Part shown: positions 1-64,000 of the stretch, piece by piece
Numbering within the stretch: position 1 is the first letter of the stretch
Layout of the letters: each line of letters begins with the position of its first letter
Source of the DNA: Streptomyces sp. Q6
GTDB taxonomy: Bacteria; Actinomycetota; Actinomycetes; Streptomycetales; Streptomycetaceae
Length of the DNA stretch: 64,000 nucleotides
Assembly: GCF_036967205.1 (NCBI RefSeq)
Contig: NZ_CP146022.1
Span: 5,022,001 to 5,086,000, forward strand
Reading direction: 5' to 3'
Notes under the pieces: generated by a model
What the model saw: the letters and a program-made list of their open reading frames with translations, nothing else
Databases searched by the model: none
Told to the model about the DNA's origin: nothing
Translations under genes and position numbers: made by a program

Positions 1-1424
1 AGCACTCCATCGACGTCGTCCCCGACAGCGAGCGGCACGGGCGCGCCTTCCACCAGTTCACGCTCTGGCTCGGCGCGAACCTCCAGATCACGGCCGTCGT
101 CACCGGCGCGCTCGCCGTCGTCTTCGGCGGCGACGTGGTCTGGTCGCTGGCCGGCCTCGTGCTCGGCAACCTGCTCGGCGGCGCCGTCATGGCGCTGCAC
201 TCCGCGCAGGGGCCCAAGCTCGGGCTGCCGCAGATGATCCAGTCGCGGGCCCAGTTCGGCGTCAAGGGCGCCGTCGTACCGCTGCTCCTCGTGATCCTCA
301 TGTACGTCGGGTTCTTCGCGTCCGGCAGCGTGCTCGCCGGGCAGGCGACGGCCGAGCTGACGCACACGAACGACGCGACCGGCATCGTGCTGTTCGCCGT
401 CGTCACGGCCGTCATGGCGGCCGTCGGCTACCGCGTCATCCACATCCTGGGCCGGGTCGCCAGCGTCGTCTGCGCGCTCGCCTTCGTCTACCTCGGCGTC
501 CGGCTGCTCGACCGCGTCGACCTCGGCGACCTGCTCGGCGACGCGCACTTCTCGCTGCCGATGTTCCTGCTCGCCGTCTCCCTGTCGGCGTCGTGGCAGC
601 TCGCCTTCGGCCCGTACGTCGCCGACTACTCGCGCTACCTGCCGCGTGACACCAGCGCCAAGGCCACCTTCTGGTGGACGCTGTCCGGTTCGGCGATCGG
701 CTCGCAGTGGTCGATGACGTTCGGTGTGCTGGTCGCGGCCTCCTCGGGCGGCGCGTTCCTCGACAACCAGGTCGGGTACGTCGTCTCGCTCGGCGGCGCC
801 GGACTCGTCGCGTCGTTCTTCTACTTCGTGATCGCGCTCGGCAAGCTCACCATCAACGTGCTCAACACGTACGGCGGCTTCATGTCGATGGTGACGGGCA
901 TCAGCGGGTTCCGCGGGCAGCGGGCCCTGTCGCAGCGCGGCCGCGCCGTCTACATCGCGCTCATCATGGTCGCGGGTACCGCTGTCGCCCTCGTCGGCAA
1001 GGACAGCTTCCTGGCGTCGTTCAAGGACTTCCTGCTGTTCCTGCTGACGTTCTTCACACCGTGGTCGGCCGTCAACCTCGTCGACTACTACCTGATCTCC
1101 AAGGAGCGGTACGACATCCCGGCCCTCGCCGACCCCCGCGGCCGGTACGGGGCCTGGCGCTGGGACGCGCTCGTCGTCTACGCGGTCGGTGTCCTCGCCC
1201 AGCTGCCGTTCCTGGCCACGCACTTCTACACCGGTCCACTGGTCGAGCCGCTCGGCGGCGCCGACGTGTCGTGGATCGTGGGCCTCGTCGTCCCGGCCGT
1301 CCTGTACTGGGCGCTCGCCCGGCGCGACACCTCGCACGTGCCGGAGCGCACGATCCTGGGGACACCGGACGAGCCGGGCAAGAGGGGGGTTAGCCCCACT
1401 GTCACGGGCGCCGGCGCTGCGTAA
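1..1424 (+). CDS. NCS1-family nucleobase permease (purine-cytosine permease type), 5'-truncated by window edge
   Basis: The reading frame is open from base 3, so the true start lies before the window; about 473 residues are visible. The product is a polytopic membrane protein with about 11-12 hydrophobic segments. The stretch QMIQSRAQFG near visible residue 78 and the G/A-rich helices are typical of NCS1 cation-nucleobase symporters (cytosine, purine, allantoin or hydantoin transporters). The substrate cannot be decided from sequence. The C-terminus is a hydrophilic tail. The next gene starts 11 bp downstream on the same strand, so the two may be cotranscribed. Confidence 0.85.
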   Translation, partial: HSIDVVPDSERHGRAFHQFTLWLGANLQITAVVTGALAVVFGGDVVWSLAGLVLGNLLGGAVMALHSAQGPKLGLPQMIQSRAQFGVKGAVVPLLLVILMYVGFFASGSVLAGQATAELTHTNDATGIVLFAVVTAVMAAVGYRVIHILGRVASVVCALAFVYLGVRLLDRVDLGDLLGDAHFSLPMFLLAVSLSASWQLAFGPYVADYSRYLPRDTSAKATFWWTLSGSAIGSQWSMTFGVLVAASSGGAFLDNQVGYVVSLGGAGLVASFFYFVIALGKLTINVLNTYGGFMSMVTGISGFRGQRALSQRGRAVYIALIMVAGTAVALVGKDSFLASFKDFLLFLLTFFTPWSAVNLVDYYLISKERYDIPALADPRGRYGAWRWDALVVYAVGVLAQLPFLATHFYTGPLVEPLGGADVSWIVGLVVPAVLYWALARRDTSHVPERTILGTPDEPGKRGVSPTVTGAGAA

Positions 1425-1435
1425 CGTGGACGGGT

Positions 1436-1864
1436 ATGGAAGCCCGCGAACAGGCACGTGACGCCGAACTGAAGAAGGAACTCGACGCCACCCTGCATGC
1501 CCGCAGGGAGCTCGGTGAGGAGTACGAGTCCGCGCTCGTGGACTCCTTCGTCGACAAGGTCGAGCAGCGGCTCGACTCGGTCGTGGACCGGCGGGTGCGC
1601 CGGCAACTGGCCGAGCAGCAGATGGTCGTCGCCCGCGGCAGCCGCGGCGGCCAGGGTCCCGGCGCCGACAGCTGGGGCGAGCGCTTCGGGTTCGCCGTCG
1701 TCTCCCTCGTCCTCGCCATCCCGCTCTCCGCGATCGCCGCGGTCAACGCGGAGGTGCCCGGCCTGCTCATCGCCTGGGCCGGCATCGTCGGTGTGAACGC
1801 GCTGCACACGCTGCGCTGGGCCCCCGCCCGGCGCGAGCGGCGCGAGCGCGACTGGGAGGACTAG
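1436..1864 (+). CDS. Small conserved membrane protein with charged coiled N-terminus
   Basis: 142 residues. The first ~75 residues are highly charged and helical (many E, R, K and D; likely coiled coil). They are followed by two hydrophobic segments (about residues 85-105 and 108-122) and a short Arg/Glu-rich tail. I do not recognise a family with a known function; similar proteins occur in Streptomyces. The ATG start is 11 bp after the permease stop, with no strong Shine-Dalgarno, suggesting translation coupled to the upstream gene. Confidence 0.7.
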   Translation: MEAREQARDAELKKELDATLHARRELGEEYESALVDSFVDKVEQRLDSVVDRRVRRQLAEQQMVVARGSRGGQGPGADSWGERFGFAVVSLVLAIPLSAIAAVNAEVPGLLIAWAGIVGVNALHTLRWAPARRERRERDWED

Positions 1865-1877
1865 AGCCTGTCCGAGC

Positions 1878-2645
1878 TCATGCCTGGCGGGTCGGGAGGG
1901 CGATCACCTGGCGCAGGTTCACGTGCCGGGGGCGGCTCGTCGTGTACGCGATGAGGTCCGCGATGTCGTGCGACGTGAGGCCGATGAGCGCCTCGAACAT
2001 GCCGTCCAGCTGCCCGGAGAGCTCGGCGTTGTCGACGTGCGAGGCCAGCTCGGTGTCGGTCAGGCCCGGTTCGATGTTGGTGACGCGGACGTCGAGCGGG
2101 CCCAGCTCCGTGCGCAGGGACTGCGACAGATACGTCAGGGCCGCCTTCGTGGCGCCGTACACCGCGTAGTTCGGGAACGGGACGTGCGCGCCGATCGACG
2201 AGATGTTCACCAGGTCCGCGGTGCGCCCGGCGCGCGCGGCGGCGGTCAGATCGGGGACGAAGGCGCGGATGACGCGCAGCGCGCCCGTGACGTTCGTGTC
2301 CAGCATCCGCTGCCACTCGTCGGCGCGGCCGTCGGTGACGGGGTTGGGCAGCATCACCCCGGCGGCGTTCACCACCAGGTCGACCGGGCCGAACGCGGTG
2401 TGCACGCGCTCCGCCGCCGCGTCCACGGATGCCTGGTCGGTGAGGTCGGCCGGGACGACGAGGGCCCGGCCGCCGTCCGCCTCGATCTTCGCGGCGAGTT
2501 CGGTGAGGCGGTCGGCGCGGCGGGCGAGGAGGGCGACGCGGGCGCCGTGCGCGGCGAGCAGCCGGGCCGTGGCCTCGCCCATGCCGCTGGCGGCGCCGGT
2601 GATCAGTGCGGTGCGGGCGTTCAGGTTCTCGTACGGGTTCGTCAT
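1878..2645 (-). CDS. Short-chain dehydrogenase/reductase (classical SDR)
   Basis: 255 residues from the ATG at 2645 (an in-frame ATG at 2651 is also possible). It has the NAD(P)-binding motif TGAASGMG near residue 13, the NAAG motif near 90, and the catalytic set with Ser (NISSIG) and YGATK (Tyr and Lys). Arg follows the first beta strand (LARRADR), which favours NADP(H). The substrate is unknown. It is transcribed divergently from an XRE-type regulator at 2749 with about 100 bp between starts. Such pairs are usual for MmyB-type regulators and SDR targets, so the regulator probably controls this gene. Confidence 0.88.
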   Translation of the reverse strand: MTNPYENLNARTALITGAASGMGEATARLLAAHGARVALLARRADRLTELAAKIEADGGRALVVPADLTDQASVDAAAERVHTAFGPVDLVVNAAGVMLPNPVTDGRADEWQRMLDTNVTGALRVIRAFVPDLTAAARAGRTADLVNISSIGAHVPFPNYAVYGATKAALTYLSQSLRTELGPLDVRVTNIEPGLTDTELASHVDNAELSGQLDGMFEALIGLTSHDIADLIAYTTSRPRHVNLRQVIALPTRQA

Positions 2646-2717
2646 GGGCATCAGCGTGGTGCGCGGCGGGCGCCTTACCCAGAGCAGAGCTTTTCCTGGG
2701 TCCACCAGTACCAGGAT

Positions 2718-2741
2718 CCCCACCGGCGGGGTCCCTAGGAT
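2718..2741 (+). promoter_or_regulatory. Putative operator palindrome and leaderless -10 box for the XRE regulator
   Basis: An imperfect palindrome CCCCACCGGCGGGG (2718-2731) lies just upstream of TAGGAT (2736-2741), a good HrdB-type -10 hexamer. Seven bases separate the hexamer from the ATG at 2749, so transcription would start at the first base of the start codon and the mRNA would be leaderless. The palindrome lies in the promoter spacer and between the divergent genes, a natural place for autoregulation and control of the SDR gene. This is inferred from position only. Confidence 0.5.
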
Positions 2742-2748
2742 CGACCGT

Positions 2749-3609
2749 ATGACCAAGGACCGCGTGAGCGAGCTCGACGACAGAGGCGGCGTGGGGGACT
2801 TCCTGCGCTCGCGGCGGGCCCGGATCCAGCCGGAGGAGGTCGGCCTGCCCGGACACGGACGGCGCCGGGTGCCGGGGCTGCGGCGCGAGGAGGTCGCGCA
2901 GCTGGCCGGGGTCAGCGTCGACTACTACATCCGCCTGGAACAGGGCCGCGGCCCCTCCGTCTCGGACTCCGTGCTCGACGCGATCGCCCGGGTGCTGCGG
3001 CTCGACGACACCGAGACGGCCTACCTGCGGTCGGTGGCGCGGCCGGACTCCGTGCCCCGGCGTCGGCGCCCCGCCGGGCAGCAGGTCCGCCCCGGCCTGA
3101 AGCTGCTGCTCGCCACGATCGAGAAGGCCCCGGCGTTCGTGCTCGGCCGCCGCATGGACGTCCTCGCGTGGAACGCGCTCGCCGACGCCCTCATCGGCTT
3201 CTCCGCGATGGCCCCCGAGGAGCGCAACATGCCGCGCCAGGTCTTCCTCAACCCGGACGCGCGCGCCCTGTACCCGGAGTGGCATGCCGTCGCCGCCGAG
3301 ACGGTCGCCTTCCTGCGCCTGGACGCGGGCCTGCACCCCAAGGACCCCCGACTGGCCACGCTCGTCGGCGAGTTGTCGCTGGCCGACGAGGACTTCCGAC
3401 GCCTGTGGGCCGACCATCAGGTCAAGGAGAAGACGTACGGGGCGAAGCGCGTGACGCACCCCGTGGCCGGTGAACTCTCCCTGCCCTACGAGACGTTGAC
3501 GGTGTCCGGCGATCCGGACCAGTCGCTCGTCGTCTACACGCCCGAACCCGGCTCCGTGACGGAGGAGCGGCTGCGGCTGCTCGGCAGCTGGGCGGCGACG
3601 ACGGCCTGA
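2749..3609 (+). CDS. Helix-turn-helix regulator, XRE type with MmyB-like ligand-binding domain
   Basis: 286 residues. An N-terminal XRE helix-turn-helix (about 14-80, with RRVPGLRREEVAQLAGVS) recurs in MmyB-family regulators. It is followed by a PAS-like domain (about 110-275) with the family sequence VLAWNALADALIGF and, near the end, LSLPYETL. MmyB-type proteins usually repress or activate an adjacent divergent oxidoreductase gene, here the SDR at 1878-2645, and their PAS-like domain may bind a fatty-acid-like ligand. The ATG at 2749 was chosen because the -10 box lies 7 bp upstream and the protein then has the usual family length. Confidence 0.88.
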   Translation: MTKDRVSELDDRGGVGDFLRSRRARIQPEEVGLPGHGRRRVPGLRREEVAQLAGVSVDYYIRLEQGRGPSVSDSVLDAIARVLRLDDTETAYLRSVARPDSVPRRRRPAGQQVRPGLKLLLATIEKAPAFVLGRRMDVLAWNALADALIGFSAMAPEERNMPRQVFLNPDARALYPEWHAVAAETVAFLRLDAGLHPKDPRLATLVGELSLADEDFRRLWADHQVKEKTYGAKRVTHPVAGELSLPYETLTVSGDPDQSLVVYTPEPGSVTEERLRLLGSWAATTA

Positions 3610-3616
3610 GGGCGCT

Positions 3617-3670
3617 CTCAGAAACCCCTCAGGTTTCCCTCAGCCGTCGTTCACGGGCCCGCGCTAGCGT
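3617..3670 (+). promoter_or_regulatory. Promoter with three 11-bp-phased CTCAG repeats
   Basis: CTCAG occurs at 3617, 3628 and 3639, exactly 11 bp apart. The third copy overlaps the expected -35 region of a promoter whose -10 is TAGCGT (3665-3670). Face-of-helix phased direct repeats next to -35 are the usual layout for OmpR/PhoB-type response-regulator activation. GAAACC and GGTTTC (3621-3637) also form a short inverted repeat between copies one and three. The downstream gene is the membrane protein at 3697. Confidence 0.45.
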
Positions 3671-3696
3671 TCCGCGCCGACGGAGGGAGTCGCGGC

Positions 3697-4266
3697 GTGA
3701 CGCGTGGAGCGCAAGGGCTGGTCAGGACGGCAGTGGTGGTGCGGGCCGGAGCCGCGCCGCTGTGGTGGCTCGGGCTGTTCGCGGCCGGGATCGGGCTGCT
3801 GCCCGGCGGTCTCACGGGGCGGCGGATCGGGGTCCTCGCGGGCGCCGTCCTCTTCTTCGCGGTCGCCGTCGCGGTGGCGTACTGCCGTAGGAGGCGCTAC
3901 GAGCGACTGACCCGCGGAGCCTCCCGCGCGGGCAGGTTCGACGTCCTCCAGGACCGGGGCGTCACCGTACGGAACTGGCGGCGCGGGCACCGCTGGTGGC
4001 TGGTCCTCGCGTTCCTCGCCGCGCTCGGCTCGGCCTTCGCCGTGCCCGCGGCCGGCGGTATGGCCCTGGCGGGCGCGGGTGCCGGCCTGTGGTGGAAGGC
4101 GGCCTGGCTGGGGCGGCGCGAACACCGCGACGCGTCCTTGGTGTGGGTGCGCGTCGACTGGCTCGGCCCCCGCGCGGGCGCCCCCGTCGGCAAGCAGGTC
4201 AAGGGGTACCGGGTCACCGGCACGGCAGCGGGCGACGCCGCGCCCGGAGGGGCACGGCGTCGCTGA
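3697..4266 (+). CDS. Membrane protein of unknown function
   Basis: 189 residues from the GTG at 3697, preceded by GGAGGG. There are four hydrophobic segments, about residues 18-38, 42-62, 99-115 and 118-132. An Arg-rich cytoplasmic loop lies between the second and third, and a hydrophilic tail follows (VRVDWLGPRAG). No family recognised. It stands alone between the XRE regulator and the minus-strand Roadblock operon and has its own promoter with phased repeats, so it may be an envelope-stress or two-component-system target. Confidence 0.7.
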   Translation: MTRGAQGLVRTAVVVRAGAAPLWWLGLFAAGIGLLPGGLTGRRIGVLAGAVLFFAVAVAVAYCRRRRYERLTRGASRAGRFDVLQDRGVTVRNWRRGHRWWLVLAFLAALGSAFAVPAAGGMALAGAGAGLWWKAAWLGRREHRDASLVWVRVDWLGPRAGAPVGKQVKGYRVTGTAAGDAAPGGARRR

Positions 4267-4279
4267 CGCGTCGGAGGGC

Positions 4280-4654
4280 TCAGACCTCCAACTCGGCCTC
4301 GATCTTCTTCAGCTGGTGGCGGGCCATCGCCAGGTTGGCCCGGGACGAGTCCAGGACCAGGTACAGGAACAGGCCGTTGCCACCGCGGCCCTTCAGCAGC
4401 CGGATCAGGTGGTACTGGGTGCCGAGCGTGATGAGGATGTCCTCGATCTCGTCCTTGATGCCGAGGTGCTCCATGGTGCGCAGCTTGGAACGCACGACGT
4501 CGGTGTTGCCGGCGGCCGCGACCTCCAGGTCGAAGCTCTTGGAACCGCCGATGGTGCCTAGTGCCATCCCGCTCGTGTAGTCGACGAGGGCAGCGGCCGA
4601 GGCGCCTTCGATGGAGGCGATGGCGTCTTTCAGTGCGGCTTCGGTGGTGGCCAT
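4280..4654 (-). CDS. Roadblock/LC7-domain protein
   Basis: 124 residues, one Roadblock/LC7 fold throughout. Diagnostic features are the early A[11 protein letters not shown] strand, the helix around [13 protein letters not shown], and the strands [14 protein letters not shown] and FLYLVLDSS. These proteins usually dimerise and regulate small Ras-like GTPases (as MglB does for MglA, or the CvnB proteins of Streptomyces conservons). It is the last gene of a four-gene minus-strand operon (6463 down to 4280), 65 bp after its upstream neighbour, with its own AAAGGA ribosome site. No GTPase gene is adjacent. Confidence 0.85.
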
Positions 4655-4719
4655 GGTGGGTCCTTTCCTGGATTACTGACGTGGTCCGTGCGGTACGGGT
4701 CGGTGCGGGCCGTCCGGCC

Positions 4720-5244
4720 TCAATGGGCCGTGCCCGCCTGCGGGTTGGGCTGTTCGGGCAAGGTCGGTGTCTTGGGCGTGCGGACCGGGAGCGCGGGTGT
4801 GGCGGGCGTGGTGCGGGCGCGGGCCCGGCCCCTGGCCCGCAGGGCGGACTCCTTGGCCGCCGCTTCGGAGCGGGCCGCGGTCGTGACGAGTTCGCCGATC
4901 CGCGTCCCGGCCCTGCGCCCCTCCAGATGGAGCCGCCCCACGTTCACCCGGTCCTCGGCGAGCAGGGTGAGGACGGCGGCCTCCCCGGCGGCGTACGTGG
5001 CGACATAGCCGTCCGTGCCGCGCACCAGGAGCTCCCGGAAGGCGCCCTGTTCCGTGGCGTCGGCCAGGCGCTGGGCGACGCCGAGGGCCGCGGCGGTCAG
5101 CGCGGCGACGCCCTCCGGTTCGATGCCGGGGGTGTCCTGGGCCAGGACGAGACCGTCGACGCTGGCCGCGAGCGCCCCGGTCAGCTGGGGCACACGGACT
5201 CTCAACCGCTGGAGCTCGGCGAGGAGTTCGGCCTCGTCGACCAT
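4720..5244 (-). CDS. Roadblock/LC7-like protein with Pro/Thr-rich tail
   Basis: 174 residues from the ATG at 5244, with an AAAGGAG ribosome site on the minus strand. Residues ~5-120 match the Roadblock pattern (LTGALAASVDGLVLA, GYVATYAAGEAAVLTLL, then NVGRLHLEGRRAG). The last ~45 residues are a low-complexity Ala/Arg then Pro/Thr tail, probably disordered and perhaps a linker or binding arm. It lies 59 bp after the PATAN-like gene and 65 bp before the next Roadblock gene. Its role is inferred to be in the same complex as its neighbours. Confidence 0.75.
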   Translation of the reverse strand: MVDEAELLAELQRLRVRVPQLTGALAASVDGLVLAQDTPGIEPEGVAALTAAALGVAQRLADATEQGAFRELLVRGTDGYVATYAAGEAAVLTLLAEDRVNVGRLHLEGRRAGTRIGELVTTAARSEAAAKESALRARGRARARTTPATPALPVRTPKTPTLPEQPNPQAGTAH

Positions 5245-5303
5245 GGGTGGTCTCCTTTCGGAAGGCTTTCGCGAAGGCCGTTCGGCACTCTGGCGACGGC
5301 GGA

Positions 5304-6062
5304 TCACAGCGCCTCCAGGGCGGCCCGCAGCCGGCGCAGCAGGGCCACATCGGGGTCGTCGACGTCCGCGTGCCGCGTGATCCAGTCCGGGACGGACGCG
5401 GGGTCGGGGGCGGCGGGGGAGACCAGGCCGCCGGAAGCGAGGCGGCGCAGGTCCACGAGGGTGTGGAACGCGGGGCGGCCCAGGGTGAGCGCGATCTGGG
5501 AGGCGGTGCGCGCCCCGTCGACCAGGTCGAGCACGAGCTGTCTGCGCGAGGGCACCCGCTCCCCGCCGTCCTCGGTGCGGGTCAGCGGAGCCGTGTCGGT
5601 GTCCGGCTCCGGCCAGATCCGCTGGAGCAGGTCCCTGCGGCGCAGCGTCTCCCGCTCCACGGCCTCCACCGGCACCGGCCGCACGGTCCCGAACCAGTGC
5701 GCCACCCCGTACCGGAACCGGGTCGGCCCGCTGCTGGGCGCGAGGGTGAAGTACGCGGCGTCGAACACCGCGCCCAGGTGGCACAGTTCGAGCGCGCCGT
5801 CGGAGAGCCGGCCCTGCTCGACGAGGTAGCGGCCGACGCGTCGCCCCGCGCCCGCCTGGTCGACGGCCTCCCACCAGCCGTCGGCGGGGATCACGCCGTT
5901 CGCGGTCAGCAGGACGTCCATGCCGGGTGTCGCGGGCGACTCCGCGTGCACGACCCGGCCGTCCTCCAGGTAGAGCGTGCCGTGCTCGCGTATCAGCGCC
6001 CCGGTCGCCCGCTCGGCGGCCAGCCGGTGCAGCATCGGGGAGACGCCCGCGCGAGAGGTCAT
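5304..6062 (-). CDS. PATAN/DUF4388-like protein with C-terminal winged-helix-like region
   Basis: 252 residues. The N-terminal ~70 residues carry the DUF4388/PATAN-like pattern ATGALIREHGTLYLEDG then VVHAESP. The C-terminal ~90 residues (RRQLVLDLVDGARTASQIA, then FHTLVDLRRLASGGLV) look like a winged-helix bundle. PATAN-type domains often occur with Roadblock proteins and GTPases in bacterial signalling. The ATG at 6062 overlaps the upstream Roadblock gene's stop by 4 bp (ATGA), so the two are translationally coupled. Function unknown; a scaffold or output protein for the Roadblock proteins is inferred. Confidence 0.7.
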   Translation of the reverse strand: MTSRAGVSPMLHRLAAERATGALIREHGTLYLEDGRVVHAESPATPGMDVLLTANGVIPADGWWEAVDQAGAGRRVGRYLVEQGRLSDGALELCHLGAVFDAAYFTLAPSSGPTRFRYGVAHWFGTVRPVPVEAVERETLRRRDLLQRIWPEPDTDTAPLTRTEDGGERVPSRRQLVLDLVDGARTASQIALTLGRPAFHTLVDLRRLASGGLVSPAAPDPASVPDWITRHADVDDPDVALLRRLRAALEAL

Positions 6063-6463
6063 CCCAGCACCAGCCGGTCCGCGAGGTCGCCGAGGCGCAG
6101 CCGGGCGAGAGCCAGATTGCCGTCGGACCGGTCGAGCCACAGGTGCAGGAAGACGCTGCTGTCGAAGCTGGTCCGTACGAAACGCAGCAGGTGGTAGCCG
6201 TCCCGGCTGGTGATGATGACGTCCTCGACGGGCGGCTCCGCGCCGTTCACCGTCCAGTCCGCGCCGTCGGCGGGCGCGAACGCGCGGTGTTCGGCGGTCA
6301 GCCGGGCGACCTCGGCGGCCTCGGCGGCGGTGGCCTCGTGGTCGCCGTTGGGGGACTCGCCGACGGTGCCCAGGGCGAGTCCACTGGTCCAGTCGACCAC
6401 CGAGGCGCCTCGTGCTCCGGGCAGCCGCATGGCTTCGAGGAGACACTCGTCGATTCCGGGCAC
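6059..6463 (-). CDS. Roadblock/LC7-domain protein, first gene of the operon
   Basis: 134 residues from the GTG at 6463, chosen because a GGGGGA-type ribosome site precedes it and the Roadblock fold starts soon after (GIDECLLEAMRLPGARGASVVDWTSG in two overlapping pieces). It is clearly paralogous to the protein at 4280-4654: both have a V/VD-x-TSG-LALGT segment, an acidic EDVIIT/EDILIT segment and a closing [17 protein letters not shown] helix. It overlaps the next gene by 4 bp. It probably forms homo- or heterodimers with the other Roadblock proteins. Confidence 0.8.
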   Translation of the reverse strand: MPGIDECLLEAMRLPGARGASVVDWTSGLALGTVGESPNGDHEATAAEAAEVARLTAEHRAFAPADGADWTVNGAEPPVEDVIITSRDGYHLLRFVRTSFDSSVFLHLWLDRSDGNLALARLRLGDLADRLVLG

Positions 6464-6822
6464 GCCTGAATCCCCCACCTTGTACGTCGCATCCGTGCAT
6501 CCTTGGTGCTGATGTGACGCAGACGCTACGCACCGTACGGATACCTGGTGAGCGTTCTGGCATTTTCCAGTGGAACATGCGTACTGAGGACTAGAATCCG
6601 CCAACCGGCGGGAAAGATCAGTTAGTTGCTCCCTGGGACGCGCCTCGCGCTCCGCCGTGCGAGCACGACGTCGGCCGGATGACGCCGACGCGCTCAGACC
6701 CCGCGCCGAAACCGACCCCACTCGATCGTGAACGGTCACCCACGCCTGCCCGCGCGCGCCCGCGACCCCTTGTCACGGCCTCGCGGGGCCTTGCGTATCG
6801 GTGCCGCCTTCCGGCGGGGGTG
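6464..6822. other. Intergenic region between the Roadblock operon and hutU
   Basis: About 360 bp with no convincing gene on either strand. It holds a short perfect palindrome TTCCAGTGGAA (6565-6575) upstream of the minus-strand operon. TAGCGT, read on the minus strand around 6520-6526, is a possible -10 for that operon. A small GC hairpin CCGCC-TTCC-GGCGG (6804-6817) lies just before the hut promoter. Nothing else stands out. Confidence 0.5.
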
Positions 6823-6858
6823 TTGACTAGGTCTATTCAGCGAGCAAGGATGTGAATA
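6823..6858 (+). promoter_or_regulatory. hut promoter with inverted-repeat operator
   Basis: TTGACT (6823-6828), a 17-bp spacer, then AAGGAT (6846-6851) form a good HrdB-type promoter. An inverted repeat TATTCA-N13-TGAATA (6834-6839 and 6853-6858) straddles the -10 box and the predicted start site, the classical position of a repressor operator. Transcription would start near 6858, about 40 nt before the hutU ATG. The regulator is not encoded next to it. Histidine-utilisation genes are commonly repressed in the absence of urocanate or histidine. Confidence 0.65.
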
Positions 6859-6896
6859 ACAACATCACCATGCGTACGCACCCCAGGAGGCCGTCG

Positions 6897-8555
6897 ATGT
6901 CAGGACCCCGCCCCGTACGAGCCCCGCGCGGCACCGAGCTCAACACCCTGGGGTGGCAGCAGGAGGGCGCCCTGCGGATGCTCATGAACAACCTCGACGC
7001 CGAGGTGGCCGAGCACCCCGACAAGCTCGTCGTGTACGGCGGCACCGGCAAGGCGGCCCGGTCCTGGGAGGCGTTCGACGCGATCGTGCGCACGCTGAAG
7101 ACGCTGGAGTCCGACGAGACCCTCCTCGTCCAGTCCGGTAAGCCGGTCGGCGTGCTGCGCACCAACGAGTGGGCGCCGCGCGTGCTCCTCGCCAACTCCA
7201 ACCTGGTCGGCGACTGGGCCAACTGGGAGGAGTTCCGCAAGCTGGAGTCCGAGGGCCTCACCATGTACGGCCAGATGACGGCCGGCTCGTGGATCTACAT
7301 CGGCTCGCAGGGCATCGTCCAGGGCACGTACGAGACGTTCGGCGCGGTCGCCCGCAAGAAGTTCGACGGCACGCTCGCCGGGACGATCACCCTGACCGCC
7401 GGTGTCGGCGGCATGGGCGGCGCCCAGCCGCTGGCCGTCACCATGAACGAGGGCGTCGCCCTCTGCGTCGACGTCGACGAGACCCGCATCGACCGCCGCA
7501 TCGGCACCCGCTACCTGGACGTCAAGGCCGACGACCTCGACCACGCCCTTGAGCTGGCCCTCAAGGCCCGCGACGAGCGCCGCGCCCTGTCCATCGGCGT
7601 CGTCGGCAACGCCGCCGAGGTCTTCCCCGAGCTGCTGCGCCGCGACGCCCCGATCGACATCGTCACCGACCAGACCTCGGCCCACGACCCGCTCGCCTAC
7701 CTGCCCGTCGGCATCCCGGTCGAGGACTGGGACAAGGAGCGCGAGGCGGACCCGGCCGGCTTCACCGACAAGGCCCGCCACTCGATGCGCCTGCACGTGG
7801 AGGCGATGGTCGGCTTCCTGGACAAGGGCGCCGAGGTCTTCGACTACGGCAACTCCATCCGTGACGAGGCCCGCAAGGCCGGCTACGACCGGGCCTTCGA
7901 CTTCCCCGGCTTCGTCCCGGCGCACATCCGCCCGCTGTTCGAGGAGGGCCTCGGCCCGTTCCGCTGGGCCGCGCTGTCCGGCGACCCGGAGGACATCCGC
8001 AAGACGGACGCCGCGATCAAGGAGCTGTTCCCGGAGAACAAGCACCTGCACCGCTGGCTCGACATGGCCGCCGAGCGCATCTCCTTCGAGGGCCTCCCGG
8101 CGCGCATCTGCTGGCTCGGCTACGGCGAGCGCCACCTGGCCGGCCTCAAGTTCAACGAGATGGTGGCGTCCGGCGAACTGTCGGCCCCCGTCGTGATCGG
8201 CCGCGACCACCTCGACTCGGGCTCGGTGGCCTCCCCGTACCGCGAGACCGAGGCCATGAAGGACGGCTCCGACGCGATCGCCGACTGGCCGCTCCTGAAC
8301 GCCCTGGTCAACACGGCGTCCGGTGCGTCCTGGGTCTCTCTGCACCACGGCGGCGGCGTCGGCATGGGCCGCTCCATCCACGCGGGCCAGGTCTGCGTCG
8401 CCGACGGCACCGAGCTGGCCGCGCGGAAGATCGAGCGCGTCCTCACCAACGACCCGGCGATGGGCGTCATCCGGCACGTCGACGCGGGCTACGAGCACGC
8501 GGCGGAGGTCGCGGCGGAGCGCGGCGTCCGCGTGCCCATGCGGGAGGGCGAGTGA
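6897..8555 (+). CDS. hutU: Urocanate hydratase (urocanase)
   Basis: 552 residues, the usual urocanase size. It converts urocanate to 4-imidazolone-5-propionate, the second step of histidine degradation, using tightly bound NAD+. The sequence is colinear with the family: [19 protein letters not shown] near residue 50, [19 protein letters not shown] near 170, the Cys-containing [15 protein letters not shown] near 410, and [15 protein letters not shown] near 485. The ATG at 6897 follows AGGAGG by 5 bp; an upstream in-frame ATG at 6852 lies inside the promoter and is rejected. First gene of a tightly packed plus-strand operon. HutH (histidase) is not in the window. Confidence 0.97.
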
Positions 8556-9799
8556 CCGCGGCCCCGGCCGGCCTTGTGGGCCCCGGCTTCCTGGAGATGT
8601 GGCGGGACCTCCTGCCCCTCGGCCGGGACCACGACACCCGCGGCTACCGCCGCTACGCCTGGACGGCCGCCGACGCCGACTGCCGCGCATGGTTCCGGGC
8701 CCAGGCCGCGTCCCGCGGCCTGACCTACGAGCTGGACCGCAACGGCAACCAGTGGGCCTGGCTCGGCGACCCGGAGGCCGGCGACGCGGTCGTCACCGGC
8801 TCGCACCTGGACTCCGTCCCCGACGGCGGCGCCTTCGACGGCCCCCTCGGCGTGGTCTCCTCGTTCGCCGCGCTCGACGAACTCCGCCGCAGGGGAGTGG
8901 AGTTCACCAAACCGGTCGCGATCACCAACTTCGGCGACGAGGAGGGCGCCCGCTTCGGCCTGGCCTGCGTCGGCTCCCGCCTCACGTCAGGGGTCCTCAC
9001 CCGCGAGCAGGCGTACGCGCTGCAGGACGGCGACGGCGTCAGCCTCCCGCAGGCGATGGAACGCGCCGGGTACGACCCGGAGACGATCGGCGCGGACCCC
9101 GCGCGGCTCGCCCGGATCGGCGCGTTCATCGAGCTCCACGTGGAACAGGGCCGCGCGCTGGACCTGTCCGGCGACGCGGTGGGCGTCGCCAGCTCCATCT
9201 GGCCGCACGGCCGCTGGCGCTTCGACTTCCGCGGCGAGGCCAACCACGCGGGCACGACCCGCCTGGCCGACCGCAGGGACCCGATGCTGTCGTACGCGGA
9301 GACGGTCCTCGCGGCCCGCCGCGAGGCCGAACTGGCGGGCACGGTCGCGACGTTCGGCAAGATCTCCGTCGAGCCGAACGGCGTCAACGCCATCCCGTCG
9401 CTGGTCCGCGGCTGGCTCGACTCGCGCGCCGCCGACCAGCGGTCGCTGGACGACACGGTCACCGGCATCGAGAAGGCGGCCCGCGCCTACGCGGACGCGC
9501 ACGGCATCGACGTCTCGCTCACCCGGGAGTCCTTCACGCCGGTCGTCGAGTTCGACCACGCGCTGCGCGACGAGATCGCCCGCATCCTCGGTACGAAGAC
9601 CACGCTCACCGCGCCCGTCCTCGGAACGGGCGCGGGACACGACGCCGGAATCCTGGCCCGGTCGATCCCCACCGCCATGCTGTTCGTACGCAACCCGACG
9701 GGCGTCTCGCACTCCCCGGCCGAGTTCGCGGCCGAGGACGACTGCCTCGCCGGGGTGTGCGCACTGGCCGACGTACTGGAAGGGCTGGCCTGCAAGTGA
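8552..9799 (+). CDS. M20-family metallo-amidohydrolase (annotated type: allantoate amidohydrolase)
   Basis: 415 residues. It belongs to the M20/M28 di-zinc family of the allantoate amidohydrolase / N-carbamoyl-amino-acid hydrolase type. Visible motifs are [14 protein letters not shown] (metal His and bridging Asp), GDEEGARFG (catalytic Glu pair), ELHVEQG (metal His), NHAGTTRL (substrate and dimer His), NGVNAIPS and GAGHDAG (last metal His). The GTG overlaps the hutU stop by 4 bp and its own stop overlaps hutF by 4 bp, so it is locked in the hut operon. That position suggests it acts on the N-formylglutamate made by HutF rather than on allantoate; this is inference. Confidence 0.88.
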
Positions 9800-11127
9800 C
9801 GACGTACTGGCTGGAACACGCCTGGCTCGACGCGTTCGTGGAGCCGGGCGTGGTGGTGGAGGTCACCGGCGACCGCATCACCGCGCTGCGCAAGGGCGTC
9901 GAGACCCCGCCGCCCGGCGCGACCGCGCTGCGCGGCCTCACCCTGCCCGGCCTCGCCAACGCCCACAGCCACGCCTTCCACCGCGCCCTGCGCTCCACCG
10001 TCCAGGTCGGCTCGGGCACGTTCTGGACGTGGCGCGAGGTCATGTACGGGATCGCGGACCGGCTGACGCCCGACAGCTACCACGCGCTCGCGCGGGCCGT
10101 GTACGCGGAGATGGCGCTGGCCGGCATCACGGCGGTCGGCGAGTTCCACTACCTGCACCACCAGCCCGGCGGCACACCGTACGCGGACCCGAACGCGATG
10201 GGCGAGGCGCTGATCGCGGCGGCGGACGAGGCGGGCCTGCGCATCACGCTCCTCGACACGGCGTACCTCTCGTCGGGCTTCGGCAAGGAACCGGACCGCC
10301 ACCAGCGGCGCTTCAGCGACGGCACGGCCGACGCGTGGGCGCAGCGCGTGTCGCTGCTCAAGGACCGCCCCGGGGTACGGATCGGCGCGGCCGTCCACTC
10401 GGTGCGGGCGGTCCCCGCGGACCAGCTGGCGACGGTGGCGCGGTGGGCGTCGGACCGCGCCGCCCCGCTCCACGTCCACCTCTCCGAGCAGACCGCGGAG
10501 AACGACGCGTGCCAGGCCGCCCACGGCTGCACCCCCACCCAACTCCTCGCGGACAGCGGGGTGTTGGGCGCCCGCACGACCGGCGTGCACAACACGCACC
10601 TCACGGACGGCGACATCGGCCTGCTCGGCGGCTCGGGCACCGGTACGTGCATGTGCCCCACCACCGAACGCGACCTGGCCGACGGCATCGGCCCGGCCGT
10701 CGCCCTCCAGAAGGCGGGCTCGCCGCTCTCCCTCGGCTCCGACAGCCACGCGGTGATCGACCTCTTCGAGGAGGCGCGCGCGATGGAGCTGAACGAGCGC
10801 CTGCGCTCGCGCACCCGGGGCCACTGGACGGCGGCGGCCCTGCTGCGCGCGGCGTCCGCCGACGGGCACGCGGCCCTCGGCTGGACCGACGCGGGCGTCC
10901 TCGAACCGGGCGCGGTCGCCGACCTGGTCACGATCACCCTCGACTCGGTCCGCACGGCGGGCGCGCTGCCGCGCCTCGGCGCGGAGACCGCGGTGTTCGC
11001 GGCGACCGCCTCCGACGTGACGGACGTGATCGCGGGGGGCCGGGTGGTCGTACGGGACGGTCGGCATGCCCTGGTCGGCGACGTGGCGAAGGCCCTGTCG
11101 GACGCGATCGCGGAGCTGCACTCCTGA
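9796..11127 (+). CDS. hutF: Formimidoylglutamate deiminase
   Basis: 443 residues from the GTG that overlaps the previous stop (GTGA). It is an amidohydrolase-superfamily protein with the metal motif NAHSHAFHR (HxH), GEFHYLHH, HVHLSEQ (metal His), GVHNTHL and the metal Asp in LGSDSHA. HutF hydrolyses N-formimidoyl-glutamate to N-formyl-glutamate and ammonia, the fourth step in the five-step histidine route. The match across the whole length and the hut context support HutF over a general guanine-deaminase-like ATZ/TRZ hydrolase. It is followed by a 123-bp gap with a strong hairpin before hutI. Confidence 0.9.
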   Translation: MTTYWLEHAWLDAFVEPGVVVEVTGDRITALRKGVETPPPGATALRGLTLPGLANAHSHAFHRALRSTVQVGSGTFWTWREVMYGIADRLTPDSYHALARAVYAEMALAGITAVGEFHYLHHQPGGTPYADPNAMGEALIAAADEAGLRITLLDTAYLSSGFGKEPDRHQRRFSDGTADAWAQRVSLLKDRPGVRIGAAVHSVRAVPADQLATVARWASDRAAPLHVHLSEQTAENDACQAAHGCTPTQLLADSGVLGARTTGVHNTHLTDGDIGLLGGSGTGTCMCPTTERDLADGIGPAVALQKAGSPLSLGSDSHAVIDLFEEARAMELNERLRSRTRGHWTAAALLRAASADGHAALGWTDAGVLEPGAVADLVTITLDSVRTAGALPRLGAETAVFAATASDVTDVIAGGRVVVRDGRHALVGDVAKALSDAIAELHS

Positions 11128-11203
11128 CTCGGGGCTTTGCCGAGGACGAGCCGTTCAGGCGGTACACCCGCACCCCGGCGCGGGGCGCCAACTTTCGGGA
11201 AGG

Positions 11204-11236
11204 GGTGGGTCGGGGGAGAAGAACCCCCCACCCACC
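11204..11236 (+). terminator. Strong intra-operon hairpin between hutF and hutI
   Basis: GGTGGGT-c-GGGGG, a 7-nt loop (agaagaa), then CCCCC-c-ACCCACC form a 12-pair stem with one internal C/C mismatch. It ends 14 nt before the hutI ATG, directly upstream of the GAGAGGA ribosome site, and has no T-run. It could be a partial terminator, an RNA-processing or stability element, or a brake on hutI translation. A smaller GC palindrome (CCCC-GGCGC-GGGG, 11173-11185) precedes it. Confidence 0.5.
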
Positions 11237-11250
11237 GACGGAGAGGAACC

Positions 11251-12420
11251 ATGACGACCACCACGGCCATCACCCACATCGCCACCCTGGTCACCAACAA
11301 CCCGGACCTCGGCGAAGGCCCCCTGGGACTGATCGAGAACGCCGCGCTCGTCATCGAGAACGACCGGATCGCCTGGGCGGGCCGCACGGCCGACGTCCCC
11401 GCGACGGACGAGGCGCACGACGCGCAGGGCCGCGCCGTCGTCCCCGGCTTCGTCGACTCCCACTCCCACCTGGTCTTCGCGGGCGACCGCACGGCCGAGT
11501 TCAACGCCCGGATGTCCGGACAGAGTTACCGGGCCGGGGGCATCCGTACGACGGTGGCGGCGACCCGCGCGGCGACGGACGAGGCCCTGGAGGCGAACCT
11601 CACCCGCTACCTCGCGGAGGCCCTGCGTCAGGGCACCACGACGTTCGAGACGAAGTCCGGCTACGGCCTGACGACCGCCGACGAGGAGCGCGCGCTGCGC
11701 ATCGCGGCCGCCCACACGGACGAGGTCACGTACCTGGGCGCGCACATCGTCTCCCCGGACTACGCGGACGACCCGGCGGCGTACGTCGAACTCGTCACCG
11801 GCGAGATGCTGGACGCCTGCGCCCCGCACGCCCGCTGGATCGACGTGTTCTGCGAGAAGGGCGCGTTCGACGGCGACCAGGCGCGGGCGATCCTCACGGC
11901 GGGCAAGGCGCGCGGCCTCCACCCCCGTATCCACGCGAACCAGCTCTCGTACGGTCCGGGCGTCCAGCTGGCGGTCGAACTGGACGCGGCGTCGGCCGAC
12001 CACTGCACGCACCTCACCGACGCGGACGTCGACGCCCTGGCGCAGGGCGACACGGTCGCGACGCTCCTGCCGGGCGCGGAGTTCTCGACCCGGGCGCAGT
12101 GGCCGAACGCCCGCCGCCTCCTGGACGCGGGCGCCACGGTGGCCCTCTCCACGGACTGCAACCCGGGCTCGTCCTTCACGTCCTCGGTCCCCTTCTGCAT
12201 CGCCCTCGCGGTACGGGACATGGGCATGACCCCCGACGAGGCCCTCTGGTCGGCGACGGCGGGTGGCGCGCGGGCCCTGCGCCGCACGGACATCGGCCAC
12301 CTGGCGCCCGGGGCGCGCGCGGACCTGGCGATCCTGGACGCGCCCAGCCACGTACACCTGGCGTACCGGCCGGGCGTTCCGCTCGTCCGCGAGGTGTGGC
12401 GCGCGGGCAACCGCGTCTAA
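11251..12420 (+). CDS. hutI: Imidazolonepropionase
   Basis: 389 residues, normal family length. It hydrolyses 4-imidazolone-5-propionate to N-formimidoyl-glutamate, linking HutU to HutF. Metal-site motifs are [13 protein letters not shown] (HxH), KSGYGL, the [10 protein letters not shown] strand, [11 protein letters not shown] (metal His) and [10 protein letters not shown] (metal Asp). The ATG at 11251 has GAGAGGA 4-5 bp upstream; earlier in-frame codons in the hairpin region are not supported. Likely cotranscribed with hutU-hutF through the intervening hairpin. Confidence 0.96.
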
Positions 12421-12463
12421 GGTTGTCGAACAACTGACCGACTGCGTACGGGGGCGGGAACGG

Positions 12464-12931
12464 ATGTCGACGACGGGGACGACGACCGAGGGGGCCATCG
12501 ACGGGGCCGAGCGCCGCATGGGCCTGACGGTGCCGCCGGTGCTGCGCCGGTGGCTCCTGGAGCCCGCCACCGCCCCCGCCGGCCTTGACCTCCTCGGCCT
12601 CCCGGACATGGAGCGCGTCCACCGCCACAGGACGGCCCTGGCCGCCGACGCCGATCCTGCGGCCTGGCGCGCGGAGTGGCTGCCGATCGAGGCGGGGACC
12701 GAGGGCTTCCACGGCACGTTCCTCGACACCCGCACCGGCACGGTGGGCTCCTGGACCGAGGGCTCGGACCCGAGGGAGAACACGCACCCGTCCCTGGCCG
12801 CCCACCTCCACCCGCCCGAGCCCCCGTCGCAGGACGCGCTGCACCGCTGGGCCCGGGAGCGCGGCATCACCCTCCACCACCGCGGCCGCGTCCCCCAGAA
12901 CATCCGCGAGGCGTACCAGGAGTCCCCGTGA
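12464..12931 (+). CDS. SUKH/SMI1-KNR4-like protein of unknown function
   Basis: 155 residues. The pattern AERRMGLTVPPVLRRWLLEP followed by a mid-protein WLPIEAG-x-EGFHGTFLDT and GTVGSWTEG resembles SMI1/KNR4 (SUKH) proteins, which bind diverse protein partners and are often immunity proteins. No toxin gene is adjacent, so an immunity role is not supported. The ATG at 12464 has only a weak GGGAACGG upstream. It ends with a 4-bp GTGA overlap with the Nudix gene, so the two form a pair. Confidence 0.6.
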   Translation: MSTTGTTTEGAIDGAERRMGLTVPPVLRRWLLEPATAPAGLDLLGLPDMERVHRHRTALAADADPAAWRAEWLPIEAGTEGFHGTFLDTRTGTVGSWTEGSDPRENTHPSLAAHLHPPEPPSQDALHRWARERGITLHHRGRVPQNIREAYQESP

Positions 12932-13464
12932 CCGGGGACCCCACCGGACACACCGAACGAGTCGACCGGGTGGACGACGACGACCGGTTCCTGGCGGTCG
13001 TCAGCAGATCGGAAGCGATCCGCCACGGCTGGCTGCACCGCGTCGCGACGACCGTCTGCCGCGACCCGCAGGGCCGCACCCTCGTCCACCGCCGCCCCGA
13101 CGACGCCTCCCGCTTCCCCGGCCACTACAACTGGATGCTCGGGGGCGCTGTGGAGGCATCCGAGAGCTACGAGGCCGCCGCCGCACGCGAGCTGAAGGAG
13201 GAGCTCGGCGTCGACGCGACCCCGAGGTTCGTCCTCAAGTACCGCTGCGAGGGGGCGATCAGCCCGTACTGGCTGGCCCTGCACGAGACCGTCCTCACCG
13301 GCCCCGTCACCCCGGACCCGGCGGAGGTGGCCTGGCACGCCTGGCTCCCGGAGCCCGACCTCATCGACCTCGTCCACCACGACCGCTTCGTCCCGGACGC
13401 CCGCGAGGCGTTCGACCTGTACCGGTCGGCCCCGCAGGACCTGCCGCCGGGACGCGCGCGGTGA
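12928..13464 (+). CDS. Nudix hydrolase
   Basis: 178 residues from the GTG overlapping the previous stop. A complete Nudix box matches G-x5-E-x7-RE-U-x-EE-x-G-U exactly (GAVEASESY, then ARELKEELGV, around residues 71-93). The upstream VCRDPQGRTLVHRR and downstream YWLALHETVL match the isopentenyl-diphosphate-isomerase-like / YfcD-type Nudix group. The substrate is unknown; a nucleoside- or lipid-diphosphate is likely. It closes the plus-strand run and faces the sigma-factor gene, with a bidirectional terminator between them. Confidence 0.88.
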   Translation: MTGDPTGHTERVDRVDDDDRFLAVVSRSEAIRHGWLHRVATTVCRDPQGRTLVHRRPDDASRFPGHYNWMLGGAVEASESYEAAAARELKEELGVDATPRFVLKYRCEGAISPYWLALHETVLTGPVTPDPAEVAWHAWLPEPDLIDLVHHDRFVPDAREAFDLYRSAPQDLPPGRAR

Positions 13465-13469
13465 CGCGG

Positions 13470-13507
13470 ACGGGCCCGTCTCCCGGGGATCAGGGAGGCG
13501 GGCCCGT
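13470..13507. terminator. Bidirectional terminator hairpin
   Basis: A 15-bp stem ACGGGCCCGTCTCCC / GGGAGGCGGGCCCGT (one G-U pair) with an 8-nt loop lies between the convergent Nudix (+) and sigma-factor (-) genes. No clear T-run, as is usual for Streptomyces terminators. Confidence 0.75.
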
Positions 13508-13533
13508 ACGTGTGCCGGAGGGCGGTCGGTGGC

Positions 13534-14445
13534 TCACTCCTCGACCGTCAGCCCCTTGCGCAGCCGCACGAGGGTGCGCGACAGGAGCCGCGACACGTGC
13601 ATCTGCGAGATTCCGAGCTCGTCGCCGATCTCCGACTGCGTCATGTTCGCCACGAAGCGCAGCGACAGGATCTTGCGGTCGCGCGGCGGGAGTTCGGCGA
13701 TCAGCGGCTTGAGGGACTCGACGTACTCGATGCCCTCCAGACCGTGGTCCTCGTAACCGATGCGGTCCGCGAGCGCGCCTTCGGAGTCGTCCTCCTCGGG
13801 CTGCGCGTCCAGCGAACTGGCGGTGTACGCGTTCGACGCCGCCATGCCTTCCACGACCTCGTCGTTCGAGATGCCGAGGCGCTCGGCGAGCTCGCCCACC
13901 GTGGGGGCGCGGTCGAGCTGCTGGGCGAGCTCGTCGCCCGCCTTGGCGAGGTCGAGACGGAGTTCCTGGAGACGGCGGGGGACGCGCACCGACCACGACG
14001 TGTCGCGGAAGAAGCGCTTGATCTCGCCGACGATGGTAGGCATCGCGAAAGTGGGGAACTCGACGCCACGGCTCAGCTCGAAGCGGTCGATCGCCTTGAT
14101 CAGGCCGATGGTGCCGACCTGGATGATGTCCTCCATCGGCTCGCTGCGGGAGCGGAACCGGGAGGCCGCGAACTTCACCAGGGCGAGATTCAGCTCGACC
14201 AGGGTGTTGCGGACGTAGGAGTACTCGGGGGTGCCTTCCTCGAGCGACTCGAGGCGCCCGAAGAGGGTCTTGGAGAGGGCTCGCGCGTCGAGGGGTCCGA
14301 CCTCGGCGAACGGAGGGATCTCCGGAAGGCCTTCCAGGCCTTCGAACGTGTCGGCCGCATCCTCGGGCTCGACGTCGACAGGGGGTTCCGGGGGGAGAGT
14401 CGACGACGCCTGGTCAGTACGCGATTCGTCGAGCCGGGGTGACAT
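13534..14445 (-). CDS. sigI: RNA polymerase sigma factor, SigB/SigF/SigG subfamily
   Basis: 303 residues from the ATG at 14445 (GGAGG five bases upstream). After a ~55-residue acidic N-terminus come region 2 (EPMEDIIQVGTIGLIKAIDRF, given in part; GEIKRFFRDTSWSVRVPRR), region 3 (APTVGELAERLGIS) and region 4 with helix-turn-helix (LPPRDRKILSLRF, TQSEIGDELGISQMHVSR). This is the stress/development SBF sigma family controlled by partner switching. It is divergent from an anti-anti-sigma gene and an ATPase anti-sigma gene. The symbol rests on remembered S. coelicolor order (sigI with arsI and prsI beside it), so the family is certain and the name less so. Confidence 0.9.
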   Translation of the reverse strand: MSPRLDESRTDQASSTLPPEPPVDVEPEDAADTFEGLEGLPEIPPFAEVGPLDARALSKTLFGRLESLEEGTPEYSYVRNTLVELNLALVKFAASRFRSRSEPMEDIIQVGTIGLIKAIDRFELSRGVEFPTFAMPTIVGEIKRFFRDTSWSVRVPRRLQELRLDLAKAGDELAQQLDRAPTVGELAERLGISNDEVVEGMAASNAYTASSLDAQPEEDDSEGALADRIGYEDHGLEGIEYVESLKPLIAELPPRDRKILSLRFVANMTQSEIGDELGISQMHVSRLLSRTLVRLRKGLTVEE

Positions 14446-14598
14446 GTGTCCTCCATCGTTCTCGGCATATGGCTGCCGATGCCGATACGTGCACTGCGGT
14501 GTGCGGCGCCTCCAAAGCCGGTCGTGTCGAATGCTGTCCTTACTAGGCCTACCCGCTTTCCTTGCCGGGCCGCAAGTGCGGTCTGACGCCAAATGTCC

Positions 14599-14622
14599 GT
14601 TTTCTAGAGGTTGTTCGGGTAC
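14599..14622 (+). promoter_or_regulatory. Sigma-B-type promoter upstream of the anti-anti-sigma gene
   Basis: GTTT (14599-14602), 14 bp, then GGGTAC (14617-14622) fits the Streptomyces SigB-family consensus (GnnT-N14-16-GGGTAC/T). It drives the gene at 14695 with a leader of about 65 nt. It implies feedback: a sigma factor of this family transcribes its own regulator. Confidence 0.6.
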
Positions 14623-14694
14623 CGAGCGGCGTAGAGAGGGCGTAGTGTTCGAGGGCGTCAATCGGCACGTCGAAGGCAGCGAGAGAGAGACGTC

Positions 14695-15066
14695 ATGGAC
14701 CGCGGGACAGTCGGCAGCGCGCATCTGGGCCGGCTTCTGGTCGAGGTGCGACACGAGGGCACGAGTGCCGTCGTCACCCCGGCAGGTGAGTTGGATCACC
14801 ACACGGCCGATCTCCTGCGTGAACCGCTGGATGACTGCCTGGCGAACGGGGTATCTCGCCTGGTCATCGACTGTTCGCGACTGGAGTTCTGCGACTCGAC
14901 CGGGCTGAACGTCCTGCTCGGTGCCCGCCTCAAGGCGGAGGCCGCCGGCGGCGGGGTCCACCTGGCGGGAATGCTGCCCGTGGTGGCCCGGGTCTTCGAG
15001 ATCACCGGCGCCGAGGCGGTCTTCACCCTCCATGACTCTCTGGAAGCGGCACTGGCCACCGAGTGA
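14695..15066 (+). CDS. arsI: Anti-sigma factor antagonist (STAS domain)
   Basis: 123 residues, a single STAS domain of the SpoIIAA/RsbV/BldG type. The signature FCDSTGLNVLL carries the probable phosphoacceptor Ser68. When unphosphorylated it would bind the anti-sigma ATPase and release the sigma factor. It is encoded divergently from the sigma gene and 234 bp upstream of the ATPase gene, a complete partner-switch set. The symbol follows remembered S. coelicolor synteny and is tentative; it is unrelated to arsenic genes. A GAGAGAGA stretch before the ATG can serve as ribosome site. Confidence 0.85.
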   Translation: MDRGTVGSAHLGRLLVEVRHEGTSAVVTPAGELDHHTADLLREPLDDCLANGVSRLVIDCSRLEFCDSTGLNVLLGARLKAEAAGGGVHLAGMLPVVARVFEITGAEAVFTLHDSLEAALATE

Positions 15067-15086
15067 CCAGGTGGCGCCACGATCAC

Positions 15087-15107
15087 GGAGCGTAGAAGTT
15101 ACGCTCC
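15087..15107 (+). terminator. Hairpin downstream of the anti-anti-sigma gene
   Basis: GGAGCGTA-gaagt-TACGCTCC, a perfect 8-bp stem with a 5-nt loop, 20 bp after the stop codon. It may partly terminate and so set the ratio of antagonist to anti-sigma factor. A palindrome ATCACGTGAT (15115-15124) follows. Confidence 0.5.
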
Positions 15108-15300
15108 AGTTGTCATCACGTGATCGGGGCGTTACCAGCGTCACAGGCGTCGGACGGAATTCGTGGGTGTTCCCTCGGTTCGGCCGGGCAGGAGACTCCC
15201 GACCGCCCCTGTGGCCCGCATCACGACGAAGGCGACCGTGACGAACGACGTACGACGACATCCTGAAGCTGAATTGGTGAATCGGTGAGGTGAAGTGCTG

Positions 15301-15780
15301 ATGAGCACCACCCGGCCTTACTCGCCGGGCGACCACGGCCCCGAGCCCGGCGACATGCCGGCTGCCACGGGCCGTCAGGTCCGCAGGCTGAGCCTCGACG
15401 GGGCCAGTGGCATCGTGCCGCTGGCCCGCGACTTCACCCGCGAAGCGCTGCATGCCTGGGGCTGGCTCCCGGCGGCGACCGCGGACCGCCGGGCCGCGGC
15501 CGAGGATGTCCTCCTTGTCGTCTCCGAGCTGGTCACCAACGCCTGCCTGCACGCGGAGGGCGCGGACGAGCTGACCGTCTCCCTGAGCAACAAGGTGCTG
15601 CGCCTCGAAGTCGCCGACCGCGGCGCCGGACAGCCCGCGCCGCGCACCCCGCACCGCGCGGGACGCCCCGGCGGCCACGGCATGTTCATCGTCCAACGCC
15701 TCTGCCTCGACTGGGGAGTTGTGCGTACCCCGGGAGTCACGGGCAAGACCGTGTGGGCGGAGCTGGACGCCCCCGTCTGA
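15301..15780 (+). CDS. prsI: ATP-binding anti-sigma factor / serine kinase (HATPase_c_2)
   Basis: 159 residues from the ATG at 15301 (a GTG two codons earlier at 15295 is possible, but its ribosome site GAGGTGA would be too close). The GHKL kinase fold shows the N-box SELVTNACLHAE, the G1 box VADRGAG and the G2 box GGHGMFIV. Proteins of this RsbW/SpoIIAB-like type hold the sigma factor and phosphorylate the STAS antagonist. Together with 13534-14445 and 14695-15066 it makes a self-contained switch. The symbol is from remembered synteny. Confidence 0.82.
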   Translation: MSTTRPYSPGDHGPEPGDMPAATGRQVRRLSLDGASGIVPLARDFTREALHAWGWLPAATADRRAAAEDVLLVVSELVTNACLHAEGADELTVSLSNKVLRLEVADRGAGQPAPRTPHRAGRPGGHGMFIVQRLCLDWGVVRTPGVTGKTVWAELDAPV

Positions 15781-15844
15781 GCCCGCGGGGCACGGCCGCG
15801 CACCCGCGCGTGTGCCGTTCCGTCTGTGGTTCTGTGTGTATTTC

Positions 15845-15886
15845 GTGCGCGTCGGATCGTCTTCGATCCGGCGCGCACTTTGTCTT
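15845..15886 (+). terminator. Rho-independent terminator after the anti-sigma gene
   Basis: A 15-bp stem (GTGCGCGTCGGATCG / CGATCCGGCGCGCAC, one G-U pair) with loop TCTT is followed by a T-rich tract (TTTGTCTTCC). It isolates the sigma-regulator genes from the surface-protein cluster. Confidence 0.85.
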
Positions 15887-15969
15887 CCCTCGGCAAGGTC
15901 CCGGGCGTACCTTGAGCCACCCGCATCTGATGAACCGTCAGTAACCGTCGGTCTGAAGGGATTCTCGAG

Positions 15970-16686
15970 GTGTCGTACCGGACGTACCAGAAACGAACCG
16001 CCGCGTTCGCGCTCAGCGCGGCCCTGGCCGGCTCGGCGGTGCTGATGGCCGCCCCCAGCGCTTCGGCCACGGTGCAGGACGTCAACTACCAGTGCAAGAC
16101 GCCGATCGGCAACAAGAGCGCCGTCTCCCCGATCGACATGAAGTCGGTCAAGAGCGGCAGCGGCTACAAGATCACGATGTCCTTCCAGAAGGGCGTCTCC
16201 TCCAGCCCCGTCGAACTCGGCAAGGGCGCGATGAACCCCAGCGCCGTCATCCAGCTGGGCGGCGCGGAGAGCGGCACGCTGCCGGTCTCGGGGCCCCCGA
16301 ACGCGGCCGCGATCCCCGCCAACACCCCCATCAAGATCAGTGACTTGAGCGGGACGTACACGCCGAAGAAGAGCGGCAAGGTGACGTTCACCGCCGGCGT
16401 CCTCACCATCAAGGCGCTCGGTACGACGACCACCTGCACCCCGTCCAACAAGCCGAAGCCGTCCCTGGAACTGGACGTGAAGGGCGCGGGCGGCTCCGGC
16501 TCGGGTTCCACGGGCTCCACGGGCTCCGGTTCCTCGCAGTCGTCCCCCTCCGGCGGCGACGAGCTGCCGCAGACGGGTCCCGAGGACTCGGCGATCGCGC
16601 TCGGCACGCTGGGCGGCACCGTCCTGCTGGCCGGTGCGGCAGGCACCCTGTGGCTCACCAGGCGCCGCCAGGGGGCGCCCCGCTAG
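15970..16686 (+). CDS. Sortase-anchored secreted protein (LPQTG) with DUF6801-like domain
   Basis: 238 residues from a GTG. A signal peptide (KRTAAFALSAALAGSAVLM..., probable cleavage after SASA near residue 36) precedes a ~130-residue beta-rich domain starting VNYQCKTPIGNKS and ending near TTTTCTPS; its two cysteines probably form a disulphide. A Gly/Ser-rich linker, the sorting motif LPQTG, a hydrophobic helix and an Arg-rich tail (TRRRQGAPR) follow. The same domain occurs twice in the protein at 18831-20219. First gene of a four-gene surface cluster. Function unknown. Confidence 0.8.
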   Translation: MSYRTYQKRTAAFALSAALAGSAVLMAAPSASATVQDVNYQCKTPIGNKSAVSPIDMKSVKSGSGYKITMSFQKGVSSSPVELGKGAMNPSAVIQLGGAESGTLPVSGPPNAAAIPANTPIKISDLSGTYTPKKSGKVTFTAGVLTIKALGTTTTCTPSNKPKPSLELDVKGAGGSGSGSTGSTGSGSSQSSPSGGDELPQTGPEDSAIALGTLGGTVLLAGAAGTLWLTRRRQGAPR

Positions 16687-16775
16687 GGGCGCGGGGAACG
16701 GCGCGAGCACCCACCGATGTCGCAGCACTCGCCGACGCACGGCACGCCCCTACGGCGCGCGGGCCACAGGGCTCG

Positions 16776-17686
16776 GTGCGCCCGGCTCCGACGCGCCCGG
16801 TCCTGCTCGTCGGCGCCCTGCTCGTCGCCGCGCTGCTCACGGCGTGCGGCTTCATGCCGCCCGCCGCGGCGGCGGACCGCGCCACCTGGACGATCACCCC
16901 GTCCGCGGGCGGCGGGTCACGGCCCGCCGCCTCGGACGGGCGCCCGTACATCTACGCGGAAGGCACCCCCGGCACCACCCTGGAGGACAAGGTGGCCGTC
17001 ACCAATCCGACCTCCGAGCCCCTGCGGGTGGCGCTGCGCGGCGCCGACGCCGACAACCGGTCCGACGGCGCGCTCGACGTCCGGGCCGAGGCGCGGGACG
17101 TCGGCGCCTGGATCACGTTCGCCGAGAAGTCCGTGAAGGTACCCGCCCGCACCCGCGCCGAGATCCCCTTCACCGTGCACGTCCCGGCGGGCGCCACACC
17201 GGGCGACCACCCGGGCGTGATCGTCGCGAGCGCAGGTGCGCGACGGGCCGGGGTCAGCGTGCACCTGCGGGTGAGCGGCCCCACCCTCGCCGCGCTCACC
17301 GTCGAGCACGTACGCGTCGACGGGGACTCGATCGCGTACGACGTCGTGAACCGCGGCAACACGACCCTCACCCCGCGCCTCACGGTCCGCGCCGACGGCG
17401 TCCTCGGCGCCGTCCTCGACCGGCCGCCGCGCACCCTGCCGGTGGAACTGCTGCCGGGACGCCGCGTCCGCCTCACCGAACCCTGGCCGGACGCACCGTC
17501 GCTCGACGCCGTCGACGTGAAGGTGACGGTCACGGCGGGCGGCGGCGCGGCCGACTCGGCGACGACGACCGCCCGGTTCGTGCCGTGGGGAGCGCTCGCG
17601 GGAGCCCTGGCCGTGCTCGCCGGCGCGGGCGCCGCCGCCACCGTCCACGTACGCCGCCGAAGGCAAGGCCAAGGAGTACGCCATGA
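16776..17686 (+). CDS. DUF916/WxLIP-like secreted membrane protein, frameshifted near its 3' end
   Basis: About 303 residues. A signal peptide (LLVGALLVAALLTACG has a lipobox-like LTAC) is followed by a DUF916-like domain (~35-155: YIYAEGTPGTTLEDKVAVTN, cited in part; RAEIPFTVHVP; PGDHPGVIVAS) and a second Ig-like domain. It ends in one membrane helix and a basic tail. In the given sequence its frame has no stop after the helix. A stop in the +2 frame (17684-17686) overlaps the next ATG as ATGA, so one base appears to be missing around 17655-17665. The GTG at 16776 is the best start. Confidence 0.62.
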
Positions 17687-18834
17687 ACCGCCGCAGCGCC
17701 CGTGCCTCGCGGCTGCTGACCGTCCTCGTCCTCGCGGCGGCCCTGCTCGCGGGCACCGCGCCCTGGGCGGCCGCCGCCGACCGGCCCACCGTCACCCTCT
17801 CCAAGTCGCAGGCCGGAACCGGTGGTTCGATCACCGTGAAGGGCGCGCACTGGCGGCCGAAGGCGCTGCTCATGCTGCTGATCTGCGGGCAGTCGAGCCC
17901 GGAGCGCGGCGTCATCGGCGGCACCAACTCCTGCGCCAACGCCGACGGGCTCGCCGTCACCACCGGCGCCGACGGGAGGTTCAGCAAGAAGCTGCCCGTC
18001 GCCGAGCCGCCCAAGGCGTGCCCGTGCGTCGTCCACGTGGCGACCGTGATGGGCGAGAAGGCCGCCGCGGACGCCGCGTTCACGGTGGCGGGCCACCCGG
18101 TGAAACCGCTCCCCGCCGAGTCCGGCGACGGCCGGCTGTCCATGGTCACCGACACCCGGCTCGACGGCTCCAGCGGCATCCTCACCTGGTTCGGCGCCCC
18201 GCCCGCGCGCACCTTCACCTTCACCGTGGGCAACGTCGGCCCGACGCCCGTCAGGAACCCCGTCTTCCAGGTCGGCACCTCGCACGGCGTGTTCGCGCCC
18301 CAGTGGGAGGAACAGCAGTGGCGCGGCACCATCGCCCCCGGCCGCAAGGCGCGGATCAAGCTCCCCGTCGAGCTGACGGCCGGCGCGAACGGCAACTACC
18401 TCGTCTCCCTCAAGTACGAGGGCAAGGTCCTCGCCGAACAGCCGTGGGGCGTGGGCCGCCCCTGGGGCGTGACGCTCTTCTGGATCCTGCTGTGCGTCGT
18501 CGTCCCCGCCGCCGTCTTCCGGATCGGCATGGCGATCGTGGACCGGCTGCGCCCCCGCGACCGGTTCGCGAGCGGACGTCACCGCGGCAGCCAGCGCCTG
18601 TCCGAACTCACCGTGAAGCTCCCGAGGCTGAGCCTTCCGCAGCGGCCCCCGCGCGCCGGCGCCCCGGACCGGGAGCCGTATCCCGTACCCGACGAGGGGC
18701 TCGCGCCCGGCGGCGCCGGCCCGTCCCCGTCCACCCTGCCCTGGTTCACCCCGGACACCCGTCCGGGCGGACCCGCGGCCGGGCAGCTCTCCGCACCGAA
18801 CGACCCCAGTCACACGACGAAAGGACCTACGTGA
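17683..18834 (+). CDS. Secreted membrane-anchored protein with neocarzinostatin-like domain
   Basis: 383 residues with AAGGAG six bases before the ATG. A signal peptide ends near AAAADRP. Residues ~30-145 look like a neocarzinostatin-type Ig-like fold (VTLSKSQAGTGGSITVKG, with paired Cys in NSCANADG and ACPCVVHV). A second beta domain (FTFTVGNVGPTPVRNPVF) then resembles CARDB/NEW3-type modules. A membrane helix (FWILLCVVVPAAVF) and a ~90-residue Pro-rich cytoplasmic tail follow. It overlaps both neighbours (ATGA and GTGA), so it is strictly coupled within the cluster. Confidence 0.75.
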   Translation: MNRRSARASRLLTVLVLAAALLAGTAPWAAAADRPTVTLSKSQAGTGGSITVKGAHWRPKALLMLLICGQSSPERGVIGGTNSCANADGLAVTTGADGRFSKKLPVAEPPKACPCVVHVATVMGEKAAADAAFTVAGHPVKPLPAESGDGRLSMVTDTRLDGSSGILTWFGAPPARTFTFTVGNVGPTPVRNPVFQVGTSHGVFAPQWEEQQWRGTIAPGRKARIKLPVELTAGANGNYLVSLKYEGKVLAEQPWGVGRPWGVTLFWILLCVVVPAAVFRIGMAIVDRLRPRDRFASGRHRGSQRLSELTVKLPRLSLPQRPPRAGAPDREPYPVPDEGLAPGGAGPSPSTLPWFTPDTRPGGPAAGQLSAPNDPSHTTKGPT

Positions 18835-20219
18835 GCACGCTACGGAGAGCCGGTGCGGCCGGTTGCGCCCTGATTCTGTCCGGTGCGGGGCTGTGGCTCG
18901 CCGCGGCGCCGGCGCAGGCGGCCGAGTCGAGCTTCAAGACGGAGTGCATCCCGCCCTCCATCTCGGGGCTCCCCCCGGTGCAGGGCACCACGGTGGCCGA
19001 CATCACCGCCCCGGCCACCGCCAAGGTCGGCGACGAGATCGACGTGGTCTGGAAGACGACGCAGGCCGCGTCGAAGAACCCGGACGTCCTCGACCTCGAC
19101 GCCGACACCGTCCAGCCGACGGGCACCGTGAAACTGGGCGGGGCCCAGACCGGCGACCTCAAGGTGCAGGGGCCCCGGAAGAATCCGGCGATCAAGAAGA
19201 ACAGCCCGATGGTCCTGTCCGACATGACGGGCAAGCTGAAACTGACCAAGGCCGGGGACGTGACGCTGACCCCGGACGCGTACACCATCAACGTCAGCAA
19301 GCCGATCTCCACCGACACCAAGTGCACGCCGAAGGAGACGGTCAAGCCCGCGGTGACCATCAAGGTCACGGACGGCGGGGGCTCGACGGGCGGGACGACG
19401 TCCACGGGCGGCACCACGTCGACCGGCGGCACCACGTCGACCGGCGGTACGACGTCGACCGGCGGAACCTCCTCGACCGGCGGAACCTCGTCCACCGGCG
19501 GCACGACCTCGACGGGCGGTACGTCGTCCACCGGCGGCGGCGACACCGGCGGTGGCGGCGGGCAGTCCGACTTCACCGGCAAGGAGGTCGAGATCCCGTA
19601 CGCCTGCAAGACCCCCATCGGCGACAAGAACGCGACGTCCCCGGTGCAGATCAACGCCAAGAAGGACGGCGGGAACTACGCCCTGACCGTCAAGTTCAAG
19701 AAGTCCGTGATGGACAGCCCCGCCGACATCCCGGCGGACTCGGTCAAGCCGTCGATGGCGGTGAAGCTCGGCGGCGCCGACAGCGGCACGGTCGCGGTCG
19801 AGGGCCCGACCAACAAGGAACCGATCAAGTCCGGCGACCCGATGACCATCCCCGACCTGACCGGCACCTACAAGCCGGGCGCCGACGGCAAGTCGACGCT
19901 CTCGCCGGGCGTCCTCACGGTCAAGGCCCTGGGCACGACGACGACCTGCACCCCCACCAAGACGGAGGTCTCCCTGGAGATCGACACCACGGCGGTGGAG
20001 GGCGGCGCGACCGGCTCGGGCACCGGCTCGGGTTCGGCCTCCGGCTCCGCGGGCGGCTCGGCGGGCGGCGGCGACGCCACCGGCGGCGGCCTCGCCGAGA
20101 CCGGCGCCGCCCACGACGGCGCCCTGCGCGCCCTCGGCCTGGTGGCCGGCACGGTGATCCTGCTGGGCGGCGCGGTGTTCACGTTCCTGCCACGGACACG
20201 GCGCGCGATCAGGAGGTGA
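18831..20219 (+). CDS. Cell-wall-sorted protein (LAETG) with two DUF6801-like domains and a Gly/Thr/Ser repeat linker
   Basis: 462 residues from the GTG at 18831 (AAAGGA six bases upstream; 4-bp overlap with the previous stop). A signal peptide ends near AQAAE. Two copies of the domain in 15970-16686 follow (about 30-180 and 240-390); the second copy shares LGG-x-x-SGT and VLTVKALGTTTTCTP with that protein almost exactly. They are joined by eight GGT(T/S)ST hexapeptides. The end has LAETG, a hydrophobic helix and RTRRAIRR. LAxTG is the class E sortase motif in Streptomyces (as in long chaplins). Confidence 0.8.
   Translation: MSTLRRAGAAGCALILSGAGLWLAAAPAQAAESSFKTECIPPSISGLPPVQGTTVADITAPATAKVGDEIDVVWKTTQAASKNPDVLDLDADTVQPTGTVKLGGAQTGDLKVQGPRKNPAIKKNSPMVLSDMTGKLKLTKAGDVTLTPDAYTINVSKPISTDTKCTPKETVKPAVTIKVTDGGGSTGGTTSTGGTTSTGGTTSTGGTTSTGGTSSTGGTSSTGGTTSTGGTSSTGGGDTGGGGGQSDFTGKEVEIPYACKTPIGDKNATSPVQINAKKDGGNYALTVKFKKSVMDSPADIPADSVKPSMAVKLGGADSGTVAVEGPTNKEPIKSGDPMTIPDLTGTYKPGADGKSTLSPGVLTVKALGTTTTCTPTKTEVSLEIDTTAVEGGATGSGTGSGSASGSAGGSAGGGDATGGGLAETGAAHDGALRALGLVAGTVILLGGAVFTFLPRTRRAIRR
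19389..19532 (+). repeat. Eight in-frame 18-bp coding repeats
   Basis: Eight tandem 18-bp units, each encoding GGT(T/S)ST and differing mainly at third positions, lie between the two domains of the LAETG protein. Such linkers change length easily by slippage and act as flexible wall-spanning spacers. Confidence 0.85.
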
Positions 20220-20386
20220 CGGCTCCGGGCGGATCTCCGGGAGGACGGGCGCCGGGGTGCGCCTGACCGAGGCGGCCGACGTGCCGCGGGGCCTCCTCGC
20301 GCGCCCCGCCTCGGCCCGGCCCGGCGTCGTGCGGCCGAACAGAGGCTCCGGGCCCTCGGTGGGCCCTGACCGTGGGCCCCGACGTG

Positions 20387-20424
20387 CGAGAACCCCGCCG
20401 CACCGAAGTGCGACGGGGTTCTCG
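20387..20424. terminator. Bidirectional terminator between surface cluster and POT gene
   Basis: A near-perfect stem: an 11-bp outer arm CGAGAACCCCG / CGGGGTTCTCG, one mismatch, 5 more pairs and a CGAA tetraloop. It lies between the convergent genes ending at 20219 (+) and 20442 (-). Confidence 0.85.
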
Positions 20425-20441
20425 GAGCCGTACGGGATCCG

Positions 20442-21935
20442 TCAGTTGACGGAGCCCATCAGTTCCTTGACCTTGCGGCGGTACATCCAGATACCGACGC
20501 CGGCCGCGACCGCGAGGGCGGCCTCGATGGCGACGGCGCCCGTGGTGTTCAGGTCGACGCCGGCCGTCGAGAGCAGGCCGGTGACGGAGTCGCCCGCGGT
20601 GACCGCGAGGAACCAGACACCCATCATCTGCGAGCCGTACTTCGCCGGGGCCATCTTGGTCGTGACCGAGAGGCCGACCGGGGAGAGGCAGAGCTCACCG
20701 ACGGTCTGGATGAAGTAGATCGCGACGAGCCACATCGGGGAGACCTTGCCGCCGTTGTTGGCGGTGTCGATCAGCGGGATGAGGAAGACGACGAAGGAGA
20801 TACCGATCAGCGCGAGCGACGACGCGAACTTGACGGCGGTGCTCGGCTCCTTGCCGCGCTTGTTCAGCCACAGCCAGCCGGACGCGACCACGGGGGCCAG
20901 CGCCATGATGAAGATCGGGTTCAGCGACTGGTACCAGGAGGTCGGGAAGTCGAAGCCGAGCAGCGAGTTGGTGGTCGAGGACTCGCCGAAGATCGACAGC
21001 GTCGAGCCGTTCTGGTCGTAGATCATCCAGAAGATGGCGGCGACGACGAAGAACCACACGTAACCGGAGAGCTTGGACTGCTCCTCGCCCGTCAGCTCCT
21101 TGTCGCGCTTCATGCGGACCAGGACGGCGATCGGGATGATCAGGCCGATCAGCGTCAGCGGGACGAGCACCCAGTTGATCGTGTACGTGCCGGTGGCGAC
21201 GACGATCACGTAGAAGACCGCGGCGACGGCCGCCCAGACCAGGCTGGTGCGCAGCGCCTTCGACTTCTCCTGGGCGGAGGCCGGCTTGACGACGATGTCG
21301 CTCTCGGAGCTCAGGTGGCGGGTGCCGAGCAGGAATTGGCCGAGGCCGAGCGCCATGCCGACCGCGGCGAGCGCGAAGCCCAGGTGCCAGTTGACGTTCT
21401 CACCGACGGTGCCGATGGTCAGCGGCGCGAGGAAAGCACCCAGGTTGATGCCGATGTAGAAGACGGTGAAGCCGGCGTCACGACGCGGGTCCTCCGGGCC
21501 GTCGTACAGGTGGCCGACCATCGTGGAGATGTTGGCCTTGAGCAGACCCGAGCCGAGCGCCACGAGCGCGAGGCCCGCGAAGAACGAACCCGAGGTCGGC
21601 AGGGCCAGTGTGATGTGGCCGAGGATCACGATGCCGCCACCGATGGCCACCGTCTTGCGGGGACCCCAGAAGCGGTCGGCGAACCAGCCGCCGGGCATGG
21701 CGAGCAGGTAGACCATCGACATGTAGACCGAGTAGATCGCCGTGGCCGTGGCGGGGTTCATGTGAAGCCCGCCGGGAGCGATCAGGTACAGCGGGAGAAG
21801 GGCCTTCATGCCGTAGAAGCTGAAGCGCTCCCACATCTCGGTCATGAAGAGAGTGGCCAGTCCGCGGGGGTGGCCGAAGAAGGTCTTCTCAGAGCCGGGG
21901 GTACCGGCCGAGTCCTTCGTCAGGCTGGACGCCAT
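20442..21935 (-). CDS. POT/PTR-family proton-dependent oligopeptide transporter
   Basis: 497 residues from the ATG at 21935 (GAGGAT seven bases upstream on the minus strand). About 14 membrane helices. The helix-1 motif TEMWERFSFYGM contains the ExxER proton-coupling signature of peptide transporters; GLLKANISTMVG and FTVFYIGINLGAFLAP are the PTR2 signatures. It imports di- and tripeptides with protons. It is preceded by a leader of nearly 500 bp holding a T-tailed hairpin and short ORFs (see 22122-22213), suggesting regulated elongation. It diverges from the two-component system at 22420. Confidence 0.93.
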   Translation of the reverse strand: MASSLTKDSAGTPGSEKTFFGHPRGLATLFMTEMWERFSFYGMKALLPLYLIAPGGLHMNPATATAIYSVYMSMVYLLAMPGGWFADRFWGPRKTVAIGGGIVILGHITLALPTSGSFFAGLALVALGSGLLKANISTMVGHLYDGPEDPRRDAGFTVFYIGINLGAFLAPLTIGTVGENVNWHLGFALAAVGMALGLGQFLLGTRHLSSESDIVVKPASAQEKSKALRTSLVWAAVAAVFYVIVVATGTYTINWVLVPLTLIGLIIPIAVLVRMKRDKELTGEEQSKLSGYVWFFVVAAIFWMIYDQNGSTLSIFGESSTTNSLLGFDFPTSWYQSLNPIFIMALAPVVASGWLWLNKRGKEPSTAVKFASSLALIGISFVVFLIPLIDTANNGGKVSPMWLVAIYFIQTVGELCLSPVGLSVTTKMAPAKYGSQMMGVWFLAVTAGDSVTGLLSTAGVDLNTTGAVAIEAALAVAAGVGIWMYRRKVKELMGSVN

Positions 21936-22121
21936 GGTCGATCCTCGTGGGGTGTCGGGACGCGCGTACGCGGCAGCGATTGCGCGCCCGGTGGGGGGCG
22001 GCCGGCACCGGAGTCCTACCGTCCTCCCCACGCCAGAGGGGATCTGGTACGGCGGACCCGAGATCCACACCTCGCACGCATCCTTGCGCGCGGGGCCCGG
22101 CCACAGGTCATTCCTTTCAAC

Positions 22122-22136
22122 GCTGACGTCGTCAGC
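22122..22136. promoter_or_regulatory. 15-bp perfect palindrome in the POT leader
   Basis: GCTGACG-t-CGTCAGC is a perfect inverted repeat with a one-base centre. It sits just downstream (minus strand) of the T-tailed hairpin and about 190 bp before the POT start codon. It may be a protein operator or a second RNA hairpin. Confidence 0.45.
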
Positions 22137-22187
22137 TCACACATAAAAGGGACCTTGGGTGCGCAGTGCGCTCCAAAGGTCCCCCAT
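22137..22187 (-). CDS. Candidate 16-codon leader ORF spanning the hairpin
   Basis: An ATG at 22187 opens MGDLWSALRTQGPFYV then TGA. An upstream mini-ORF (22213-22187, MVTERLMH) ends in TAA sharing its last base with this ATG (TAATG), so the two could be coupled. The 16-codon frame runs through the whole hairpin, so ribosomes on it would melt the terminator. No good Shine-Dalgarno is visible, so translation is unproven and this may be chance. Confidence 0.3.
   Translation of the reverse strand: MGDLWSALRTQGPFYV
22145..22183 (-). terminator. T-tailed hairpin (attenuator candidate) in the POT leader
   Basis: On the minus strand GGGACCTT...AAGGTCCC (22183-22149) closes a 19-nt GC-rich inner part that itself contains GCGC/GCGC. 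It is followed directly by TTTTAT (22148-22143). This is the form of an intrinsic terminator, placed upstream of the POT gene with no other minus-strand gene before it, hence a likely attenuator. Confidence 0.6.
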
Positions 22188-22407
22188 TAGTGCATCAGGC
22201 GTTCGGTCACCATACGACACGACAGTGCGGCATATGGAAGGACTTGAGAGATGGATCACAGGCCCCTGTGGAACCGCCGCGCTGAATCCAAGGCGTTCTC
22301 CAGGATCGCACCCCACAGCCTGAGGGTGTGACGGCGGAGGGAGAGATTCCGTTTCGGTCGGCGGACCGCTGTGCCCGATCACCCGGCGGCCGTCGTCCGG
22401 CGCGGAC
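22188..22407. other. Rest of the intergenic region between the POT leader and the response regulator
   Basis: About 220 bp with no supported gene. TATGGT (minus strand, near 22216-22221) could be a -10 for the POT transcript, though no good -35 was found at the proper distance. Nothing else stands out. Confidence 0.35.
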
Positions 22408-22413
22408 TACCAT
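22408..22413 (+). promoter_or_regulatory. -10 box for a leaderless response-regulator transcript
   Basis: TACCAT ends 6 bp before the ATG at 22420 and there is no Shine-Dalgarno, so initiation at or next to the start codon is likely. No convincing -35. Confidence 0.4.
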
Positions 22414-22419
22414 CACCCC

Positions 22420-23097
22420 ATGACCCGTGTACTGCTCGCCGAGGACGACGCGTCCATCTCGGAGCCGCTGGCCCGCGCCCTGCGCAGGGAGGGTTACGAG
22501 GTCGAAGTCCGCGAGGACGGCCCCACCGCCCTCGACGCCGGACTTCAGGGAAGCATCGATCTCGTCGTACTCGACCTGGGCCTGCCCGGGATGGACGGCC
22601 TCGAAGTGGCCCGCCGACTGCGCGCCGAGGGGCACACGGTGCCGATCCTGATCCTCACCGCCCGCGCCGACGAGGTCGACACGGTCGTCGGCCTCGACGC
22701 CGGCGCCGACGACTACGTGACCAAGCCCTTCCGCCTCGCCGAACTGCTCGCCCGCGTCCGGGCCCTGCTGCGGCGCGGCTCCGCCGAGCCCAAGGAGACG
22801 CCCGCCACGCACGGCGTGCGCATCGACGTCGAGTCGCACCGCGCCTGGATGGGCGACGAGGAACTCCAGCTCACGGCGAAGGAGTTCGACCTGCTGCGGG
22901 TCCTCGTGCGCGACGCGGGCCGGGTCGTCACCCGCGACCAGCTGATGCGCGAGGTCTGGGACACCACCTGGTGGTCGTCGACCAAGACGCTGGACATGCA
23001 CATCTCGTGGCTCAGGAAGAAGCTCGGCGACGACGCGGCGAACCCGCGCTACATCGCCACGGTGCGCGGCGTCGGCTTCCGCTTCGAGAAGAGCTGA
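22420..23097 (+). CDS. OmpR-family response regulator
   Basis: 225 residues. The receiver domain (1-120) has the acidic pair E8-D9, phosphoacceptor D52 (VVLDLGLPG) and the Lys of VTKPFR. The C-terminal winged helix (about 130-223) has LTAKEFDLLRVLV, TKTLDMHISWLRKKL and VRGVGFRF. It activates or represses genes when phosphorylated by the kinase encoded 51 bp downstream. It is transcribed away from the POT gene; the phased 11-bp CTCAG repeats at 3617 are of the type such regulators bind, but no link is shown. Confidence 0.93.
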   Translation: MTRVLLAEDDASISEPLARALRREGYEVEVREDGPTALDAGLQGSIDLVVLDLGLPGMDGLEVARRLRAEGHTVPILILTARADEVDTVVGLDAGADDYVTKPFRLAELLARVRALLRRGSAEPKETPATHGVRIDVESHRAWMGDEELQLTAKEFDLLRVLVRDAGRVVTRDQLMREVWDTTWWSSTKTLDMHISWLRKKLGDDAANPRYIATVRGVGFRFEKS

Positions 23098-23148
23098 GCC
23101 CCGCGCCGGTGACCCCGGTCCCGGGCGCCGATCCGGGACACTGAGGGC

Positions 23149-24426
23149 ATGCGCCGCCGTCTGATCAACTCCACGCTCGCCGTCGTCCTGGTCGTGATCG
23201 CCGTGTTCGGGGTCTCCCTCGTCATCGTGGAGACCCGGACCATCACCAACAGCGCCCAGGAACGCGTCGAGTCGGAGGCCGTCCGCCTCGCCTCCATCGT
23301 GGACAGCCGGCTGCTCAGCGAGGAGCAGATCAACGGCGACATCCTCAAGGACCAGGTCGCCACCGAGCGGTACGCGGTGATCCGGATGCCGGACCGCGCC
23401 CCGATCCACATCGGCACCGAGCCCGACGGCGACGTCATCAAGTACACCGCCACCGGCGAGCAGGGCGAGCAGGTCACCGTCGAGGAGCCCCGCTCCACCG
23501 TCACCCGCGAGGTCGGCCGCACCCTGCTGATCATCGCGGGCGTCGCGCTGCTCGCCGTCGTCGCCGCCGTCCTGCTCGCCGTACGGCAGGCCAACAGGCT
23601 CGCCTCCCCGCTCACCGACCTGGCCTCCACCGCGGAGCGCCTCGGCTCCGGCGACCCGCGCCCGCGGCACAAGCGCTACGGCGTCCCCGAGCTGGACCGC
23701 GTCGCCGACGTCCTCGACGGTTCGGCGGAGCGGATCGCGCGCATGCTCACGGCCGAGCGGCGACTGGCCGCCGACGCCTCGCACCAGCTGCGCACGCCCC
23801 TCACCGCGCTGTCCATGCGCCTCGAGGAGATCACCATGACCGACGATCTGGACGAGGTGAAGGAGGAGGCGACGATCGCGCTCGCGCAGGTCGAGCGGCT
23901 CACCGACGTCGTCGAGCGGCTGCTCACCAACTCCCGCGACCCGCGCACCGGTTCGGCCGTCACCTTCGACCTCGACGAGGTGATCAAGCAGCAGCTGGAG
24001 GAGTGGCGGCCCGCCTATCGCGGCGAGGGGCGCGCGATCGTCTCGTCGGGCAAGCGGCATCTCACCGCGGTCGGCACCCCGGGCGCGGTCGCCCAGGTCC
24101 TGGCCGCGCTGATCGAGAACTCACTGATGCACGGTGGCGGCACCGTCGCCCTGCGCACCCGTGTCACCGGCAACCAGACCGTCGTCGAGGTCACGGACGA
24201 GGGCCCCGGCGTCCCGTCGGAGCTCGGCTCGCGGATCTTCGAGCGGACCATCAGCGGCCGGAACTCGACGGGCATCGGCCTCGCCGTCGCCCGCGACCTC
24301 GCCGAGGCCGACGGCGGCCGGCTCGAAATGCTCCAGGCGGCGCCGCCCGTCTTCGGCCTGTTCCTGTCCCGTACGCCCCTGAGGAAGCCGGCGGACGGCG
24401 ACGACGAGGGCCAGATGATCAGGTGA
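23149..24426 (+). CDS. Sensor histidine kinase
   Basis: 425 residues. One membrane helix lies near residues 7-28, an extracytoplasmic sensor region of ~95 residues follows, and a second helix lies near 126-146. HAMP (about 147-200) and DHp with phospho-acceptor H212 (SHQLRTPL) lead to HATPase_c with N-box ALIENSLMHGGG, G1 VTDEGPGVP and G2 TGIGLAVARDL. Cognate to the response regulator just upstream. Its last codons lie in a four-copy 17-bp tandem repeat that runs into the convergent GtrA gene. Confidence 0.93.
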   Translation: MRRRLINSTLAVVLVVIAVFGVSLVIVETRTITNSAQERVESEAVRLASIVDSRLLSEEQINGDILKDQVATERYAVIRMPDRAPIHIGTEPDGDVIKYTATGEQGEQVTVEEPRSTVTREVGRTLLIIAGVALLAVVAAVLLAVRQANRLASPLTDLASTAERLGSGDPRPRHKRYGVPELDRVADVLDGSAERIARMLTAERRLAADASHQLRTPLTALSMRLEEITMTDDLDEVKEEATIALAQVERLTDVVERLLTNSRDPRTGSAVTFDLDEVIKQQLEEWRPAYRGEGRAIVSSGKRHLTAVGTPGAVAQVLAALIENSLMHGGGTVALRTRVTGNQTVVEVTDEGPGVPSELGSRIFERTISGRNSTGIGLAVARDLAEADGGRLEMLQAAPPVFGLFLSRTPLRKPADGDDEGQMIR

Positions 24427-24484
24427 CGCGGCTGATGAGATGGCGCGGGTGATCAGGTGACGCGGGTGATCAGATGACGCGGGT
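24417..24484. repeat. 17-bp tandem repeat x4 across the convergent gene ends
   Basis: Four head-to-tail 17-bp units (24417-24433, 24434-24450, 24451-24467, 24468-24484) share the consensus GATCAGGTGACGCGGGT with 1-4 differences. The array includes the histidine-kinase stop (24424-24426) and the last five codons plus stop of the GtrA gene (minus). It therefore supplies stop codons on both strands and leaves only 43 bp between the genes. Confidence 0.85.
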
Positions 24485-24997
24485 CACTTCGGCGGGCTCG
24501 TCCAAAAACGATTCCGCGCTCGCGACGGCCTCGCGCGCGGGCAGCGCCTTGAACACCCACGTGCGGTAGGACCAGAAGCGGAACAGCGTCGCGAGGCCCA
24601 TGCCGAGGAACTTGAAGATGTTCGACTGCAACGGGCTGTCCCAGCCGAAGCCGTACGTCGCCGCGTACAGGACACCGTTCTCGATGACCAGGCCGACCAC
24701 GCTGAACAGCAGGAACAGCGTGAGTTCCTTGGCGCGGCCGCTCTTGTCGCGGTCGCGGTACGTGAAGTAACGGAACCCCACGTAGTTGAAGACGATGGCG
24801 ACGACCGTCGCGATCACGCTGGCGCGCACGACCTGGAGGTCCGTGCCGTGCCGCATGAGGTTGAACACCGCGAAGTTCACGAGGACGCCGAGCGCGCCCA
24901 CGACGCCGAACTTGGCGATCTCCCGGGCGAGCGCGTCGAAACGCAGCCGCAGTGCGCCCAGCCGGGAAGGGGTGTGTGGGCCGCTGGTCCCTGTCAT
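24470..24997 (-). CDS. GtrA-family membrane protein
   Basis: 175 residues with four membrane helices. The GtrA pattern is clear: AREIAKFGVVGALGVLVNFAVF at the start (given in part), then the helix with VVAIVFNYVGFRYFTYRD, and the closing FLGMGLATLFRFWSYRTWVF. GtrA proteins help move polyprenyl-linked sugars across the membrane for envelope polysaccharide or glycan modification. The ATG at 24997 has GAGG eight bases upstream. It is divergent from purK; the final residues (VTRVI) are encoded by the tandem repeat. Confidence 0.88.
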   Translation of the reverse strand: MTGTSGPHTPSRLGALRLRFDALAREIAKFGVVGALGVLVNFAVFNLMRHGTDLQVVRASVIATVVAIVFNYVGFRYFTYRDRDKSGRAKELTLFLLFSVVGLVIENGVLYAATYGFGWDSPLQSNIFKFLGMGLATLFRFWSYRTWVFKALPAREAVASAESFLDEPAEVTRVI

Positions 24998-25174
24998 GGT
25001 GATCGCCTCAGCCCCCGTCGTCCCCGTCGTATGGTCCGCCGGTCCCGCGAGAGGCCGACCCGGCCATGCTAACCAGGCGGCTTCACGGGCGCCTGTGGGC
25101 GGACGGCGCGTATGGACTTTCGTACGAGAGGAGGGCCGTACGGGTACCGGCCGATTGGCCGATACCCTGAGGGT

Positions 25175-26350
25175 GTGACGTTCCCGGTAGTCGGCATGGT
25201 CGGCGGTGGCCAGCTCGCTCGTATGACACACGAGGCAGGCATCCCGCTCGGCATCAGGTTCAAGCTCCTCAGTGACACTCCTCAGGATTCCGCGGCGCAG
25301 GTCGTCGGCGATGTCGTCGTGGGCGACTATCGCGACCTCGACACGCTGCGTGAGTTCGCGCGCGGCTGTGACGTGATCACCTTCGATCACGAGCACGTGC
25401 CGACCGAGCACCTGCGGGCCCTGGAGGCGGACGGCATCCCCGTGCGCCCAGGACCCGACGCTCTGCTCTACGCCCAGGACAAGGGCGAGATGCGCGCGAA
25501 ACTCACGTCGCTCGGCGTGCCCTGCCCGCGCCACCGCATCGTGCGCGACGTGGCCGACGTGGTCGCCTTCGCCGCGGAAGGCGCCTCTGAAGGCGCCTCT
25601 GAAGGTGACGGCTTCCCCGTCATCCTCAAGACGGTGCGCGGCGGCTACGACGGCAAGGGCGTGTGGTTCGTACGCTCCGAAGCGGACGCCGCCGAGCCGT
25701 TCAAGGCCGGTGTGCCGGTCCTCGCCGAGGAGAAGGTCGACTTCGTACGGGAGCTGGCGGCCAACGTCGTGCGCTCCCCGCACGGCCAGGCGGTCGCCTA
25801 TCCCGTCGTCGAGTCCCAGCAGGTCGACGGCGTCTGCGACACGGTGATCGCGCCGGCGCCCGACCTCGACGAGACGCTCGCGGGCGAGGCCCAGGAGCTG
25901 GCGCTGCGCGTCGCCAAGGAACTCGGCGTCGTCGGCCACCTCGCCGTCGAGCTGTTCGAGACCCGCGGCCCCGACGGCAAGCCCGGCATCCTGGTCAACG
26001 AACTGGCGATGCGCCCGCACAACTCAGGACACTGGACGCAGGACGGGGCGATCACGTCCCAGTTCGCCAACCACGTGCGCGCCGTCCTCGACCTGCCGCT
26101 CGGCGACCCCCGCCCGCGCGCGCCGTGGACCGTGATGTGCAATGTCCTGGGCGGCGACTTCCCGGACATGTACAGCGCGTACCTGCACTGCATGGCCCGC
26201 GACCCGCAGCTCAAGATCCACATGTACGGCAAGGACGTGAAGCCCGGCCGCAAGGTCGGTCACGTGAACACCTACGGTGACGATCTGGACGAGGTCCTGG
26301 ACCGCGCCCGGCACGCCGCCGGGTACCTGAGAGGCACGATCACCGAATGA
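25175..26350 (+). CDS. purK: 5-(Carboxyamino)imidazole ribonucleotide synthase
   Basis: 391 residues from the GTG at 25175. It is an ATP-grasp enzyme: [10 protein letters not shown] at the N-terminus, [24 protein letters not shown] in the ATP-binding lid, and the metal-binding [13 protein letters not shown]. It makes N5-CAIR from AIR, bicarbonate and ATP in purine synthesis; PurE, next in the operon, converts the product. TACCCT (25163-25168), seven bases before the GTG, suggests a leaderless transcript. A 12-bp in-frame duplication adds EGASEGAS in a surface loop. Confidence 0.96.
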
Positions 26351-26883
26351 GTCCTGTGGTTGGAATCGTCATGGGGTCGGACTCCGACTGGCCCGTCATG
26401 GAGGCCGCGGCGAAGGCGCTCGACGAGTTCGAGATCCCCTACGAGGTCGACGTCGTCTCCGCGCACCGCATGCCGCACGAGATGATCGCGTACGGGGAGC
26501 AGGCCGCCGAGCGCGGGCTCAAGGCGATCATCGCCGGCGCGGGCGGCGCCGCCCACCTGCCCGGCATGCTCGCCTCCGTGACGCCGCTGCCGGTCATCGG
26601 CGTCCCGGTGCCGCTGAAGTACCTCGACGGCATGGACTCGCTGCTGTCCATCGTGCAGATGCCGGCCGGCGTGCCGGTCGCGACCGTCTCGGTGGGCGGG
26701 GCGCGCAACGCCGGACTGCTCGCGGCCCGTATGCTCGCCGCCCACGACGAGGAACTCCTCGGCCGCATGCGCGAGTTCCAGCAGGACCTGAACGACCAGG
26801 CCACCGAGAAGGGCAAGCGGCTGCGCGCCAAGGTCGAGGGCGGGGCCGGCGGGTTCGGCTTCGGCTCGGGCACGGGGAAGTGA
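26347..26883 (+). CDS. purE: N5-carboxyaminoimidazole ribonucleotide mutase
   Basis: 178 residues; class I Pur[15 protein letters not shown], the active-site SAHRMP, and [12 protein letters not shown] with VIGVPV are all present. It isomerises N5-CAIR to CAIR in the cytoplasm. The ATG overlaps the purK stop by 4 bp (ATGA), and a C-terminal Gly-rich tail ([11 protein letters not shown]) extends beyond the usual end. The following dipeptidase starts in the stop codon, so all three genes are one operon. Confidence 0.97.
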
Positions 26884-28076
26884 ACCGCGTGACGGACCAG
26901 GTGGCACAGGCCCGCGAACTCCTCGCCGAGTTCCCCGTCGTCGACGGGCACAACGACCTCCCGTGGGCGCTGCGCGAGCAGGTCACGTACGACATCGACG
27001 CGCGCGACATCGCCACCGACCAGAGCGCCCATCTCCACACCGACCTCGGCCGGTTGCGGGCGGGCGGCGTCGGCGCGCAGTTCTGGTCCGTGTACGTACG
27101 GACCGACCTGACGGGCGACGCGGCGGTCAGCGCCACGCTCGAACAGATCGACTGCGTCGACCAGTTGATCGCCCGGTACCCGGGTGACCTGCGGGCCGCG
27201 CTGACGGCCGCGGACATGGAGGCGGCGCGCGCGGAAGGCCGTATCGCGTCCCTGAAGGGCGCCGAGGGCGGCCACTCCATCAACAACTCCCTCGCCACGC
27301 TGCGGGCGTTGTACGCGCTGGGCGTCCGCTACATGACGCTCACGCACAACGACAACATCGCCTGGGCCGACTCGGCGACCGACGAGCCCGGGGTCGGCGG
27401 CCTGTCGGCCTTCGGCCGCGAGGTCGTCCGCGAGATGAACCGCGAGGGCATGCTCGTCGACCTGTCGCACGTCGCCGCGACGACGATGCGCGCGGCCCTG
27501 GACGTGACCGAGGCGCCGGTGATCTTCTCGCACTCGTCGTCCCGCGCGGTCTGCGACCACCCGCGCAACATCCCGGACGACGTCCTGGAGCGGCTGGCCG
27601 GGAACGGGGGAGTGGCCATGGCCACCTTCGTCCCGAAGTTCGTCCTCCAGGCGGCGGTCGACTGGACGGCGGCCGCCGACGAGAACCTGCGCGCGCACGG
27701 CTTCCACCACCTCGACACGTCGCCCGAGGCGATGAAGCTGCACCGCGCCTTCGAGGAGGCGACGCCCCGGCCGGTCGCCACGGTCTCGACGGTCGCCGAC
27801 CACCTCGACCACATGCGCGAGGTCGCGGGCGTCGACCACATCGGCATCGGCGGCGACTACGACGGCACGGCGTTCCTGCCGGAGGGCCTCGGGGACGTCT
27901 CCGGCTACCCGAACCTGATCGCCGAACTCCTCGACCGCGGATGGTCCCGCGGCGACCTCGCGAAACTCACCTGGAGCAACGCGGTCCGGGTCCTCGGCGA
28001 CGCGGAAGCGGTCGCCCGTGACCTCCAGGGCCGGCGCGGGCCGTCGAACGCGACGCTGGAACAGCTCGACGGCTGA
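26880..28076 (+). CDS. Membrane-dipeptidase-type (M19) zinc dipeptidase
   Basis: 398 residues from the GTG overlapping the purE stop (a second GTG at 26889 is possible). All di-zinc ligands are visible: DGHNDLPW (HxD), the bridging Glu in KGAEGGHS, and the two His of [16 protein letters not shown], with Asp near GIGGDYDG. It is the orthologue of renal dipeptidase-like Sco3058 (structure known from the literature, recalled), which cleaves L-Xaa-D-Xaa dipeptides. No signal peptide is seen, so it is cytoplasmic here. A degenerate paralogue follows 171 bp downstream. Confidence 0.95.
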
Positions 28077-28247
28077 GCCCCGGCTCCGCCGGACACGCGA
28101 TCCGGACGGGGTGGGGCGCGACGCCGACGCGGCGCGCCTCACCCCGACGGCGGTACGGACACCCGAACGCTTCGCTCACCGAGAAGCGTGCCGCACTCCG
28201 TGGCACGGTGGTCCCAACGCCGCCCCACCGACGTCCGGAGCCCTGCC

Positions 28248-29324
28248 ATGGCAGACCTGCAGGACGAACTGACCGCACCCGCCGAAGCGGGCGGGCTCGA
28301 CGATCAGCCCCCTGTCGAGGTCCCGCCCCCGCCACCGCTCCCCGTACCCGTCCCGGTCACCGCCCGCGACCTGCTCGCCCGGCACCCCGTCGCGGACGGC
28401 TACTGCGGCCTGCCGGAGACACTGCGGACCCTGCCCTGGTACGACCTCGAACTCGGCGAGAGCACCGTCGAGACCGATCTGCCCCGGCTGCGCGCCAGCG
28501 GCACCGGCGCCCTGCTGTGGGCGCTGCACGTCGACCCCGCGCGCCCCGTCACCACGGCCCTGGAACAGATCGACCTCGTCAACAACGTCGTCGCCCGCTA
28601 CCCGGAGGGCCTGCGCCTGGCCCGCTCCGCGTCCGAGACCGCCGACGCCCGCGCGCACGGCCGCGTCGCCGTCGTCATCGGCCCCGCGCCCGGCACCGCG
28701 ACCGGCGACTCGCTCGGCACCCTGCGCGCCCTGCACGCGCTCGGCCTGCGCGCCCTCACCCTCAGCGGCACGGCCTGGGCGTCCGACGACGGCCTGAGCC
28801 TGTTCGGCGAAGAGGTCGTACGGGAGATGAACCGGCTCGGCATGCTCGTCGACCTCACGGGCGCGTCCCCGGCCACCGCCGTCCGCGCCCTGGCCGCCTC
28901 CAAGGCCCCGACCGTCCTCACCCGCTCCGGTGCCCGCGCCCTCAACAGCCATCCGGACAACGTCGGTGACGACCTGCTCGCCGCCGTCGGCGCGGGCAAG
29001 GGCCTGTGCCTCGTGCCCTGCTCGGTCGCCCGCACCGGACCCGCCCTGCGCGACGTGGCCGACCACCTGGACCACGTACGACGCGTCGCGGGCCCCGAGT
29101 CGGTCGGCCTCTCGGGGATGTACGACACCGGGGACCCGCACCCCGAGGGCCTCGCCGACGCCTCCGGCTACCCGGCCCTCATCGCCGAGCTCCTGGACCG
29201 CGGCTGGCCCGAGGCGGACGTCGCCCTGCTCACCTGGGGCAACGTCCAAAGGGTCCTGCGCGGCGCCGAGTTCACGGCCCGCGCCGCCCAACAGCGCCGC
29301 GGACCGTCCACGGCCACCCTCTGA
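28248..29324 (+). CDS. Degenerate M19 dipeptidase paralogue lacking metal ligands
   Basis: 358 residues from the ATG at 28248 (GGAG eight bases upstream). After a Pro-rich stretch (PPVEVPPPPPLPVPVPV) it aligns with the upstream dipeptidase over its length: [53 protein letters not shown]. The catalytic residues are gone: the HxD motif reads ADGYCGLPE, the bridging-Glu segment is IGPAPGTATG, and SHSSSRAV is TRSGARAL. It should not bind the two zincs. Its frame and codon use are intact, so it is kept as a pseudoenzyme, perhaps a partner of the active enzyme. Confidence 0.85.
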   Translation: MADLQDELTAPAEAGGLDDQPPVEVPPPPPLPVPVPVTARDLLARHPVADGYCGLPETLRTLPWYDLELGESTVETDLPRLRASGTGALLWALHVDPARPVTTALEQIDLVNNVVARYPEGLRLARSASETADARAHGRVAVVIGPAPGTATGDSLGTLRALHALGLRALTLSGTAWASDDGLSLFGEEVVREMNRLGMLVDLTGASPATAVRALAASKAPTVLTRSGARALNSHPDNVGDDLLAAVGAGKGLCLVPCSVARTGPALRDVADHLDHVRRVAGPESVGLSGMYDTGDPHPEGLADASGYPALIAELLDRGWPEADVALLTWGNVQRVLRGAEFTARAAQQRRGPSTATL

Positions 29325-29346
29325 CCTCAGCAGTCCCCGTACTCCG

Positions 29347-30672
29347 TCACGCGGACGGCCGCCCCATGGCCCGGTACGTCCACCCGGCGTCCCGCCACAG
29401 CGCGGGGTCCAGGGCGTTGCGGCCGTCCAGGATGACCCGCTCCGACACGGCGGCACCCAGCTCCGCCGGGTCCAGCTCGCGGAACTCCCGCCACTCCGTC
29501 AGATGCAGCACGACGTCCGCGCCGCGCACCGCGTCGAGGGCCGAGTCGGCGTACCCCAGCGTCGGGAACAGCCGCCGGGCGTTCGCCATGCCCTTCGGGT
29601 CGTAGACCGTGACCTGACCGCCCTGGAGGTGGATCTGCCCGGCGACGTTCAGCGCGGGGGAGTCCCGCACGTCGTCCGAGTCCGGCTTGAACGTGGCGCC
29701 GAGCACCGCGACCCGCTTGCCCAGGAACGCCCCGCCGCCCAGCGCCTCGCGCGCCATCTCGACCATCGCCCCGCGCCGCCGCATGTTCACGGAGTCGATC
29801 TCGCGCAGGAACGTCAGCGCCTGGTCCGCGCCCAGCTCACCGGCGCGCGCCATGAACGCCCGGATGTCCTTCGGCAGGCACCCGCCGCCGAAGCCGATCC
29901 CGGCCCGCAGGAACTTGTGCCCGATCCGGTCGTCGTAGCCGATCGCCTCGGCCAGCTTGGCGACGTCGCCGCCCGCGGCCTCGCACACCTCGGCCATCGC
30001 GTTGATGAAGGAGATCTTCGTGGCCAGGAAGGAGTTCGCCGCCGTCTTGACCAGCTCGGCCGTCGGGAAGTCCGTCACGACGAGCGGCGTGCCCTCCGCC
30101 AGCGGCGTCGCGTACACGTCCCGCAGCAGCTTCTCGGCCCGCTCGCTGCCCACGCCGACCACGATCCGGTCCGGGTGCAGCGTGTCGTTCACGGCGAAGC
30201 CCTCACGCAGGAACTCCGGGTTCCACGCCAGCTCCGTCCCCTCGGGCAGCAGCGCCGCCAGCCGGGCCGCGGACCCCACCGGCACCGTCGACTTGCCCAC
30301 GACCAGCGCGCCCGGCTCCAGGTGCGGGGCCAGGGAGCCGAACGCGGAGTCCACGTAACTCATGTCGCACGCGTACTCGCCGTGCCGCTGCGGGGTGTTC
30401 ACGCACACGAAGTGCACGTCCCCGAACTCCGCGACCTCCTTGAAGTCCATCGTGAAGCGCAGCCGCCCGCTCGACCCCTCGATCCCGGCGACGTGCTTGC
30501 GCAGCAGGTCCTCCAGACCGGGCTCGTACATGGGGACCTCGCCCCGCGTGAGCATCTCGATCTTCTCGGGTACGACATCCAGACCGAGCACCTCGAAGCC
30601 GAGCTCGGCCATGGCCGCGGCGTGCGTGGCGCCGAGGTAGCCGGTGCCGATCACGGTGATCTTGAGGGCCAT
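29347..30672 (-). CDS. UDP-glucose/GDP-mannose-type nucleotide-sugar dehydrogenase
   Basis: 441 residues from the ATG at 30672 (GGAG eight bases upstream). The Rossmann motif VIGTGYLGATHAA starts at residue 5. The catalytic Cys is in GFGGGCLPKD near 260, and the C-terminal domain has ATFKPDSDDVRDSP. It performs a two-step NAD-dependent oxidation of a UDP- or GDP-hexose to the uronate; the family pattern fits UDP-glucose 6-dehydrogenase best. The product would feed envelope or capsular polysaccharides, in keeping with the LCP and glycosyltransferase genes to the right. Confidence 0.92.
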   Translation of the reverse strand: MALKITVIGTGYLGATHAAAMAELGFEVLGLDVVPEKIEMLTRGEVPMYEPGLEDLLRKHVAGIEGSSGRLRFTMDFKEVAEFGDVHFVCVNTPQRHGEYACDMSYVDSAFGSLAPHLEPGALVVGKSTVPVGSAARLAALLPEGTELAWNPEFLREGFAVNDTLHPDRIVVGVGSERAEKLLRDVYATPLAEGTPLVVTDFPTAELVKTAANSFLATKISFINAMAEVCEAAGGDVAKLAEAIGYDDRIGHKFLRAGIGFGGGCLPKDIRAFMARAGELGADQALTFLREIDSVNMRRRGAMVEMAREALGGGAFLGKRVAVLGATFKPDSDDVRDSPALNVAGQIHLQGGQVTVYDPKGMANARRLFPTLGYADSALDAVRGADVVLHLTEWREFRELDPAELGAAVSERVILDGRNALDPALWRDAGWTYRAMGRPSA

Positions 30673-30809
30673 AACGGGGCTCCAGAGGTGTGGGTGCGGC
30701 GTGCGCTGCCCGAGCATAGTCGGGGCGTCGACCGGCCTCTCACCGGGCAACTTTCCCCTTGTCGCGTAGCTCACGTATCCCCGGAGTGCGCAGACACCTA
30801 AAATTCGGG

Positions 30810-30830
30810 TTACTTAACGGTAATTAGCAT
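30810..30830 (+). promoter_or_regulatory. AT-rich promoter with TTAC-N6-GTAA inverted repeat
   Basis: TTACTTAACGGTAA (30810-30823) is an inverted repeat directly upstream of TAGCAT (30825-30830), a plausible -10 for the acyl-CoA dehydrogenase gene. The location in the -35/-10 spacer suits a repressor operator. The AT-rich block is unusual for this DNA. Confidence 0.45.
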
Positions 30831-30850
30831 CGCTTGGAGCGTGAGACACC

Positions 30851-32017
30851 TTGGCCGGATCGACTTCCACCCCGGAGTTCGACCTGTACCGCCCGTCCGA
30901 GGAGCACGACCTGCTCCGCGAGACCGTGCGCGCGCTGGCCGATGCGAAGATCGCCCCGCACGCCGCCGCGGTCGACGAGGACGCCCGCTTCCCGCAGGAG
31001 GCGCTCGACGCGCTCGTCGCGGCCGAGCTCGCCGCGGTGCACGTGCCGGAGGAGTACGGCGGCGCGGGCGCCGACGCGCTCGCCACCGTCATCGTCATCG
31101 AGGAGGTCGCCCGCGCCTGCGTCTCGTCCTCCCTGATCCCGGCCGTGAACAAGCTCGGCTCGCTCCCCGTCATCCTCTCCGGCTCCGAGGAGCTGAAGAA
31201 GAAGTACCTCGGCCCGCTGGCCAAGGGCGACGCCATGTTCTCGTACTGCCTCAGCGAGCCGGACGCCGGTTCGGACGCGGCCGGCATGAAGACCCGCGCG
31301 GTCCGCGACGGCGACTTCTGGGTCCTGAACGGCGTGAAGCGCTGGATCACCAACGCCGGCGTCAGCGAGTACTACACGGTCATGGCTGTCACCGACCCGG
31401 AGAAGCGCTCCAAGGGCATCTCCGCGTTCGTCGTCGAGAAGTCCGACCCGGGCGTCTCCTTCGGCGCCCCGGAGAAGAAGCTCGGCATCAAGGGCTCGCC
31501 GACCCGCGAGGTCTACCTCGACAACGTCCGCATCCCCGCCGACCGCATGATCGGCGCCGAGGGCACCGGCTTCGCCACCGCGATGAAGACCCTCGACCAC
31601 ACCCGCATCACCATCGCCGCCCAGGCGCTCGGTGTCGCCCAGGGCGCCCTCGACTACGCCAAGGGCTACGTCCAGGAGCGCAAGCAGTTCGGCAAGCCGA
31701 TCGCCGACTTCCAGGGCATCCAGTTCATGCTCGCCGACATGGCGATGAAGATCGCCGCCGCCCGCCAGCTCACGTACGCGGCCGCGGCGGCCTCGGAGCG
31801 CGGCGACAAGGACCTCACCTTCCAGGGCGCCGCCGCCAAGTGCTTCGCCTCGGACGTCGCGATGGAGGTCACGACCGACGCCGTCCAGCTCCTCGGCGGC
31901 TACGGCTACACCCGTGACTACCCGGTCGAGCGCATGATGCGCGACGCCAAGATCACACAAATCTACGAAGGCACGAACCAGGTCCAGCGCATCGTCATGG
32001 CGCGCAACCTGCCGTAA
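30851..32017 (+). CDS. Acyl-CoA dehydrogenase
   Basis: 388 residues, read from a TTG at 30851; no ATG or GTG is suitably placed in frame and the family's N-terminal helix starts at once (EFDLYRPSEEHDLLRETV). FAD-dependent alpha/beta-dehydrogenation of acyl-CoA: motif YCLSEPDAGSDAAGM, WITNAG, the R-x-FG-x-P helix (ERKQFGKPIADFQ), GGYGYTRDYPVERMMRDAK and the catalytic Glu in IYEGTNQVQR. Chain length is not predictable from sequence, though short or branched chains are common for this subgroup. It stands alone with its own promoter and terminator. Confidence 0.95.
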   Translation: MAGSTSTPEFDLYRPSEEHDLLRETVRALADAKIAPHAAAVDEDARFPQEALDALVAAELAAVHVPEEYGGAGADALATVIVIEEVARACVSSSLIPAVNKLGSLPVILSGSEELKKKYLGPLAKGDAMFSYCLSEPDAGSDAAGMKTRAVRDGDFWVLNGVKRWITNAGVSEYYTVMAVTDPEKRSKGISAFVVEKSDPGVSFGAPEKKLGIKGSPTREVYLDNVRIPADRMIGAEGTGFATAMKTLDHTRITIAAQALGVAQGALDYAKGYVQERKQFGKPIADFQGIQFMLADMAMKIAAARQLTYAAAAASERGDKDLTFQGAAAKCFASDVAMEVTTDAVQLLGGYGYTRDYPVERMMRDAKITQIYEGTNQVQRIVMARNLP

Positions 32018-32031
32018 CCGTCGACCGAACC

Positions 32032-32064
32032 AGGAAGGGCGCCCGCGAAACGGGCGCCCTTCCT
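32032..32064. terminator. Bidirectional terminator
   Basis: A perfect 14-bp stem AGGAAGGGCGCCCG / CGGGCGCCCTTCCT with loop CGAAA, between convergent genes ending at 32017 (+) and 32077 (-). Confidence 0.9.
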
Positions 32065-32076
32065 CGTCGTGCGCCT

Positions 32077-32712
32077 CTACGCACCACCGAGCAGCGGAGC
32101 CAGCGCGCGCTCCAGGTCCGCCGGTTCGCGGAAGTGCGCCCCGCGCATGCCGAGGGCCGTGGCCGCCTCGACGTTCTCCGTCGAGTCGTCGACGAACAGG
32201 CACCGGTCCGGCCGGACGCCCGCCCTGGCGGCCGCCAGCTCGTAGATCCGCGCGTCGGGCTTCGCGAGACCGACGCGCGCACTGCTGACGACGTCGTCCG
32301 CGAGGTCGGTCAGGCCGAGTCGGGCGAGATCGTCCTCCAGGTCGACCGTCGCGTTGCTGACGAGGACCAGGGGGACGCGGGTCCGGGCCCGCCGCAGCAG
32401 CGACACCACCGCCTCGTCGGCCCGGAAGGGCAGCGCCAGCAGGGTCGAGGCGAGTGCGCGGGCCGTCCGCGCGGGCACGAGTCCGGTCAGTTCCGTGACG
32501 ATCGACTCCACCCACTCCTGCGGGGTGATGCGCCCCAGCATGAGCGGCAGGTCCACCTCGGGCGCGAACGCCACCTTCGCCGTCGTGCCCTCGGCCAGCC
32601 CCGCCGCCCGCTCCAGGGCGAGCAGGCCGGAGTCGTCGTAGAACCGGATCACGTTGTCGATGTCGCACAGGACGGCGTCGAAGGGCACTTGCGTGTCGAG
32701 CGGACCGGTCAT
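32077..32712 (-). CDS. HAD-superfamily hydrolase
   Basis: 211 residues from the ATG at 32712 (AGGTGG upstream; an in-frame ATG at 32730 lacks one). HAD motif I is DAVLCDIDNVIRF (nucleophile and acid Asp). Motif II is VLVSNATVDLEDDL, and motifs III/IV are GLAKPDARIYE and CLFVDDSTENVEAA. It is a phosphatase or phosphonatase-like hydrolase of the YihX/epoxide-hydrolase-N type. Substrate unknown. It is downstream of, and co-directional with, the methyltransferase gene. Confidence 0.88.
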   Translation of the reverse strand: MTGPLDTQVPFDAVLCDIDNVIRFYDDSGLLALERAAGLAEGTTAKVAFAPEVDLPLMLGRITPQEWVESIVTELTGLVPARTARALASTLLALPFRADEAVVSLLRRARTRVPLVLVSNATVDLEDDLARLGLTDLADDVVSSARVGLAKPDARIYELAAARAGVRPDRCLFVDDSTENVEAATALGMRGAHFREPADLERALAPLLGGA

Positions 32713-32811
32713 CGCGGGGAGCCACCTCATGGTCGTTTCGGGCCAGGAGCGTACCTCTTTGACCTGCGCGTCCTTCGCCCGGGACCGGACCGCCGGGCCG
32801 GACCGCCGGGA

Positions 32812-33555
32812 TCAGGCGGTGCCGGGCGTCCGGCGCAGGACCAGGCAGACGAACCCGAACGAATCCCGGTACGACCGCAGCCACTCCGTGCGGCGCAGGG
32901 CGGCCGTCTCCAGGACCTCGGCGCTGTCCGGGTGGTCGGGGTGGTCGAGGGCCCAGGCGGCGACGGAGCCCCAGCAGGCCCACTCGTAGGCGTCCAGCTC
33001 CTGCCGGGTGCTGATGTGGCCGTGGACCGGGGTCCAGCCGGCGGCGGTGACCCGCTCCACGGTGTCGGCGAGCGGTGCGAGATCGCCGAGCATGTCGACG
33101 GCCTCGGGGGACGGCGGCCGCTCCCAGAAGCCGTCGCCGACCAGGATGCGGCCGCTGGGCGCCAGGTGCGCGCGGGCCGCCGCGAGGGTCGGCAGCAGGC
33201 CGCCGAACGCGTGGGCGGCGCCGACGCTGACGACGACGTCGAACGGCTCCTTCGCGGCGAACTCCTCGGCCGGCCGGTGGTGCAGCCCGAGCCGCTCCCC
33301 GAGTCCGCGCTCATCGGCCGCGTCACGGGCCAGCGCCAGCGCGTCCGCGGAGATGTCGACGCCCTCGGCGCGCACCCCGGGCCGCGTGGCCAGGGCGCGC
33401 AGCAGCCATTCGGCGGTGCCGCACCCGAGGTCGAGGACGCGCTCGTCGCCGCGCGGCAGCGCGTGCCGCAGGAGGTCGCGTACGGAGTCGTCGCCGAGCG
33501 GGGCCTTGACCGGATGACCGGCGTGAGCGATGCGGGAGATCTCTTCGCGATGCAT
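32812..33555 (-). CDS. SAM-dependent methyltransferase
   Basis: 247 residues. A class I methyltransferase fold: motif I VLDLGCGTAEWLL near residue 41, GVDISADALALAR (post I), FDVVVSVGAAHAF (motif II region), and a lid with an aromatic run (AYEWACWG). Probably a small-molecule methyltransferase; the substrate cannot be inferred. It lies 12 bp after the frameshifted SDR gene on the same strand, so they are likely cotranscribed. Confidence 0.85.
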   Translation of the reverse strand: MHREEISRIAHAGHPVKAPLGDDSVRDLLRHALPRGDERVLDLGCGTAEWLLRALATRPGVRAEGVDISADALALARDAADERGLGERLGLHHRPAEEFAAKEPFDVVVSVGAAHAFGGLLPTLAAARAHLAPSGRILVGDGFWERPPSPEAVDMLGDLAPLADTVERVTAAGWTPVHGHISTRQELDAYEWACWGSVAAWALDHPDHPDSAEVLETAALRRTEWLRSYRDSFGFVCLVLRRTPGTA

Positions 33556-33567
33556 CGGCGCAGCGTG

Positions 33568-34325
33568 TCAGCGCGGCGCGCTCCCCGCACCCGGATTTCC
33601 CGCCGGGGGCACATGGACCTCGGGCAGCACCGCGAGCGCCCCGCCGTCGACCGGCAGGCAGACTCCGTTGACGTACGAGGACGAGGGCCCGGCCAGGAAC
33701 GCCACGACCTCGGCGATCTCCTGCGGGGTGCAGAGCCGGTCCAGCGGGTAGGCGGCCTGGACGCGGGCGCGTTCGGCGGGGTCCCGCCAGCGGTGGGCGT
33801 TGCGCTCGATGGCGACGAAGCCCGGCTCCACGACGTTCGTGCGCACCCCGAGCGGACCCCACTCGGCGGCCGCGGCCCGTGCCAGGGCGCCGAGCCCCGC
33901 CTTCGCGACGGCGTACGCGGCGCATCCGGGGCGGCCCCGCGTGCGTGCACCGAGCCGACGAACACGATCGAGGCGGGCCCCGCATCCTTGCGCCGTACGA
34001 GCTCGGCGGCGGCCTGCCAGGCGGAGACGAGCCCCACGTCGAGAACGCGATGCCACTGACGTGACGTCAACGCGTCGAGCGGCGACCGCAGTTCCCACAG
34101 CAGCGCGTGGACGAGGACCGACGGCGGCTCGGGCGCGGCGTCGAAGGCGCGGGCGAGCAGCGCGGGATCGGTGGCGTCGCCCTCCACCGTGTGCGCCGTG
34201 TCCGGGAGTTGGCGCACGGCCGGGTCCAGGTCCACGGCGACGACATCGGTGCCGTCCCGGGTGAGCCGCTCGACGACGGCCCGGCCGATGCCACCGGCGG
34301 CGCCGAGCACGAGTGCGGTGGCCAT
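33568..34325 (-). CDS. SDR-family oxidoreductase, interrupted by a one-base frameshift
   Basis: From the ATG at 34325 one frame encodes MATALVLGAAGGIGRAV and onward to SIVFVGSVHARG. The continuation YAVAKAGLGALARAAAAEWG, VEPGFVAIE and PVDGGAL is in another frame down to the stop at 33568. Adding one base in the C4/G4 runs at 33928-33938 rejoins them into a 252-residue SDR with TGxxxGxG-like GAAGGIG and YxxxK. Either a sequencing error or a recent mutation. The catalytic Ser region is SVHA rather than the usual SSxx. Confidence 0.7.
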
Positions 34326-34339
34326 GGCCGGGGCCCCTG

Positions 34340-35623
34340 TCAGTCGCTGGTGACCGTGACCTTCTCGTCGTTGTTGAACTGCTCGACGAGCTGCTTGACC
34401 TTGGTCTTGTCCCACAGGACGTTGCCGCCGACGAAGCCGGCCGTCGGCATGTTCATGGACGTGCCGTCCCCGTCACCGCCGGAGACCGACTTCATCGCCA
34501 GGAACATCGACCCCAGGTCCCACAGGCTCATGTCCTTGTCGACGACGAGCGTGTCGAGGCCCGCGCCCAGCGTCGGGTAGAGCTTGAAGGGGTTCATGAT
34601 CGTGCCCGGTGACGCCACCTTGTGGGCGAGCGCGGCGAGGAAGGCCTGCTGGTTCTTGGTGCGCTGGAAGTCGCTCGACTTGAACGCGTGCCGGGTGCGG
34701 ACGAAGGCGAGCGCCTGCTGCCCGTTCAGCGTCTGCTTGCCGGCCTTGAAGTCGGCCCCGGACCACTTGTCCTTGAAGCCTTCCTTCAGGTTCATCTCGA
34801 CACCGCCGACCGCGTCCACGATGCTCGCGAAGCCGCCGAAGCCGATCTCGGCGTAGTGGTCGATGTGCAGGCCGGTGTTGGCCTCGACGGTGCGGACGAG
34901 GAGCGTCGGGCCGTCCTCGGCGTACGCGGCGTTCAGCTTCGTCTGGCGGCCGGTGCCGGGGTACGTCTTGCCGGACTCGGCGCCCTTGTACGTGGGGATC
35001 GTCACGTTCGAGTCGCGCGGCAGGGAGACGAGGGTGTCGCCGTTGTCCCCGACGTGCAGGATCATCATCGTGTCCGTGCGCTTGCCCTTGGCGGAGCCGG
35101 TGTGCAGCTCCTTCTTCTGGGCGTCGGACATGCCCTCGCGGCTGTCGGTGCCGACGATGAGGTAGTTCGTGCCGTCGCCCGCCTCGGGGCGGTCGATGAC
35201 CTTGGACAGGTCGACGTCGCGGTGGAGCTTGGAGTCGGCCCAGAAGTACGTGCCGATCGAGGTCACCACGAGCACCGAGACCACGGTGATGGCGGTCCAC
35301 TTGATGCGCTTGCGCCAGTTCGGCGTGCGGGCCGGGCGGCCGGTGGGCGGCCCGTAGTCACCGCCGCCGCCGGAGCCCTGGCCCCGGGAGGGCTGGCCGT
35401 AGACCTGGCCCGTGTTGTAGTCGCTGTCGTACGCCGGCCCGGCGGGCTCCTGCCGGTACAGGTCGTCGTACCCGTCGTCGTAGGAGGGCTGCTGCTGCGG
35501 GACGGGGCGCTGCACGTGCGGCATGACACGGGCACCTTCGGGGCGTGCGCTCGCGCTGCCGCGGCCGTAGCCGCCGCCGACGCCGCCCTGCCTGTCGCTC
35601 CGCCCCTCGGGCCAATCGCTCAT
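34340..35623 (-). CDS. LytR-CpsA-Psr (LCP) family protein
   Basis: 427 residues from the ATG at 35623 (weak ribosome site; an internal ATG at 35524 is possible). A Gln/Pro/Tyr/Gly-rich cytoplasmic N-terminus (~115 residues) is followed by one membrane helix (WTAITVVSVLVVTSIGTYF) and an LCP domain: LIVGTDSREG, DTMMILHV, SLPRDSNVTIP, KLNAAYAEDGP, DHYAEIGF, LAFVRTRHAF. LCP enzymes transfer undecaprenyl-linked glycopolymers to peptidoglycan outside the membrane. No LytR_C domain. Leftmost of five LCP genes in 10 kb. Confidence 0.92.
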   Translation of the reverse strand: MSDWPEGRSDRQGGVGGGYGRGSASARPEGARVMPHVQRPVPQQQPSYDDGYDDLYRQEPAGPAYDSDYNTGQVYGQPSRGQGSGGGGDYGPPTGRPARTPNWRKRIKWTAITVVSVLVVTSIGTYFWADSKLHRDVDLSKVIDRPEAGDGTNYLIVGTDSREGMSDAQKKELHTGSAKGKRTDTMMILHVGDNGDTLVSLPRDSNVTIPTYKGAESGKTYPGTGRQTKLNAAYAEDGPTLLVRTVEANTGLHIDHYAEIGFGGFASIVDAVGGVEMNLKEGFKDKWSGADFKAGKQTLNGQQALAFVRTRHAFKSSDFQRTKNQQAFLAALAHKVASPGTIMNPFKLYPTLGAGLDTLVVDKDMSLWDLGSMFLAMKSVSGGDGDGTSMNMPTAGFVGGNVLWDKTKVKQLVEQFNNDEKVTVTSD

Positions 35624-35730
35624 TGAGCCAGTGTGCCGTGCTCCGCTGTGTGCCTTACAAGGGCGGATGGGAAATCGGGCCAGGGCTGTTGCGAAGCTGA
35701 CACAAACGAGCCGCGCATAGGGTGGGTGGC

Positions 35731-36279
35731 ATGACAGACCAGGCCCATGGCACGGAATCACCGGATTCAGATATTCCGGGCAAGCCGACGTCCGCTTCCC
35801 GCACGACGTTGTCGCACATCATGACGCACAACGACACCAACCTCCTCGGTACGGTGCACGGCGGCGTGATCATGAAATTGGTGGACGACGCGGCGGGCGC
35901 CGTGGCGGGCAGGCACTCGGGCGGACCCGCGGTCACCGCCTCCATGGACGAGATGGCGTTCCTGGAGCCGGTCAGGGTCGGCGACCTCGTGCATGTGAAG
36001 GCCCAGGTCAACTGGACCGGCCGGACCTCGATGGAGGTCGGCGTCCGGGTCCTGGCCGAGCGCTGGAACGAGTCGACGCCCGCGCAGCAGGTCGGCTCCG
36101 CCTACCTCGTCTTCGCCGCGGTCGACGCCGACGGCAAGCCCCGCACGGTCCCCCCGGTCCTCCCTGAGACCGACCGCGACCGCCGCCGCTACCAGGAGGC
36201 CCAGATCCGCCGCCAGCACCGCCTGGCCCGCCGCCGCGCCATCAAGGAACTCCGGGCCCAGAGCCCGTCCGAGGACTGA
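35731..36279 (+). CDS. Acyl-CoA thioesterase (hotdog fold)
   Basis: 182 residues from the ATG at 35731. A YciA/BACH-type hotdog domain: HIMTHNDTNLLGTVHGGVIMKLVDDAAG (given in two overlapping parts: HIMTHNDTNLLGTVHGG and IMKLVDDAAG), with the catalytic Asn/Asp and Gly-rich helix, then SMDEMAFLEPVRVGDLV. The C-terminal ~45 residues are basic and helical. It hydrolyses acyl-CoA to free acid and CoA in the cytoplasm. TAGGGT (35718-35723) seven bases before the ATG implies a leaderless or nearly leaderless mRNA. Divergent from the LCP gene at 34340. Confidence 0.9.
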   Translation: MTDQAHGTESPDSDIPGKPTSASRTTLSHIMTHNDTNLLGTVHGGVIMKLVDDAAGAVAGRHSGGPAVTASMDEMAFLEPVRVGDLVHVKAQVNWTGRTSMEVGVRVLAERWNESTPAQQVGSAYLVFAAVDADGKPRTVPPVLPETDRDRRRYQEAQIRRQHRLARRRAIKELRAQSPSED

Positions 36280-36296
36280 GGGACCGGGCCCCGTTC

Positions 36297-36327
36297 AAGC
36301 CCCTCCGGCGATCGAGGAGCGGAGCCC
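36297..36327. repeat. Streptomyces-type intergenic hairpin repeat
   Basis: AAGCCCCTCCGGCGATCGAGG followed by AGCGGAGCCCC matches, as I recall it, the short hairpin-forming element found many times after Streptomyces genes. It lies between the convergent thioesterase and LCP genes and probably acts as terminator. The stem itself is short and interrupted. Confidence 0.45.
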
Positions 36328-36368
36328 CGTGACCTCAGCCACAGCTCAGGCCCACCGGGGACCAGCCC

Positions 36369-37844
36369 TCAGGGACACACCACCTGATCCCCGGTGACCG
36401 CCCCGTACTCCCCTTGGTACGCGTCCTCGGCCCGCACGGCCCGAACCCCCCGATAATCCGCCCCGGCGACGACCTTGAGCACAGCTCCCTGCCCCTTCAC
36501 GGCAGTCATCCGCGCCCCGGGCAACGCCGTGGCCAGCGACTTCGCCGACCGATCCCAGCGCGGGTCGTAGAGAACCACCGTCCGCGCCGCCGCCCGGCGC
36601 TCCGCGTTCACCGGCGCCCCCGTCGTCCGGAACCCGGTCTTCTTCAGCGCCGCGTCCACCTTCTTGCCGAGGCCCGCCGTCATCGTCCCGTTCTCGACCT
36701 GGACCCGGATCTGCTGCGGCGAGACCCCGACGACGGTCGCCTTCTTCCGCGGGCGGTGCGGCGCGAGCGGCTTGTCGTCGCGCAGCGCCTGGAAGAGCTT
36801 CCCGGACTTCTTCGCGTCCCACTTCACGGTCGAGCCGATGCCCTTGACCGGGAAGCTGATGTTCCCGATCGGCACGGTCGTGAACTCCGACGAGGACGGC
36901 GAGAAATTGCGCATGGCGCGCGCCAGATCGACCATCTCGTCCGTCCCGAACCCCTTGTCCGCACGGACCGAGCTGAGCAGCGTACGGGCGACGTCGCGGA
37001 ACCTGACCGGGTTCAGCAGGACACCCGAGGACGTCGTCTCCGCGATCAGGGACGCCATGAACCGCTGCTGGCGCTGCATCCGGCCGAGGTCGCCCGCGCC
37101 GTCCACGTGCCGCGCCCGTACGTACTGGAGGGCCTCGCCGCCGTCCAGCCGGTGCGTGCCGGTGGACAGGTCGAGGCCGGTGTTCGGGTCCTTGAGCGGG
37201 CGGGCGGTGCAGACCTCGACGCCGCCGAGCACGTCGACCGTCTTCATGAAGCTGGTGAAGTCGACCTCCAGATAGTGGTCGATCTTCACGTGCGTCATGT
37301 TCTCGACCGTCCGCACGGTCAGCTGCGGGCCGCCCTCCGCGTACGCCGCGTTGATCTTCACGGGGTGCTCGTGGTGCTTCTCGCCGCTGTTCTGGTCCGT
37401 GTGCGGCGGCATCATCGCGTACGAGTCGCGGGGGAGGGAGACGACGGACGCCCGCTCATGGTCGTCCGAGATGTGCACGATCATGATGGTGTCCGTGCAG
37501 TGGCAGGGGGCGCCGCCCAGCCGGTACTTCTGCTTCTCCTCGGGCGAGATCTTGTCGCGGCCGTCGGTGCCGACGAGCAGCACGTTCATGCCGTGGCCCG
37601 GCGCCGGGCGGTTCTTCATGTCCTTGAAGGGGTCGATCCGGTCGATGCCGGTGTCGAGCCCGGAGACGAGCGCGTGCCCGACCCCGGCCGCGGCGAGGAC
37701 CGTGACCGAGAACGTGGTCGCGACCCGCATCGCCCACCGTGGCTTCTTCCTGCGCGGCAGGACCGCCGGACGGCGGCTCTGTCCCGGCTCCTGGGGACGC
37801 TGCGGACGCGGTGGACGGGCAGGGGAGCGGGGCGGCGTGGGCAC
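36369..37844 (-). CDS. LCP family protein with C-terminal LytR_C domain
   Basis: 491 residues from the GTG at 37844, chosen for its GGAGGTG ribosome site seven bases upstream; a GTG at 37889 has none. The Pro/Arg-rich cytoplasmic head has a basic patch RRKKPRW, then a membrane helix. The LCP domain has LLVGTDGRDKI, DTIMIVHISDD, SLPRDSYAMMP, KINAAYAEGGP, DHYLEVDF and LQYVRARHVDGAGDLGRMQRQQ. The LytR_C domain (about 385-480) has IRVQVENGTM. It is a candidate glycopolymer transferase; a Cys near GGAPCHCTD and the final VVCP could form disulphides. Confidence 0.93.
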   Translation of the reverse strand: MPTPPRSPARPPRPQRPQEPGQSRRPAVLPRRKKPRWAMRVATTFSVTVLAAAGVGHALVSGLDTGIDRIDPFKDMKNRPAPGHGMNVLLVGTDGRDKISPEEKQKYRLGGAPCHCTDTIMIVHISDDHERASVVSLPRDSYAMMPPHTDQNSGEKHHEHPVKINAAYAEGGPQLTVRTVENMTHVKIDHYLEVDFTSFMKTVDVLGGVEVCTARPLKDPNTGLDLSTGTHRLDGGEALQYVRARHVDGAGDLGRMQRQQRFMASLIAETTSSGVLLNPVRFRDVARTLLSSVRADKGFGTDEMVDLARAMRNFSPSSSEFTTVPIGNISFPVKGIGSTVKWDAKKSGKLFQALRDDKPLAPHRPRKKATVVGVSPQQIRVQVENGTMTAGLGKKVDAALKKTGFRTTGAPVNAERRAAARTVVLYDPRWDRSAKSLATALPGARMTAVKGQGAVLKVVAGADYRGVRAVRAEDAYQGEYGAVTGDQVVCP

Positions 37845-37973
37845 GAGGGGACACCTCCGCGACGACGGGCGTGGGACAGGCCCTGGCACCGTAGGCCGAT
37901 ACGATCTCCTGCCCGCGGTAGCGACCCGGGCGGGGCGCGCCCGTGTCCCCCATTAGCGGTAACGTGGCGCCCG

Positions 37974-39008
37974 ATGAACGCCAACGCCAATACCGCCGAG
38001 CAGCTCCCCGCCGTCTCCGTGATCATGCCCATCCTCAACGAGGAGCGGCATCTGCGGGAGGCCGTGGAAGCGATCCTGGCGCAGGAGTACGACGGCGAGA
38101 TGGAGGTCGTGCTCGCGCTCGGCCCGTCCAGCGACCGTACGGACGAGATCGCCGCGCAGCTCGTCGCGGAACACCCCAGCGTGCACACCGTGCCGAACCC
38201 GACGGGTCGCACCCCCGCCGCCCTGAACGCGGCGATCAAGGCGTCCCGCCACCCGGTCGTCGTCCGCGTCGACGGGCACGCAGCGCTCTCCGCCGGGTAC
38301 ATCGCCACCGCGGTCCGCCTCCTGGAGGAGACCGGTGCGATGAACGTCGGCGGCATCATGCACGCCGAGGGCACCAACGCCTGGGAGCAGGCCGTCGCCG
38401 CCGCGATGACGTCGAAGATCGGCGTCGGCAACGCGGTCTTCCACACCGGCGGCGAGGCGCAGTCGGCCCTCACCGTCTACCTCGGTGTCTTCCGCCGCGA
38501 GGCCCTGGAGCAGCAGGGCGGGTACAACGAGGAGTTCATCCGCGCCCAGGACTGGGAGCTGAACTTCCGGATCCGTGAGGCCGGCGGCCTCATCTGGTTC
38601 TCGCCCGAGCTGAAGGTCTCCTACCGGCCGCGCCCCACCGTCAAGGCGCTCGCCAAGCAGTACAAGGACTACGGCCGCTGGCGCCACGTCGTCGCCCGCT
38701 ACCACTCGGGCTCGATCAACCTGCGCTACCTCGCCCCGCCGGCCGCCGTCTGCGCGATCGCCGCGGGCCTCGTGGTGGGCGCGGCCCTCACCCCGTGGGG
38801 CTTCGTCATCCCGGGCGGCTACCTCGCGGCGATCGTCGCGGGCTCGGTCCCGGCGGGCAAGGGGCTGCCGCTCAAGGCGCGCGTCCAGATCCCCGTCGCC
38901 CTCGCCACGATGCACATGACGTGGGGCTGGGGCTTCCTCACCAGCCCGAAGTCGCTCGCGAAGAAGGTCATCGCGTCGCGCCGCCCGGCCGTCCTCGCCT
39001 CCAACTGA
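37974..39008 (+). CDS. Family 2 glycosyltransferase (ExoA-like) with C-terminal membrane helices
   Basis: 344 residues. The GT-A domain begins AVSVIMPILNEERHLREAV and has VVRVDGHAAL (DxD-like), GNAVFHTGG and FIRAQDWELNFRIREAGG, the acceptor-site motif typical of inverting GT2 enzymes. Two hydrophobic segments (about 250-295) and an amphipathic tail place it at the membrane. It probably adds a sugar to a polyprenyl carrier in envelope polymer synthesis, matching the LCP ligases on both sides. The start lies eight bases after TAACGT (37960-37965), a possible near-leaderless promoter. Confidence 0.9.
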   Translation: MNANANTAEQLPAVSVIMPILNEERHLREAVEAILAQEYDGEMEVVLALGPSSDRTDEIAAQLVAEHPSVHTVPNPTGRTPAALNAAIKASRHPVVVRVDGHAALSAGYIATAVRLLEETGAMNVGGIMHAEGTNAWEQAVAAAMTSKIGVGNAVFHTGGEAQSALTVYLGVFRREALEQQGGYNEEFIRAQDWELNFRIREAGGLIWFSPELKVSYRPRPTVKALAKQYKDYGRWRHVVARYHSGSINLRYLAPPAAVCAIAAGLVVGAALTPWGFVIPGGYLAAIVAGSVPAGKGLPLKARVQIPVALATMHMTWGWGFLTSPKSLAKKVIASRRPAVLASN

Positions 39009-39012
39009 CGCC

Positions 39013-39043
39013 CCGGGTGCGGGAGTCCGACTCCCGCACCCGG
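39013..39043. terminator. Bidirectional terminator
   Basis: A perfect 14-bp stem CCGGGTGCGGGAGT / ACTCCCGCACCCGG with loop CCG, between the convergent glycosyltransferase (+) and LCP (-) genes. Confidence 0.9.
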
Positions 39044-39054
39044 CGACTCCCGCT

Positions 39055-40725
39055 CTACCAGGTGTAGTTCGGGTCCACCTTCATGCACTCCTTGTCGTTC
39101 GCGCCGTTCTGCGTCTGCTCCTTGTCGAGGGCCTTGCTCGCGTCCTCGTCGTCGGCCTTCGGGTAGGCGGTGCCCGTCCTCCAGTCGGCTCCCACGGTCA
39201 GCGTCACGCCGGACACGTCCGTCGACTTCTTGACCGAACTCAGCGGAATCCCGAGGGACTTGGCGACGGCCTGCGCGTCGCCCTCCAGGTCGGCGGACGG
39301 GTAGTCGATCACCGTCTTCTCCGCGACGAGGGACTGCGCCTGGTCCGCGACCGCCAGCGCGAAGCCCTTCCCGGTGAGGGTGCGTGTCACGTCCGACGCT
39401 CGTCCGGGCACCGCCGCGGCCGTCGCCGTCCGGGTGCCGTTGCGCACCTGCACCGCGATCTTGTCGTCGGCCGCCGCCGGATCGTCCGAGGTCTCGTCCG
39501 CCGACTTCTTCTTCTTGCCCTTGCCGTCGAGCGAGACGTCCTCACGGATCAGGCGCCACAGTGCGTCGGCCTCGTTCGCCTTCGGTGCCACGCGCGCACC
39601 CTCGTACACGAACGGCATGGTCGTCATCGTGATCCGGCCCGGCTCGGGCTTCTTCAGCTCGTTGCTCAGGTCGTACAGCTTCTTGACGGTGTCGAGGCCG
39701 TCGTCGACATGGAGCGCGTCGGTCGCCTTCTCGGCGAGCGTGCGCAGCTTGTTCGGATGGCTGATCGTCGCGTTCTTGCGCAGTTCGCGCACCATCGAGC
39801 TCATGTACATGTGCTGCGCCTTGGCGCGCGCGATGTCGGAGCCGTCCTCGAAGCCGTGCCGGGTGCGCAGCCACTGGAGAGCCTGCTCGCCCTTGACGTA
39901 CGTCGTGCCCTTGCGGAGCTTCAGGTTGGTGCCCTCGCCGGTGGCGTGATTGCGCCCGTCGAGATTGGCGTCGACGCAGACAGGCACGCCGCCGACCGCG
40001 TCCGCCATCGACACCACACCCGAGAAGTCGACCATCATGAAGTGGTCGATGTGGATGCCGGTCATCTGTTCCCAGGTGGCGACCGTGCAGCCCGGACCGC
40101 CGCGCGCCAGCGAGGAGTTGACCATCTGCCGGGTGACCGTGGCCTCGTACACCTTGCCGTTCTTGGGGTCGGTGCACTTGGGCAGCTTGACGAGGGTGTC
40201 GCGCGGCATGCTCACCACCGACATGTTGCTGCGGTCCGCCGACAGGTGAAGGAGCATCTGCACGTCGGCGAGCGCGGCCGCGCCGACACTCTCCTTGTGC
40301 CCGCCGAGCTTCAGGTTCTCCTTGCTGTTACGGCTGTCGGAGCCGATCAGGAGGATGTTCAACGGGGTCTGGCCCGCCGCGTTCGGCGTCGGTTTCGCCG
40401 CCTTGTGCTCGCCGAGGTTGAGCTTGTCGGTCTTGATGTTGCCGTTCAGATGGCGGTAGTAGAGGTAGCCCGCGCCTGCCGTGCCCAGCACGAGGACCGC
40501 GAGGACACCGGCGATCCAGCCCAGTATTCGGTGTCTGCGCCGCTTCGCCCGGCTGCCGCCGCGTCGGTGTCCCCGAGGCGGTCGGTCGGCGGCCCCGGTG
40601 TCGTCACCGGGCGCCGCACCCGCGTACAGGGATTCGTCCCACCCCAGATCATCGGCGCGGGCCGGCGAACCGCCCCCGCTGCCGCCCGGCCGTGAACGCT
40701 CCCCGCGCACACCGCTTCGCCCCAT
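39055..40725 (-). CDS. LCP family protein with LytR_C domain
   Basis: 556 residues from the ATG at 40725 (a GTG at 40737 has its purine run too close). The cytoplasmic head has a basic RRGGSRAKRRRH, then a membrane helix (GWIAGVLAVLVLGTAGAGY). The LCP core has LNILLIGSDSR, MPRDTLVKLP, DHFMMVDFSG, LQWLRTRHGFEDGSD and AKAQHMYMSSM. A Lys/Asp-rich linker and LytR_C (IAVQVRNGTRT, near 430-530) follow. Third of five LCP paralogues; it is closest in domain order to its upstream neighbour at 40813. Confidence 0.93.
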   Translation of the reverse strand: MGRSGVRGERSRPGGSGGGSPARADDLGWDESLYAGAAPGDDTGAADRPPRGHRRGGSRAKRRRHRILGWIAGVLAVLVLGTAGAGYLYYRHLNGNIKTDKLNLGEHKAAKPTPNAAGQTPLNILLIGSDSRNSKENLKLGGHKESVGAAALADVQMLLHLSADRSNMSVVSMPRDTLVKLPKCTDPKNGKVYEATVTRQMVNSSLARGGPGCTVATWEQMTGIHIDHFMMVDFSGVVSMADAVGGVPVCVDANLDGRNHATGEGTNLKLRKGTTYVKGEQALQWLRTRHGFEDGSDIARAKAQHMYMSSMVRELRKNATISHPNKLRTLAEKATDALHVDDGLDTVKKLYDLSNELKKPEPGRITMTTMPFVYEGARVAPKANEADALWRLIREDVSLDGKGKKKKSADETSDDPAAADDKIAVQVRNGTRTATAAAVPGRASDVTRTLTGKGFALAVADQAQSLVAEKTVIDYPSADLEGDAQAVAKSLGIPLSSVKKSTDVSGVTLTVGADWRTGTAYPKADDEDASKALDKEQTQNGANDKECMKVDPNYTW

Positions 40726-40812
40726 GTCCCGCCCCACCCTCCCCGCCCCTTGGCCATGACTCGGCCGCCCCGCTGTCGCTTGGTTAGACAGTCGAAGGGC
40801 GGCCGAGGTTGG

Positions 40813-42477
40813 TCACTGGGCACACACAGTCTTGTCCGCTGTTTGTTTGTCGACGTCCGGCGCCTTCGCCGACGCGCCGTCGATGGGTGTCCCCGCACCC
40901 TTGAAGTCCTTGCCGAGGATCAGCACGATCGCCGGCAACCCCTGGTCGTTCGTCTCGCTCTTGCCTTCCTTCATCGCGGAGGCGGGCAGCCCCATGATGT
41001 CCGCGAGTCGCCGGGCCTGGTCGGCCTGGTCGGGCGAGTATTCCAGCGAAGTCTTCGCCTGCGTCGGCTTGTTGCCGAGCTGGGTGGACTTCGTGACGCC
41101 CTCGCTGTTCTGCAACCAGGTCAGGGTCGCCTGCGCGGCGCCCGGCCGCTCACTGCCGTTGTAGATGTCGACGCGCACCGCGGAGGCGGCAGACTTGCTG
41201 CCCTTGAGCTTCGCGGCCTGCGCGGCTTTCTTCTTCTTCTTGGTCTCCGTCAACGACACGTCGTTCTTGATGGCGTTGAAGACCGCGGGCGCCGCCGTCT
41301 CGTTCACGACGACGGTGGCGTGCACCTTCTCCGTCGGGTTGTCGACGACGGGCGTGGTGACGAACGAGAGGTTCTTCGGCGGCACCTTCTTGATCTCGAG
41401 GGCGACGTCCTTGAGCTTCGTCAGACTCCCTATGCCCTGGTCGACCGTGAGCGCCTTGGTCGCGGCCTCGGCGAGACTCGTCAGCTTGGTCGGGCTCTTG
41501 AGCGTGTCACTGGAACTCATCTTGCGGGCGAGGGACCCCAGGAACTGCTGCTGCACCTTGATGCGGTCCAGGTCGCCCTGGTTGCCGAAGCTGTGCCGGG
41601 TGCGCAGGAACGCGAGTGCCTGCTCGCCCGCCAGGTTGTGCTCACCCTTGGTGAGTTTGAGGTGCGAGTCCGGGTCGTCCACGTCCTTGCCGACACACAC
41701 CTTGACGCCACCGACCGCGCTGGTCAGCGACTTCACCGCGTTGAAGTCGGCCATCATGAAGTGGTCGGGGGTGATCCCGGTGACCGCCTTGACCGTCTTC
41801 ATCGTGCAGCCGGCGTCGCGGCCGTCCTGTCCGAGGCTGGTGTTGAAGCGGACCTGGCTGGTGCCGGGGATGACCTTGCCGTCGACCGTGCAGTCCGGAA
41901 CGTCCACGATCAGGTCGCGCGGAATGCTCAACGCGGTCGCGTTCGTACGGTCCTTGGAGACGTGCAGCAGGATGTTGGTGTCGGCGTGGCCGACGCTGCC
42001 CTTGTCGCCGTAGCCCTCGTTCCCCTTACCGGTCCGCTTGTCGGTGCCGATGACGAGGATGTTGAACGCTTCGTCCTTGCTGAAGCTGTTCTTGGCCTCG
42101 GGGGTGTCCGTGACGGTGATGTTGCCGTTCAGGTGGTTGTAGTACAGATAGCCACCGACGGCGGTCAGCAGCACCACGAAGGACAGCCCGCCGGTCGTCC
42201 ACAGCAGCACCTTCTTGGCTGTCGACTTCTTCTTGGGCTTCGAGCGCCGCCGCCCGGGACCGGAGGCCGGTTCCTGGGGCTCACGCCGACGCCGCTGCGG
42301 GGGCACGTCACGCTGCTCCCGCCTGCCGCCGCGCGGAGCGGAGCGACGCGGTCCCGGCACCGCCGACTGCCCAGAGGAAGGGCTCAGTCGCAGTTCGTAG
42401 TCACCGGTCTGCGGGTTCAGTACCCACTGGTCTGCGGGATCGACATTGTCTGCCCGCCCACGGCCTTGCGCGTCCAC
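40813..42477 (-). CDS. LCP family protein with LytR_C domain
   Basis: 554 residues from the GTG at 42477 (GGAGGAC lies a little far upstream). The cytoplasmic head has WVLNPQTGDYELRL, a short motif often seen in actinobacterial LCP proteins, and a basic KPKKKSTAKK before the membrane helix. The LCP core has FNILVIGTDKR, SIPRDLIVDVP, DHFMMADFNAV, LAFLRTRHSFGNQGDLDR and VQQQFLGSL. LytR_C starts near 435 (VRVDIYNGSERPGAA). It lies 88 bp upstream of the next LCP gene on the same strand. Extracytoplasmic glycopolymer transferase by family. Confidence 0.93.
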   Translation of the reverse strand: MDAQGRGRADNVDPADQWVLNPQTGDYELRLSPSSGQSAVPGPRRSAPRGGRREQRDVPPQRRRREPQEPASGPGRRRSKPKKKSTAKKVLLWTTGGLSFVVLLTAVGGYLYYNHLNGNITVTDTPEAKNSFSKDEAFNILVIGTDKRTGKGNEGYGDKGSVGHADTNILLHVSKDRTNATALSIPRDLIVDVPDCTVDGKVIPGTSQVRFNTSLGQDGRDAGCTMKTVKAVTGITPDHFMMADFNAVKSLTSAVGGVKVCVGKDVDDPDSHLKLTKGEHNLAGEQALAFLRTRHSFGNQGDLDRIKVQQQFLGSLARKMSSSDTLKSPTKLTSLAEAATKALTVDQGIGSLTKLKDVALEIKKVPPKNLSFVTTPVVDNPTEKVHATVVVNETAAPAVFNAIKNDVSLTETKKKKKAAQAAKLKGSKSAASAVRVDIYNGSERPGAAQATLTWLQNSEGVTKSTQLGNKPTQAKTSLEYSPDQADQARRLADIMGLPASAMKEGKSETNDQGLPAIVLILGKDFKGAGTPIDGASAKAPDVDKQTADKTVCAQ

Positions 42478-42723
42478 GGTTTTTTGAGTCCTCCGTCGGG
42501 GCCACGCGGCGCCCTACCCCCCTCAAAGCGGGCGCCCGATCAGTCGGTGTGCAGTGCGTGACCGTCCCAACGCGACAGGGCCGGGTGCACCGGATCGCTC
42601 ACACTATCCGCCCAGTTCAGCGTCAAGCGACGGCGGTGACAAATTCCACTCCCCTACAACTGGGCAATCCGGACCATTCAATTGAAGCTCTGGGCCCACA
42701 GACAGCTTCTGATGACTCCGTCT
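42478..42723. other. Intergenic region between two LCP genes
   Basis: 246 bp with no gene seen. It has a relatively AT-rich patch (about 42640-42725) with a palindrome TTCAATTGAA (42677-42686). An interrupted inverted repeat GAAGCT...AGCTTC with CTG/CAG inside (about 42684-42708) may end transcription of the LCP gene at 42724. The promoter of the LCP gene at 40813-42477 must lie here, but no clear -35/-10 pair was found. Confidence 0.4.
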
Positions 42724-43962
42724 TTACCCGCAGCCGTCCTGGGCGGCCGTGTTCCCCCGGAAGGTGGGCGCGGGAGAGGGGCTGCTCCCCTTCCCGTCCT
42801 CCTCCCACTCCTCCTCATAATCTCCACTCTCCACGTATTCGTCACCTTCCTCTGAAATGCCCGAACTGTCGCTCTCTGTCTGTGTGTCGGCGGGCGTCTC
42901 CTTGGTGACCACGAGCGGCGCGTCGGTGCGCAGCCGCGTGAAGAGCTGCTCGGCGGCGGGTTCGACGAGCTGATCGCGGTTGGCGTTGTAGACGTACGAC
43001 TCGCGCGGCACGGTCAGGAACTGCAACCGGTCGGTGGAGATGCCGCGCAGCCCGCGCACCAGGTCGTAGAGACCGCGCAGACTGGCGAGCCCCGGGTCGG
43101 TGGTCAGTGAGGACGTGGCGGCGTCGAGCACGGGGTAGAGCCGGGCCGGATTGAGCAGCACGCCGTTGCTCTGCACCTTCTCGACGAGCGCGCCGAGGAA
43201 TCGCTGCTGGCGGTCCATCCGGTCGGTGTCGCTGCCGTTGCCGAGGGTCTTGCGGGCGCGTACGTAACCGAGGGCCTGCTCGCCGTCGAGGAGATGCCGG
43301 CCGGCGGCCAGCTTCAGGTGCGAGTCGGGGTCGTCGATCGGCTTGTCGAGGCAGACCTCGACACCGTCGACGGCGTCGACCATGTTCTTGAACCCCTGGA
43401 AGTCGACGACCATGTGGTGGTCGATCCTGATGCCCGTCATCTTCTCGACGGTACGGATCGTGCAGGCCGAACCGCCCACTTCGAAGGCGTAGTTGAACAT
43501 GGCGAACATCGGTTCGGTGCGGGTTCCGTCCGAGGTGCGGCACGCGGGCACGTCCACCATCAGGTCGCGGGGGAAGGAGACGGCGGTCGCGCTCTTCCGG
43601 TCGGCGGCGACGTGCAGCAGGATCGTGGTGTCGGAGCGCTGGGTGCCGTCGTTGCGCCCGTACTTTCCGTTCTCTCCCGCGCGGGAGTCGGACCCGATGA
43701 GCAGCAGGTTCTGCGCGCCGTCGACGAGGACGGTCGGCCGCTCCTTCTCGTAGCGCGCGAGTTCGGAGGCGGCGTCGGTGTCCTCGCGGATGTTCCCGCT
43801 GAGCTTCTCGTACGCGATCCAGCCCGCACCACCCACCACGAGCACCAGGAACGCCGCACCGATCGCCGTGTACCGCAGCCATCTCCTACGGCGCCGGGTG
43901 CGGCCGGCGCCGGTGGGGGAGGAGCCGTTGCCCGGGCCGAGCATGGCTGCGGAGTCGGTCAC
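42724..43962 (-). CDS. LCP family protein with acidic C-terminal tail
   Basis: 412 residues from the GTG at 43962 (GAGGGGG nine bases upstream). A basic head GRTRRRRRWLRY is followed by a membrane helix (AIGAAFLVLVVGGAGWIAY). The LCP domain has LLLIGSDSRAGE, DTTILLHVAADR, SFPRDLMVDVP, DHHMVVDFQGF, LGYVRARKTLGNGSDTDRM and RQQRFLGALVEK. Instead of LytR_C it ends in a ~45-residue strongly acidic tail (EEGDEYVESGDYEEEWEED). Rightmost and first-transcribed of the LCP array, 120 bp after the AMP-ligase-like gene. Confidence 0.92.
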   Translation of the reverse strand: MTDSAAMLGPGNGSSPTGAGRTRRRRRWLRYTAIGAAFLVLVVGGAGWIAYEKLSGNIREDTDAASELARYEKERPTVLVDGAQNLLLIGSDSRAGENGKYGRNDGTQRSDTTILLHVAADRKSATAVSFPRDLMVDVPACRTSDGTRTEPMFAMFNYAFEVGGSACTIRTVEKMTGIRIDHHMVVDFQGFKNMVDAVDGVEVCLDKPIDDPDSHLKLAAGRHLLDGEQALGYVRARKTLGNGSDTDRMDRQQRFLGALVEKVQSNGVLLNPARLYPVLDAATSSLTTDPGLASLRGLYDLVRGLRGISTDRLQFLTVPRESYVYNANRDQLVEPAAEQLFTRLRTDAPLVVTKETPADTQTESDSSGISEEGDEYVESGDYEEEWEEDGKGSSPSPAPTFRGNTAAQDGCG

Positions 43963-44082
43963 GTGCGGTTCCCCCTCATGGACGTACTCATGACGACGTA
44001 GCGGCCCCAAGAAGACAAGGCGTCACTACGACCATGGACTCCACGGCGCCGCGGGGCCGGGGGAACGGGGCCGAACGGGTGG

Positions 44083-44838
44083 CTAGTGCACGGTGGCGGT
44101 GACCCGCTCGGCCTCGATGCGCTTGTCGAGCGTGCCCTGGTCGAGCGCGTCGAGCCGAGGGCACAGCACGACCGAGCCGCCGGTCGCGAGCGGGGCGTAG
44201 AGCCCGGCGCTCAGCCCGTGCCAACTCCCGTACCCGAGGCCGGAGAGCAGCCGCGACCCGGGCCCGGTCAGCCCGAGCTCCACCGCGTCGGCGGCCGCCT
44301 TCTCGACGACCTCGGCACCGGTCCGTCCGGCTCCGGAGGTGACCAGCGCGAGGGCGTCCGGGTCGACCGGCGAGAACGGGGCGAAGCGGTCACCCTGCCC
44401 CGGCACCTCCACGGCGTAGTCGACGAACCCCTCGGGCGTCTGCGGGAACCGCCCGCCGAGTGGCCGCAGCGCGAGGGCGACACGCTCCCCGGAGCAGGCA
44501 CGGGCCTCGTCGAGCGAGTCGGGCCCACTGACCACGAGGTCGGCAGCGGCGGGATCCCCACCCACATCGGCGACGACACCGACCGACGAACAGGCGAGCA
44601 GCCACACGGCGGTCTGCCAGTGAGCGGGCAGCAGCAGAGCGAGCCGATCGCCGGGCTCGGCGCCCAGATCGCCCTGGAGCAGATTGGCGGTCTTGGCCAC
44701 CCAGTTGGCGAACGTGGCCACGGACAACTCCACGCGCTCCCCGGTGGAGTCGTCGTAGAAGGTGACGAGCGGCCGCCCCGGATCGGCGACGAGCGCGGCG
44801 TTCAACAGGGCGGCAGGAGTACGGGGAGCGGCATTCAC
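44083..44838 (-). CDS. TIGR03089-type protein (truncated AMP-dependent synthetase-like)
   Basis: 251 residues from the GTG at 44838. It resembles the N-terminal part of acyl-CoA synthetases (ELSVATFANWVAKTANLLQ; GDRLALLLPAHWQTAVWLLACSSVGVVADV) but is half the usual size and lacks a clear ATP-binding P-loop and the C-terminal lid. Such short actinobacterial proteins are known as the TIGR03089 family, function unknown. It heads the minus-strand run of LCP genes and diverges from the amidase gene with about 270 bp between starts. Confidence 0.75.
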   Translation of the reverse strand: MNAAPRTPAALLNAALVADPGRPLVTFYDDSTGERVELSVATFANWVAKTANLLQGDLGAEPGDRLALLLPAHWQTAVWLLACSSVGVVADVGGDPAAADLVVSGPDSLDEARACSGERVALALRPLGGRFPQTPEGFVDYAVEVPGQGDRFAPFSPVDPDALALVTSGAGRTGAEVVEKAAADAVELGLTGPGSRLLSGLGYGSWHGLSAGLYAPLATGGSVVLCPRLDALDQGTLDKRIEAERVTATVH

Positions 44839-44901
44839 ACCCCCAGCGTAAGCCGCCACCGCCCCCTGGCCGGAACGGCGGGGAGCCGGCCCACGACGCG
44901 A

Positions 44902-45019
44902 GGGGACGTGTCGGGGTACCCCCGCAGGACTCCGCAGGAACACAGCGCGGGGGACCCGACATCGGTCGTCCGGAAACAACACGACCCATCCGGTCGAGGA
45001 GGTACCCCGACACGTCCCC
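44902..45019. repeat. Perfect 19-bp inverted repeat pair enclosing 80 bp
   Basis: GGGGACGTGTCGGGGTACC (44902-44920) and its exact reverse complement (45001-45019) flank 80 bp in the divergent promoter region between the TIGR03089 gene and the amidase gene. The inner DNA holds a smaller hairpin (GTCGT...ACGAC) and a GGGGTACCCC palindrome overlaps the left copy. It could be paired operators, a large RNA hairpin in the amidase leader, or a MITE-like element with 19-bp ends. Confidence 0.8.
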
Positions 45020-45112
45020 GACACCCCCACCGGGCGGCACACCCCCACACCACCCACAAGCCGTCACCCGAGCACCCGTATGACCCACCCGGTTGGCCGG
45101 AAAGGAACCGAT

Positions 45113-46465
45113 ATGCCCACGATCGTGGGCATGCGTGGATTCCTTGCTTCCTCGATCGGCGTCACCTGCGCGGCCGCCCTGGCCCTCCCGCTCACCCTCC
45201 CCACAACGTCGCACGCCGCGCCCACTCCGGCGCAGGACGCGCTCCCGGGCAGCACCCAGTCGCTCCCCCTCACCCCCCTCACCGCCAACCGAGCCGCCGG
45301 CACCCCCCAGGAACAGGGCCTGCCGCAACGCGACGTACGCCCGTTCTCCCTGGTCGGCGTCGTCTGGGACGACCCGGACGCGGAACTCCACGGCCACGTA
45401 CAGGTCCGCACCCGCACCACGGGCACCACCACCTGGTCCGTCTGGCAGGACGTGGAGACCCACAACGACGACGCCCCGGACCCGGACACGGCCGAGCGCA
45501 CCTCGGGCCGCATCCACGGTTCCACGGCGCCGCTGTGGGTGGGCGACTCCGACGGAGTGGAGGTCCGAGTCAAAGCAGAAGAAAGCCAGCCCACCCGAGC
45601 CACACAGCAGGACCAGCCCCTCCTCCCCGAGGGTCTCCGCCTGGAACTGGTGGACCCGGGAGACGAACCTTCCCAGGGCGCCCCCGCGGACGCCCCCCGG
45701 GCCACGACCCTCACGGCCGAGTCCGCCGCGGCCTCCGCGGTGAACGCCGAACTCGCCCCGCTGGGCGCCGCTGCCGTCCCCGCGCTCACCAAGAAGGTGA
45801 CGGAGGACGAACTGATCGAGGCGCGAGGCGGCGAGCCGAGGACGACCAAGGTGCGCCCCTACGTGGGAGCCCGCCCCCGCATCATCACGCGCAAGGGATG
45901 GGGAGCGAACGAGAAGCTCCGCGAGCGCGACTTCGTCTACACGAAGACGGTCAAGGCGGCGTTCGTCCATCACAGCGCATCGGGCAACAACTACCGCTGC
46001 TCCCAAGCGCCTTCGGTCATTCGCAGTATCTACCGCTACCACGTCAAGAGCAGTGGCTGGCGAGACATGGGCTACAACTTCCTCGTCGACAAGTGCGGCA
46101 ACATCTACGAAGGCCGCGCCGGCGGGATCGCCAAGCCCGTCATGGGCGCGCACACCCTCGGCTTCAACACCAACAGCATGGGCGTCGCGGTCCTGGGCAC
46201 GTTCGGCCGCTCCAACCCGCCCGGCGCGGCGCTGAGCGCCATCGCGAAGCTCACCGCGTGGAAGCTCGGGCTGTACGGGGCAAATCCGCGCGGGACGACA
46301 TATCTCAAGTCGGGCGGTGGCAATCTTTACCGCAAGGGAAAGAATGTGCGACTGCATGTAATCTCCGGCCACCGGGACGGCTTCGCGACCGAATGCCCGG
46401 GACGCCGTCTCTACAACAAGCTCGGCAAGACGCGTAGCAGCTCCGCCCACCTCCAGGGCCGCTGA
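45113..46465 (+). CDS. Secreted N-acetylmuramoyl-L-alanine amidase (PGRP/amidase_2)
   Basis: 450 residues from the ATG at 45113 (AAAGGA eight bases upstream; the ATG at 45080 lacks a site). A signal peptide is cleaved near SHAAP. A ~210-residue N-terminal region of unknown role (FSLVGVVWDDPDAELHG, VQVRTR, WSVWQDVE) is followed by the PGRP amidase domain (~260-440). This domain has FVHHSASGNNY (Zn His), the catalytic Tyr region GWRDMGYNFLVD, GAHTLGFNTNSMGVAVLG and the Zn Cys in FATECPG with GHRDG. It cleaves the glycan-peptide bond of peptidoglycan outside the cell. Confidence 0.93.
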   Translation: MPTIVGMRGFLASSIGVTCAAALALPLTLPTTSHAAPTPAQDALPGSTQSLPLTPLTANRAAGTPQEQGLPQRDVRPFSLVGVVWDDPDAELHGHVQVRTRTTGTTTWSVWQDVETHNDDAPDPDTAERTSGRIHGSTAPLWVGDSDGVEVRVKAEESQPTRATQQDQPLLPEGLRLELVDPGDEPSQGAPADAPRATTLTAESAAASAVNAELAPLGAAAVPALTKKVTEDELIEARGGEPRTTKVRPYVGARPRIITRKGWGANEKLRERDFVYTKTVKAAFVHHSASGNNYRCSQAPSVIRSIYRYHVKSSGWRDMGYNFLVDKCGNIYEGRAGGIAKPVMGAHTLGFNTNSMGVAVLGTFGRSNPPGAALSAIAKLTAWKLGLYGANPRGTTYLKSGGGNLYRKGKNVRLHVISGHRDGFATECPGRRLYNKLGKTRSSSAHLQGR

Positions 46466-46505
46466 GACCGGCCGGCCCGGGCACCTCGCACGGTCTGCAT
46501 ACACT

Positions 46506-46533
46506 GGCCGGCCGAAAGACAGTTCGGCCGGCC
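46506..46533. terminator. Strong hairpin between the amidase and manC genes
   Basis: GGCCGGCCGAA-agacag-TTCGGCCGGCC is a perfect 11-bp stem with a 6-nt loop, 40 bp after the amidase stop and 23 bp before manC. A possible -10 (TACACT, 46500-46505) overlaps its left edge, so a manC transcript would start inside the hairpin. It probably terminates the amidase transcript. Confidence 0.6.
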
Positions 46534-46556
46534 CCAGCAGGAAGCAGAGACGACAG

Positions 46557-47639
46557 GTGACAGAAGCGATCCTCCTGGTCGGCGGCAAGGGCACCAGACT
46601 GCGCCCGCTCACGGTGAACACGCCGAAGCCGATGATCCCGGCCGCGGGCGTCCCGTTCCTCACGCACCAACTGGCGCGGGCGAAGGCGGCGGGCGTGGAC
46701 CACATCGTCCTCGCCACGTCCTACCTGGCCGAGGTCTTCGAGCCGTACTTCGGCGACGGCTCCCGCCTGGGCCTGCACCTGGAGTACGTCACCGAGACCG
46801 AACCCCTCGGCACCGGCGGAGCCATCCGCAACGTCGCCTCGCACCTGCACTCGGGCCCCGACGACCCGGTCCTGATCTTCAACGGCGACATCCTGACGGG
46901 CCTGGACATCAGGGTGCTCGTCGACGAGCACGAGAGGACCGGCGCGGACGTCTCCCTGCATCTGTCGCGCGTCGAGGACCCGCGCGCGTACGGCCTGGTC
47001 CCCACGGACGGGACGGGCAGGGTGCAGGCGTTCCTGGAGAAGCCGCAGACCCCGGAAGAGATCGTCACGGACCAGATCAACGCGGGCGCGTACGTCTTCC
47101 GCCGCTCGGTCATCGACACGATCCCGACGGGCCGCCCGGTCTCGGTCGAGCGGGAGACGTTCCCGGACCTGCTGTCCTCCGGCGCCCACCTCCAGGGCAT
47201 GGTCGACTCCACGTACTGGCTGGACCTCGGGACCCCGCAGGCCTTCGTGCGCGGCTCGGCGGACCTGGTCCTGGGCCGCGCCCCGTCCCCGGCGGTGCCG
47301 GGCCGCTGCGGCGACCGCCTGGTCCTGCCGACGGCCACGGTCGCGCCGGACGCGAAGCTCACCGGCGGCACGGTCGTCGGCGAGAACGCGCGCGTGGGCG
47401 AGGGCGCCCGGGTCTTCGGCTCCACGATCCTGTCCGGCGCCGTGATCGAACCGGGTGCGGTCATCACGGACTCGCTGATCGGCAGGGGCGCCCACATCGG
47501 GGCCCGCACGATCCTCAACGGCGCGGTGATCGGTGACGGAGCCCACGTCGGCGCCGACAACGAGCTCCAGACGGGGGTCCGGGTCTGGTGCGAGGCGACG
47601 CTCCCCGCGGGCGCGGTCCGCTTCTCCTCGGACCAGTAG
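46557..47639 (+). CDS. manC: Mannose-1-phosphate guanylyltransferase (NDP-sugar pyrophosphorylase)
   Basis: 360 residues from a GTG. The nucleotidyltransferase signature LLVGGKGTRLRPLT is at residues 6-19. NGDILTG (metal Asp), FLEKP (substrate Lys) and INAGAYVF follow. The C-terminal ~110 residues form a left-handed beta-helix (hexapeptide pattern APDAKLTGGTVVGENARVGEG, in part). This short bifold type makes GDP-mannose in actinobacteria, supplying ManB product to protein O-mannosylation and envelope glycans. manB lies at the right end of the window. The symbol rests on family and remembered synteny with SCO3039. Confidence 0.85.
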   Translation: MTEAILLVGGKGTRLRPLTVNTPKPMIPAAGVPFLTHQLARAKAAGVDHIVLATSYLAEVFEPYFGDGSRLGLHLEYVTETEPLGTGGAIRNVASHLHSGPDDPVLIFNGDILTGLDIRVLVDEHERTGADVSLHLSRVEDPRAYGLVPTDGTGRVQAFLEKPQTPEEIVTDQINAGAYVFRRSVIDTIPTGRPVSVERETFPDLLSSGAHLQGMVDSTYWLDLGTPQAFVRGSADLVLGRAPSPAVPGRCGDRLVLPTATVAPDAKLTGGTVVGENARVGEGARVFGSTILSGAVIEPGAVITDSLIGRGAHIGARTILNGAVIGDGAHVGADNELQTGVRVWCEATLPAGAVRFSSDQ

Positions 47640-47766
47640 CGATCAGGATCGCCCAGGAGCTCCCCGTAGCGACCGGGAGCGACGGTCCTCACGCCGTGAA
47701 CGGGGGCGGGCAGGCCAGGGAACCCCCTACCCTCGAAACACACACCCGCCCCACCCGAAGGACCCC

Positions 47767-48813
47767 GTGGCAGGCCGCCGATACGTCCCGCGTACCCAGA
47801 CACCGCGCACCCGCACCACGGTGCGCGGCGGCGACGCGGGCACCCAGGTCCCCCCACAACAGACGCACACCGCCACCCCCGCCTCCACCCCCGACCTCAC
47901 CCCCAAGGTCACGACGCACACCCCCGCCACCCCCCTCCACCTGGGCCTGACGCTCGGCCCGCTGCGCAGAGGCCCCGCGGACCCCACGTTCCGCACCACG
48001 CCCGACGGCTCCGTGTGGCGGGCGAGCCGCACCCCGGAGGGCCCGGCCACCCTCCGCGTCACGGACCGGGGCGACACGGTCAGGGCCGAGGCCTGGGGCC
48101 CGGGGGCCGACTGGTTCCTGGCGCACCTGCCGCGGCTCCTGGGCGAGACGGACGACCCGGCCACGTTCGAGCCGCGCCACCGCCTCGTCGCGCAGACGGC
48201 CCGTCGCCGACCGGGCCTGCGCCTGACCCGCACGGGCCTGGTCCTGGAATCACTGATTCCGTCGATCCTGGAACAGAAGATCACGACGGACGAGGCTTAC
48301 CGTGCCTGGCGCCTGCTCCTCCACACGTACGGGGAACCGGCCCCGGGCCCGGCCGGTCAGGAGCTGCGGATGCGCGTCATGCCGGACCCGCGCACCTGGG
48401 CGCTGATCCCGTCCTGGGAATGGCACAGGGCAGGCGTCGACAACAAGCGGGCGTCCACGATCCTGCGCGCGGTCAAGGTGGCCCGCCGCCTGGAGGAGGC
48501 GGCGGACATGGACCCGGCGGCCGCCCGCACCCGCCTCGAACTCGTCCCGGGCATCGGCCCCTGGACCTCGGCCGAGACGGTCCAGCGCACGCACGGGGCG
48601 CCCGACGAGGTGACGACGGGCGACCTACACCTCCCGGGCATCGTCGGTCACGCCCTCGCGGGCAACCGTGACGCGACGGACGACGACATGCTGGAGCTCC
48701 TCGCCCCGTACGCGGGCCAGCGCCACCGAGCGGCCCGCCTGATCCTGCTCAGCGGCGTCTCACCGCCCCGCAGACAGCCGAAGATGCGCAAGGTCAACAT
48801 CGCCGACTGGTAA
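47767..48813 (+). CDS. DNA-3-methyladenine glycosylase II-like (AlkA/HhH-GPD)
   Basis: 348 residues from the GTG at 47767 with AAGGA upstream. After a ~55-residue low-complexity Thr/Pro stretch comes an AlkA-like domain: LESLIPSILEQKITTDEAYRAW (in part), then the helix-hairpin-helix LVPGIGPWTSAETV with catalytic Asp in TTGDLHLPG. It removes alkylated (and perhaps oxidised) bases in base-excision repair. It lies 127 bp after manC on the same strand. The stop is followed by ACACCCC repeats. Confidence 0.85.
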   Translation: MAGRRYVPRTQTPRTRTTVRGGDAGTQVPPQQTHTATPASTPDLTPKVTTHTPATPLHLGLTLGPLRRGPADPTFRTTPDGSVWRASRTPEGPATLRVTDRGDTVRAEAWGPGADWFLAHLPRLLGETDDPATFEPRHRLVAQTARRRPGLRLTRTGLVLESLIPSILEQKITTDEAYRAWRLLLHTYGEPAPGPAGQELRMRVMPDPRTWALIPSWEWHRAGVDNKRASTILRAVKVARRLEEAADMDPAAARTRLELVPGIGPWTSAETVQRTHGAPDEVTTGDLHLPGIVGHALAGNRDATDDDMLELLAPYAGQRHRAARLILLSGVSPPRRQPKMRKVNIADW

Positions 48814-48816
48814 CCA

Positions 48817-48841
48817 CCCCACACCCCACACCCCACACCCC
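48817..48841. repeat. CCCCACA short tandem repeat
   Basis: About 3.5 copies of a 7-bp CCCCACA unit follow the glycosylase stop, then a C9 homopolymer (48852-48860). Prone to slippage; no function evident. Confidence 0.8.
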
Positions 48842-48860
48842 AAGCCCCACGCCCCCCCCC

Positions 48861-48888
48861 GCGCCCGACGTCACGCGCCCGACGTCAC
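48861..48888. repeat. Two 14-bp direct repeats at the fbiB 3' end
   Basis: GCGCCCGACGTCAC occurs twice head to tail (48861-48874, 48875-48888). The second copy contains the fbiB stop codon (48885-48887, minus strand) and the first carries the same TCA, so the stop region is duplicated. Confidence 0.8.
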
Positions 48889-50192
48889 CGCACCTCGACG
48901 AACTCCCCGACGACCCGCTCAGGCCGCGCCCCGGGCTCCGCCGCCGCATGCCCCACCGCGACGGCCCCCATCGGGTCCCACGACTCCGGCAGCTCCAGCA
49001 CGTCCCGTACGACGTCCCGGCAGAACATGGTCGACGACACCCAGGCGGAGCCGAGCCGCTCCCCGGCCAGCGCGACGAGGAAGTTCTGCACCCCGGCCCC
49101 GGTGGCGACGACGAACATCTCGCGCTCCGCGGCGTCCCGCCGCGCGTCCCCGTACGTGTGCGACCCGTCCATCACGAGACAGGGCACCACCAGATACGGC
49201 GCGTTGCGCAGCACGTCCCCGCGCCGCACCCGCTTCGCGATCGACTCCTCGCTCTTGCCGTCCCGCCGCAGATCCGCGACCCACGCGTCCCGCATCGCGT
49301 CGAGCAGCCGTACGCGCGACTCCTCGGATTCGAGCAGCACGAACCGCCACGGTGTCGTGTGATGCGGCGCGGGCGCGGTGACGGCGGCCGCGACGGCCCG
49401 CCGCACGGCACCCGGGTCGACCGGCTCGTCGGTGAAGGCCCGCACGGTGCGCCGCTGCGTCACGGCCTCCCGCACCGCCTCCGACGTCCCGAGCCGGAAC
49501 ATGTCGTCACGTGCCACCCGCACCAGCTCGCGCGCGGAACCGTCCCGCGGGGACACGACGTCACCGAGCCCGCGCACGACGGCGACCGGCAGCCCGCCGG
49601 CCTTGCCCTTGACGAGGTCCCCGGCGGCGGCCAGTTCGTCGGCGGTCGCCACGACGGTCGCGCTCAGCGGATTCCCGTACGCGTCCACGCCGCCCCGCAG
49701 GTCGTCGAGGACCCGCACTCCGGCGGCGCCGATGGCCACGTCGGTCAGACCGTTGCGCCAGGGCCGGCCGAAGGTGTCGGTGACGACGACGCCGACCTCG
49801 ACGCCCAGCGCGTCCCGCACCCCGTCCCGGATCGCCGCCGCCGAGGCGTCGGGGTCCTCGGGCAGCAGGAGCACGGTCCCGGCGGGGGTGTTGGACGCGT
49901 CGACCCCGGCCGCGGCCATGACCAGACCCAGCTTGTTCTCGACGATGCGCAGCGTCCCGCGGCGCGCCACGACCCGTACGGTCTCGGCGTCGATCGCGGC
50001 CTCCCGGTCGTCCGCGCGGACGATCCGGCCCTCGGCCTTGCTGACGATCTTCGAGGTGACGAGGAGGACGTCCCCGTCGGCGAGGCCGGGCTCGGCGGCG
50101 ACGATCAGCTTGGCGAGGTCGTCGCCCTCACGCACCTCGGGGATCCCGGGGACGGCCCACGCGCGAAAGGACGGAGCGGCCGAGGAGGTCAC
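48885..50192 (-). CDS. fbiB: Coenzyme F420:L-glutamate ligase, bifunctional (CofE + FMN-binding nitroreductase-like domain)
   Basis: 435 residues from the GTG at 50192, overlapping the fbiA stop by 4 bp. N-terminal CofE domain (~8-245): [44 protein letters not shown]. The C-terminal nitroreductase-like domain (~255-430) has [28 protein letters not shown] and GAVAVGH. In actinobacteria FbiB adds glutamates to F420-0, and its C-terminal domain completes maturation (dehydro-F420 reduction). The two-domain form is the actinobacterial type. Confidence 0.95.
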
Positions 50193-51157
50193 GCGGTCCG
50201 CACCTCCTCGGCGAGCTGAAGCGCCGCGCGCGCCATGTCGGCGGCGGCGGTGCCCACTTCGGGGTCGGTCATCATCAGCGGTACGGCCCGGCAGCGGATC
50301 CCGGCGCTCTCGACGCGCTCCACGACCCCGGCGTCCACGGTGTCGACGAGCCATCCGTCGAGCAGGCCCGAGCCGTAGTGCTCGGCGACGGCGGCGGCGC
50401 TGGACTCGACGCCGACGGCCGCGAGGACCTTGTCGGCCATCCCGCGCACGGGGGCGTCGCCGACGATGGGGGAGAGCCCGACGACGGGCACGCCCGCCTC
50501 GGCGATGGCCTCCCGGATGCCGGGCACGGAGAGGATCGTGCCGACGCTCACCACGGGGTTCGACGGCGGGAAGAGGATGACGTCGGCCGCGGCGATCGCT
50601 TCGAGCACCCCGGGCGCGGGCTTGGCCTGCTCGGCGCCGACCGGCACCACGGCCTGTGCGTCCACGGAGGCCCGCAGCTTCACCCAGTACTCCTGGAAGT
50701 GCACGGCCTTGCGCTCACCGTCGATGTCGACGGCGACGTGCGTCTCCACGCGGTCGTCCGACATGGGGAGGAGCCGCACGCCCGGCTTCCAGCGCTCGCA
50801 CAGCGCCTCGGTCACCGCGCTGAGCGGGAACCCCGCCGCGAGCATCTGCGTACGGACGATGTGGGTCGCGAAGTCCCGGTCGCCGAGCCCGAACCACTCG
50901 GGTCCGACGCCGTACGCCGCGAGCTCCTCCTTCACCGTGAAGGACTCGCCCGTACGACCCCAGCCCTGCTCCTCGTTGATGCCGCCGCCCAGCGTGTACA
51001 TCACCGTGTCGAGGTCGGGACAGACCTTCAGACCGAAGAGGTGGATGTCGTCCCCGGTGTTGCCGATGACCGTGATGTCCGCGTCCGGGGCGGCCAGTTT
51101 GAGACCACGAAGGAACCGGGCACCACCGATGCCGCCTGCCAGAACCACAATGCGCAT
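50189..51157 (-). CDS. fbiA: 2-phospho-L-lactate transferase (dehydro-F420-0 synthesis)
   Basis: 322 residues. The CofD/FbiA family begins [16 protein letters not shown] and has [23 protein letters not shown] (in part), the conserved LGDRDFATH and [14 protein letters not shown]. It transfers a phospho-lactyl or phospho-enolpyruvyl group from the GDP-activated donor to Fo, giving (dehydro-)F420-0. It is translationally coupled to fbiB (GTGA). FbiC and FbiD genes are not in the window. Confidence 0.96.
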
Positions 51158-51200
51158 GCGCCCAGCATCGCAGGCACCTCCGACAGCGCGTCGGCCGGTC

Positions 51201-51713
51201 TCAGACAGTGACCCCGTCGACGGCGTCGACCTCGTCCGCCACCGCGCAGACGGCGCTGTGCATCGGCATCTCGGTCAGGCCGGGGTAGTACACGTGGAGG
51301 CTGACGGCCGGTTCGAGGGAGTCGTTCACGACCTCGTGGACGTAGCCGGGCGCGAACACGCGCTGCGCGCCGGGGGAGAGGGCGAGGCCGCCGCGTTCCG
51401 TACGCTCCGTCAGTTCGCCCTCCAGGAGCGTCAGTACGCCGGAGGAGCGGCCGTGGTCGTGCGGTCCGCTGCCCTGGCCGGGCACCCAGGACAGCAGCCA
51501 CACCTCGTAGCCGGGGCCGGTGCGCAGCCGGTGGTACCAGCGCGAGGTGGCGTCGTACTCGACGAGGTGCTCCCACTGGGAGCGGTCGGCGGCGATGGCG
51601 CGGGCCAGGCCCACGAACTCGGCCACGGTCTCCGGGTGTTCCCGGGCGGGCTGGAGCAGGTGGGGTACTTCGAGGATGTCGCCGGCGATCTGGAGGTCGC
51701 TGTCGCTGTTCAT
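51201..51713 (-). CDS. Cysteine dioxygenase family protein
   Basis: 170 residues, cupin fold. The iron ligands are the two His of GSGPHDHGRSSGVLTLLEG (in part) and the His of YVHEVVND. LRTGPGYEVWLLSW and SLHVYYPGL complete the bacterial CDO pattern. It oxidises L-cysteine to cysteine sulfinate with O2 and Fe(II); a thiol other than Cys (for example mercaptopropionate) is possible in this family. It is preceded by a leaderless poly-Cys ORF (51837-51929), which points to control by cysteine supply. GAGGA lies 11 bases before the ATG. Confidence 0.9.
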   Translation of the reverse strand: MNSDSDLQIAGDILEVPHLLQPAREHPETVAEFVGLARAIAADRSQWEHLVEYDATSRWYHRLRTGPGYEVWLLSWVPGQGSGPHDHGRSSGVLTLLEGELTERTERGGLALSPGAQRVFAPGYVHEVVNDSLEPAVSLHVYYPGLTEMPMHSAVCAVADEVDAVDGVTV

Positions 51714-51836
51714 CGGGTGTGTGGTTCCTCGGCGGAGAGTGCGGTGCGGAAGCCCTGGTCAGGGGCAAAGGGCCGTACAGAAGAGGAGAGCGTGGAGAAA
51801 CGCGGTGAAGCGGTCGGAGCCCGCAGGCTCAACGAC

Positions 51837-51929
51837 TCAACAGCCGGAACAGCAACAGCTGTGGTGCGCGCGGGCAGCGGAGACGGACCCGGCGGTGCGG
51901 GACGTCGACGGTGCCAAGTTCGCGAGCAT
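51837..51929 (-). CDS. Poly-cysteine leader peptide upstream of cysteine dioxygenase
   Basis: A 30-codon ORF from the ATG at 51929: begins MLANLAPSTSRTAGS and ends ARAHHSCCCSGC then TGA. Five of the last... Cys residues near the end: CCC plus a final Cys, four in the last six residues, after two His. It lies 123 bp before the cysteine dioxygenase start. The upstream TTGACA-N17-TGTCCT ends seven bases before the ATG, so the mRNA would be leaderless. Leaderless poly-Cys ORFs acting as cysteine-responsive attenuators are known in mycobacteria. A short hairpin GAGCC-cgca-GGCTC (51817-51830) begins just past the stop. Confidence 0.7.
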   Translation of the reverse strand: MLANLAPSTSRTAGSVSAARAHHSCCCSGC

Positions 51930-51936
51930 GCCCACC

Positions 51937-51965
51937 AGGACACCGGTTCATGCCTGAGCTGTCAA
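51937..51965 (-). promoter_or_regulatory. Promoter of the poly-Cys leader / cysteine dioxygenase transcript
   Basis: On the minus strand a consensus TTGACA (51965-51960), a 17-bp spacer and TGTCCT (51942-51937) are followed by 7 bp and the leader ATG. The -35 is perfect and the -10 keeps the first and last T. Confidence 0.6.
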
Positions 51966-52304
51966 CTCGCTGTCCGGATTGTGGGATATGTTTCACCTCA
52001 TCCGGTATCTCTCTCAGGCGAAAGGTTTGTGCAGGGCCTGAGCCGGACATGTGGCGCATCGACCCGGTGCGCAAACGCCGTTGCGATCCCGTGATCCGAC
52101 TGTGATCCGGTTCGCTTCCGTAGGCGCACAGGAACGCGATCAAACTCCGCGGCGTCCTTCCTTGTAGTGGTTTGCAGCGAGGGAAGTGGGGGCTGGCCCT
52201 CCAGATGGGCCGCTGGCAAGTGTCACGGTTTTTGCCGATTTGAACACTTTCCGCATAGCCTTGGTTCCGCAGAGTGAATAAGGGGCCCAATAGCAGATCT
52301 CGGC
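51966..52304. other. Intergenic region upstream of whiB
   Basis: About 340 bp with no supported gene. Base composition is less GC-rich toward the right (52215-52300). Developmentally regulated whiB promoters with long upstream control regions are known in Streptomyces, so this stretch probably holds regulator sites, but none could be named from sequence alone. Confidence 0.4.
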
Positions 52305-52334
52305 TTGACTGCCCCGGATCGGCACACTTGTAAT
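52305..52334 (+). promoter_or_regulatory. Candidate whiB promoter
   Basis: TTGACT (52305-52310), an 18-bp spacer and TGTAAT (52329-52334) would start a transcript near 52341 with a leader of about 67 nt before the whiB ATG. Confidence 0.45.
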
Positions 52335-52407
52335 TTCACTCGTGTCGTTCAGCCGAAATCGGTAACGGCAACATCACGGGGACGCACGGACAGACGAGGG
52401 GCGCACT

Positions 52408-52671
52408 ATGACCGAGTCGTTTCAGGATCTGCTGGTCGAGGACGCGGAAGAGGAACTCGGCTGGCAGGAGCGCGCGCTGTGCGCCCAGACCGACCCCGAG
52501 TCGTTCTTCCCCGAGAAGGGGGGCTCCACGAGGGAGGCCAAGAAGGTCTGCCTGGCGTGCGAGGTCCGCTCGGAGTGCCTCGAGTACGCGCTGGCCAACG
52601 ACGAGCGCTTCGGCATCTGGGGCGGCCTGTCCGAGCGTGAGCGCCGCCGCCTGAAGAAGGCCGCCGTCTAG
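52408..52671 (+). CDS. whiB: Developmental regulator WhiB
   Basis: 87 residues, essentially the canonical WhiB protein: C25, C48, C51 and C57 bind a 4Fe-4S cluster, FGIWGGLSERERRRLKK is the GxWGG turn and basic DNA-binding tail, and SFFPEKGGSTREAKKVC is exactly the sequence I recall for S. coelicolor WhiB. WhiB works with WhiA to start sporulation septation in aerial hyphae. A GAGGGG stretch precedes the ATG. It is the anchor that identifies the window as Streptomyces. Confidence 0.98.
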   Translation: MTESFQDLLVEDAEEELGWQERALCAQTDPESFFPEKGGSTREAKKVCLACEVRSECLEYALANDERFGIWGGLSERERRRLKKAAV

Positions 52672-52680
52672 CCGCCGACC

Positions 52681-52799
52681 CGGACATCGACCCGGACATC
52701 GATCTGGGCGTCGATCCGGACGCCGATCAGTCCCTGATCCGGACATCGATCCAGTCCTCGATCGGGACATCCGTCGAGACACCCGTCGAGACATCGATT
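52681..52799. repeat. Degenerate 12-bp tandem repeat x10 downstream of whiB
   Basis: Ten head-to-tail units starting 9 bp after the whiB stop (consensus CGGACATCGATC; nine of 12 bp and one of 11 bp). Units 1, 2 and 6 are nearly identical and the others diverge. The array lies between whiB and the glycosyltransferase gene in apparently non-coding DNA. Confidence 0.8.
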
Positions 52800-52966
52800 C
52801 GCGCGCTCATCCGCGCGGTACGCACGGCCCGCTGCCCTGGGTTGTCCACAGGGGGCGGGCCGCGGTTGTTGGCAGCCGTTAGTGTGGGGCCCCGTCCGAG
52901 ACGCCACCGCGCCCCCACCGGGCACAGGCGTCCACCGCAGTCCAACGAACCGGGGCCCGTACCTCG

Positions 52967-55900
52967 ATGTCCGTGCACAGCCACTCGGCAGGCCAATTCG
53001 GTGCTGCCGCCGCCGCGTTCACCCCGGGGCACGCCGCAGGGCTCGACCCGAGCAGCGCCCCCGAGTTCCCCAGGCATGTCGTCACCGCCGTCGTCGTCTC
53101 GCACGACGGAGCGCGCTGGCTGCCCGACGTCCTGTCAGGACTGCTCGGCCAGGAGCGCCCCGTACAGAACGCGATGGCGGCCGACACCGGCAGCTCCGAC
53201 GAGTCCGCGGCCCTGGTCGCCGCGTCGCTCGGCGACGAGCGCGTCCTGCACCTCGCCCGCCGCACCGGCTTCGGCCAGGCCGTCGACGAGGCCGTACGCG
53301 GCGCGGGGGTGCTCACCCCCGAAGAGCTGCCCTACTTGAAGCGGCCGAGCGGCTGGGACCCCGTCAGCCGCTCCTGGCGCGACGACGCGTACGACCTGCC
53401 CGACCTGCCGCACGGCGAACCCGAGCAGTGGCTGTGGCTGCTGCACGACGACTGCGCGCCCGAGCCCGACGCGCTCGCCCAGATGCTGCGCGTCGTCGAG
53501 ATGGAGCGCGAGGCCGGCGCCGACGTCGCGATCGTCGGCCCCAAACTGCGCGGCTGGTACGACCGCAGGCAGCTCCTGGAGGTCGGCGTCTCCATCGCCA
53601 ACTCCGGGCGCCGCTGGACCGGCCTCGACCGCCGCGAGCAGGACCAGGGCCAGCACGACCACGTACGGCCCGTCCTGTCCGTGTCCACCGCCGGCATGCT
53701 GATCCGGCGTGATGTCTTCGAGCAGCTCGGCGGGTTCGACCGCAGGCTGCCGCTGATGCGCGACGACGTCGACCTGTGCTGGCGCGCCCAGGCCGCCGGG
53801 CACCGCGTCGTCGTCGCCCCCGAGGCCGTCGTGCGGCACGCCGAGGCCTCCTCGCGCGAGCGCCGCACCGTCGACTGCGTGGGCCGCACCGCCTCGTCGC
53901 CGCACAAGGTCGACAAGGCGGGCGCCGTCTACACCCTGCTCGTCAACGCGCGCGCGGCGGTGCTTCCCTGGGTCCTCGTCCGCCTCGTGCTCGGCACGCT
54001 GCTGCGCACGATCGCCTACCTGGTCGGCAAGGTGCCCGGCCAGGCCTTCGACGAGATCGCCGGCCTGATGGCGACGCTGCTGCGGCCGGGGCGCATCCTT
54101 GCCGCCCGCAAACAGCGCGGCAAGGGAAGCGTCGATCCCAAGGAACTGCGACCGCTGTTCCCGCCGCCCGGCGCGACCGTGCGGCTCACCGTCGAGCAGG
54201 TCGCCGGAAACCTCTTCGGCGCCGACGACCCCGAGACCTCCACCGCCGGACGCCACGGCGGCGGCGGTCTGGAGCCCGGGGCCGGCGACGACGCCGAGTT
54301 CATCCAGATCGAGCGGTTCGCCCGCCTCAAGCGCGTCGCCCGCAAGCCCGGACCCGTGCTCTTCGTGGTGCTGCTCTTCGTCTCCCTCATCGCCTGCCGG
54401 GCGCTGATGGGCGGCGGCGCGCTCGCCGGCGGAGCGCTGCTCCCGGCCCCCGGCGACGCCTCCGACCTGTGGGCGCGCTACCTGGACGCCTGGCACGCGA
54501 CCAGTACGGGAGGCACGCAGTCGGCGCCCCCGTACCTCGCGCTCATCGCCGCGTTCTCCACCGTCCTGTTCGGCTCCACCGGCCTCGCGATCACCGTGCT
54601 GCTGGTCGGTTCGGTGCCGCTCGCGGGCTTCGCCGCGTACTTCGCGTCCAGGCCGCTCGTCGAGTCGCGCCTGCTGCGCGCCTGGGCCGCCGTCGCCTAC
54701 GCGTTCCTGCCCGCCGCCACCGGAGCCCTCGCGGGCGGTCGGGTCGGCACGTCCGTCCTCGCGATCCTGCTGCCGCTCATCGCGCGCGCGGGGCTGTCCG
54801 CGTCGGGGCTGATGAACGACCGGGGGGCCCGCGGCAGTTGGCGCGCCACCTGGGCGTACGCCCTCCTGCTGACGCTCGCGACCGCCTTCACGCCCCTCGT
54901 GTGGCCGATCGCCCTCGTCCTCGGCATCGCGCTCCTTGTGGTGCGCCGCGGCGACATCACCGCCTACGGGCTGCGTTTCCTGGCCGCGCTCGGCACGCCG
55001 CTGCTGATGCTCGCGCCGTGGTCCCTCACGCTGCTGCCGTTCGGCTTCTTCCAGGAGGCCGGACTGCCGTACGGGAAGGGCGCCGCGACCGCGGTCGGAC
55101 TGCTCGGCGCCTCGCCGGGCGGCTCCGGCACGACGGGCAGTCTGCTGCTCATCGGCATCGTGCTCGCCGCGCTCGCCGCGCTGCTGCGCCAGGAGCGCCG
55201 CCTCGCGGTCCTCACCGCCTGGACCGTCGCCGTGGTGGCGCTGGTCTTCGCGGTCCTGTCGAACCACTCGACGTGGGCCGGCCCCGCCACCCTCGTCTAC
55301 GGCATTGCGCTGCTCGCCGCCGCCGCGCTCGGCGCCGACGGTGCCCGCTCGCGCGTGGCCGAGCAGAGCTTCGGCTGGCGCCAGCCGGTGGCCGCGCTGA
55401 TCGCCTTCGCCGCCGCCGCGGGCCCGCTGCTGCTCGCCGCGGGATGGATGATCCGCGGCGCCGACGGCCCCTGCAGCGGCGTGACCCGGTCCAGGTGCCC
55501 GCGTTCGTCGCCGAGGAGGCCGGCACGCACGACCAGGCCCGCACCCTCGTCCTCGACGGGAACACGGGCGAGGTCGCGTACTCGCTGGTCCGCGGCGCGG
55601 GCGCCCGGCTCGGCGACAGCGAACTGACCGAGGCCGCGGGGCGGAACACCCGGCTCGACAAGGTCGTCGCGAACCTCGTCGCGGGCTCCGGCGCCGACCA
55701 GGCCGACCAGCTCGGCGGCTTCGCCGTGCGCTACGTCCTCGTACGCGACGGCGCGCCCCGCCAGATGGGCCGCGTCCTCGACGCGACGCCGGGCCTGACC
55801 CGGCTGAGCCAGCAGGACGGCACCGCGCTGTGGCGCGTCGACCGGCAGGTGGCGCGGGCGGTCGTCCTGCCCACCGCCGCCACCGGTTCGACGTCCGAGC

Positions 55901-56655
55901 AGGCCAGGGCCGTCGCCGCGGGCCCCGTCGACATCCACACGAAGGTGCCCGCGGGCGGCGAGGGCCGCGTGCTGCGCCTCGCCGACCAGGCCGCCGAGGG
56001 CTGGACCGCCACCCTCGACGGCGCGCCTCTGACGAAGACCACGGTCGACGGCTGGGCGCAGGGCTTCGAACTGCCGCCGTCCGGCGGCACGCTGGACGTC
56101 ACCTACGACGCGCCGATCACGCACACCGCATGGCTGTGGATCCAGGGCGGGCTCGCCCTCGTCCTCGTGGTGCTCGCCCTGCCGGGCCGCCGTCGCGAGA
56201 TCGACGACGACCTGCCGGAGGAGCCGGTCGTGCCCGCACAGGCCGTCGCGGGCGAGGGCCGTCGCGCCCGCCGACTGCGCGCCCAGGCCGAGGCCGAGCA
56301 GGCAGCGACCGGCGTCGACACCGGCAGCGGCAGCGGCGGAGATGACAGCATGCCGCCTCCTCCGGAGGAGGCGCCGGTGCAGATCCCGCAGCAGGAGACG
56401 TACGGCGAGTGGGACCAGCCGACGTACGCGGCCGCCGAGTACGGCACCTACGCGGCGGGGGAGCAGCAGTACCAGGGCGCCCCGTACGGCTACGACCCGC
56501 AGGCCCAGCAGGCCGACCCCTACCAGGCCGGCCAGTACGACCCGTACGCCTACGGGGGCACGTACGAGACGCAGGCGCCGTACGACCCGACGTACGAGCA
56601 GCAGGGCCAAGGCCACGGCACCGACAGTGAGCGTTCCGACGGGAGCCAGCAGTGA
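52967..56655 (+). CDS. Large membrane glycosyltransferase (family 2), interrupted by a one-base frameshift
   Basis: Intact it would be 1,229 residues. The GT2 domain (~40-330) has VTAVVVSHDGARWLPDVL, DTGSSDES, WLLHDDCAPEPDALA (DxD-like) and GGFDRRLPLMRDDVDLCWRA (in part). About 12-14 membrane helices follow, then a ~200-residue extracytoplasmic part and a Gln/Tyr/Pro-rich tail. The frame breaks at the C4 run 55468-55471: up to GWMIRGADGP in one frame, then QRRDPVQVPAFVAEEAG in another. One extra C restores it. Probably exports or builds an envelope glycan. Confidence 0.78.
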
Positions 56656-58142
56656 ACCGCACGACCCTCTCCCTGATCGCCGCGGTGACGGCCCTGGCCG
56701 CCGTCACCGGGTTCGCCGCCGCGTCCCAGCCCGGCGGCGAGGACGACACGGCGGCCAAGGCCGCCGCGCACCTGCCCGTCGAGCGGTCCAGTCTGCTCTG
56801 CCCGACGCCCAGCCAGTCCGACCTGGCGGAGACCGCGTACACGTCGTACACGCCCGTCACCAAGGACGCGCAGGACTCCGGCAAGGCCGAACTGCTGCCC
56901 ACGGAGACCGGTGCGAGTGACAGCGGGGCGAAGGGGAAAGCCAAGACGCCCAAGTCGGTCGTCACCCCGAAGGAGCCCGGCAAGCCCGCCGCGGGGGAGG
57001 CCTCCGGAGCCGACGAGCCGGCGCTGGTCGGCACCGCGGACGGCAAGCTGGCCCCCGGCTGGACCGTCCAGCAGACCACCACCGTGGAGGCGGGCACCGG
57101 CCGCGGCCTGCTCGGCGTGAACTGCTCGGCGCCCGACACCGACTTCTACTTCCCCGGCGCGAGCACCGCCGACGACCGCAACGACTACATCCACCTCACG
57201 AACCCGGACAACGAGGCCGCGGTCGTGGACGTGCAGCTGTACGGCCCGGACGGCGCGGTCAAGTCAGAGGTCGGCGAGGGCATCCAGATCGGCCCGCACT
57301 CCAGCGTCCCGGTCCTGCTGTCGACGCTGACCGAGAAGGCGTACACGAACCTGACGCTGCACGTGAGCGCGCGCAGCGGCCGGGTCGCGGCCGTCGTGTC
57401 GGCGGCCGACGACAAGCTGGGCGGCGACTGGCTGCCCGCGTCCGCCGACCCGGCGGGCTCCCTCGTGCTGCCCGGCATCCCGAAGGACGCCACGAACGCG
57501 CGCCTGGTCGTCTTCGCGCCGGGCCAGGACGACGCCGACCTGAAGGTCCAGCTCGCCACCTCCAGCGGCAAGATCGTGCCCGCCGGGCACGACTCGCTGC
57601 ATGTGAAGTCCGGCATGACCGCCGCGGTCGACCTCGGTCAGGTCACGCGCGGCGACGCGGGTTCGCTGATCCTGACGCCCACCGAGGACGCGGTGCCGGT
57701 CGTGGCCGCGCTGCGCGTCACGCGCGGCAAGGGCGCCGATCAGGAGACGGCGTTCATCCCGGCCACCCGTGACATCGGCGGCCGCGCCACGGTCGCCGAC
57801 AACCGCGCGAAGGGCTCGACGCTCGCCCTGACCGCGCCCGGCGCCACCGGCAAGGTGAAGGTGACCGCGTCGCAGGGCACCGGGGGTGGCACCGCGACCA
57901 CGAAGGAGTACACGGTCAAGGGCGGTACGACCCTGTCGGTCACCCCGCCCGTGCCCGCCGGCCTGAAGGGCACGTACGCGCTGACGGTGGAGCCGGTGTC
58001 CGGCGGCGAGGTCTACGGCTCGCGGATGCTGGAGGAGAAGCAGGACGGCGTCCCCGCGTTCACCGTGCAGACGCTGCCGGACGACCGGGGGACCGTGTCG
58101 GTGCCGCAGGCAGGCGAGGACCTGTCGGTGCTTCAGAAGTGA
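56652..58142 (+). CDS. Secreted DUF5719-family protein
   Basis: 496 residues from the GTG overlapping the glycosyltransferase stop by 4 bp. The N-terminal helix (LSLIAAVTALAAVTGFAAA) is a signal peptide or anchor. Repeated beta modules follow (YIHLTNPDNEAAVVDVQLYG; LHVSARSGRVAAVVSA; GSLVLPGIPKDATNARLVVF, each in part), like DUF5719, found next to a large GT2 gene in actinobacteria. Two Cys (LLCPTP, GVNCSAP) may be bridged. Strict coupling suggests it works with the glycosyltransferase at the cell surface. Function unknown. Confidence 0.8.
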   Translation: MNRTTLSLIAAVTALAAVTGFAAASQPGGEDDTAAKAAAHLPVERSSLLCPTPSQSDLAETAYTSYTPVTKDAQDSGKAELLPTETGASDSGAKGKAKTPKSVVTPKEPGKPAAGEASGADEPALVGTADGKLAPGWTVQQTTTVEAGTGRGLLGVNCSAPDTDFYFPGASTADDRNDYIHLTNPDNEAAVVDVQLYGPDGAVKSEVGEGIQIGPHSSVPVLLSTLTEKAYTNLTLHVSARSGRVAAVVSAADDKLGGDWLPASADPAGSLVLPGIPKDATNARLVVFAPGQDDADLKVQLATSSGKIVPAGHDSLHVKSGMTAAVDLGQVTRGDAGSLILTPTEDAVPVVAALRVTRGKGADQETAFIPATRDIGGRATVADNRAKGSTLALTAPGATGKVKVTASQGTGGGTATTKEYTVKGGTTLSVTPPVPAGLKGTYALTVEPVSGGEVYGSRMLEEKQDGVPAFTVQTLPDDRGTVSVPQAGEDLSVLQK

Positions 58143-58166
58143 CCGGCTCCGGGAAGGGCGGCGAGG

Positions 58167-58664
58167 TCAGTCCTCGCCGTCCTCGAAGTCCCCGTAGCGC
58201 GGATCCACCGTCTCCGGGGTGAGCCCGAGGACCTCCGCGACCTGCTCGACGACCACGTCGTGCACCAGTGCCGCGCGCTCGTCGCGGCCCTTGGTGCGGA
58301 TCTCCACGGGACGCCGGTAGACGACCACGCGCGCGGGCACCCCGTCCCGTGCCGCGATCGTGCCGCCCAGCGGCACCGAGTCACCGCCCCACGCCTCGTC
58401 CTCCGCCGTCAGGCGCGGCACCTCCAGGACGAGGAAGTCGATGTCGGCGAGCTGCGGCCAGCGCCGCTCAAGACGCTCCACGGAGTCCTGTACGAGGTCC
58501 GCGAAGACCTCGGCGCGGCTGGCGGCCAGCGGCACCTGCGGCGGCGCCACGGGCCCGCGCATGCCGCGGCCGTGCCGGTCGCGGCGGCGCGGCGGGCGTG
58601 GCTCGCCGGGGGCGGACGCGGGGGCCGGGGCGGCGGTGTTGTCGGGTTGTGCGGGCCTTTCCAT
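58167..58664 (-). CDS. Zincin-like metallopeptidase-family protein with altered HExxH motif
   Basis: 165 residues from the ATG at 58664. A Pro/Arg-rich head (~50 residues) precedes a domain with VFADLVQDSVERLERRWPQL, VPLGGTIAARDGVPARVVVYRRPVE (in part) and ALVHDVVVEQVAEVLGLTPETVDP. In the related metallopeptidase family the last motif is HExxH; here it reads HDVVVEQ, so catalysis is doubtful. TACGCT ends about nine bases before the ATG with no ribosome site, so the mRNA is probably leaderless. Convergent with the DUF5719 gene. Confidence 0.75.
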   Translation of the reverse strand: MERPAQPDNTAAPAPASAPGEPRPPRRRDRHGRGMRGPVAPPQVPLAASRAEVFADLVQDSVERLERRWPQLADIDFLVLEVPRLTAEDEAWGGDSVPLGGTIAARDGVPARVVVYRRPVEIRTKGRDERAALVHDVVVEQVAEVLGLTPETVDPRYGDFEDGED

Positions 58665-58985
58665 CACCGACGCAGCGTAGTCCTCCCGGGCCCGGGAGGC
58701 GGTGGCGCGCGGTGCCGGGCGCGGGATGTCGCATCCTGACCGATCAAGCCATTCTTGGGCCTGATTCCACATCCCTCCCGGACCGTTGATCTCGCGACTA
58801 TTGACGGCATTTGCCCCGAGTGGTGACCGCTTTCAACTGTTCGGTGGGGCGCACGACCCCGGGTCGCCCCAGGTCACGAGGGCGCTCGCGCCGGCCGGTG
58901 TGCGCCGTCTCACACCACGACACGGTGGGGTGACCTCAGGGAGAGTCGTCGCGGCCCGTTCAAGAGTGCGGTACCGTCCAACGTC

Positions 58986-59363
58986 GTGAGCCCTGTACGT
59001 CGCTGTTCGCGCACCGCTTGCGGCCGTCCCGCCGTCGCGACGCTGACGTACGTCTACGCCGACTCGACCGCGGTCCTCGGCCCCCTCGCCACCTACGCCG
59101 AACCCCACTGCTACGACCTGTGCGCCGAGCACTCCGAGCGCCTCACCGCGCCGCGTGGCTGGGAAGTCGTCCGGCTCGCCGACAGCAGCGGTCCCGCGCG
59201 GCACAGCAGCGACGACCTCGAAGCCCTCGCCAACGCCGTGCGCGAGGCGGCCCGCCCGCAGGAGCGCGCGGCCGGAGCCGGTGGCTCGGGGGCGCGCTCC
59301 GCGGACCCGATGGAGGTCGCCCGCCGCGGCCACCTCCGAGTGCTGCGCTCGCCCGACAACTGA
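58986..59363 (+). CDS. DUF3499-family small protein
   Basis: 125 residues from a GTG; TACCGT (58972-58977) eight bases upstream indicates a leaderless transcript. Possible metal-binding Cys and His are in CSRTACGRPAVATLTYVY (in part) and YAEPHCYDLCAEHSERL, a zinc-ribbon-like arrangement typical of the actinobacterial DUF3499 family. The C-terminal half is charged and probably disordered. Function unknown. Conserved next to the zincin-like gene and manB in Streptomyces as far as I recall. Confidence 0.85.
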   Translation: MSPVRRCSRTACGRPAVATLTYVYADSTAVLGPLATYAEPHCYDLCAEHSERLTAPRGWEVVRLADSSGPARHSSDDLEALANAVREAARPQERAAGAGGSGARSADPMEVARRGHLRVLRSPDN

Positions 59364-59425
59364 CCCCGTACGGGGGCGTAGTAAGCGCCTTCACCGGATC
59401 TTTGCGGCCAACTCCGTCCCGTACG

Positions 59426-59454
59426 TTGACGTGAGTTGTCGAGGACACGACCAT
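59426..59454 (+). promoter_or_regulatory. Promoter of the lactate permease gene
   Basis: TTGACG (59426-59431), 17 bp, GACCAT (59449-59454). The transcript would start near 59461, giving a ~38-nt leader that contains a perfect 15-bp palindrome (see 59473). Confidence 0.5.
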
Positions 59455-59472
59455 TTCGCCACCCGTCGTATG

Positions 59473-59487
59473 GGAATCCGGGATTCC
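59473..59487 (+). promoter_or_regulatory. 15-bp palindrome just before the lactate permease ribosome site
   Basis: GGAATCC-g-GGATTCC is a perfect inverted repeat ending one base before the GGGAGG ribosome site. It could form an RNA stem that hides the site or be a repressor operator just downstream of the start of transcription. Confidence 0.45.
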
Positions 59488-59498
59488 GGGAGGCGCTC

Positions 59499-61115
59499 GT
59501 GTTCGTCCAGCAGTTGGAGCCCGTAGGTGGCTCGCTCGGCCTGTCCGCCCTCGTCGCGACCCTGCCCCTCGTCACCGTCCTCGTCCTGCTGGGCGCCGTC
59601 CGCATGAAGGCGCATCTCGCGGGCCTGATCGGCCTCGCCGTGGCCGTGCTCGTCGCGTGGCTCGCGTACGGCATGCCGCTCGGCCAGACCTTCTCCAGCG
59701 CCGCACAGGGCGTCCTGTTCGGCCTCTTCCCCATCATGTGGATCGTCGTCAACGCCCTGTGGGTGTACCGGATGACCGTGCGCACCCGGCACTTCGACAT
59801 CCTGCGCCGCTCCTTCGGGAGGCTCTCCGACGATCCGCGCATCCAGGCGCTCGTCATCGCGTTCTGCTTCGGCGCGCTCCTGGAGGCCCTCGCCGGGTTC
59901 GGCGCCCCGGTGGCGATCTGCTCCGTGATGCTCGTGGCGCTCGGCTTCGACCCCGTGAAGGCCGCCGTCGTCGCTCTTGTGGCCAATACGGCGCCGGTCG
60001 CGTTCGGCGCCATGGGCACACCCGTGGTGACGCTCGCCCAGGTCACCGGGCTCCCGCTGGACTCCGTCGCGTCCGTGGTGGGCCGTCAGACGCCGCTGCT
60101 CGCGCTCGTCGTGCCGCTGGTGCTCGTCGGTCTGGTGGACGGCCGGCGCGGCCTGCGCGAGACCTGGGTGCCCGCCGTGGCCTGCGGATTCGCCTTCGCC
60201 GTGGCCCAGTTCGCGGCCTCCAACTACGTCTCCGCGCAACTCGCCGACATCGGCGCCGCGTTGGTGGGCGCCGGCGCGCTCGTCGCCGCCCCGCACTCCC
60301 GCAGGCCGGCCGCCGAACCCGTACGCGCCGCGGTCCTCACCGGCGTACGCAGCGAGGACCTGGACGAGGAGGACGCGCGCTCCGACGTGCTGCGCGCCTA
60401 CGCCCCGTACGCGCTCATCGTCGTCATCTTCTCCGTGGCGCAGATCCCCGCCGTCAAGGACTGGCTGGTGAAGGCCAATCGGGTCTTCGACTGGCCGTTC
60501 CTCGATGTCGCCGATCCGGGCGGCGAACCTGTGGGCGGCAACGTCTTCACGCTGCCGCTGGTCTCCACCGGAGGCACGCTCGTGCTCCTCGCGGGGGTGC
60601 TCACGGCGGTGGTCATCGGCGTGCACGCGCGCGTGGCCGTGCGCGAGTGGTGCGCGACCGTGCACGAGCTGCGGTTCGCGATCCTCACCGTGACGAGCGT
60701 GCTCGCCCTCGCGTACGTCATGAACCTCTCCGGGCAGGCCGCCACCATCGGGCACTTCGTGGCCGCCGCGGGCGCGGGACTCGCCTTTCTGTCGCCCGTC
60801 CTCGGCTGGTTCGGCGTCGCGGTCTCCGGGTCCGACACCTCCGCCAACGCCCTCTTCGGCGCCCTCCAGGTGACCGCCGCCCAGCAGTCGGGCCTGTCAC
60901 CGGAACTCCTTGCCGCCGCGAACAGTTCGGGCGGCGTCCTCGGCAAGATGATCTCGCCGCAGAACCTCACGATCGCCTGCGCGGCGGTGGGACTCGCGGG
61001 ACGCGAGGGCGACTTGTTGCGCAAGGTGCTGCCGTGGAGCCTCGGACTGCTGCTCGTGATGTGCCTGATCGTCTACGCCCAGAGCACGGTGGTGTTGTCG
61101 TGGATGCTGCCGTGA
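59499..61115 (+). CDS. lldP: L-lactate permease
   Basis: 538 residues from the GTG at 59499 (GGGAGG six bases upstream). The LctP/LldP family is clear: FPIMWIVVNALWVYRMT, FCFGALLEALAGFGAPVAI (in part), SGQAATIGHF, SGSDTSANALFGALQ and GGVLGKMISPQNLTIAC. About 13-14 membrane helices. It imports lactate (or glycolate) with protons. The tail of the gene is 118 bp before manB. No lactate dehydrogenase gene is adjacent. Confidence 0.92.
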   Translation: MFVQQLEPVGGSLGLSALVATLPLVTVLVLLGAVRMKAHLAGLIGLAVAVLVAWLAYGMPLGQTFSSAAQGVLFGLFPIMWIVVNALWVYRMTVRTRHFDILRRSFGRLSDDPRIQALVIAFCFGALLEALAGFGAPVAICSVMLVALGFDPVKAAVVALVANTAPVAFGAMGTPVVTLAQVTGLPLDSVASVVGRQTPLLALVVPLVLVGLVDGRRGLRETWVPAVACGFAFAVAQFAASNYVSAQLADIGAALVGAGALVAAPHSRRPAAEPVRAAVLTGVRSEDLDEEDARSDVLRAYAPYALIVVIFSVAQIPAVKDWLVKANRVFDWPFLDVADPGGEPVGGNVFTLPLVSTGGTLVLLAGVLTAVVIGVHARVAVREWCATVHELRFAILTVTSVLALAYVMNLSGQAATIGHFVAAAGAGLAFLSPVLGWFGVAVSGSDTSANALFGALQVTAAQQSGLSPELLAAANSSGGVLGKMISPQNLTIACAAVGLAGREGDLLRKVLPWSLGLLLVMCLIVYAQSTVVLSWMLP

Positions 61116-61233
61116 CCAGTGATGACGCGGCGGCATGGGTTCTTTGGGAGGAATGAGGGGTTCACGGTTCGTTGTCGGTGCGGCCAGGTAGTTTGTGGGG
61201 TCCGTGCAGGACTTCAGGAGGGCTGGACCGACC

Positions 61234-62598
61234 GTGGCTGCTGATCTGTCGACGATCGTCAAGGCGTACGACGTGCGCGGGGTGGTCCCGGACCAGTGGG
61301 ACGAGGAGCTCGCCGCGCTGTTCGGCGCCGCGTTCGTCCGCGTGACCGGCGCCGACGCGATCGTCGTCGGGCACGACATGCGCCCCTCCTCGCCCGGACT
61401 CACCGGCGCCTTCGCCCGCGGGGCCGCCGCCCTCGGCGCGGACGTCACGGAGATCGGCCTGTGCTCCACCGACCAGCTGTACTACGCGTCGGGCGCGCTC
61501 GACCTGCCCGGCGCCATGTTCACGGCCTCGCACAACCCCGCGCGGTACAACGGCATCAAGATGTGCCGGGCCGGCGCCGCCCCGGTCGGCCAGGACACTG
61601 GCCTCGCCGAGATCCGCCGCCTGGCCGAGGAGTGGAGCGAGTCGGGCGCCCCGGAGCCCGCCGCGACCCCGGGCACGATCAGCCGGCGCGACACGCTGGA
61701 GGACTACGCGGCGTATCTGCGCGGCCTGGTCGACCTGACCTCGATCCGGCCCCTGAAGGTCGTCGTCGACGCGGGCAACGGCATGGGCGGGCACACCGTC
61801 CCCACCGTCTTCGCCGGGCTGCCGCTCGACCTCGTACCCATGTACTTCGAGCTGGACGGCACGTTCCCGAACCACGAGGCGAACCCGCTGGACCCGGCCA
61901 ACCTGGTGGACCTCCAGGCCCGCGTCCGCGCCGAGGGCGCCGACCTCGGCCTCGCCTTCGACGGCGACGCGGACCGCTGCTTCGTCATCGACGAGAACGG
62001 CGACCCGGTCTCCCCGTCCGCCGTCACCGCCCTCGTCGCCTCCCGCGAACTCGCGAAGAACGGCGGCAAGGGCACGATCATCCACAACCTGATCACCTCC
62101 TGGTCGGTCCCCGAGGTCGTGAAGGAGAACGGCGGCACGCCCGTGCGCACGCGCGTGGGCCACTCCTTCATCAAGCAGGAGATGGCCACCACCGGCGCGA
62201 TCTTCGGCGGCGAGCACTCCGCGCACTACTACTTCAAGGACTTCTGGAACGCGGACACGGGCATGCTCGCCGCGCTGCACGTCCTCGCCGCCCTGGGAGG
62301 CCAGGACGGACCGCTCTCCGCCCTCGTCTCCTCGTACGACCGCTACACGGGCTCCGGCGAGATCAACTCCACGGTCGCCGACCAGACCGACCGCCTCACC
62401 GCGATCAAGGCCGCGTACGGCACCCGCGACGGCATCACCCTGGACGAGCTCGACGGCCTGACGGTCACCGCGGCCGACTGGTGGTTCAACGTCCGCCCGT
62501 CGAACACGGAGCCGCTGCTGCGTCTGAACGCCGAGGCGCGAGACGCGGCGACCATGCAGAAGACGCGGGACGAGGTCCTCGCGATCATCAGAGCCTGA
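61234..62598 (+). CDS. manB: Phosphomannomutase / phosphoglucomutase
   Basis: 454 residues from the GTG at 61234; GTGs at 61195 and 61204 are alternatives, and GGAGG is about 13 bases upstream. The alpha-D-phosphohexomutase motifs are complete: phospho-Ser loop FTASHNPARYNGIK, metal-binding LAFDGDADRC, sugar-binding GGEHSAHYYF and phosphate-binding RPSNTEPLLRL. It converts mannose-6-P to mannose-1-P for ManC (46557-47639). The symbol is supported by the neighbouring SIS-domain gene and remembered synteny with SCO3028. Confidence 0.93.
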   Translation: MAADLSTIVKAYDVRGVVPDQWDEELAALFGAAFVRVTGADAIVVGHDMRPSSPGLTGAFARGAAALGADVTEIGLCSTDQLYYASGALDLPGAMFTASHNPARYNGIKMCRAGAAPVGQDTGLAEIRRLAEEWSESGAPEPAATPGTISRRDTLEDYAAYLRGLVDLTSIRPLKVVVDAGNGMGGHTVPTVFAGLPLDLVPMYFELDGTFPNHEANPLDPANLVDLQARVRAEGADLGLAFDGDADRCFVIDENGDPVSPSAVTALVASRELAKNGGKGTIIHNLITSWSVPEVVKENGGTPVRTRVGHSFIKQEMATTGAIFGGEHSAHYYFKDFWNADTGMLAALHVLAALGGQDGPLSALVSSYDRYTGSGEINSTVADQTDRLTAIKAAYGTRDGITLDELDGLTVTAADWWFNVRPSNTEPLLRLNAEARDAATMQKTRDEVLAIIRA

Positions 62599-62696
62599 CG
62601 CCCGTGCCGCCCGCCGCCTCCAGGGCCCCGTACGGCCCCCCGGCGGTAGGCTGACCAGGTCACCCCCAGACACCCACAGCCCCGAAGGGAACCCCC

Positions 62697-62867
62697 ATGC
62701 CGCTCGAAGCCGGCCTCCTGGAGATCCTCGCCTGCCCGGCCTGCCACGCCCCCCTCAAGGAGGCCGACGCCGAGCTGATCTGCACCGGCAAGGACTGCGG
62801 CCTGGCCTATCCGGTCCGCGACGGCATCCCCGTCCTCCTCGTCGACGAGGCCCGCCGCCCCGCGTAA
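62697..62867 (+). CDS. Trm112-family small zinc protein
   Basis: 56 residues. It has four Cys in two CxxC-like pairs (C13-P-A-C16; C29-T-G-K-D-C34), then [15 protein letters not shown], the standard Trm112/YcaR signature. Such proteins are small zinc-binding folds, in eukaryotes partners of methyltransferases; the bacterial role is unclear. CGAAGGGA precedes the ATG and TAGGCT (62647-62652) is a possible -10. It sits between manB and the SIS-domain gene, a conserved actinobacterial arrangement. Confidence 0.88.
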
Positions 62868-62900
62868 CCGCCGCTCCCCGCAAGCAGGAGGCCGTACGCC

Positions 62901-64000
62901 ATGTTCGACGAATCGCTCCTGGACGACCCGGAGGCGCTGACCAGAGCCGACCGTCGGGGCCTGCTGCGCGGGGCCGCCGAAGCGGGCGCCCGCGTCCGCA
63001 CGGCCGCCCGGCACGCGGCGGAGGCCGGCATCGCCGAGCTGAAGCCCGACGGCCGCCCGCGCGCCGTCATGATCGCGGGCCCCGGCATGGCGGCCGTCGG
63101 CGTCGCCGACTTCATCGACCGCCTCGCCGGGGCGTCCTGCCCGGTCGTCCGGCTGCGCCCCACCGGTGTCGCCCCCGCGTCCGGCGCCCTGCGCTGGGAC
63201 CTGCCCGGCTGGGCGGGCCCGGTCGACCTGCTCCTGATCGCCACCCCCGACGGCTCCGAGCCGAGCCTCTCGCTCCTGGTCGAGCAGGCCTACCGGCGCA
63301 GCGTCACGGTCGTCGCCGTGTGCCCGACCGGCGCCCCGCTGACCGAGTCCGTCGCCGGCGCCCACGGCCTCCTCGTCCCGATGGCGACGGCCCCGTACGA
63401 GCAGGACGAACCCGACGCGGCCTCGGCGCCCGGCGCCCTGTGGGCCCTGCTGACCCCGCTGCTCGCGCTCCTCGACCGCACCGGACTGCTGTCCGCGCCG
63501 CCGGAGATCCTGGAGAAGGTCGCCGACCGCCTCGACCGCACCGCCGAGCGCTGCGGCCCCGCCATCGCCACGTACAGCAACCCGGCGAAGACGCTCGCCT
63601 CCGAGCTCGCCGAGGCGCTCCCGCTGATCTGGACCGAGGGCGCGGCCGCGGGCCCCGCGGGCCGCCGGTTCGCCGACGCCATCGCCGAGCTGGCCGGCCG
63701 CCCCGCGCTCGCCGCCGACCTGCCCGAGGCGATGCCCGCCCACGGCGCGCTCCTCGTCGGCGACCTCGCCGCGGGCGCCGACCTCGACAGCTTCTTCCGC
63801 GACCGCGTCGAAGAGGTCCAGGCGCTGCGCGCCCGCGTCGTCCTGCTCCGCGACCGGCCGACCGGCGGTCTCTCCGCCGCCCCCGCCGCCCGCGAGCTCG
63901 CCCTTTCGCACGACACCGCGATCAGCGAGCTGGAGCCGGAGGAGGGCAGCGACCTGGAGACCCTCGCGGAGCTGATCGCCGTCACGGATTTCGCCGCCGT
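62901..64000 (+). CDS. SIS-domain sugar isomerase (bifunctional phosphoglucose/phosphomannose isomerase-like), 3'-truncated by window edge
   Basis: At least 366 residues with no stop before the window ends. Start ATG at 62901 with GGAGG nine bases upstream. N-terminal MFDESLLDDPEALTRAD is typical of the actinobacterial family. Two SIS-like halves are visible (AVMIAGPGMAAVG near residue 52; TYSNPAKTLASELAEALPL near 225). Members interconvert glucose-6-P, fructose-6-P and mannose-6-P, so the gene fits upstream of manB in GDP-mannose supply. The first SIS Gly/Ser loop is GPGMAAV rather than the usual GxGxSG, so activity needs testing. Confidence 0.85.
   Translation, partial: MFDESLLDDPEALTRADRRGLLRGAAEAGARVRTAARHAAEAGIAELKPDGRPRAVMIAGPGMAAVGVADFIDRLAGASCPVVRLRPTGVAPASGALRWDLPGWAGPVDLLLIATPDGSEPSLSLLVEQAYRRSVTVVAVCPTGAPLTESVAGAHGLLVPMATAPYEQDEPDAASAPGALWALLTPLLALLDRTGLLSAPPEILEKVADRLDRTAERCGPAIATYSNPAKTLASELAEALPLIWTEGAAAGPAGRRFADAIAELAGRPALAADLPEAMPAHGALLVGDLAAGADLDSFFRDRVEEVQALRARVVLLRDRPTGGLSAAPAARELALSHDTAISELEPEEGSDLETLAELIAVTDFAA

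Follow-up and report, generated by a model that had tools for sequence, protein, structure and literature searches.

A conserved cysteine-rich leader ORF, predicted to be leaderless, ahead of the cysteine dioxygenase gene of Streptomyces: a candidate cysteine attenuator

With a tiny, cysteine-codon-rich, unannotated gene lying ahead of the gene for cysteine dioxygenase (CDO), an enzyme that degrades cysteine, the locus described here raises two questions: whether the short ORF controls CDO, and whether shortage or excess of cysteine would then switch CDO on. The window analyzed is a stretch of 64,000 nucleotides from the genome of Streptomyces sp. Q6 (8.95 Mb, 2 contigs). The ORF, MLANLAPSTSRTAGSVSAARAHHSCCCSGC, is found on the minus strand at 51837..51929 (ATG 51929-51927, TGA 51839-51837); it has 30 sense codons and is predicted to be leaderless. 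The putatively controlled gene lies on the same strand at 51201..51713, with its ATG at 51713. It encodes a cupin of the CDO_I type (PF05995, E=1.2e-19), and its relatives in the PDB include entries named cysteine dioxygenase, with E down to 2.7e-10. The Shine-Dalgarno sequence of CDO, GAGGAA, was read from the sequence at 51725..51730 (minus strand) and then scored. A gene for CofD (PF01933) comes next after CDO, and whiB (PF02467; 52408..52671, plus strand) is the divergent neighbor, as it is in 145 of the 147 CDO-bearing loci L003-L149, duplicates being kept in this count. The locus is the counterpart of S. coelicolor SCO3034/SCO3035: whiB is SCO3034 (PMC4255298), and SCO3035 was therefore taken, by position, as the CDO gene of this locus.

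With E 0.001 as the limit, CDO was matched in 199/199 genomes of the genus sample (a few of the matches being weak, e.g. in G008 and G178), in 101/101 genomes of the family sample, which cover 17/17 genera, and in 147 of the 296 genomes of the class sample, which includes family members. Five CDO matches (L008, L013; genomes G042, G070, G091) appear with a single internal TGA in their open frame. Upstream DNA was collected from 30 genus-sample loci, 80 named Streptomyces loci, 39 new family or class loci and 140 chosen regions, all picked by their CDO match and not by their leader. Removal of duplicates left 227 regions of the window's family, taken as Streptomycetaceae, and 46 more distant regions, 41 from other families and 5 from second-copy genes of the window's family. 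To count as a leader, an ORF had to lie within 480 nt upstream of CDO, start with ATG, span 18-48 codons and carry three or more Cys among its 14 C-terminal residues.

Leaders of this kind were present in 221 of the 227 family regions, compared with 2/227 in antisense and with 2% among dinucleotide-shuffled sequences (five shuffles for each of 60 regions). When TTGAC at the right spacing was required as well, the counts were 220/227 for the family regions, 0/227 for antisense and 0 for the shuffles. The distant set gave leaders in 3/46 sense and 2/46 antisense regions, and leaders with TTGAC in 0/46 and 1/46, respectively. The last 14 residues hold 3-7 Cys across the 221 leaders, at least three being the selection rule. 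Among the six family regions outside the definition, L282 keeps the MLAN start but has fewer Cys and a later stop, L200 (ending in RRAASALCCPRTRRP before its stop codon) has two Cys and falls below the threshold, and L170 and L187 have longer Cys-rich ORFs, with a GTG start in L170; in L129 and L130 no leader of any such form was found upstream of CDO. The leader is confirmed as a real observation, beyond chance. A sequence-only reading of the window had proposed a poly-Cys ORF of leaderless type before CDO, and the conservation of the Cys run that was looked for held across the family. That it is a chance ORF lying over a conserved promoter or 5' UTR is barely credible: the DNA 5' of the -35 hexamer is conserved as well, but an occurrence of 97% stands against a control rate of 1-2%, and the frame is kept despite changes in length.

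The -35 hexamer of the promoter, TTGACA, lies at 51960..51965 and is kept across the family, as is its spacing to the ATG. A -10-like hexamer, TGTCCT, picked out by column conservation, lies at 51937..51942 (both minus strand), 17 nt from the -35 hexamer and 7 nt before the ATG. Upstream of the 221 leaders, TTGACA was found in 220 cases and TTGACT in 1, at a distance of 35, 36 and 37 nt from the ATG in 1, 149 and 71 leaders. The base at position -1 of the leader ATG is C in 95% of them. In the leader alignment the family consensus of the -10-like hexamer is TNTCCT, without the consensus A, and a generic sigma-70 scan calls no promoter here; the promoter is backed by its conservation and spacing, not by a consensus match. 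The pattern TTGACA-N16-18-TNTNCT-N5-9-ATG has one match on the main contig of the same genome, at this locus, and one on contig 2. Since TTGACA stands 36 nt ahead of the ATG, transcription should begin on the leader AUG, and a leaderless mRNA is predicted. Further upstream, at 51966-52035 on the minus strand, a block of the approximate form CAAACCTTTC...ACCGGATGAGGTGAAACA...CCCACA..CCGG is conserved in 141 sequences (the NSD-start set described below). A regulator of CDO or of whiB may bind there.

The 221 leaders range from 26 to 49 codons in length. Among 101 distinct MLAN-type leaders (84-123 nt), 93 showed the TGA motif, in phase with the ATG in 93/93, and intergenic lengths modulo 3 were evenly spread (38/32/31). 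Codon-position diversity over the first 21 codons was flat (0.152, 0.168 and 0.141; 96 sequences), so that selection on the peptide itself is not visible in this part. Between genera, only the initial M, a few positions and the Cys cluster are kept. Conservation of the start, the frame, the Cys codons at the C-terminal end and the stop, with drift in the N-terminal part, fits a cis-acting leader. Its Cys codons are TGT in 871 of 1158 cases (75%), compared with 29 of 269 (11%) in 67 long high-GC3 ORFs of the window; at codons -6, -5 and -4 from the stop, the Cys codon is TGT (167/175), TGC (103/131) and TGT (162/179). The TGT bias could reflect decoding speed instead of pairing. The length steps of 3 seen in the Cys tract could come from repeat slippage. 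The Cys-rich peptide could itself be the product and act in trans, as a small peptide with a thiol, metal or redox function; a Cys-rich C-terminus kept family-wide would agree with this. Such a role is very unlikely given the drift of the N-terminus without codon-position bias, the differences between genera and the strong preference for the otherwise rare TGT.

A leader ORF before an amino-acid-degrading gene is known from tnaC of the tryptophanase operon, where a Rho site follows the leader; tnaC depends on an arrest peptide of conserved sequence, and the amino acid acts as its inducer. Unlike tnaC, the CDO leader conserves little besides its Cys residues. As judged by sequence, no conserved nascent peptide of the tnaC type was found in the 221 leaders, whose N-terminus drifts and whose last residue varies (C 158, R 38, S 10, I 10 and A 3).

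The reading of the ORF as a cysteine attenuator is well supported by this anatomy. Our preferred reading, to which we give a probability of about 0.62, is that the leaderless ORF works in cis as a leader: the speed of ribosomes on it would report the level of charged Cys-tRNA and so set the translation of CDO. RNA polymerase would start on the leader ATG, as the promoter spacing implies, and a 70S ribosome would load at the 5' end. When the Cys codons are free of ribosomes, the RNA segment UGUUGCUGUUC is computed to pair with the CDO start region and would hide it. When Cys-tRNA is scarce, ribosomes would dwell on the Cys codons, the segment would stay single-stranded and CDO would be translated; when Cys is plentiful, ribosomes would pass fast and the helix would re-form. 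Untranslated CDO mRNA would possibly also be cut short by Rho at the C-rich stretch that follows. CDO would be placed in a cysteine-limitation response, beside the cysteine-synthesis genes, and would not be induced by cysteine excess.

The predicted pairing was assessed in the window and across relatives. The candidate anti-RBS segment GCTGTTGCTGTTC, within the Cys-codon tract (51847..51859, minus strand), is complementary to 51711-51699 over 13 bp with one G-U; its partner ATGAACAGCGACAGC (51699..51713, minus strand) is the CDO start codon with codons 2-5. In Streptomyces, this tract is complementary to the CDO start GAACAGCGACAGC. Loose duplex energies between leader tail and RBS gave no discrimination, real sequences beating mono-shuffled ones in 56%, and contiguous-helix scores were used instead. 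CDO starts were reassigned in 48/221 loci, and earlier helix values for the class of other sequences and duplex values for non-Streptomyces sequences were set aside. The NSD-start set consists of CDOs starting ATGAACAGCGAC and is mainly from Streptomyces. In 96% of its 132 distinct pairs, which are not independent because the sequences are related, the tract-RBS helix scored above the mean of a synonymous-recoding null. The mean helix score was 30.4 against 25.9 for a null based on leader-wide codon usage, with a mean probability of 0.16 that the null equals or exceeds the observed score. Partner permutation among Streptomyces-type CDO starts gave 0.882 against 0.884 observed, and hence no covariation; this set comprised 155 sequences, of which 115 had an anchor (51 distinct) and 40 anchorless ones were dropped.

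Outside these sequences the picture differs by lineage. In genus g7 the tract TGT[TC]CCT pairs with the Shine-Dalgarno sequence AGG[GA]ACA and not with the CDO start codons. Sixteen of the 21 g7 sequences fetched, selected by leader type and forming 14 distinct rows, had 91.1% of cells paired, compared with 30-55% when the partners were slid (maximum 54.5%). The covariation score of this set was matched by 2/500 shuffles; doubly changed pairs numbered 3/8, and 81/500 shuffles had as many. An 11-bp match between tract and RBS was found in 4 sequences of genus g3. A g14-like set (10 pairs) and a mixed remainder (29) gave little or no helix signal. The cognate RBS was no better than the RBSs of other classes in 4/5 classes, and its overall rank was about that of chance (0.47 and 0.43; by duplex energy, 0.45 and 0.43). 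RNAalifold, applied to three non-Streptomyces sets of 16, 10 and 9 sequences, returned structures peculiar to each lineage, in which doubly changed pairs numbered 3, 2 and 0. The complementarity is seen in Streptomyces and part of one related genus, and other lineages show little of it. A near-invariant hairpin, TAGGCGC-N-CGCGTCCCACCGCGCGCCG, was observed directly after the leader stop in 10 sequences of the g14-like genus (L183-L194).

The effect of a ribosome on the leader was modeled by treating its footprint as unpaired RNA. On free RNA, the CDO RBS of the NSD-start set (141 transcripts) cost a median of 13.3 kcal/mol to open, and with a ribosome at codon 9 it cost 13.7 kcal/mol. The median was 6.6 kcal/mol with the ribosome at the first C-terminal Cys, 6.6 at the middle Cys and 9.8 at the stop. 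The same five states gave 11.6, 12.0, 6.2, 6.2 and 7.3 kcal/mol in the g7 set (16). The relief between free RNA and the first Cys was small in g3-like (12; 13.2 to 10.3 kcal/mol), g14-like (10; 11.9 to 10.7) and other (42; 10.9 to 9.0) transcripts. Scanning a ribosome along 12 transcripts confined the relief to about the last 10 leader codons. Since a modeled ribosome on the Cys codons frees the CDO RBS in Streptomyces, CDO is predicted there to be ON at low charged Cys-tRNA. Contrary to expectation, CDO is thus most likely switched on when cysteine is short, as far as the model goes.

The sequence-only reading had suggested the reverse for the same leader, with high Cys-tRNA favoring expression. 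Plentiful Cys-tRNA would in that case let ribosomes reach the stop and turn CDO on, and starvation would shut it off. Physiologically, such a response would suit an enzyme that degrades cysteine. The RBS of the window's own transcript opens as readily with a ribosome at the stop codon as with one on the Cys codons (4.9 vs 5.3 kcal/mol); because the stop-codon ribosome also relieves the RBS, polarity is not forced and flow through the leader helps too. Against this, the stop-codon ribosome opens the RBS less across the 141 NSD-start transcripts, as given above.

Published expression data bear on the same point. SCO5772 is presumably the second CDO of S. coelicolor. In that species, 0.15 mM H2O2 raised SCO3035 6.54-fold and SCO5772 8.00-fold, and SCO6094-6102, SCO4164, SCO2910 and metNIQ rose alongside (PMC4991794). 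These co-risers include sulfate-to-cysteine genes, and the joint rise speaks against induction by plentiful cysteine. The H2O2 responses were gone in an hbpS-senS-senR mutant (PMC4991794), so that a transcriptional cause is possible. On feathers, two CdoI genes were near silent at 0-48 h and up 21.65-fold and 6.36-fold at 96 h, when CysD, CysNC, CysC and CysH were also up (PMC12763843); this again stands against the reverse logic. With Streptomyces SCUT-3 grown on feathers, cdo1 was up 50.2-fold and cdo2 8.3-fold (PMC7181669). The cdo1 value can be counted in favor of the reverse logic, but feathers being presumably cysteine-rich, the SCUT-3 data could be read either way. In the data cited here the variable is H2O2 or growth on feathers, not cysteine supply. 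On balance, the reversed polarity is not supported by the modeled ribosome and we regard it as unlikely. Of the earlier proposal, ribosome-mediated attenuation by a conserved poly-Cys ORF of leaderless type probably holds, whereas the polarity assigned within it is less likely than CDO expression under cysteine shortage.

We put forward tentatively, and at somewhat less than even odds, a broader cysteine-limitation response of Streptomyces run through Cys leader ORFs, in which both CDO copies would be on together with cysteine synthesis and the Cys tract would double as an anti-RBS. If true, the role of CDO would lie in making sulfite, salvaging sulfur or detoxifying thiols during oxidative stress, not in cysteine disposal. 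Should cysteine shortage induce CDO, the usual view of it as a disposal enzyme, and of the part it plays in keratin breakdown, would have to be reconsidered for these bacteria.

The stretch between leader and CDO (51725..51836, minus strand) is C-rich and rut-like, with a C/G ratio of 2.6 in its best 78-nt window. Such stretches are C-rich and G-poor across relatives (C 0.46, G 0.25; n=211). Among 183 of them, 61% hold a 78-nt window in which YC steps are regular and the C/G ratio exceeds 2, compared with 3% of 400 random 125-nt stretches of the window and 3% of 60 taken from ahead of long ORFs; lengths were unmatched in this comparison, a longer stretch offers more windows, and the 183 are related to one another. 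A scan of the window found no terminator-like site in 51600-52420, and hence no intrinsic terminator of the trp type. These features point to a possible further step, Rho polarity. Were Rho to act on CDO mRNA that is not translated, a translational switch would become visible at the mRNA level. Rho might even be the main switch, loading on the C-rich stretch unless a ribosome at or near the leader stop, or on CDO, prevents it. The frequency of rut-like windows, the lack of a terminator-like site in the window and the large mRNA-level changes in the published data agree with this. It nevertheless rests on a sequence criterion and leaves the complementarity of the tract unexplained, and we consider it quite improbable as the main switch. 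The stretch lies downstream of the leader stop, so that neither flow through the leader nor stalling clearly masks it. Rho attenuation may act together with the Cys-tract mechanism.

Two mycobacterial short ORFs, Ms5788A and Ms4527A, were reportedly described by Canestrari et al. in 2020 as polycysteine leaderless attenuators whose tract is predicted to pair with the downstream RBS. The CDO leader is like them in its clustered and conserved C-terminal Cys codons (221/227) and the sulfur gene downstream. Its AUG is predicted from promoter spacing to be leaderless, and a comparable pairing of its Cys tract is predicted for the NSD-start set and the 16 g7 sequences, with little or none in other lineages. 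It differs in giving no match to their NCBIfam models and in having a target that degrades cysteine. The window leader and 27 relatives matched no NCBIfam leader family at E 1, and two of them matched none at E 10. The cut-offs of NF042933, NF042934 and NF042936 were not reached by the window leader; the same library does match the classical leaders of its own genome. The ORF is unannotated, and leader-peptide models that recognize classical Cys leaders pass it over. NF042934, a cis_reg_atten model named 'putative leader peptide', describes Cys leader peptides too, as do NF042933 and NF042936; the window leader is distinguished from it by the lack of an RRHVDL core and by a longer Cys run. Some other genera of the family have an NF042934-like ...RRAASALCC... 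in their CDO leader. By analogy, the CDO leader resembles the mycobacterial polycysteine attenuators in its likely way of working, and it is no scored member of the NCBIfam leader families searched. A Pfam search of 28 leaders gave zf-CDGSH at E 0.21 in 1/28, which was taken as chance. Rfam at E 5 gave two weak matches on 51100-52500, far below the gathering score.

The amino-acid attenuators of S. lividans TK24 also include short leaderless leader ORFs, some without an intrinsic terminator (PMC8079986). In contrast to the present case, the table of 8 leaders in that paper has none for cysteine or CDO (PMC8079986). A limited literature search found no description of a CDO leader in Streptomyces. 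With a cysteine-degrading enzyme as its unexpected target, the CDO leader extends the small set of cysteine attenuators by a family-wide poly-Cys candidate that the searched models do not match. Within the S. lividans set, the metL peptide, the leader of metNIQ with the sequence MSTTSDRTPATEATTTPGARCMCRRMCAF, is Cys-rich (PMC8079986, Table 4), and metNIQ rises with SCO3035 under H2O2. The metNIQ leader may be a cysteine and not a methionine leader.

Leaders were also found at other CDO genes. The second CDO_I gene of the same genome (L303) has a leader ending in RRVHMDLVRYAGCMCRPSC before its stop, at C1:6342551-6342619 on the minus strand; with an assumed GTG start written as M, it scores 38.8 bits against the NF042934 cut-off of 27. 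Queried with RRHVDLxRVASAxC, which we take to represent the classical Cys leader, this genome gave 10 matches at E below 0.02 and 14 at E 10. Genes for a sulfatase, an FMN reductase and a sulfite reductase are among those downstream of such matches, and two of six scanned downstream pieces gave no Pfam match. Upstream of 58 distant CDO-family genes, 12 classical leaders, 5 five-codon MRCCC leaders and 3 doubtful ones were found (antisense, 2/58). Twelve of the 58 were added later, five of those since genus g53 already showed MRCCC, and the counts are therefore not random rates.

Among the eight g53 genomes fetched, MRCCC followed by a stop codon lies under a conserved promoter in L230, L231, L235, L309 and L312. 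At the same promoter in L310 and L311 stands a classical leader of 25 residues, MQASALVLVMRRHIDLKRTCTAICR, and L308 shows neither form. The MRCCC ORF and the classical leader alike stop 61-63 nt short of the CDO homology. From this arrangement it seems that a poly-Cys form can arise from a classical leader through internal deletion.

Follow-up and report, generated by a model that had tools for sequence, protein, structure and literature searches.

The cysteine dioxygenase (CDO) gene of Streptomyces sp. Q6 is preceded by a short, leaderless-type open reading frame (ORF) that ends in a run of cysteine codons. This leader ORF is real, occurs in 17/17 genera of its family, Streptomyces included, and prefers UGU as its Cys codon. 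We propose that it acts in cis as a ribosome-read cysteine sensor that would turn CDO on when charged tRNA-Cys is low, a reading to which we assign a probability of roughly 57%.

A poly-Cys leader ORF upstream of cysteine dioxygenase

The window analysed here is a stretch of 64,000 nt (contig NZ_CP146022.1, positions 5,022,001 to 5,086,000). On its minus strand a conserved upstream block, TTGACA, TGTCCT, an ATG, the leader ORF, a linker, the CDO gene and then cofD follow in that order, with whiB divergent from the locus (Table 1). The first-pass annotation of the window had described a perfect −35 element placed to start RNA on the ATG, a 30-codon ORF ending HHSCCCSGC and CDO as the downstream target, and we recovered each of these elements, the ORF reaching its stop codon at 51837. 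With 36 nt between TTGACA and the ATG, an RNA start at the usual distance would fall on the ATG, and from this promoter geometry we infer that transcription starts at or near it. A sigma-70 consensus scan of 51650–52050 reported no promoter. The −10 region conforms to TSTCCT in place of TANNNT across 121 loci, a possible sign that the promoter depends on an activator or on a different sigma factor.

The leader alone, among the 432 ORF ends inspected across the window, has at least four Cys in its last eight codons, and it is the only Cys-rich one of the three window ORFs of up to 80 codons with an ATG 36 or 37 nt after TTGAC. The peptide found no match in NCBIfam (E up to 10), Pfam (E up to 1) or Rfam (E up to 1).

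Judged from its sequence, the downstream gene is a type I cysteine dioxygenase, with a CDO_I profile match, three His ligands, an Arg60 equivalent and an S-H-Y triad. The residue equivalence to rat CDO (for example, Arg60) is one that we assume. H85, H87, H126, R62 and S138-H140-Y142 are kept in 130/130 Streptomyces CDO orthologues, and the active-site residues agree with solved CDO structures. CDO matches occur in 121/121 genomes of the Streptomyces family, spanning 17 genera; the best 80 of 572 loci related to the query are 82–94% identical to it and all from Streptomyces.

Table 1 Features of the leader and CDO locus in window coordinates
Feature	Position	Strand	Description
Leaderless-type leader ORF	51837..51929	minus	30 codons plus stop, MLANLAPSTSRTAGSVSAARAHHSCCCSGC; from the ORF listing
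Cys run TGT TGC TGT TCC GGC TGT	51840..51857	minus	From the sequence; proposed sensing codons
−35 element TTGACA	51960..51965	minus	36 nt from its first T to the A of the ATG (51929)
−10 region TGTCCT	51937..51942	minus	From base frequencies over 121 loci; consensus TSTCCT, not TANNNT
C-rich, G-poor linker	51714..51836	minus	123 nt, 44% C, 23% G; candidate Rho-loading region
CDO start region GAACAGCGACAGC	51699..51711	minus	13-nt complementarity (one G-U) to leader bases 51859–51847
Cysteine dioxygenase gene	51201..51713	minus	170 aa; GAGGAA before ATG; Pfam CDO_I, 71 bits
Conserved block AAACCTTTC ... ACCGGATGAGGTGAAACAT	51988..52028	minus	Upstream of the promoter; candidate transcription-factor site

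Conservation of the leader

The first-pass annotation had likened the ORF to leaderless poly-Cys ORFs of mycobacteria and named conservation of the Cys run upstream of CDO in Streptomyces as a check. The run is conserved, and both model matches and promoter-defined ORFs support a leaderless-type poly-Cys ORF before CDO. A leader model built from sequence only matched 273/291 Streptomyces genomes (E up to 0.01), a count by model score alone, with ORF intactness not verified match by match. Seven of the 18 genomes without a match still have a Cys-rich ORF (three of these short, with three Cys), eight have lost it and three have no usable orthologous locus. The ORF occupies the same place in 30/30 of the loci closest by CDO, and when these 30 ORFs are aligned, internal length changes come in threes; linker length is free to vary. 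In other genera of the family the ORF was present in 38/40 loci, covering all 16 sampled genera; of the two negative loci, one is interrupted where its contig ends and the other is one of a pair of CDO copies in its genome.

In 121 individually checked loci, all with an ORF in the same place and a Cys run, the spacing from TTGAC to the start was 36 nt in 65, 37 nt in 55 and 35 nt in one, in a search that admitted wider distances with a preference for 33–39 nt. Membership of this set was conditioned on at least three Cys; a promoter-defined test, which took any ORF with an ATG 36 or 37 nt after TTGAC, dropped that condition. Such an ORF was found in 83/91 and 79/79 loci of two Streptomyces sets, which may share species, and in 36/38 loci of other genera, where the ORF of the two failing loci starts with GTG or lies at a 35-nt spacing. 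All 198/198 promoter-defined ORFs carry at least three Cys among their last 12 codons (mean 5.1 in the 83 and 5.5 in the 79 from Streptomyces, 4.1 in the 36 from other genera), and the other two frames average 0.0–0.4 and never reach three: Cys is selected in frame. The Streptomyces loci are a non-random sample, made up of the 30 closest by CDO, 40 more divergent ones and 21 with no or a weak model match, plus the 79. The 121-locus and promoter-defined counts leave out one of two CDO copies in a genome, which has no ORF (L158), a locus at a contig end (L183), a truncated one (L365) and L219–L227 (paralogues, contig edges or N runs).

Peptide bodies diverge widely (MPATTAPSATHARGYRSAVQARCCCCCSSC; MSEQRAVTRSLHGEFRRVSGALCCCRCS; MSEFASPRSGSALRPAVNFCCRLCSCCI), the Cys-rich end persists, and the number and spacing of Cys differ among genera. 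Three loci (L202, L203 and L204) have a short leader variant with only three Cys (MSDPWPYRPSEECPSCCSR or MSGPWPYRPSEECPSCCSR), possibly a step towards loss. Outside the family, none of 52 CDO-upstream loci of the same class combines at least three Cys with the promoter spacing; two have NF042934-like leaders and six have Cys-rich ORFs lacking the spacing. A 21-base pattern search across 392 genomes was discarded as too noisy for counting.

The leader ORF is missing from 8/91 Streptomyces loci, which suggests that it can be shed. All eight retain TTGAC, seven as TTGACA and one as TTGACG, 63–137 nt upstream of the CDO match. In 6/8 the distance is 63–89 nt, so that most of the linker is gone, and in the other two about 100 nt are left; only 4/121 linkers contain TTGAC. 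Because the motif outlives the leader, the promoter most likely belongs to CDO. Within 130 nt before TTGAC, AAACCTTTC occurs in 79/83 Streptomyces loci, 19/38 loci of other genera and 6/8 leader-lost loci, and the block in which it lies may be the site of a regulator.

Codon choice and what the ORF encodes

Cys codons of the leader are UGU in 457/625 cases, compared with 20/204 in 45 long, GC3-rich window ORFs, and UGU is the majority Cys codon in 16/17 genera. Other NNY codons of the leader end in C (C:T counts of 148:3 for His, 42:1 for Asn, 80:0 for Phe, 21:1 for Asp and 205:7 for AGY Ser), so the UGU preference is specific to Cys. The tRNA-Cys anticodon, GCA, reads UGU by wobble. We had expected pN/pS to back a coded peptide; its value of 0.84–0.91 did not fall below that of the wrong frames (0.82–0.83), with no measurable purifying selection on the peptide body. 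Retention of Cys and of UGU without selection on the peptide argues for a decoding sensor over a functional peptide. A peptide that acts itself, such as a Cys-rich metal- or redox-binding microprotein, would suit the many Cys, the occasional His and the adjoining gene for an iron enzyme, but we consider it highly improbable given the pN/pS values, the variation in Cys number and spacing between genera and the keeping of a particular codon beyond mere Cys. That the ORF is a chance one without function has in its favour that it is short and missing from eight loci, yet an in-frame Cys run in every promoter-defined ORF and conservation across 17 genera make this practically negligible.

The ORF might also be only the trace of a conserved RNA or DNA element, with CUGU repeats that pair with the CDO start or are bound by a protein and with translation irrelevant. 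In many Streptomyces loci the Cys run is complementary to CDO codons 1–6 over up to 13–16 nt, and AGC or AGT serves for Ser within the run. Pairing of the run with the CDO start looked strong in RNAduplex, in a permissive scan; it exceeded mismatched partners and synonymous shuffles in two Streptomyces clades only, and modestly, with values below 0.05 in 3/34 and 7/39 loci for leader shuffles and in 16/34 and 20/39 for CDO shuffles. Outside Streptomyces a leader's own run and CDO pair no better than mismatched partners, yet in-frame Cys is found in 36/36 promoter-defined ORFs there, and the indels in threes among the 30 aligned ORFs also tell against an untranslated element, which we regard as quite improbable. 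Pairing of the run with CDO would at most be an extra confined to certain clades. One clade shows a small hairpin spanning the stop codon; compensatory changes were few among the 32 sequences compared, a set that omitted the window's own locus and L004, both poorer fits.

The linker and RNA folding

The linker is consistently rich in C and poor in G, averaging 47.5% C and 23.8% G over 120 linkers. An excess of C over G of at least 0.15 occurs in 113/120 linkers (one short linker omitted), compared with 3.8% of 1,022 window tiles and 2/26 control upstream regions of window genes. No intrinsic terminator was found between leader and CDO in the window, and candidates across the loci were weak and confined to 20/121, with no consistent terminator. 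A C-rich linker free of intrinsic terminators makes Rho-dependent attenuation the likeliest output. Mycobacterial cys leaders share this lack of conserved terminator hairpins and a proposal of Rho, for which the source's own rut-motif prediction was "rather weak" (excerpt of PMC1262725).

When 100 loci were folded, openness of the Shine-Dalgarno sequence mostly stayed the same whether the ribosome sat at the first Cys or at the stop. Changes above 0.1 with the ribosome at the first Cys made it less open in 15 loci and more open in three, which disfavours simple release of the Shine-Dalgarno sequence by stalling. Loci in which the CDO start or Shine-Dalgarno sequence was not clear were left out (21/121 from folding, 7/121 from the pairing tests).

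Relation to other leaders

Leaderless poly-Cys small-ORF attenuators were reportedly described in mycobacteria by Canestrari et al. in 2020. They share with the CDO leader a run of Cys codons, a sulfur gene downstream and, as its promoter spacing suggests, a leaderless geometry; they precede genes for cysteine acquisition, whereas the window leader precedes a cysteine-oxidising enzyme, and the latter further differs in its atypical −10 and in being unmatched by NCBIfam leader models. The uORFC-8-2 of cysS in Rhodobacterales is likewise a short upstream ORF with Cys codons in tandem, but UGC dominates there, together with two stems and a U run like that of a terminator, in contrast to the UGU of the CDO leader, where no terminator was found (excerpt of PMC8632094). 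Streptomyces itself has short leaderless leader peptides in trpL1, leuL and metL, and the table of eight Streptomyces leader peptides in the same source includes none for cysteine and none upstream of CDO (excerpt of PMC8079986). In S. lividans, metL precedes metNIQ and is classed there as methionine-dependent; its last residues are RCMCRRMCAF, and it is possibly a cysteine leader. Among the titles and abstract openings listed in searches of mostly open-access literature, none described a leader ORF ahead of CDO, which is weak evidence of novelty.

The NF042934 leaders (cis_reg_atten), with their relatives Ms4527A and Ms5788A, are like the CDO leader in having Cys near the end, UGU and sulfur genes downstream. 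The motif HVDLxRxASAxC of NF042934 is absent from the window ORF, and none of the three models matched the window peptide, one Streptomyces version or ten same-locus leaders. Some CDO leaders of other genera (SLHVELRRAASALC) look related to NF042934 by eye, a likeness without a model score. In the host genome NF042934 has 22 matches, of which we used 13, nine above the curated cut-off and four below (L040, L041, L042 and L044), setting aside one inside a long ORF (L043) and eight others with E of 0.78 or worse. Leaders above the cut-off are followed by genes for a sulfatase, a cysteine synthase (behind a small ORF), the paralogous canonical CDO, an SsuA-like protein, a family 5 solute-binding protein, an ABC permease, a rhodanese-like protein and two alkanesulfonate-monooxygenase-like proteins (one 0.8 kb away), and those below it by genes for TauD, a sulfite/nitrite-reductase-like protein, a dicarboxylate-type transporter and a flavin-reductase-like protein; several of these identities are likenesses scoring below those families' own cut-offs. 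The dicarboxylate-type transporter, after a weak NF042934-type leader, may be a transporter of cystine or a sulfur compound.

The motif Cys is UGU in 13/13 of these leaders, and a C-rich stretch follows the stop in 8/13. Across the class, NF042934 matched in 89/118 genomes. Its motif Cys could be assigned in 28 of 29 top-scoring loci, drawn from 15 families, and was UGU in 28/28; of the remaining 63 Cys codons counted 48 were UGC. The two kinds of Cys leader are linked by three loci of one family (L373, L375 and L376, family f4), in which the NF042934 motif is combined with a poly-Cys run and the leader ends GCCCCCCSC or GCCCCCSC.

Direction of control

The first-pass annotation had suggested reversed logic, with high Cys-tRNA favouring expression of an enzyme that removes cysteine. 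From gene order we take SCO3035 to be the S. coelicolor counterpart of the window CDO and SCO5772 that of the paralogous CDO. SCO3035, named in the literature searched only in PMC4991794, rose 6.5-fold in S. coelicolor treated with H2O2 (PMC4991794, Table 1, excerpt). Rising with it were SCO6094-6102, SCO4164-4165, SCO2910-2912, SCO5772 and metN, the list including sulfate-assimilation genes and cysM (excerpt of PMC4991794); SCO5772 is termed a putative cysteine dioxygenase elsewhere (PMC3087709). SenR binds upstream of SCO6102 in an electrophoretic mobility shift assay (EMSA; excerpt of PMC4991794); transcriptional control alone may therefore account for the response to H2O2. On feather medium two CDO genes of S. 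shaoguanensis, either of which may be the orthologue of the window CDO, stayed basal to 48 h and then rose 21.7- and 6.4-fold at 96 h, as broth cystine rose; cysD/NC/C/H were down at 24–48 h and raised to a variable extent at 96 h, and cysM was unchanged (excerpt of PMC12763843). In SCUT-3 grown on feather compared with LB, cdo1 was up 50-fold and cdo2 8-fold (excerpt of PMC7181669). Because feathers supply cystine, the feather-medium data fit either sign. The excerpt of PMC7693968 held no CDO expression data. Taken as correlations only, the S. coelicolor and S. shaoguanensis data lean towards the sign known from acquisition genes.

Under reversed control, abundant charged tRNA-Cys would speed the ribosome through the Cys run and raise CDO expression, so that excess cysteine is disposed of. 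This makes physiological sense, and a cysteine-consuming enzyme switched on when cysteine is short is paradoxical. Strong CDO expression on a cystine source speaks for reversal, rising cysteine might account for the co-induction with cys genes, and a stalled ribosome tends to close the Shine-Dalgarno sequence; this folding tendency and the unchanged cysM lowered our estimate for the favoured reading and raised that for reversal. Against it, where expression of cys genes is reported, as in the excerpts for the two Streptomyces transcriptomes, CDO and sulfate-assimilation genes rise together; the paralogous CDO of the host genome has an NF042934 Cys leader of its own, the type found at sulfur-acquisition genes; and no sign-inverting anatomy was found at the leader. 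The reversal suggested by the first-pass annotation is unsupported by the transcriptomes and disfavoured by the paralogue, and we judge it unlikely.

We therefore favour a sensor that would switch CDO on at low charged tRNA-Cys. RNA would start at or near the leader ATG and be translated immediately. With ample charged tRNA-Cys the ribosome would pass the UGU/UGC run and release at UGA, and the naked, C-rich linker would let Rho end transcription ahead of CDO. In Streptomyces the Cys run, once free, might also pair with the CDO start. With charged tRNA-Cys scarce, the ribosome would dwell on the run beside the stop, covering the linker entry and keeping the run unpaired, and CDO would be made. 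CDO would then be wired alongside the sulfur-acquisition genes, not opposite to them.

Significance

An amino-acid-degrading enzyme would stand under a type of leader known for acquisition genes, which makes the role of bacterial CDO directly testable. A rule of UGU and not just Cys can be tested by synonymous change and could aid automated leader finding. More tentatively, Cys leaders of actinomycetes may in general sense through wobble-read UGU, with CDO on at low charged tRNA-Cys and serving salvage or thiol stress, by way of sulfinate and sulfite, and not disposal. In Streptomyces the leader may add a second layer to the joint induction of sulfur genes, beside the control by SenR proposed in PMC4991794 (excerpt).
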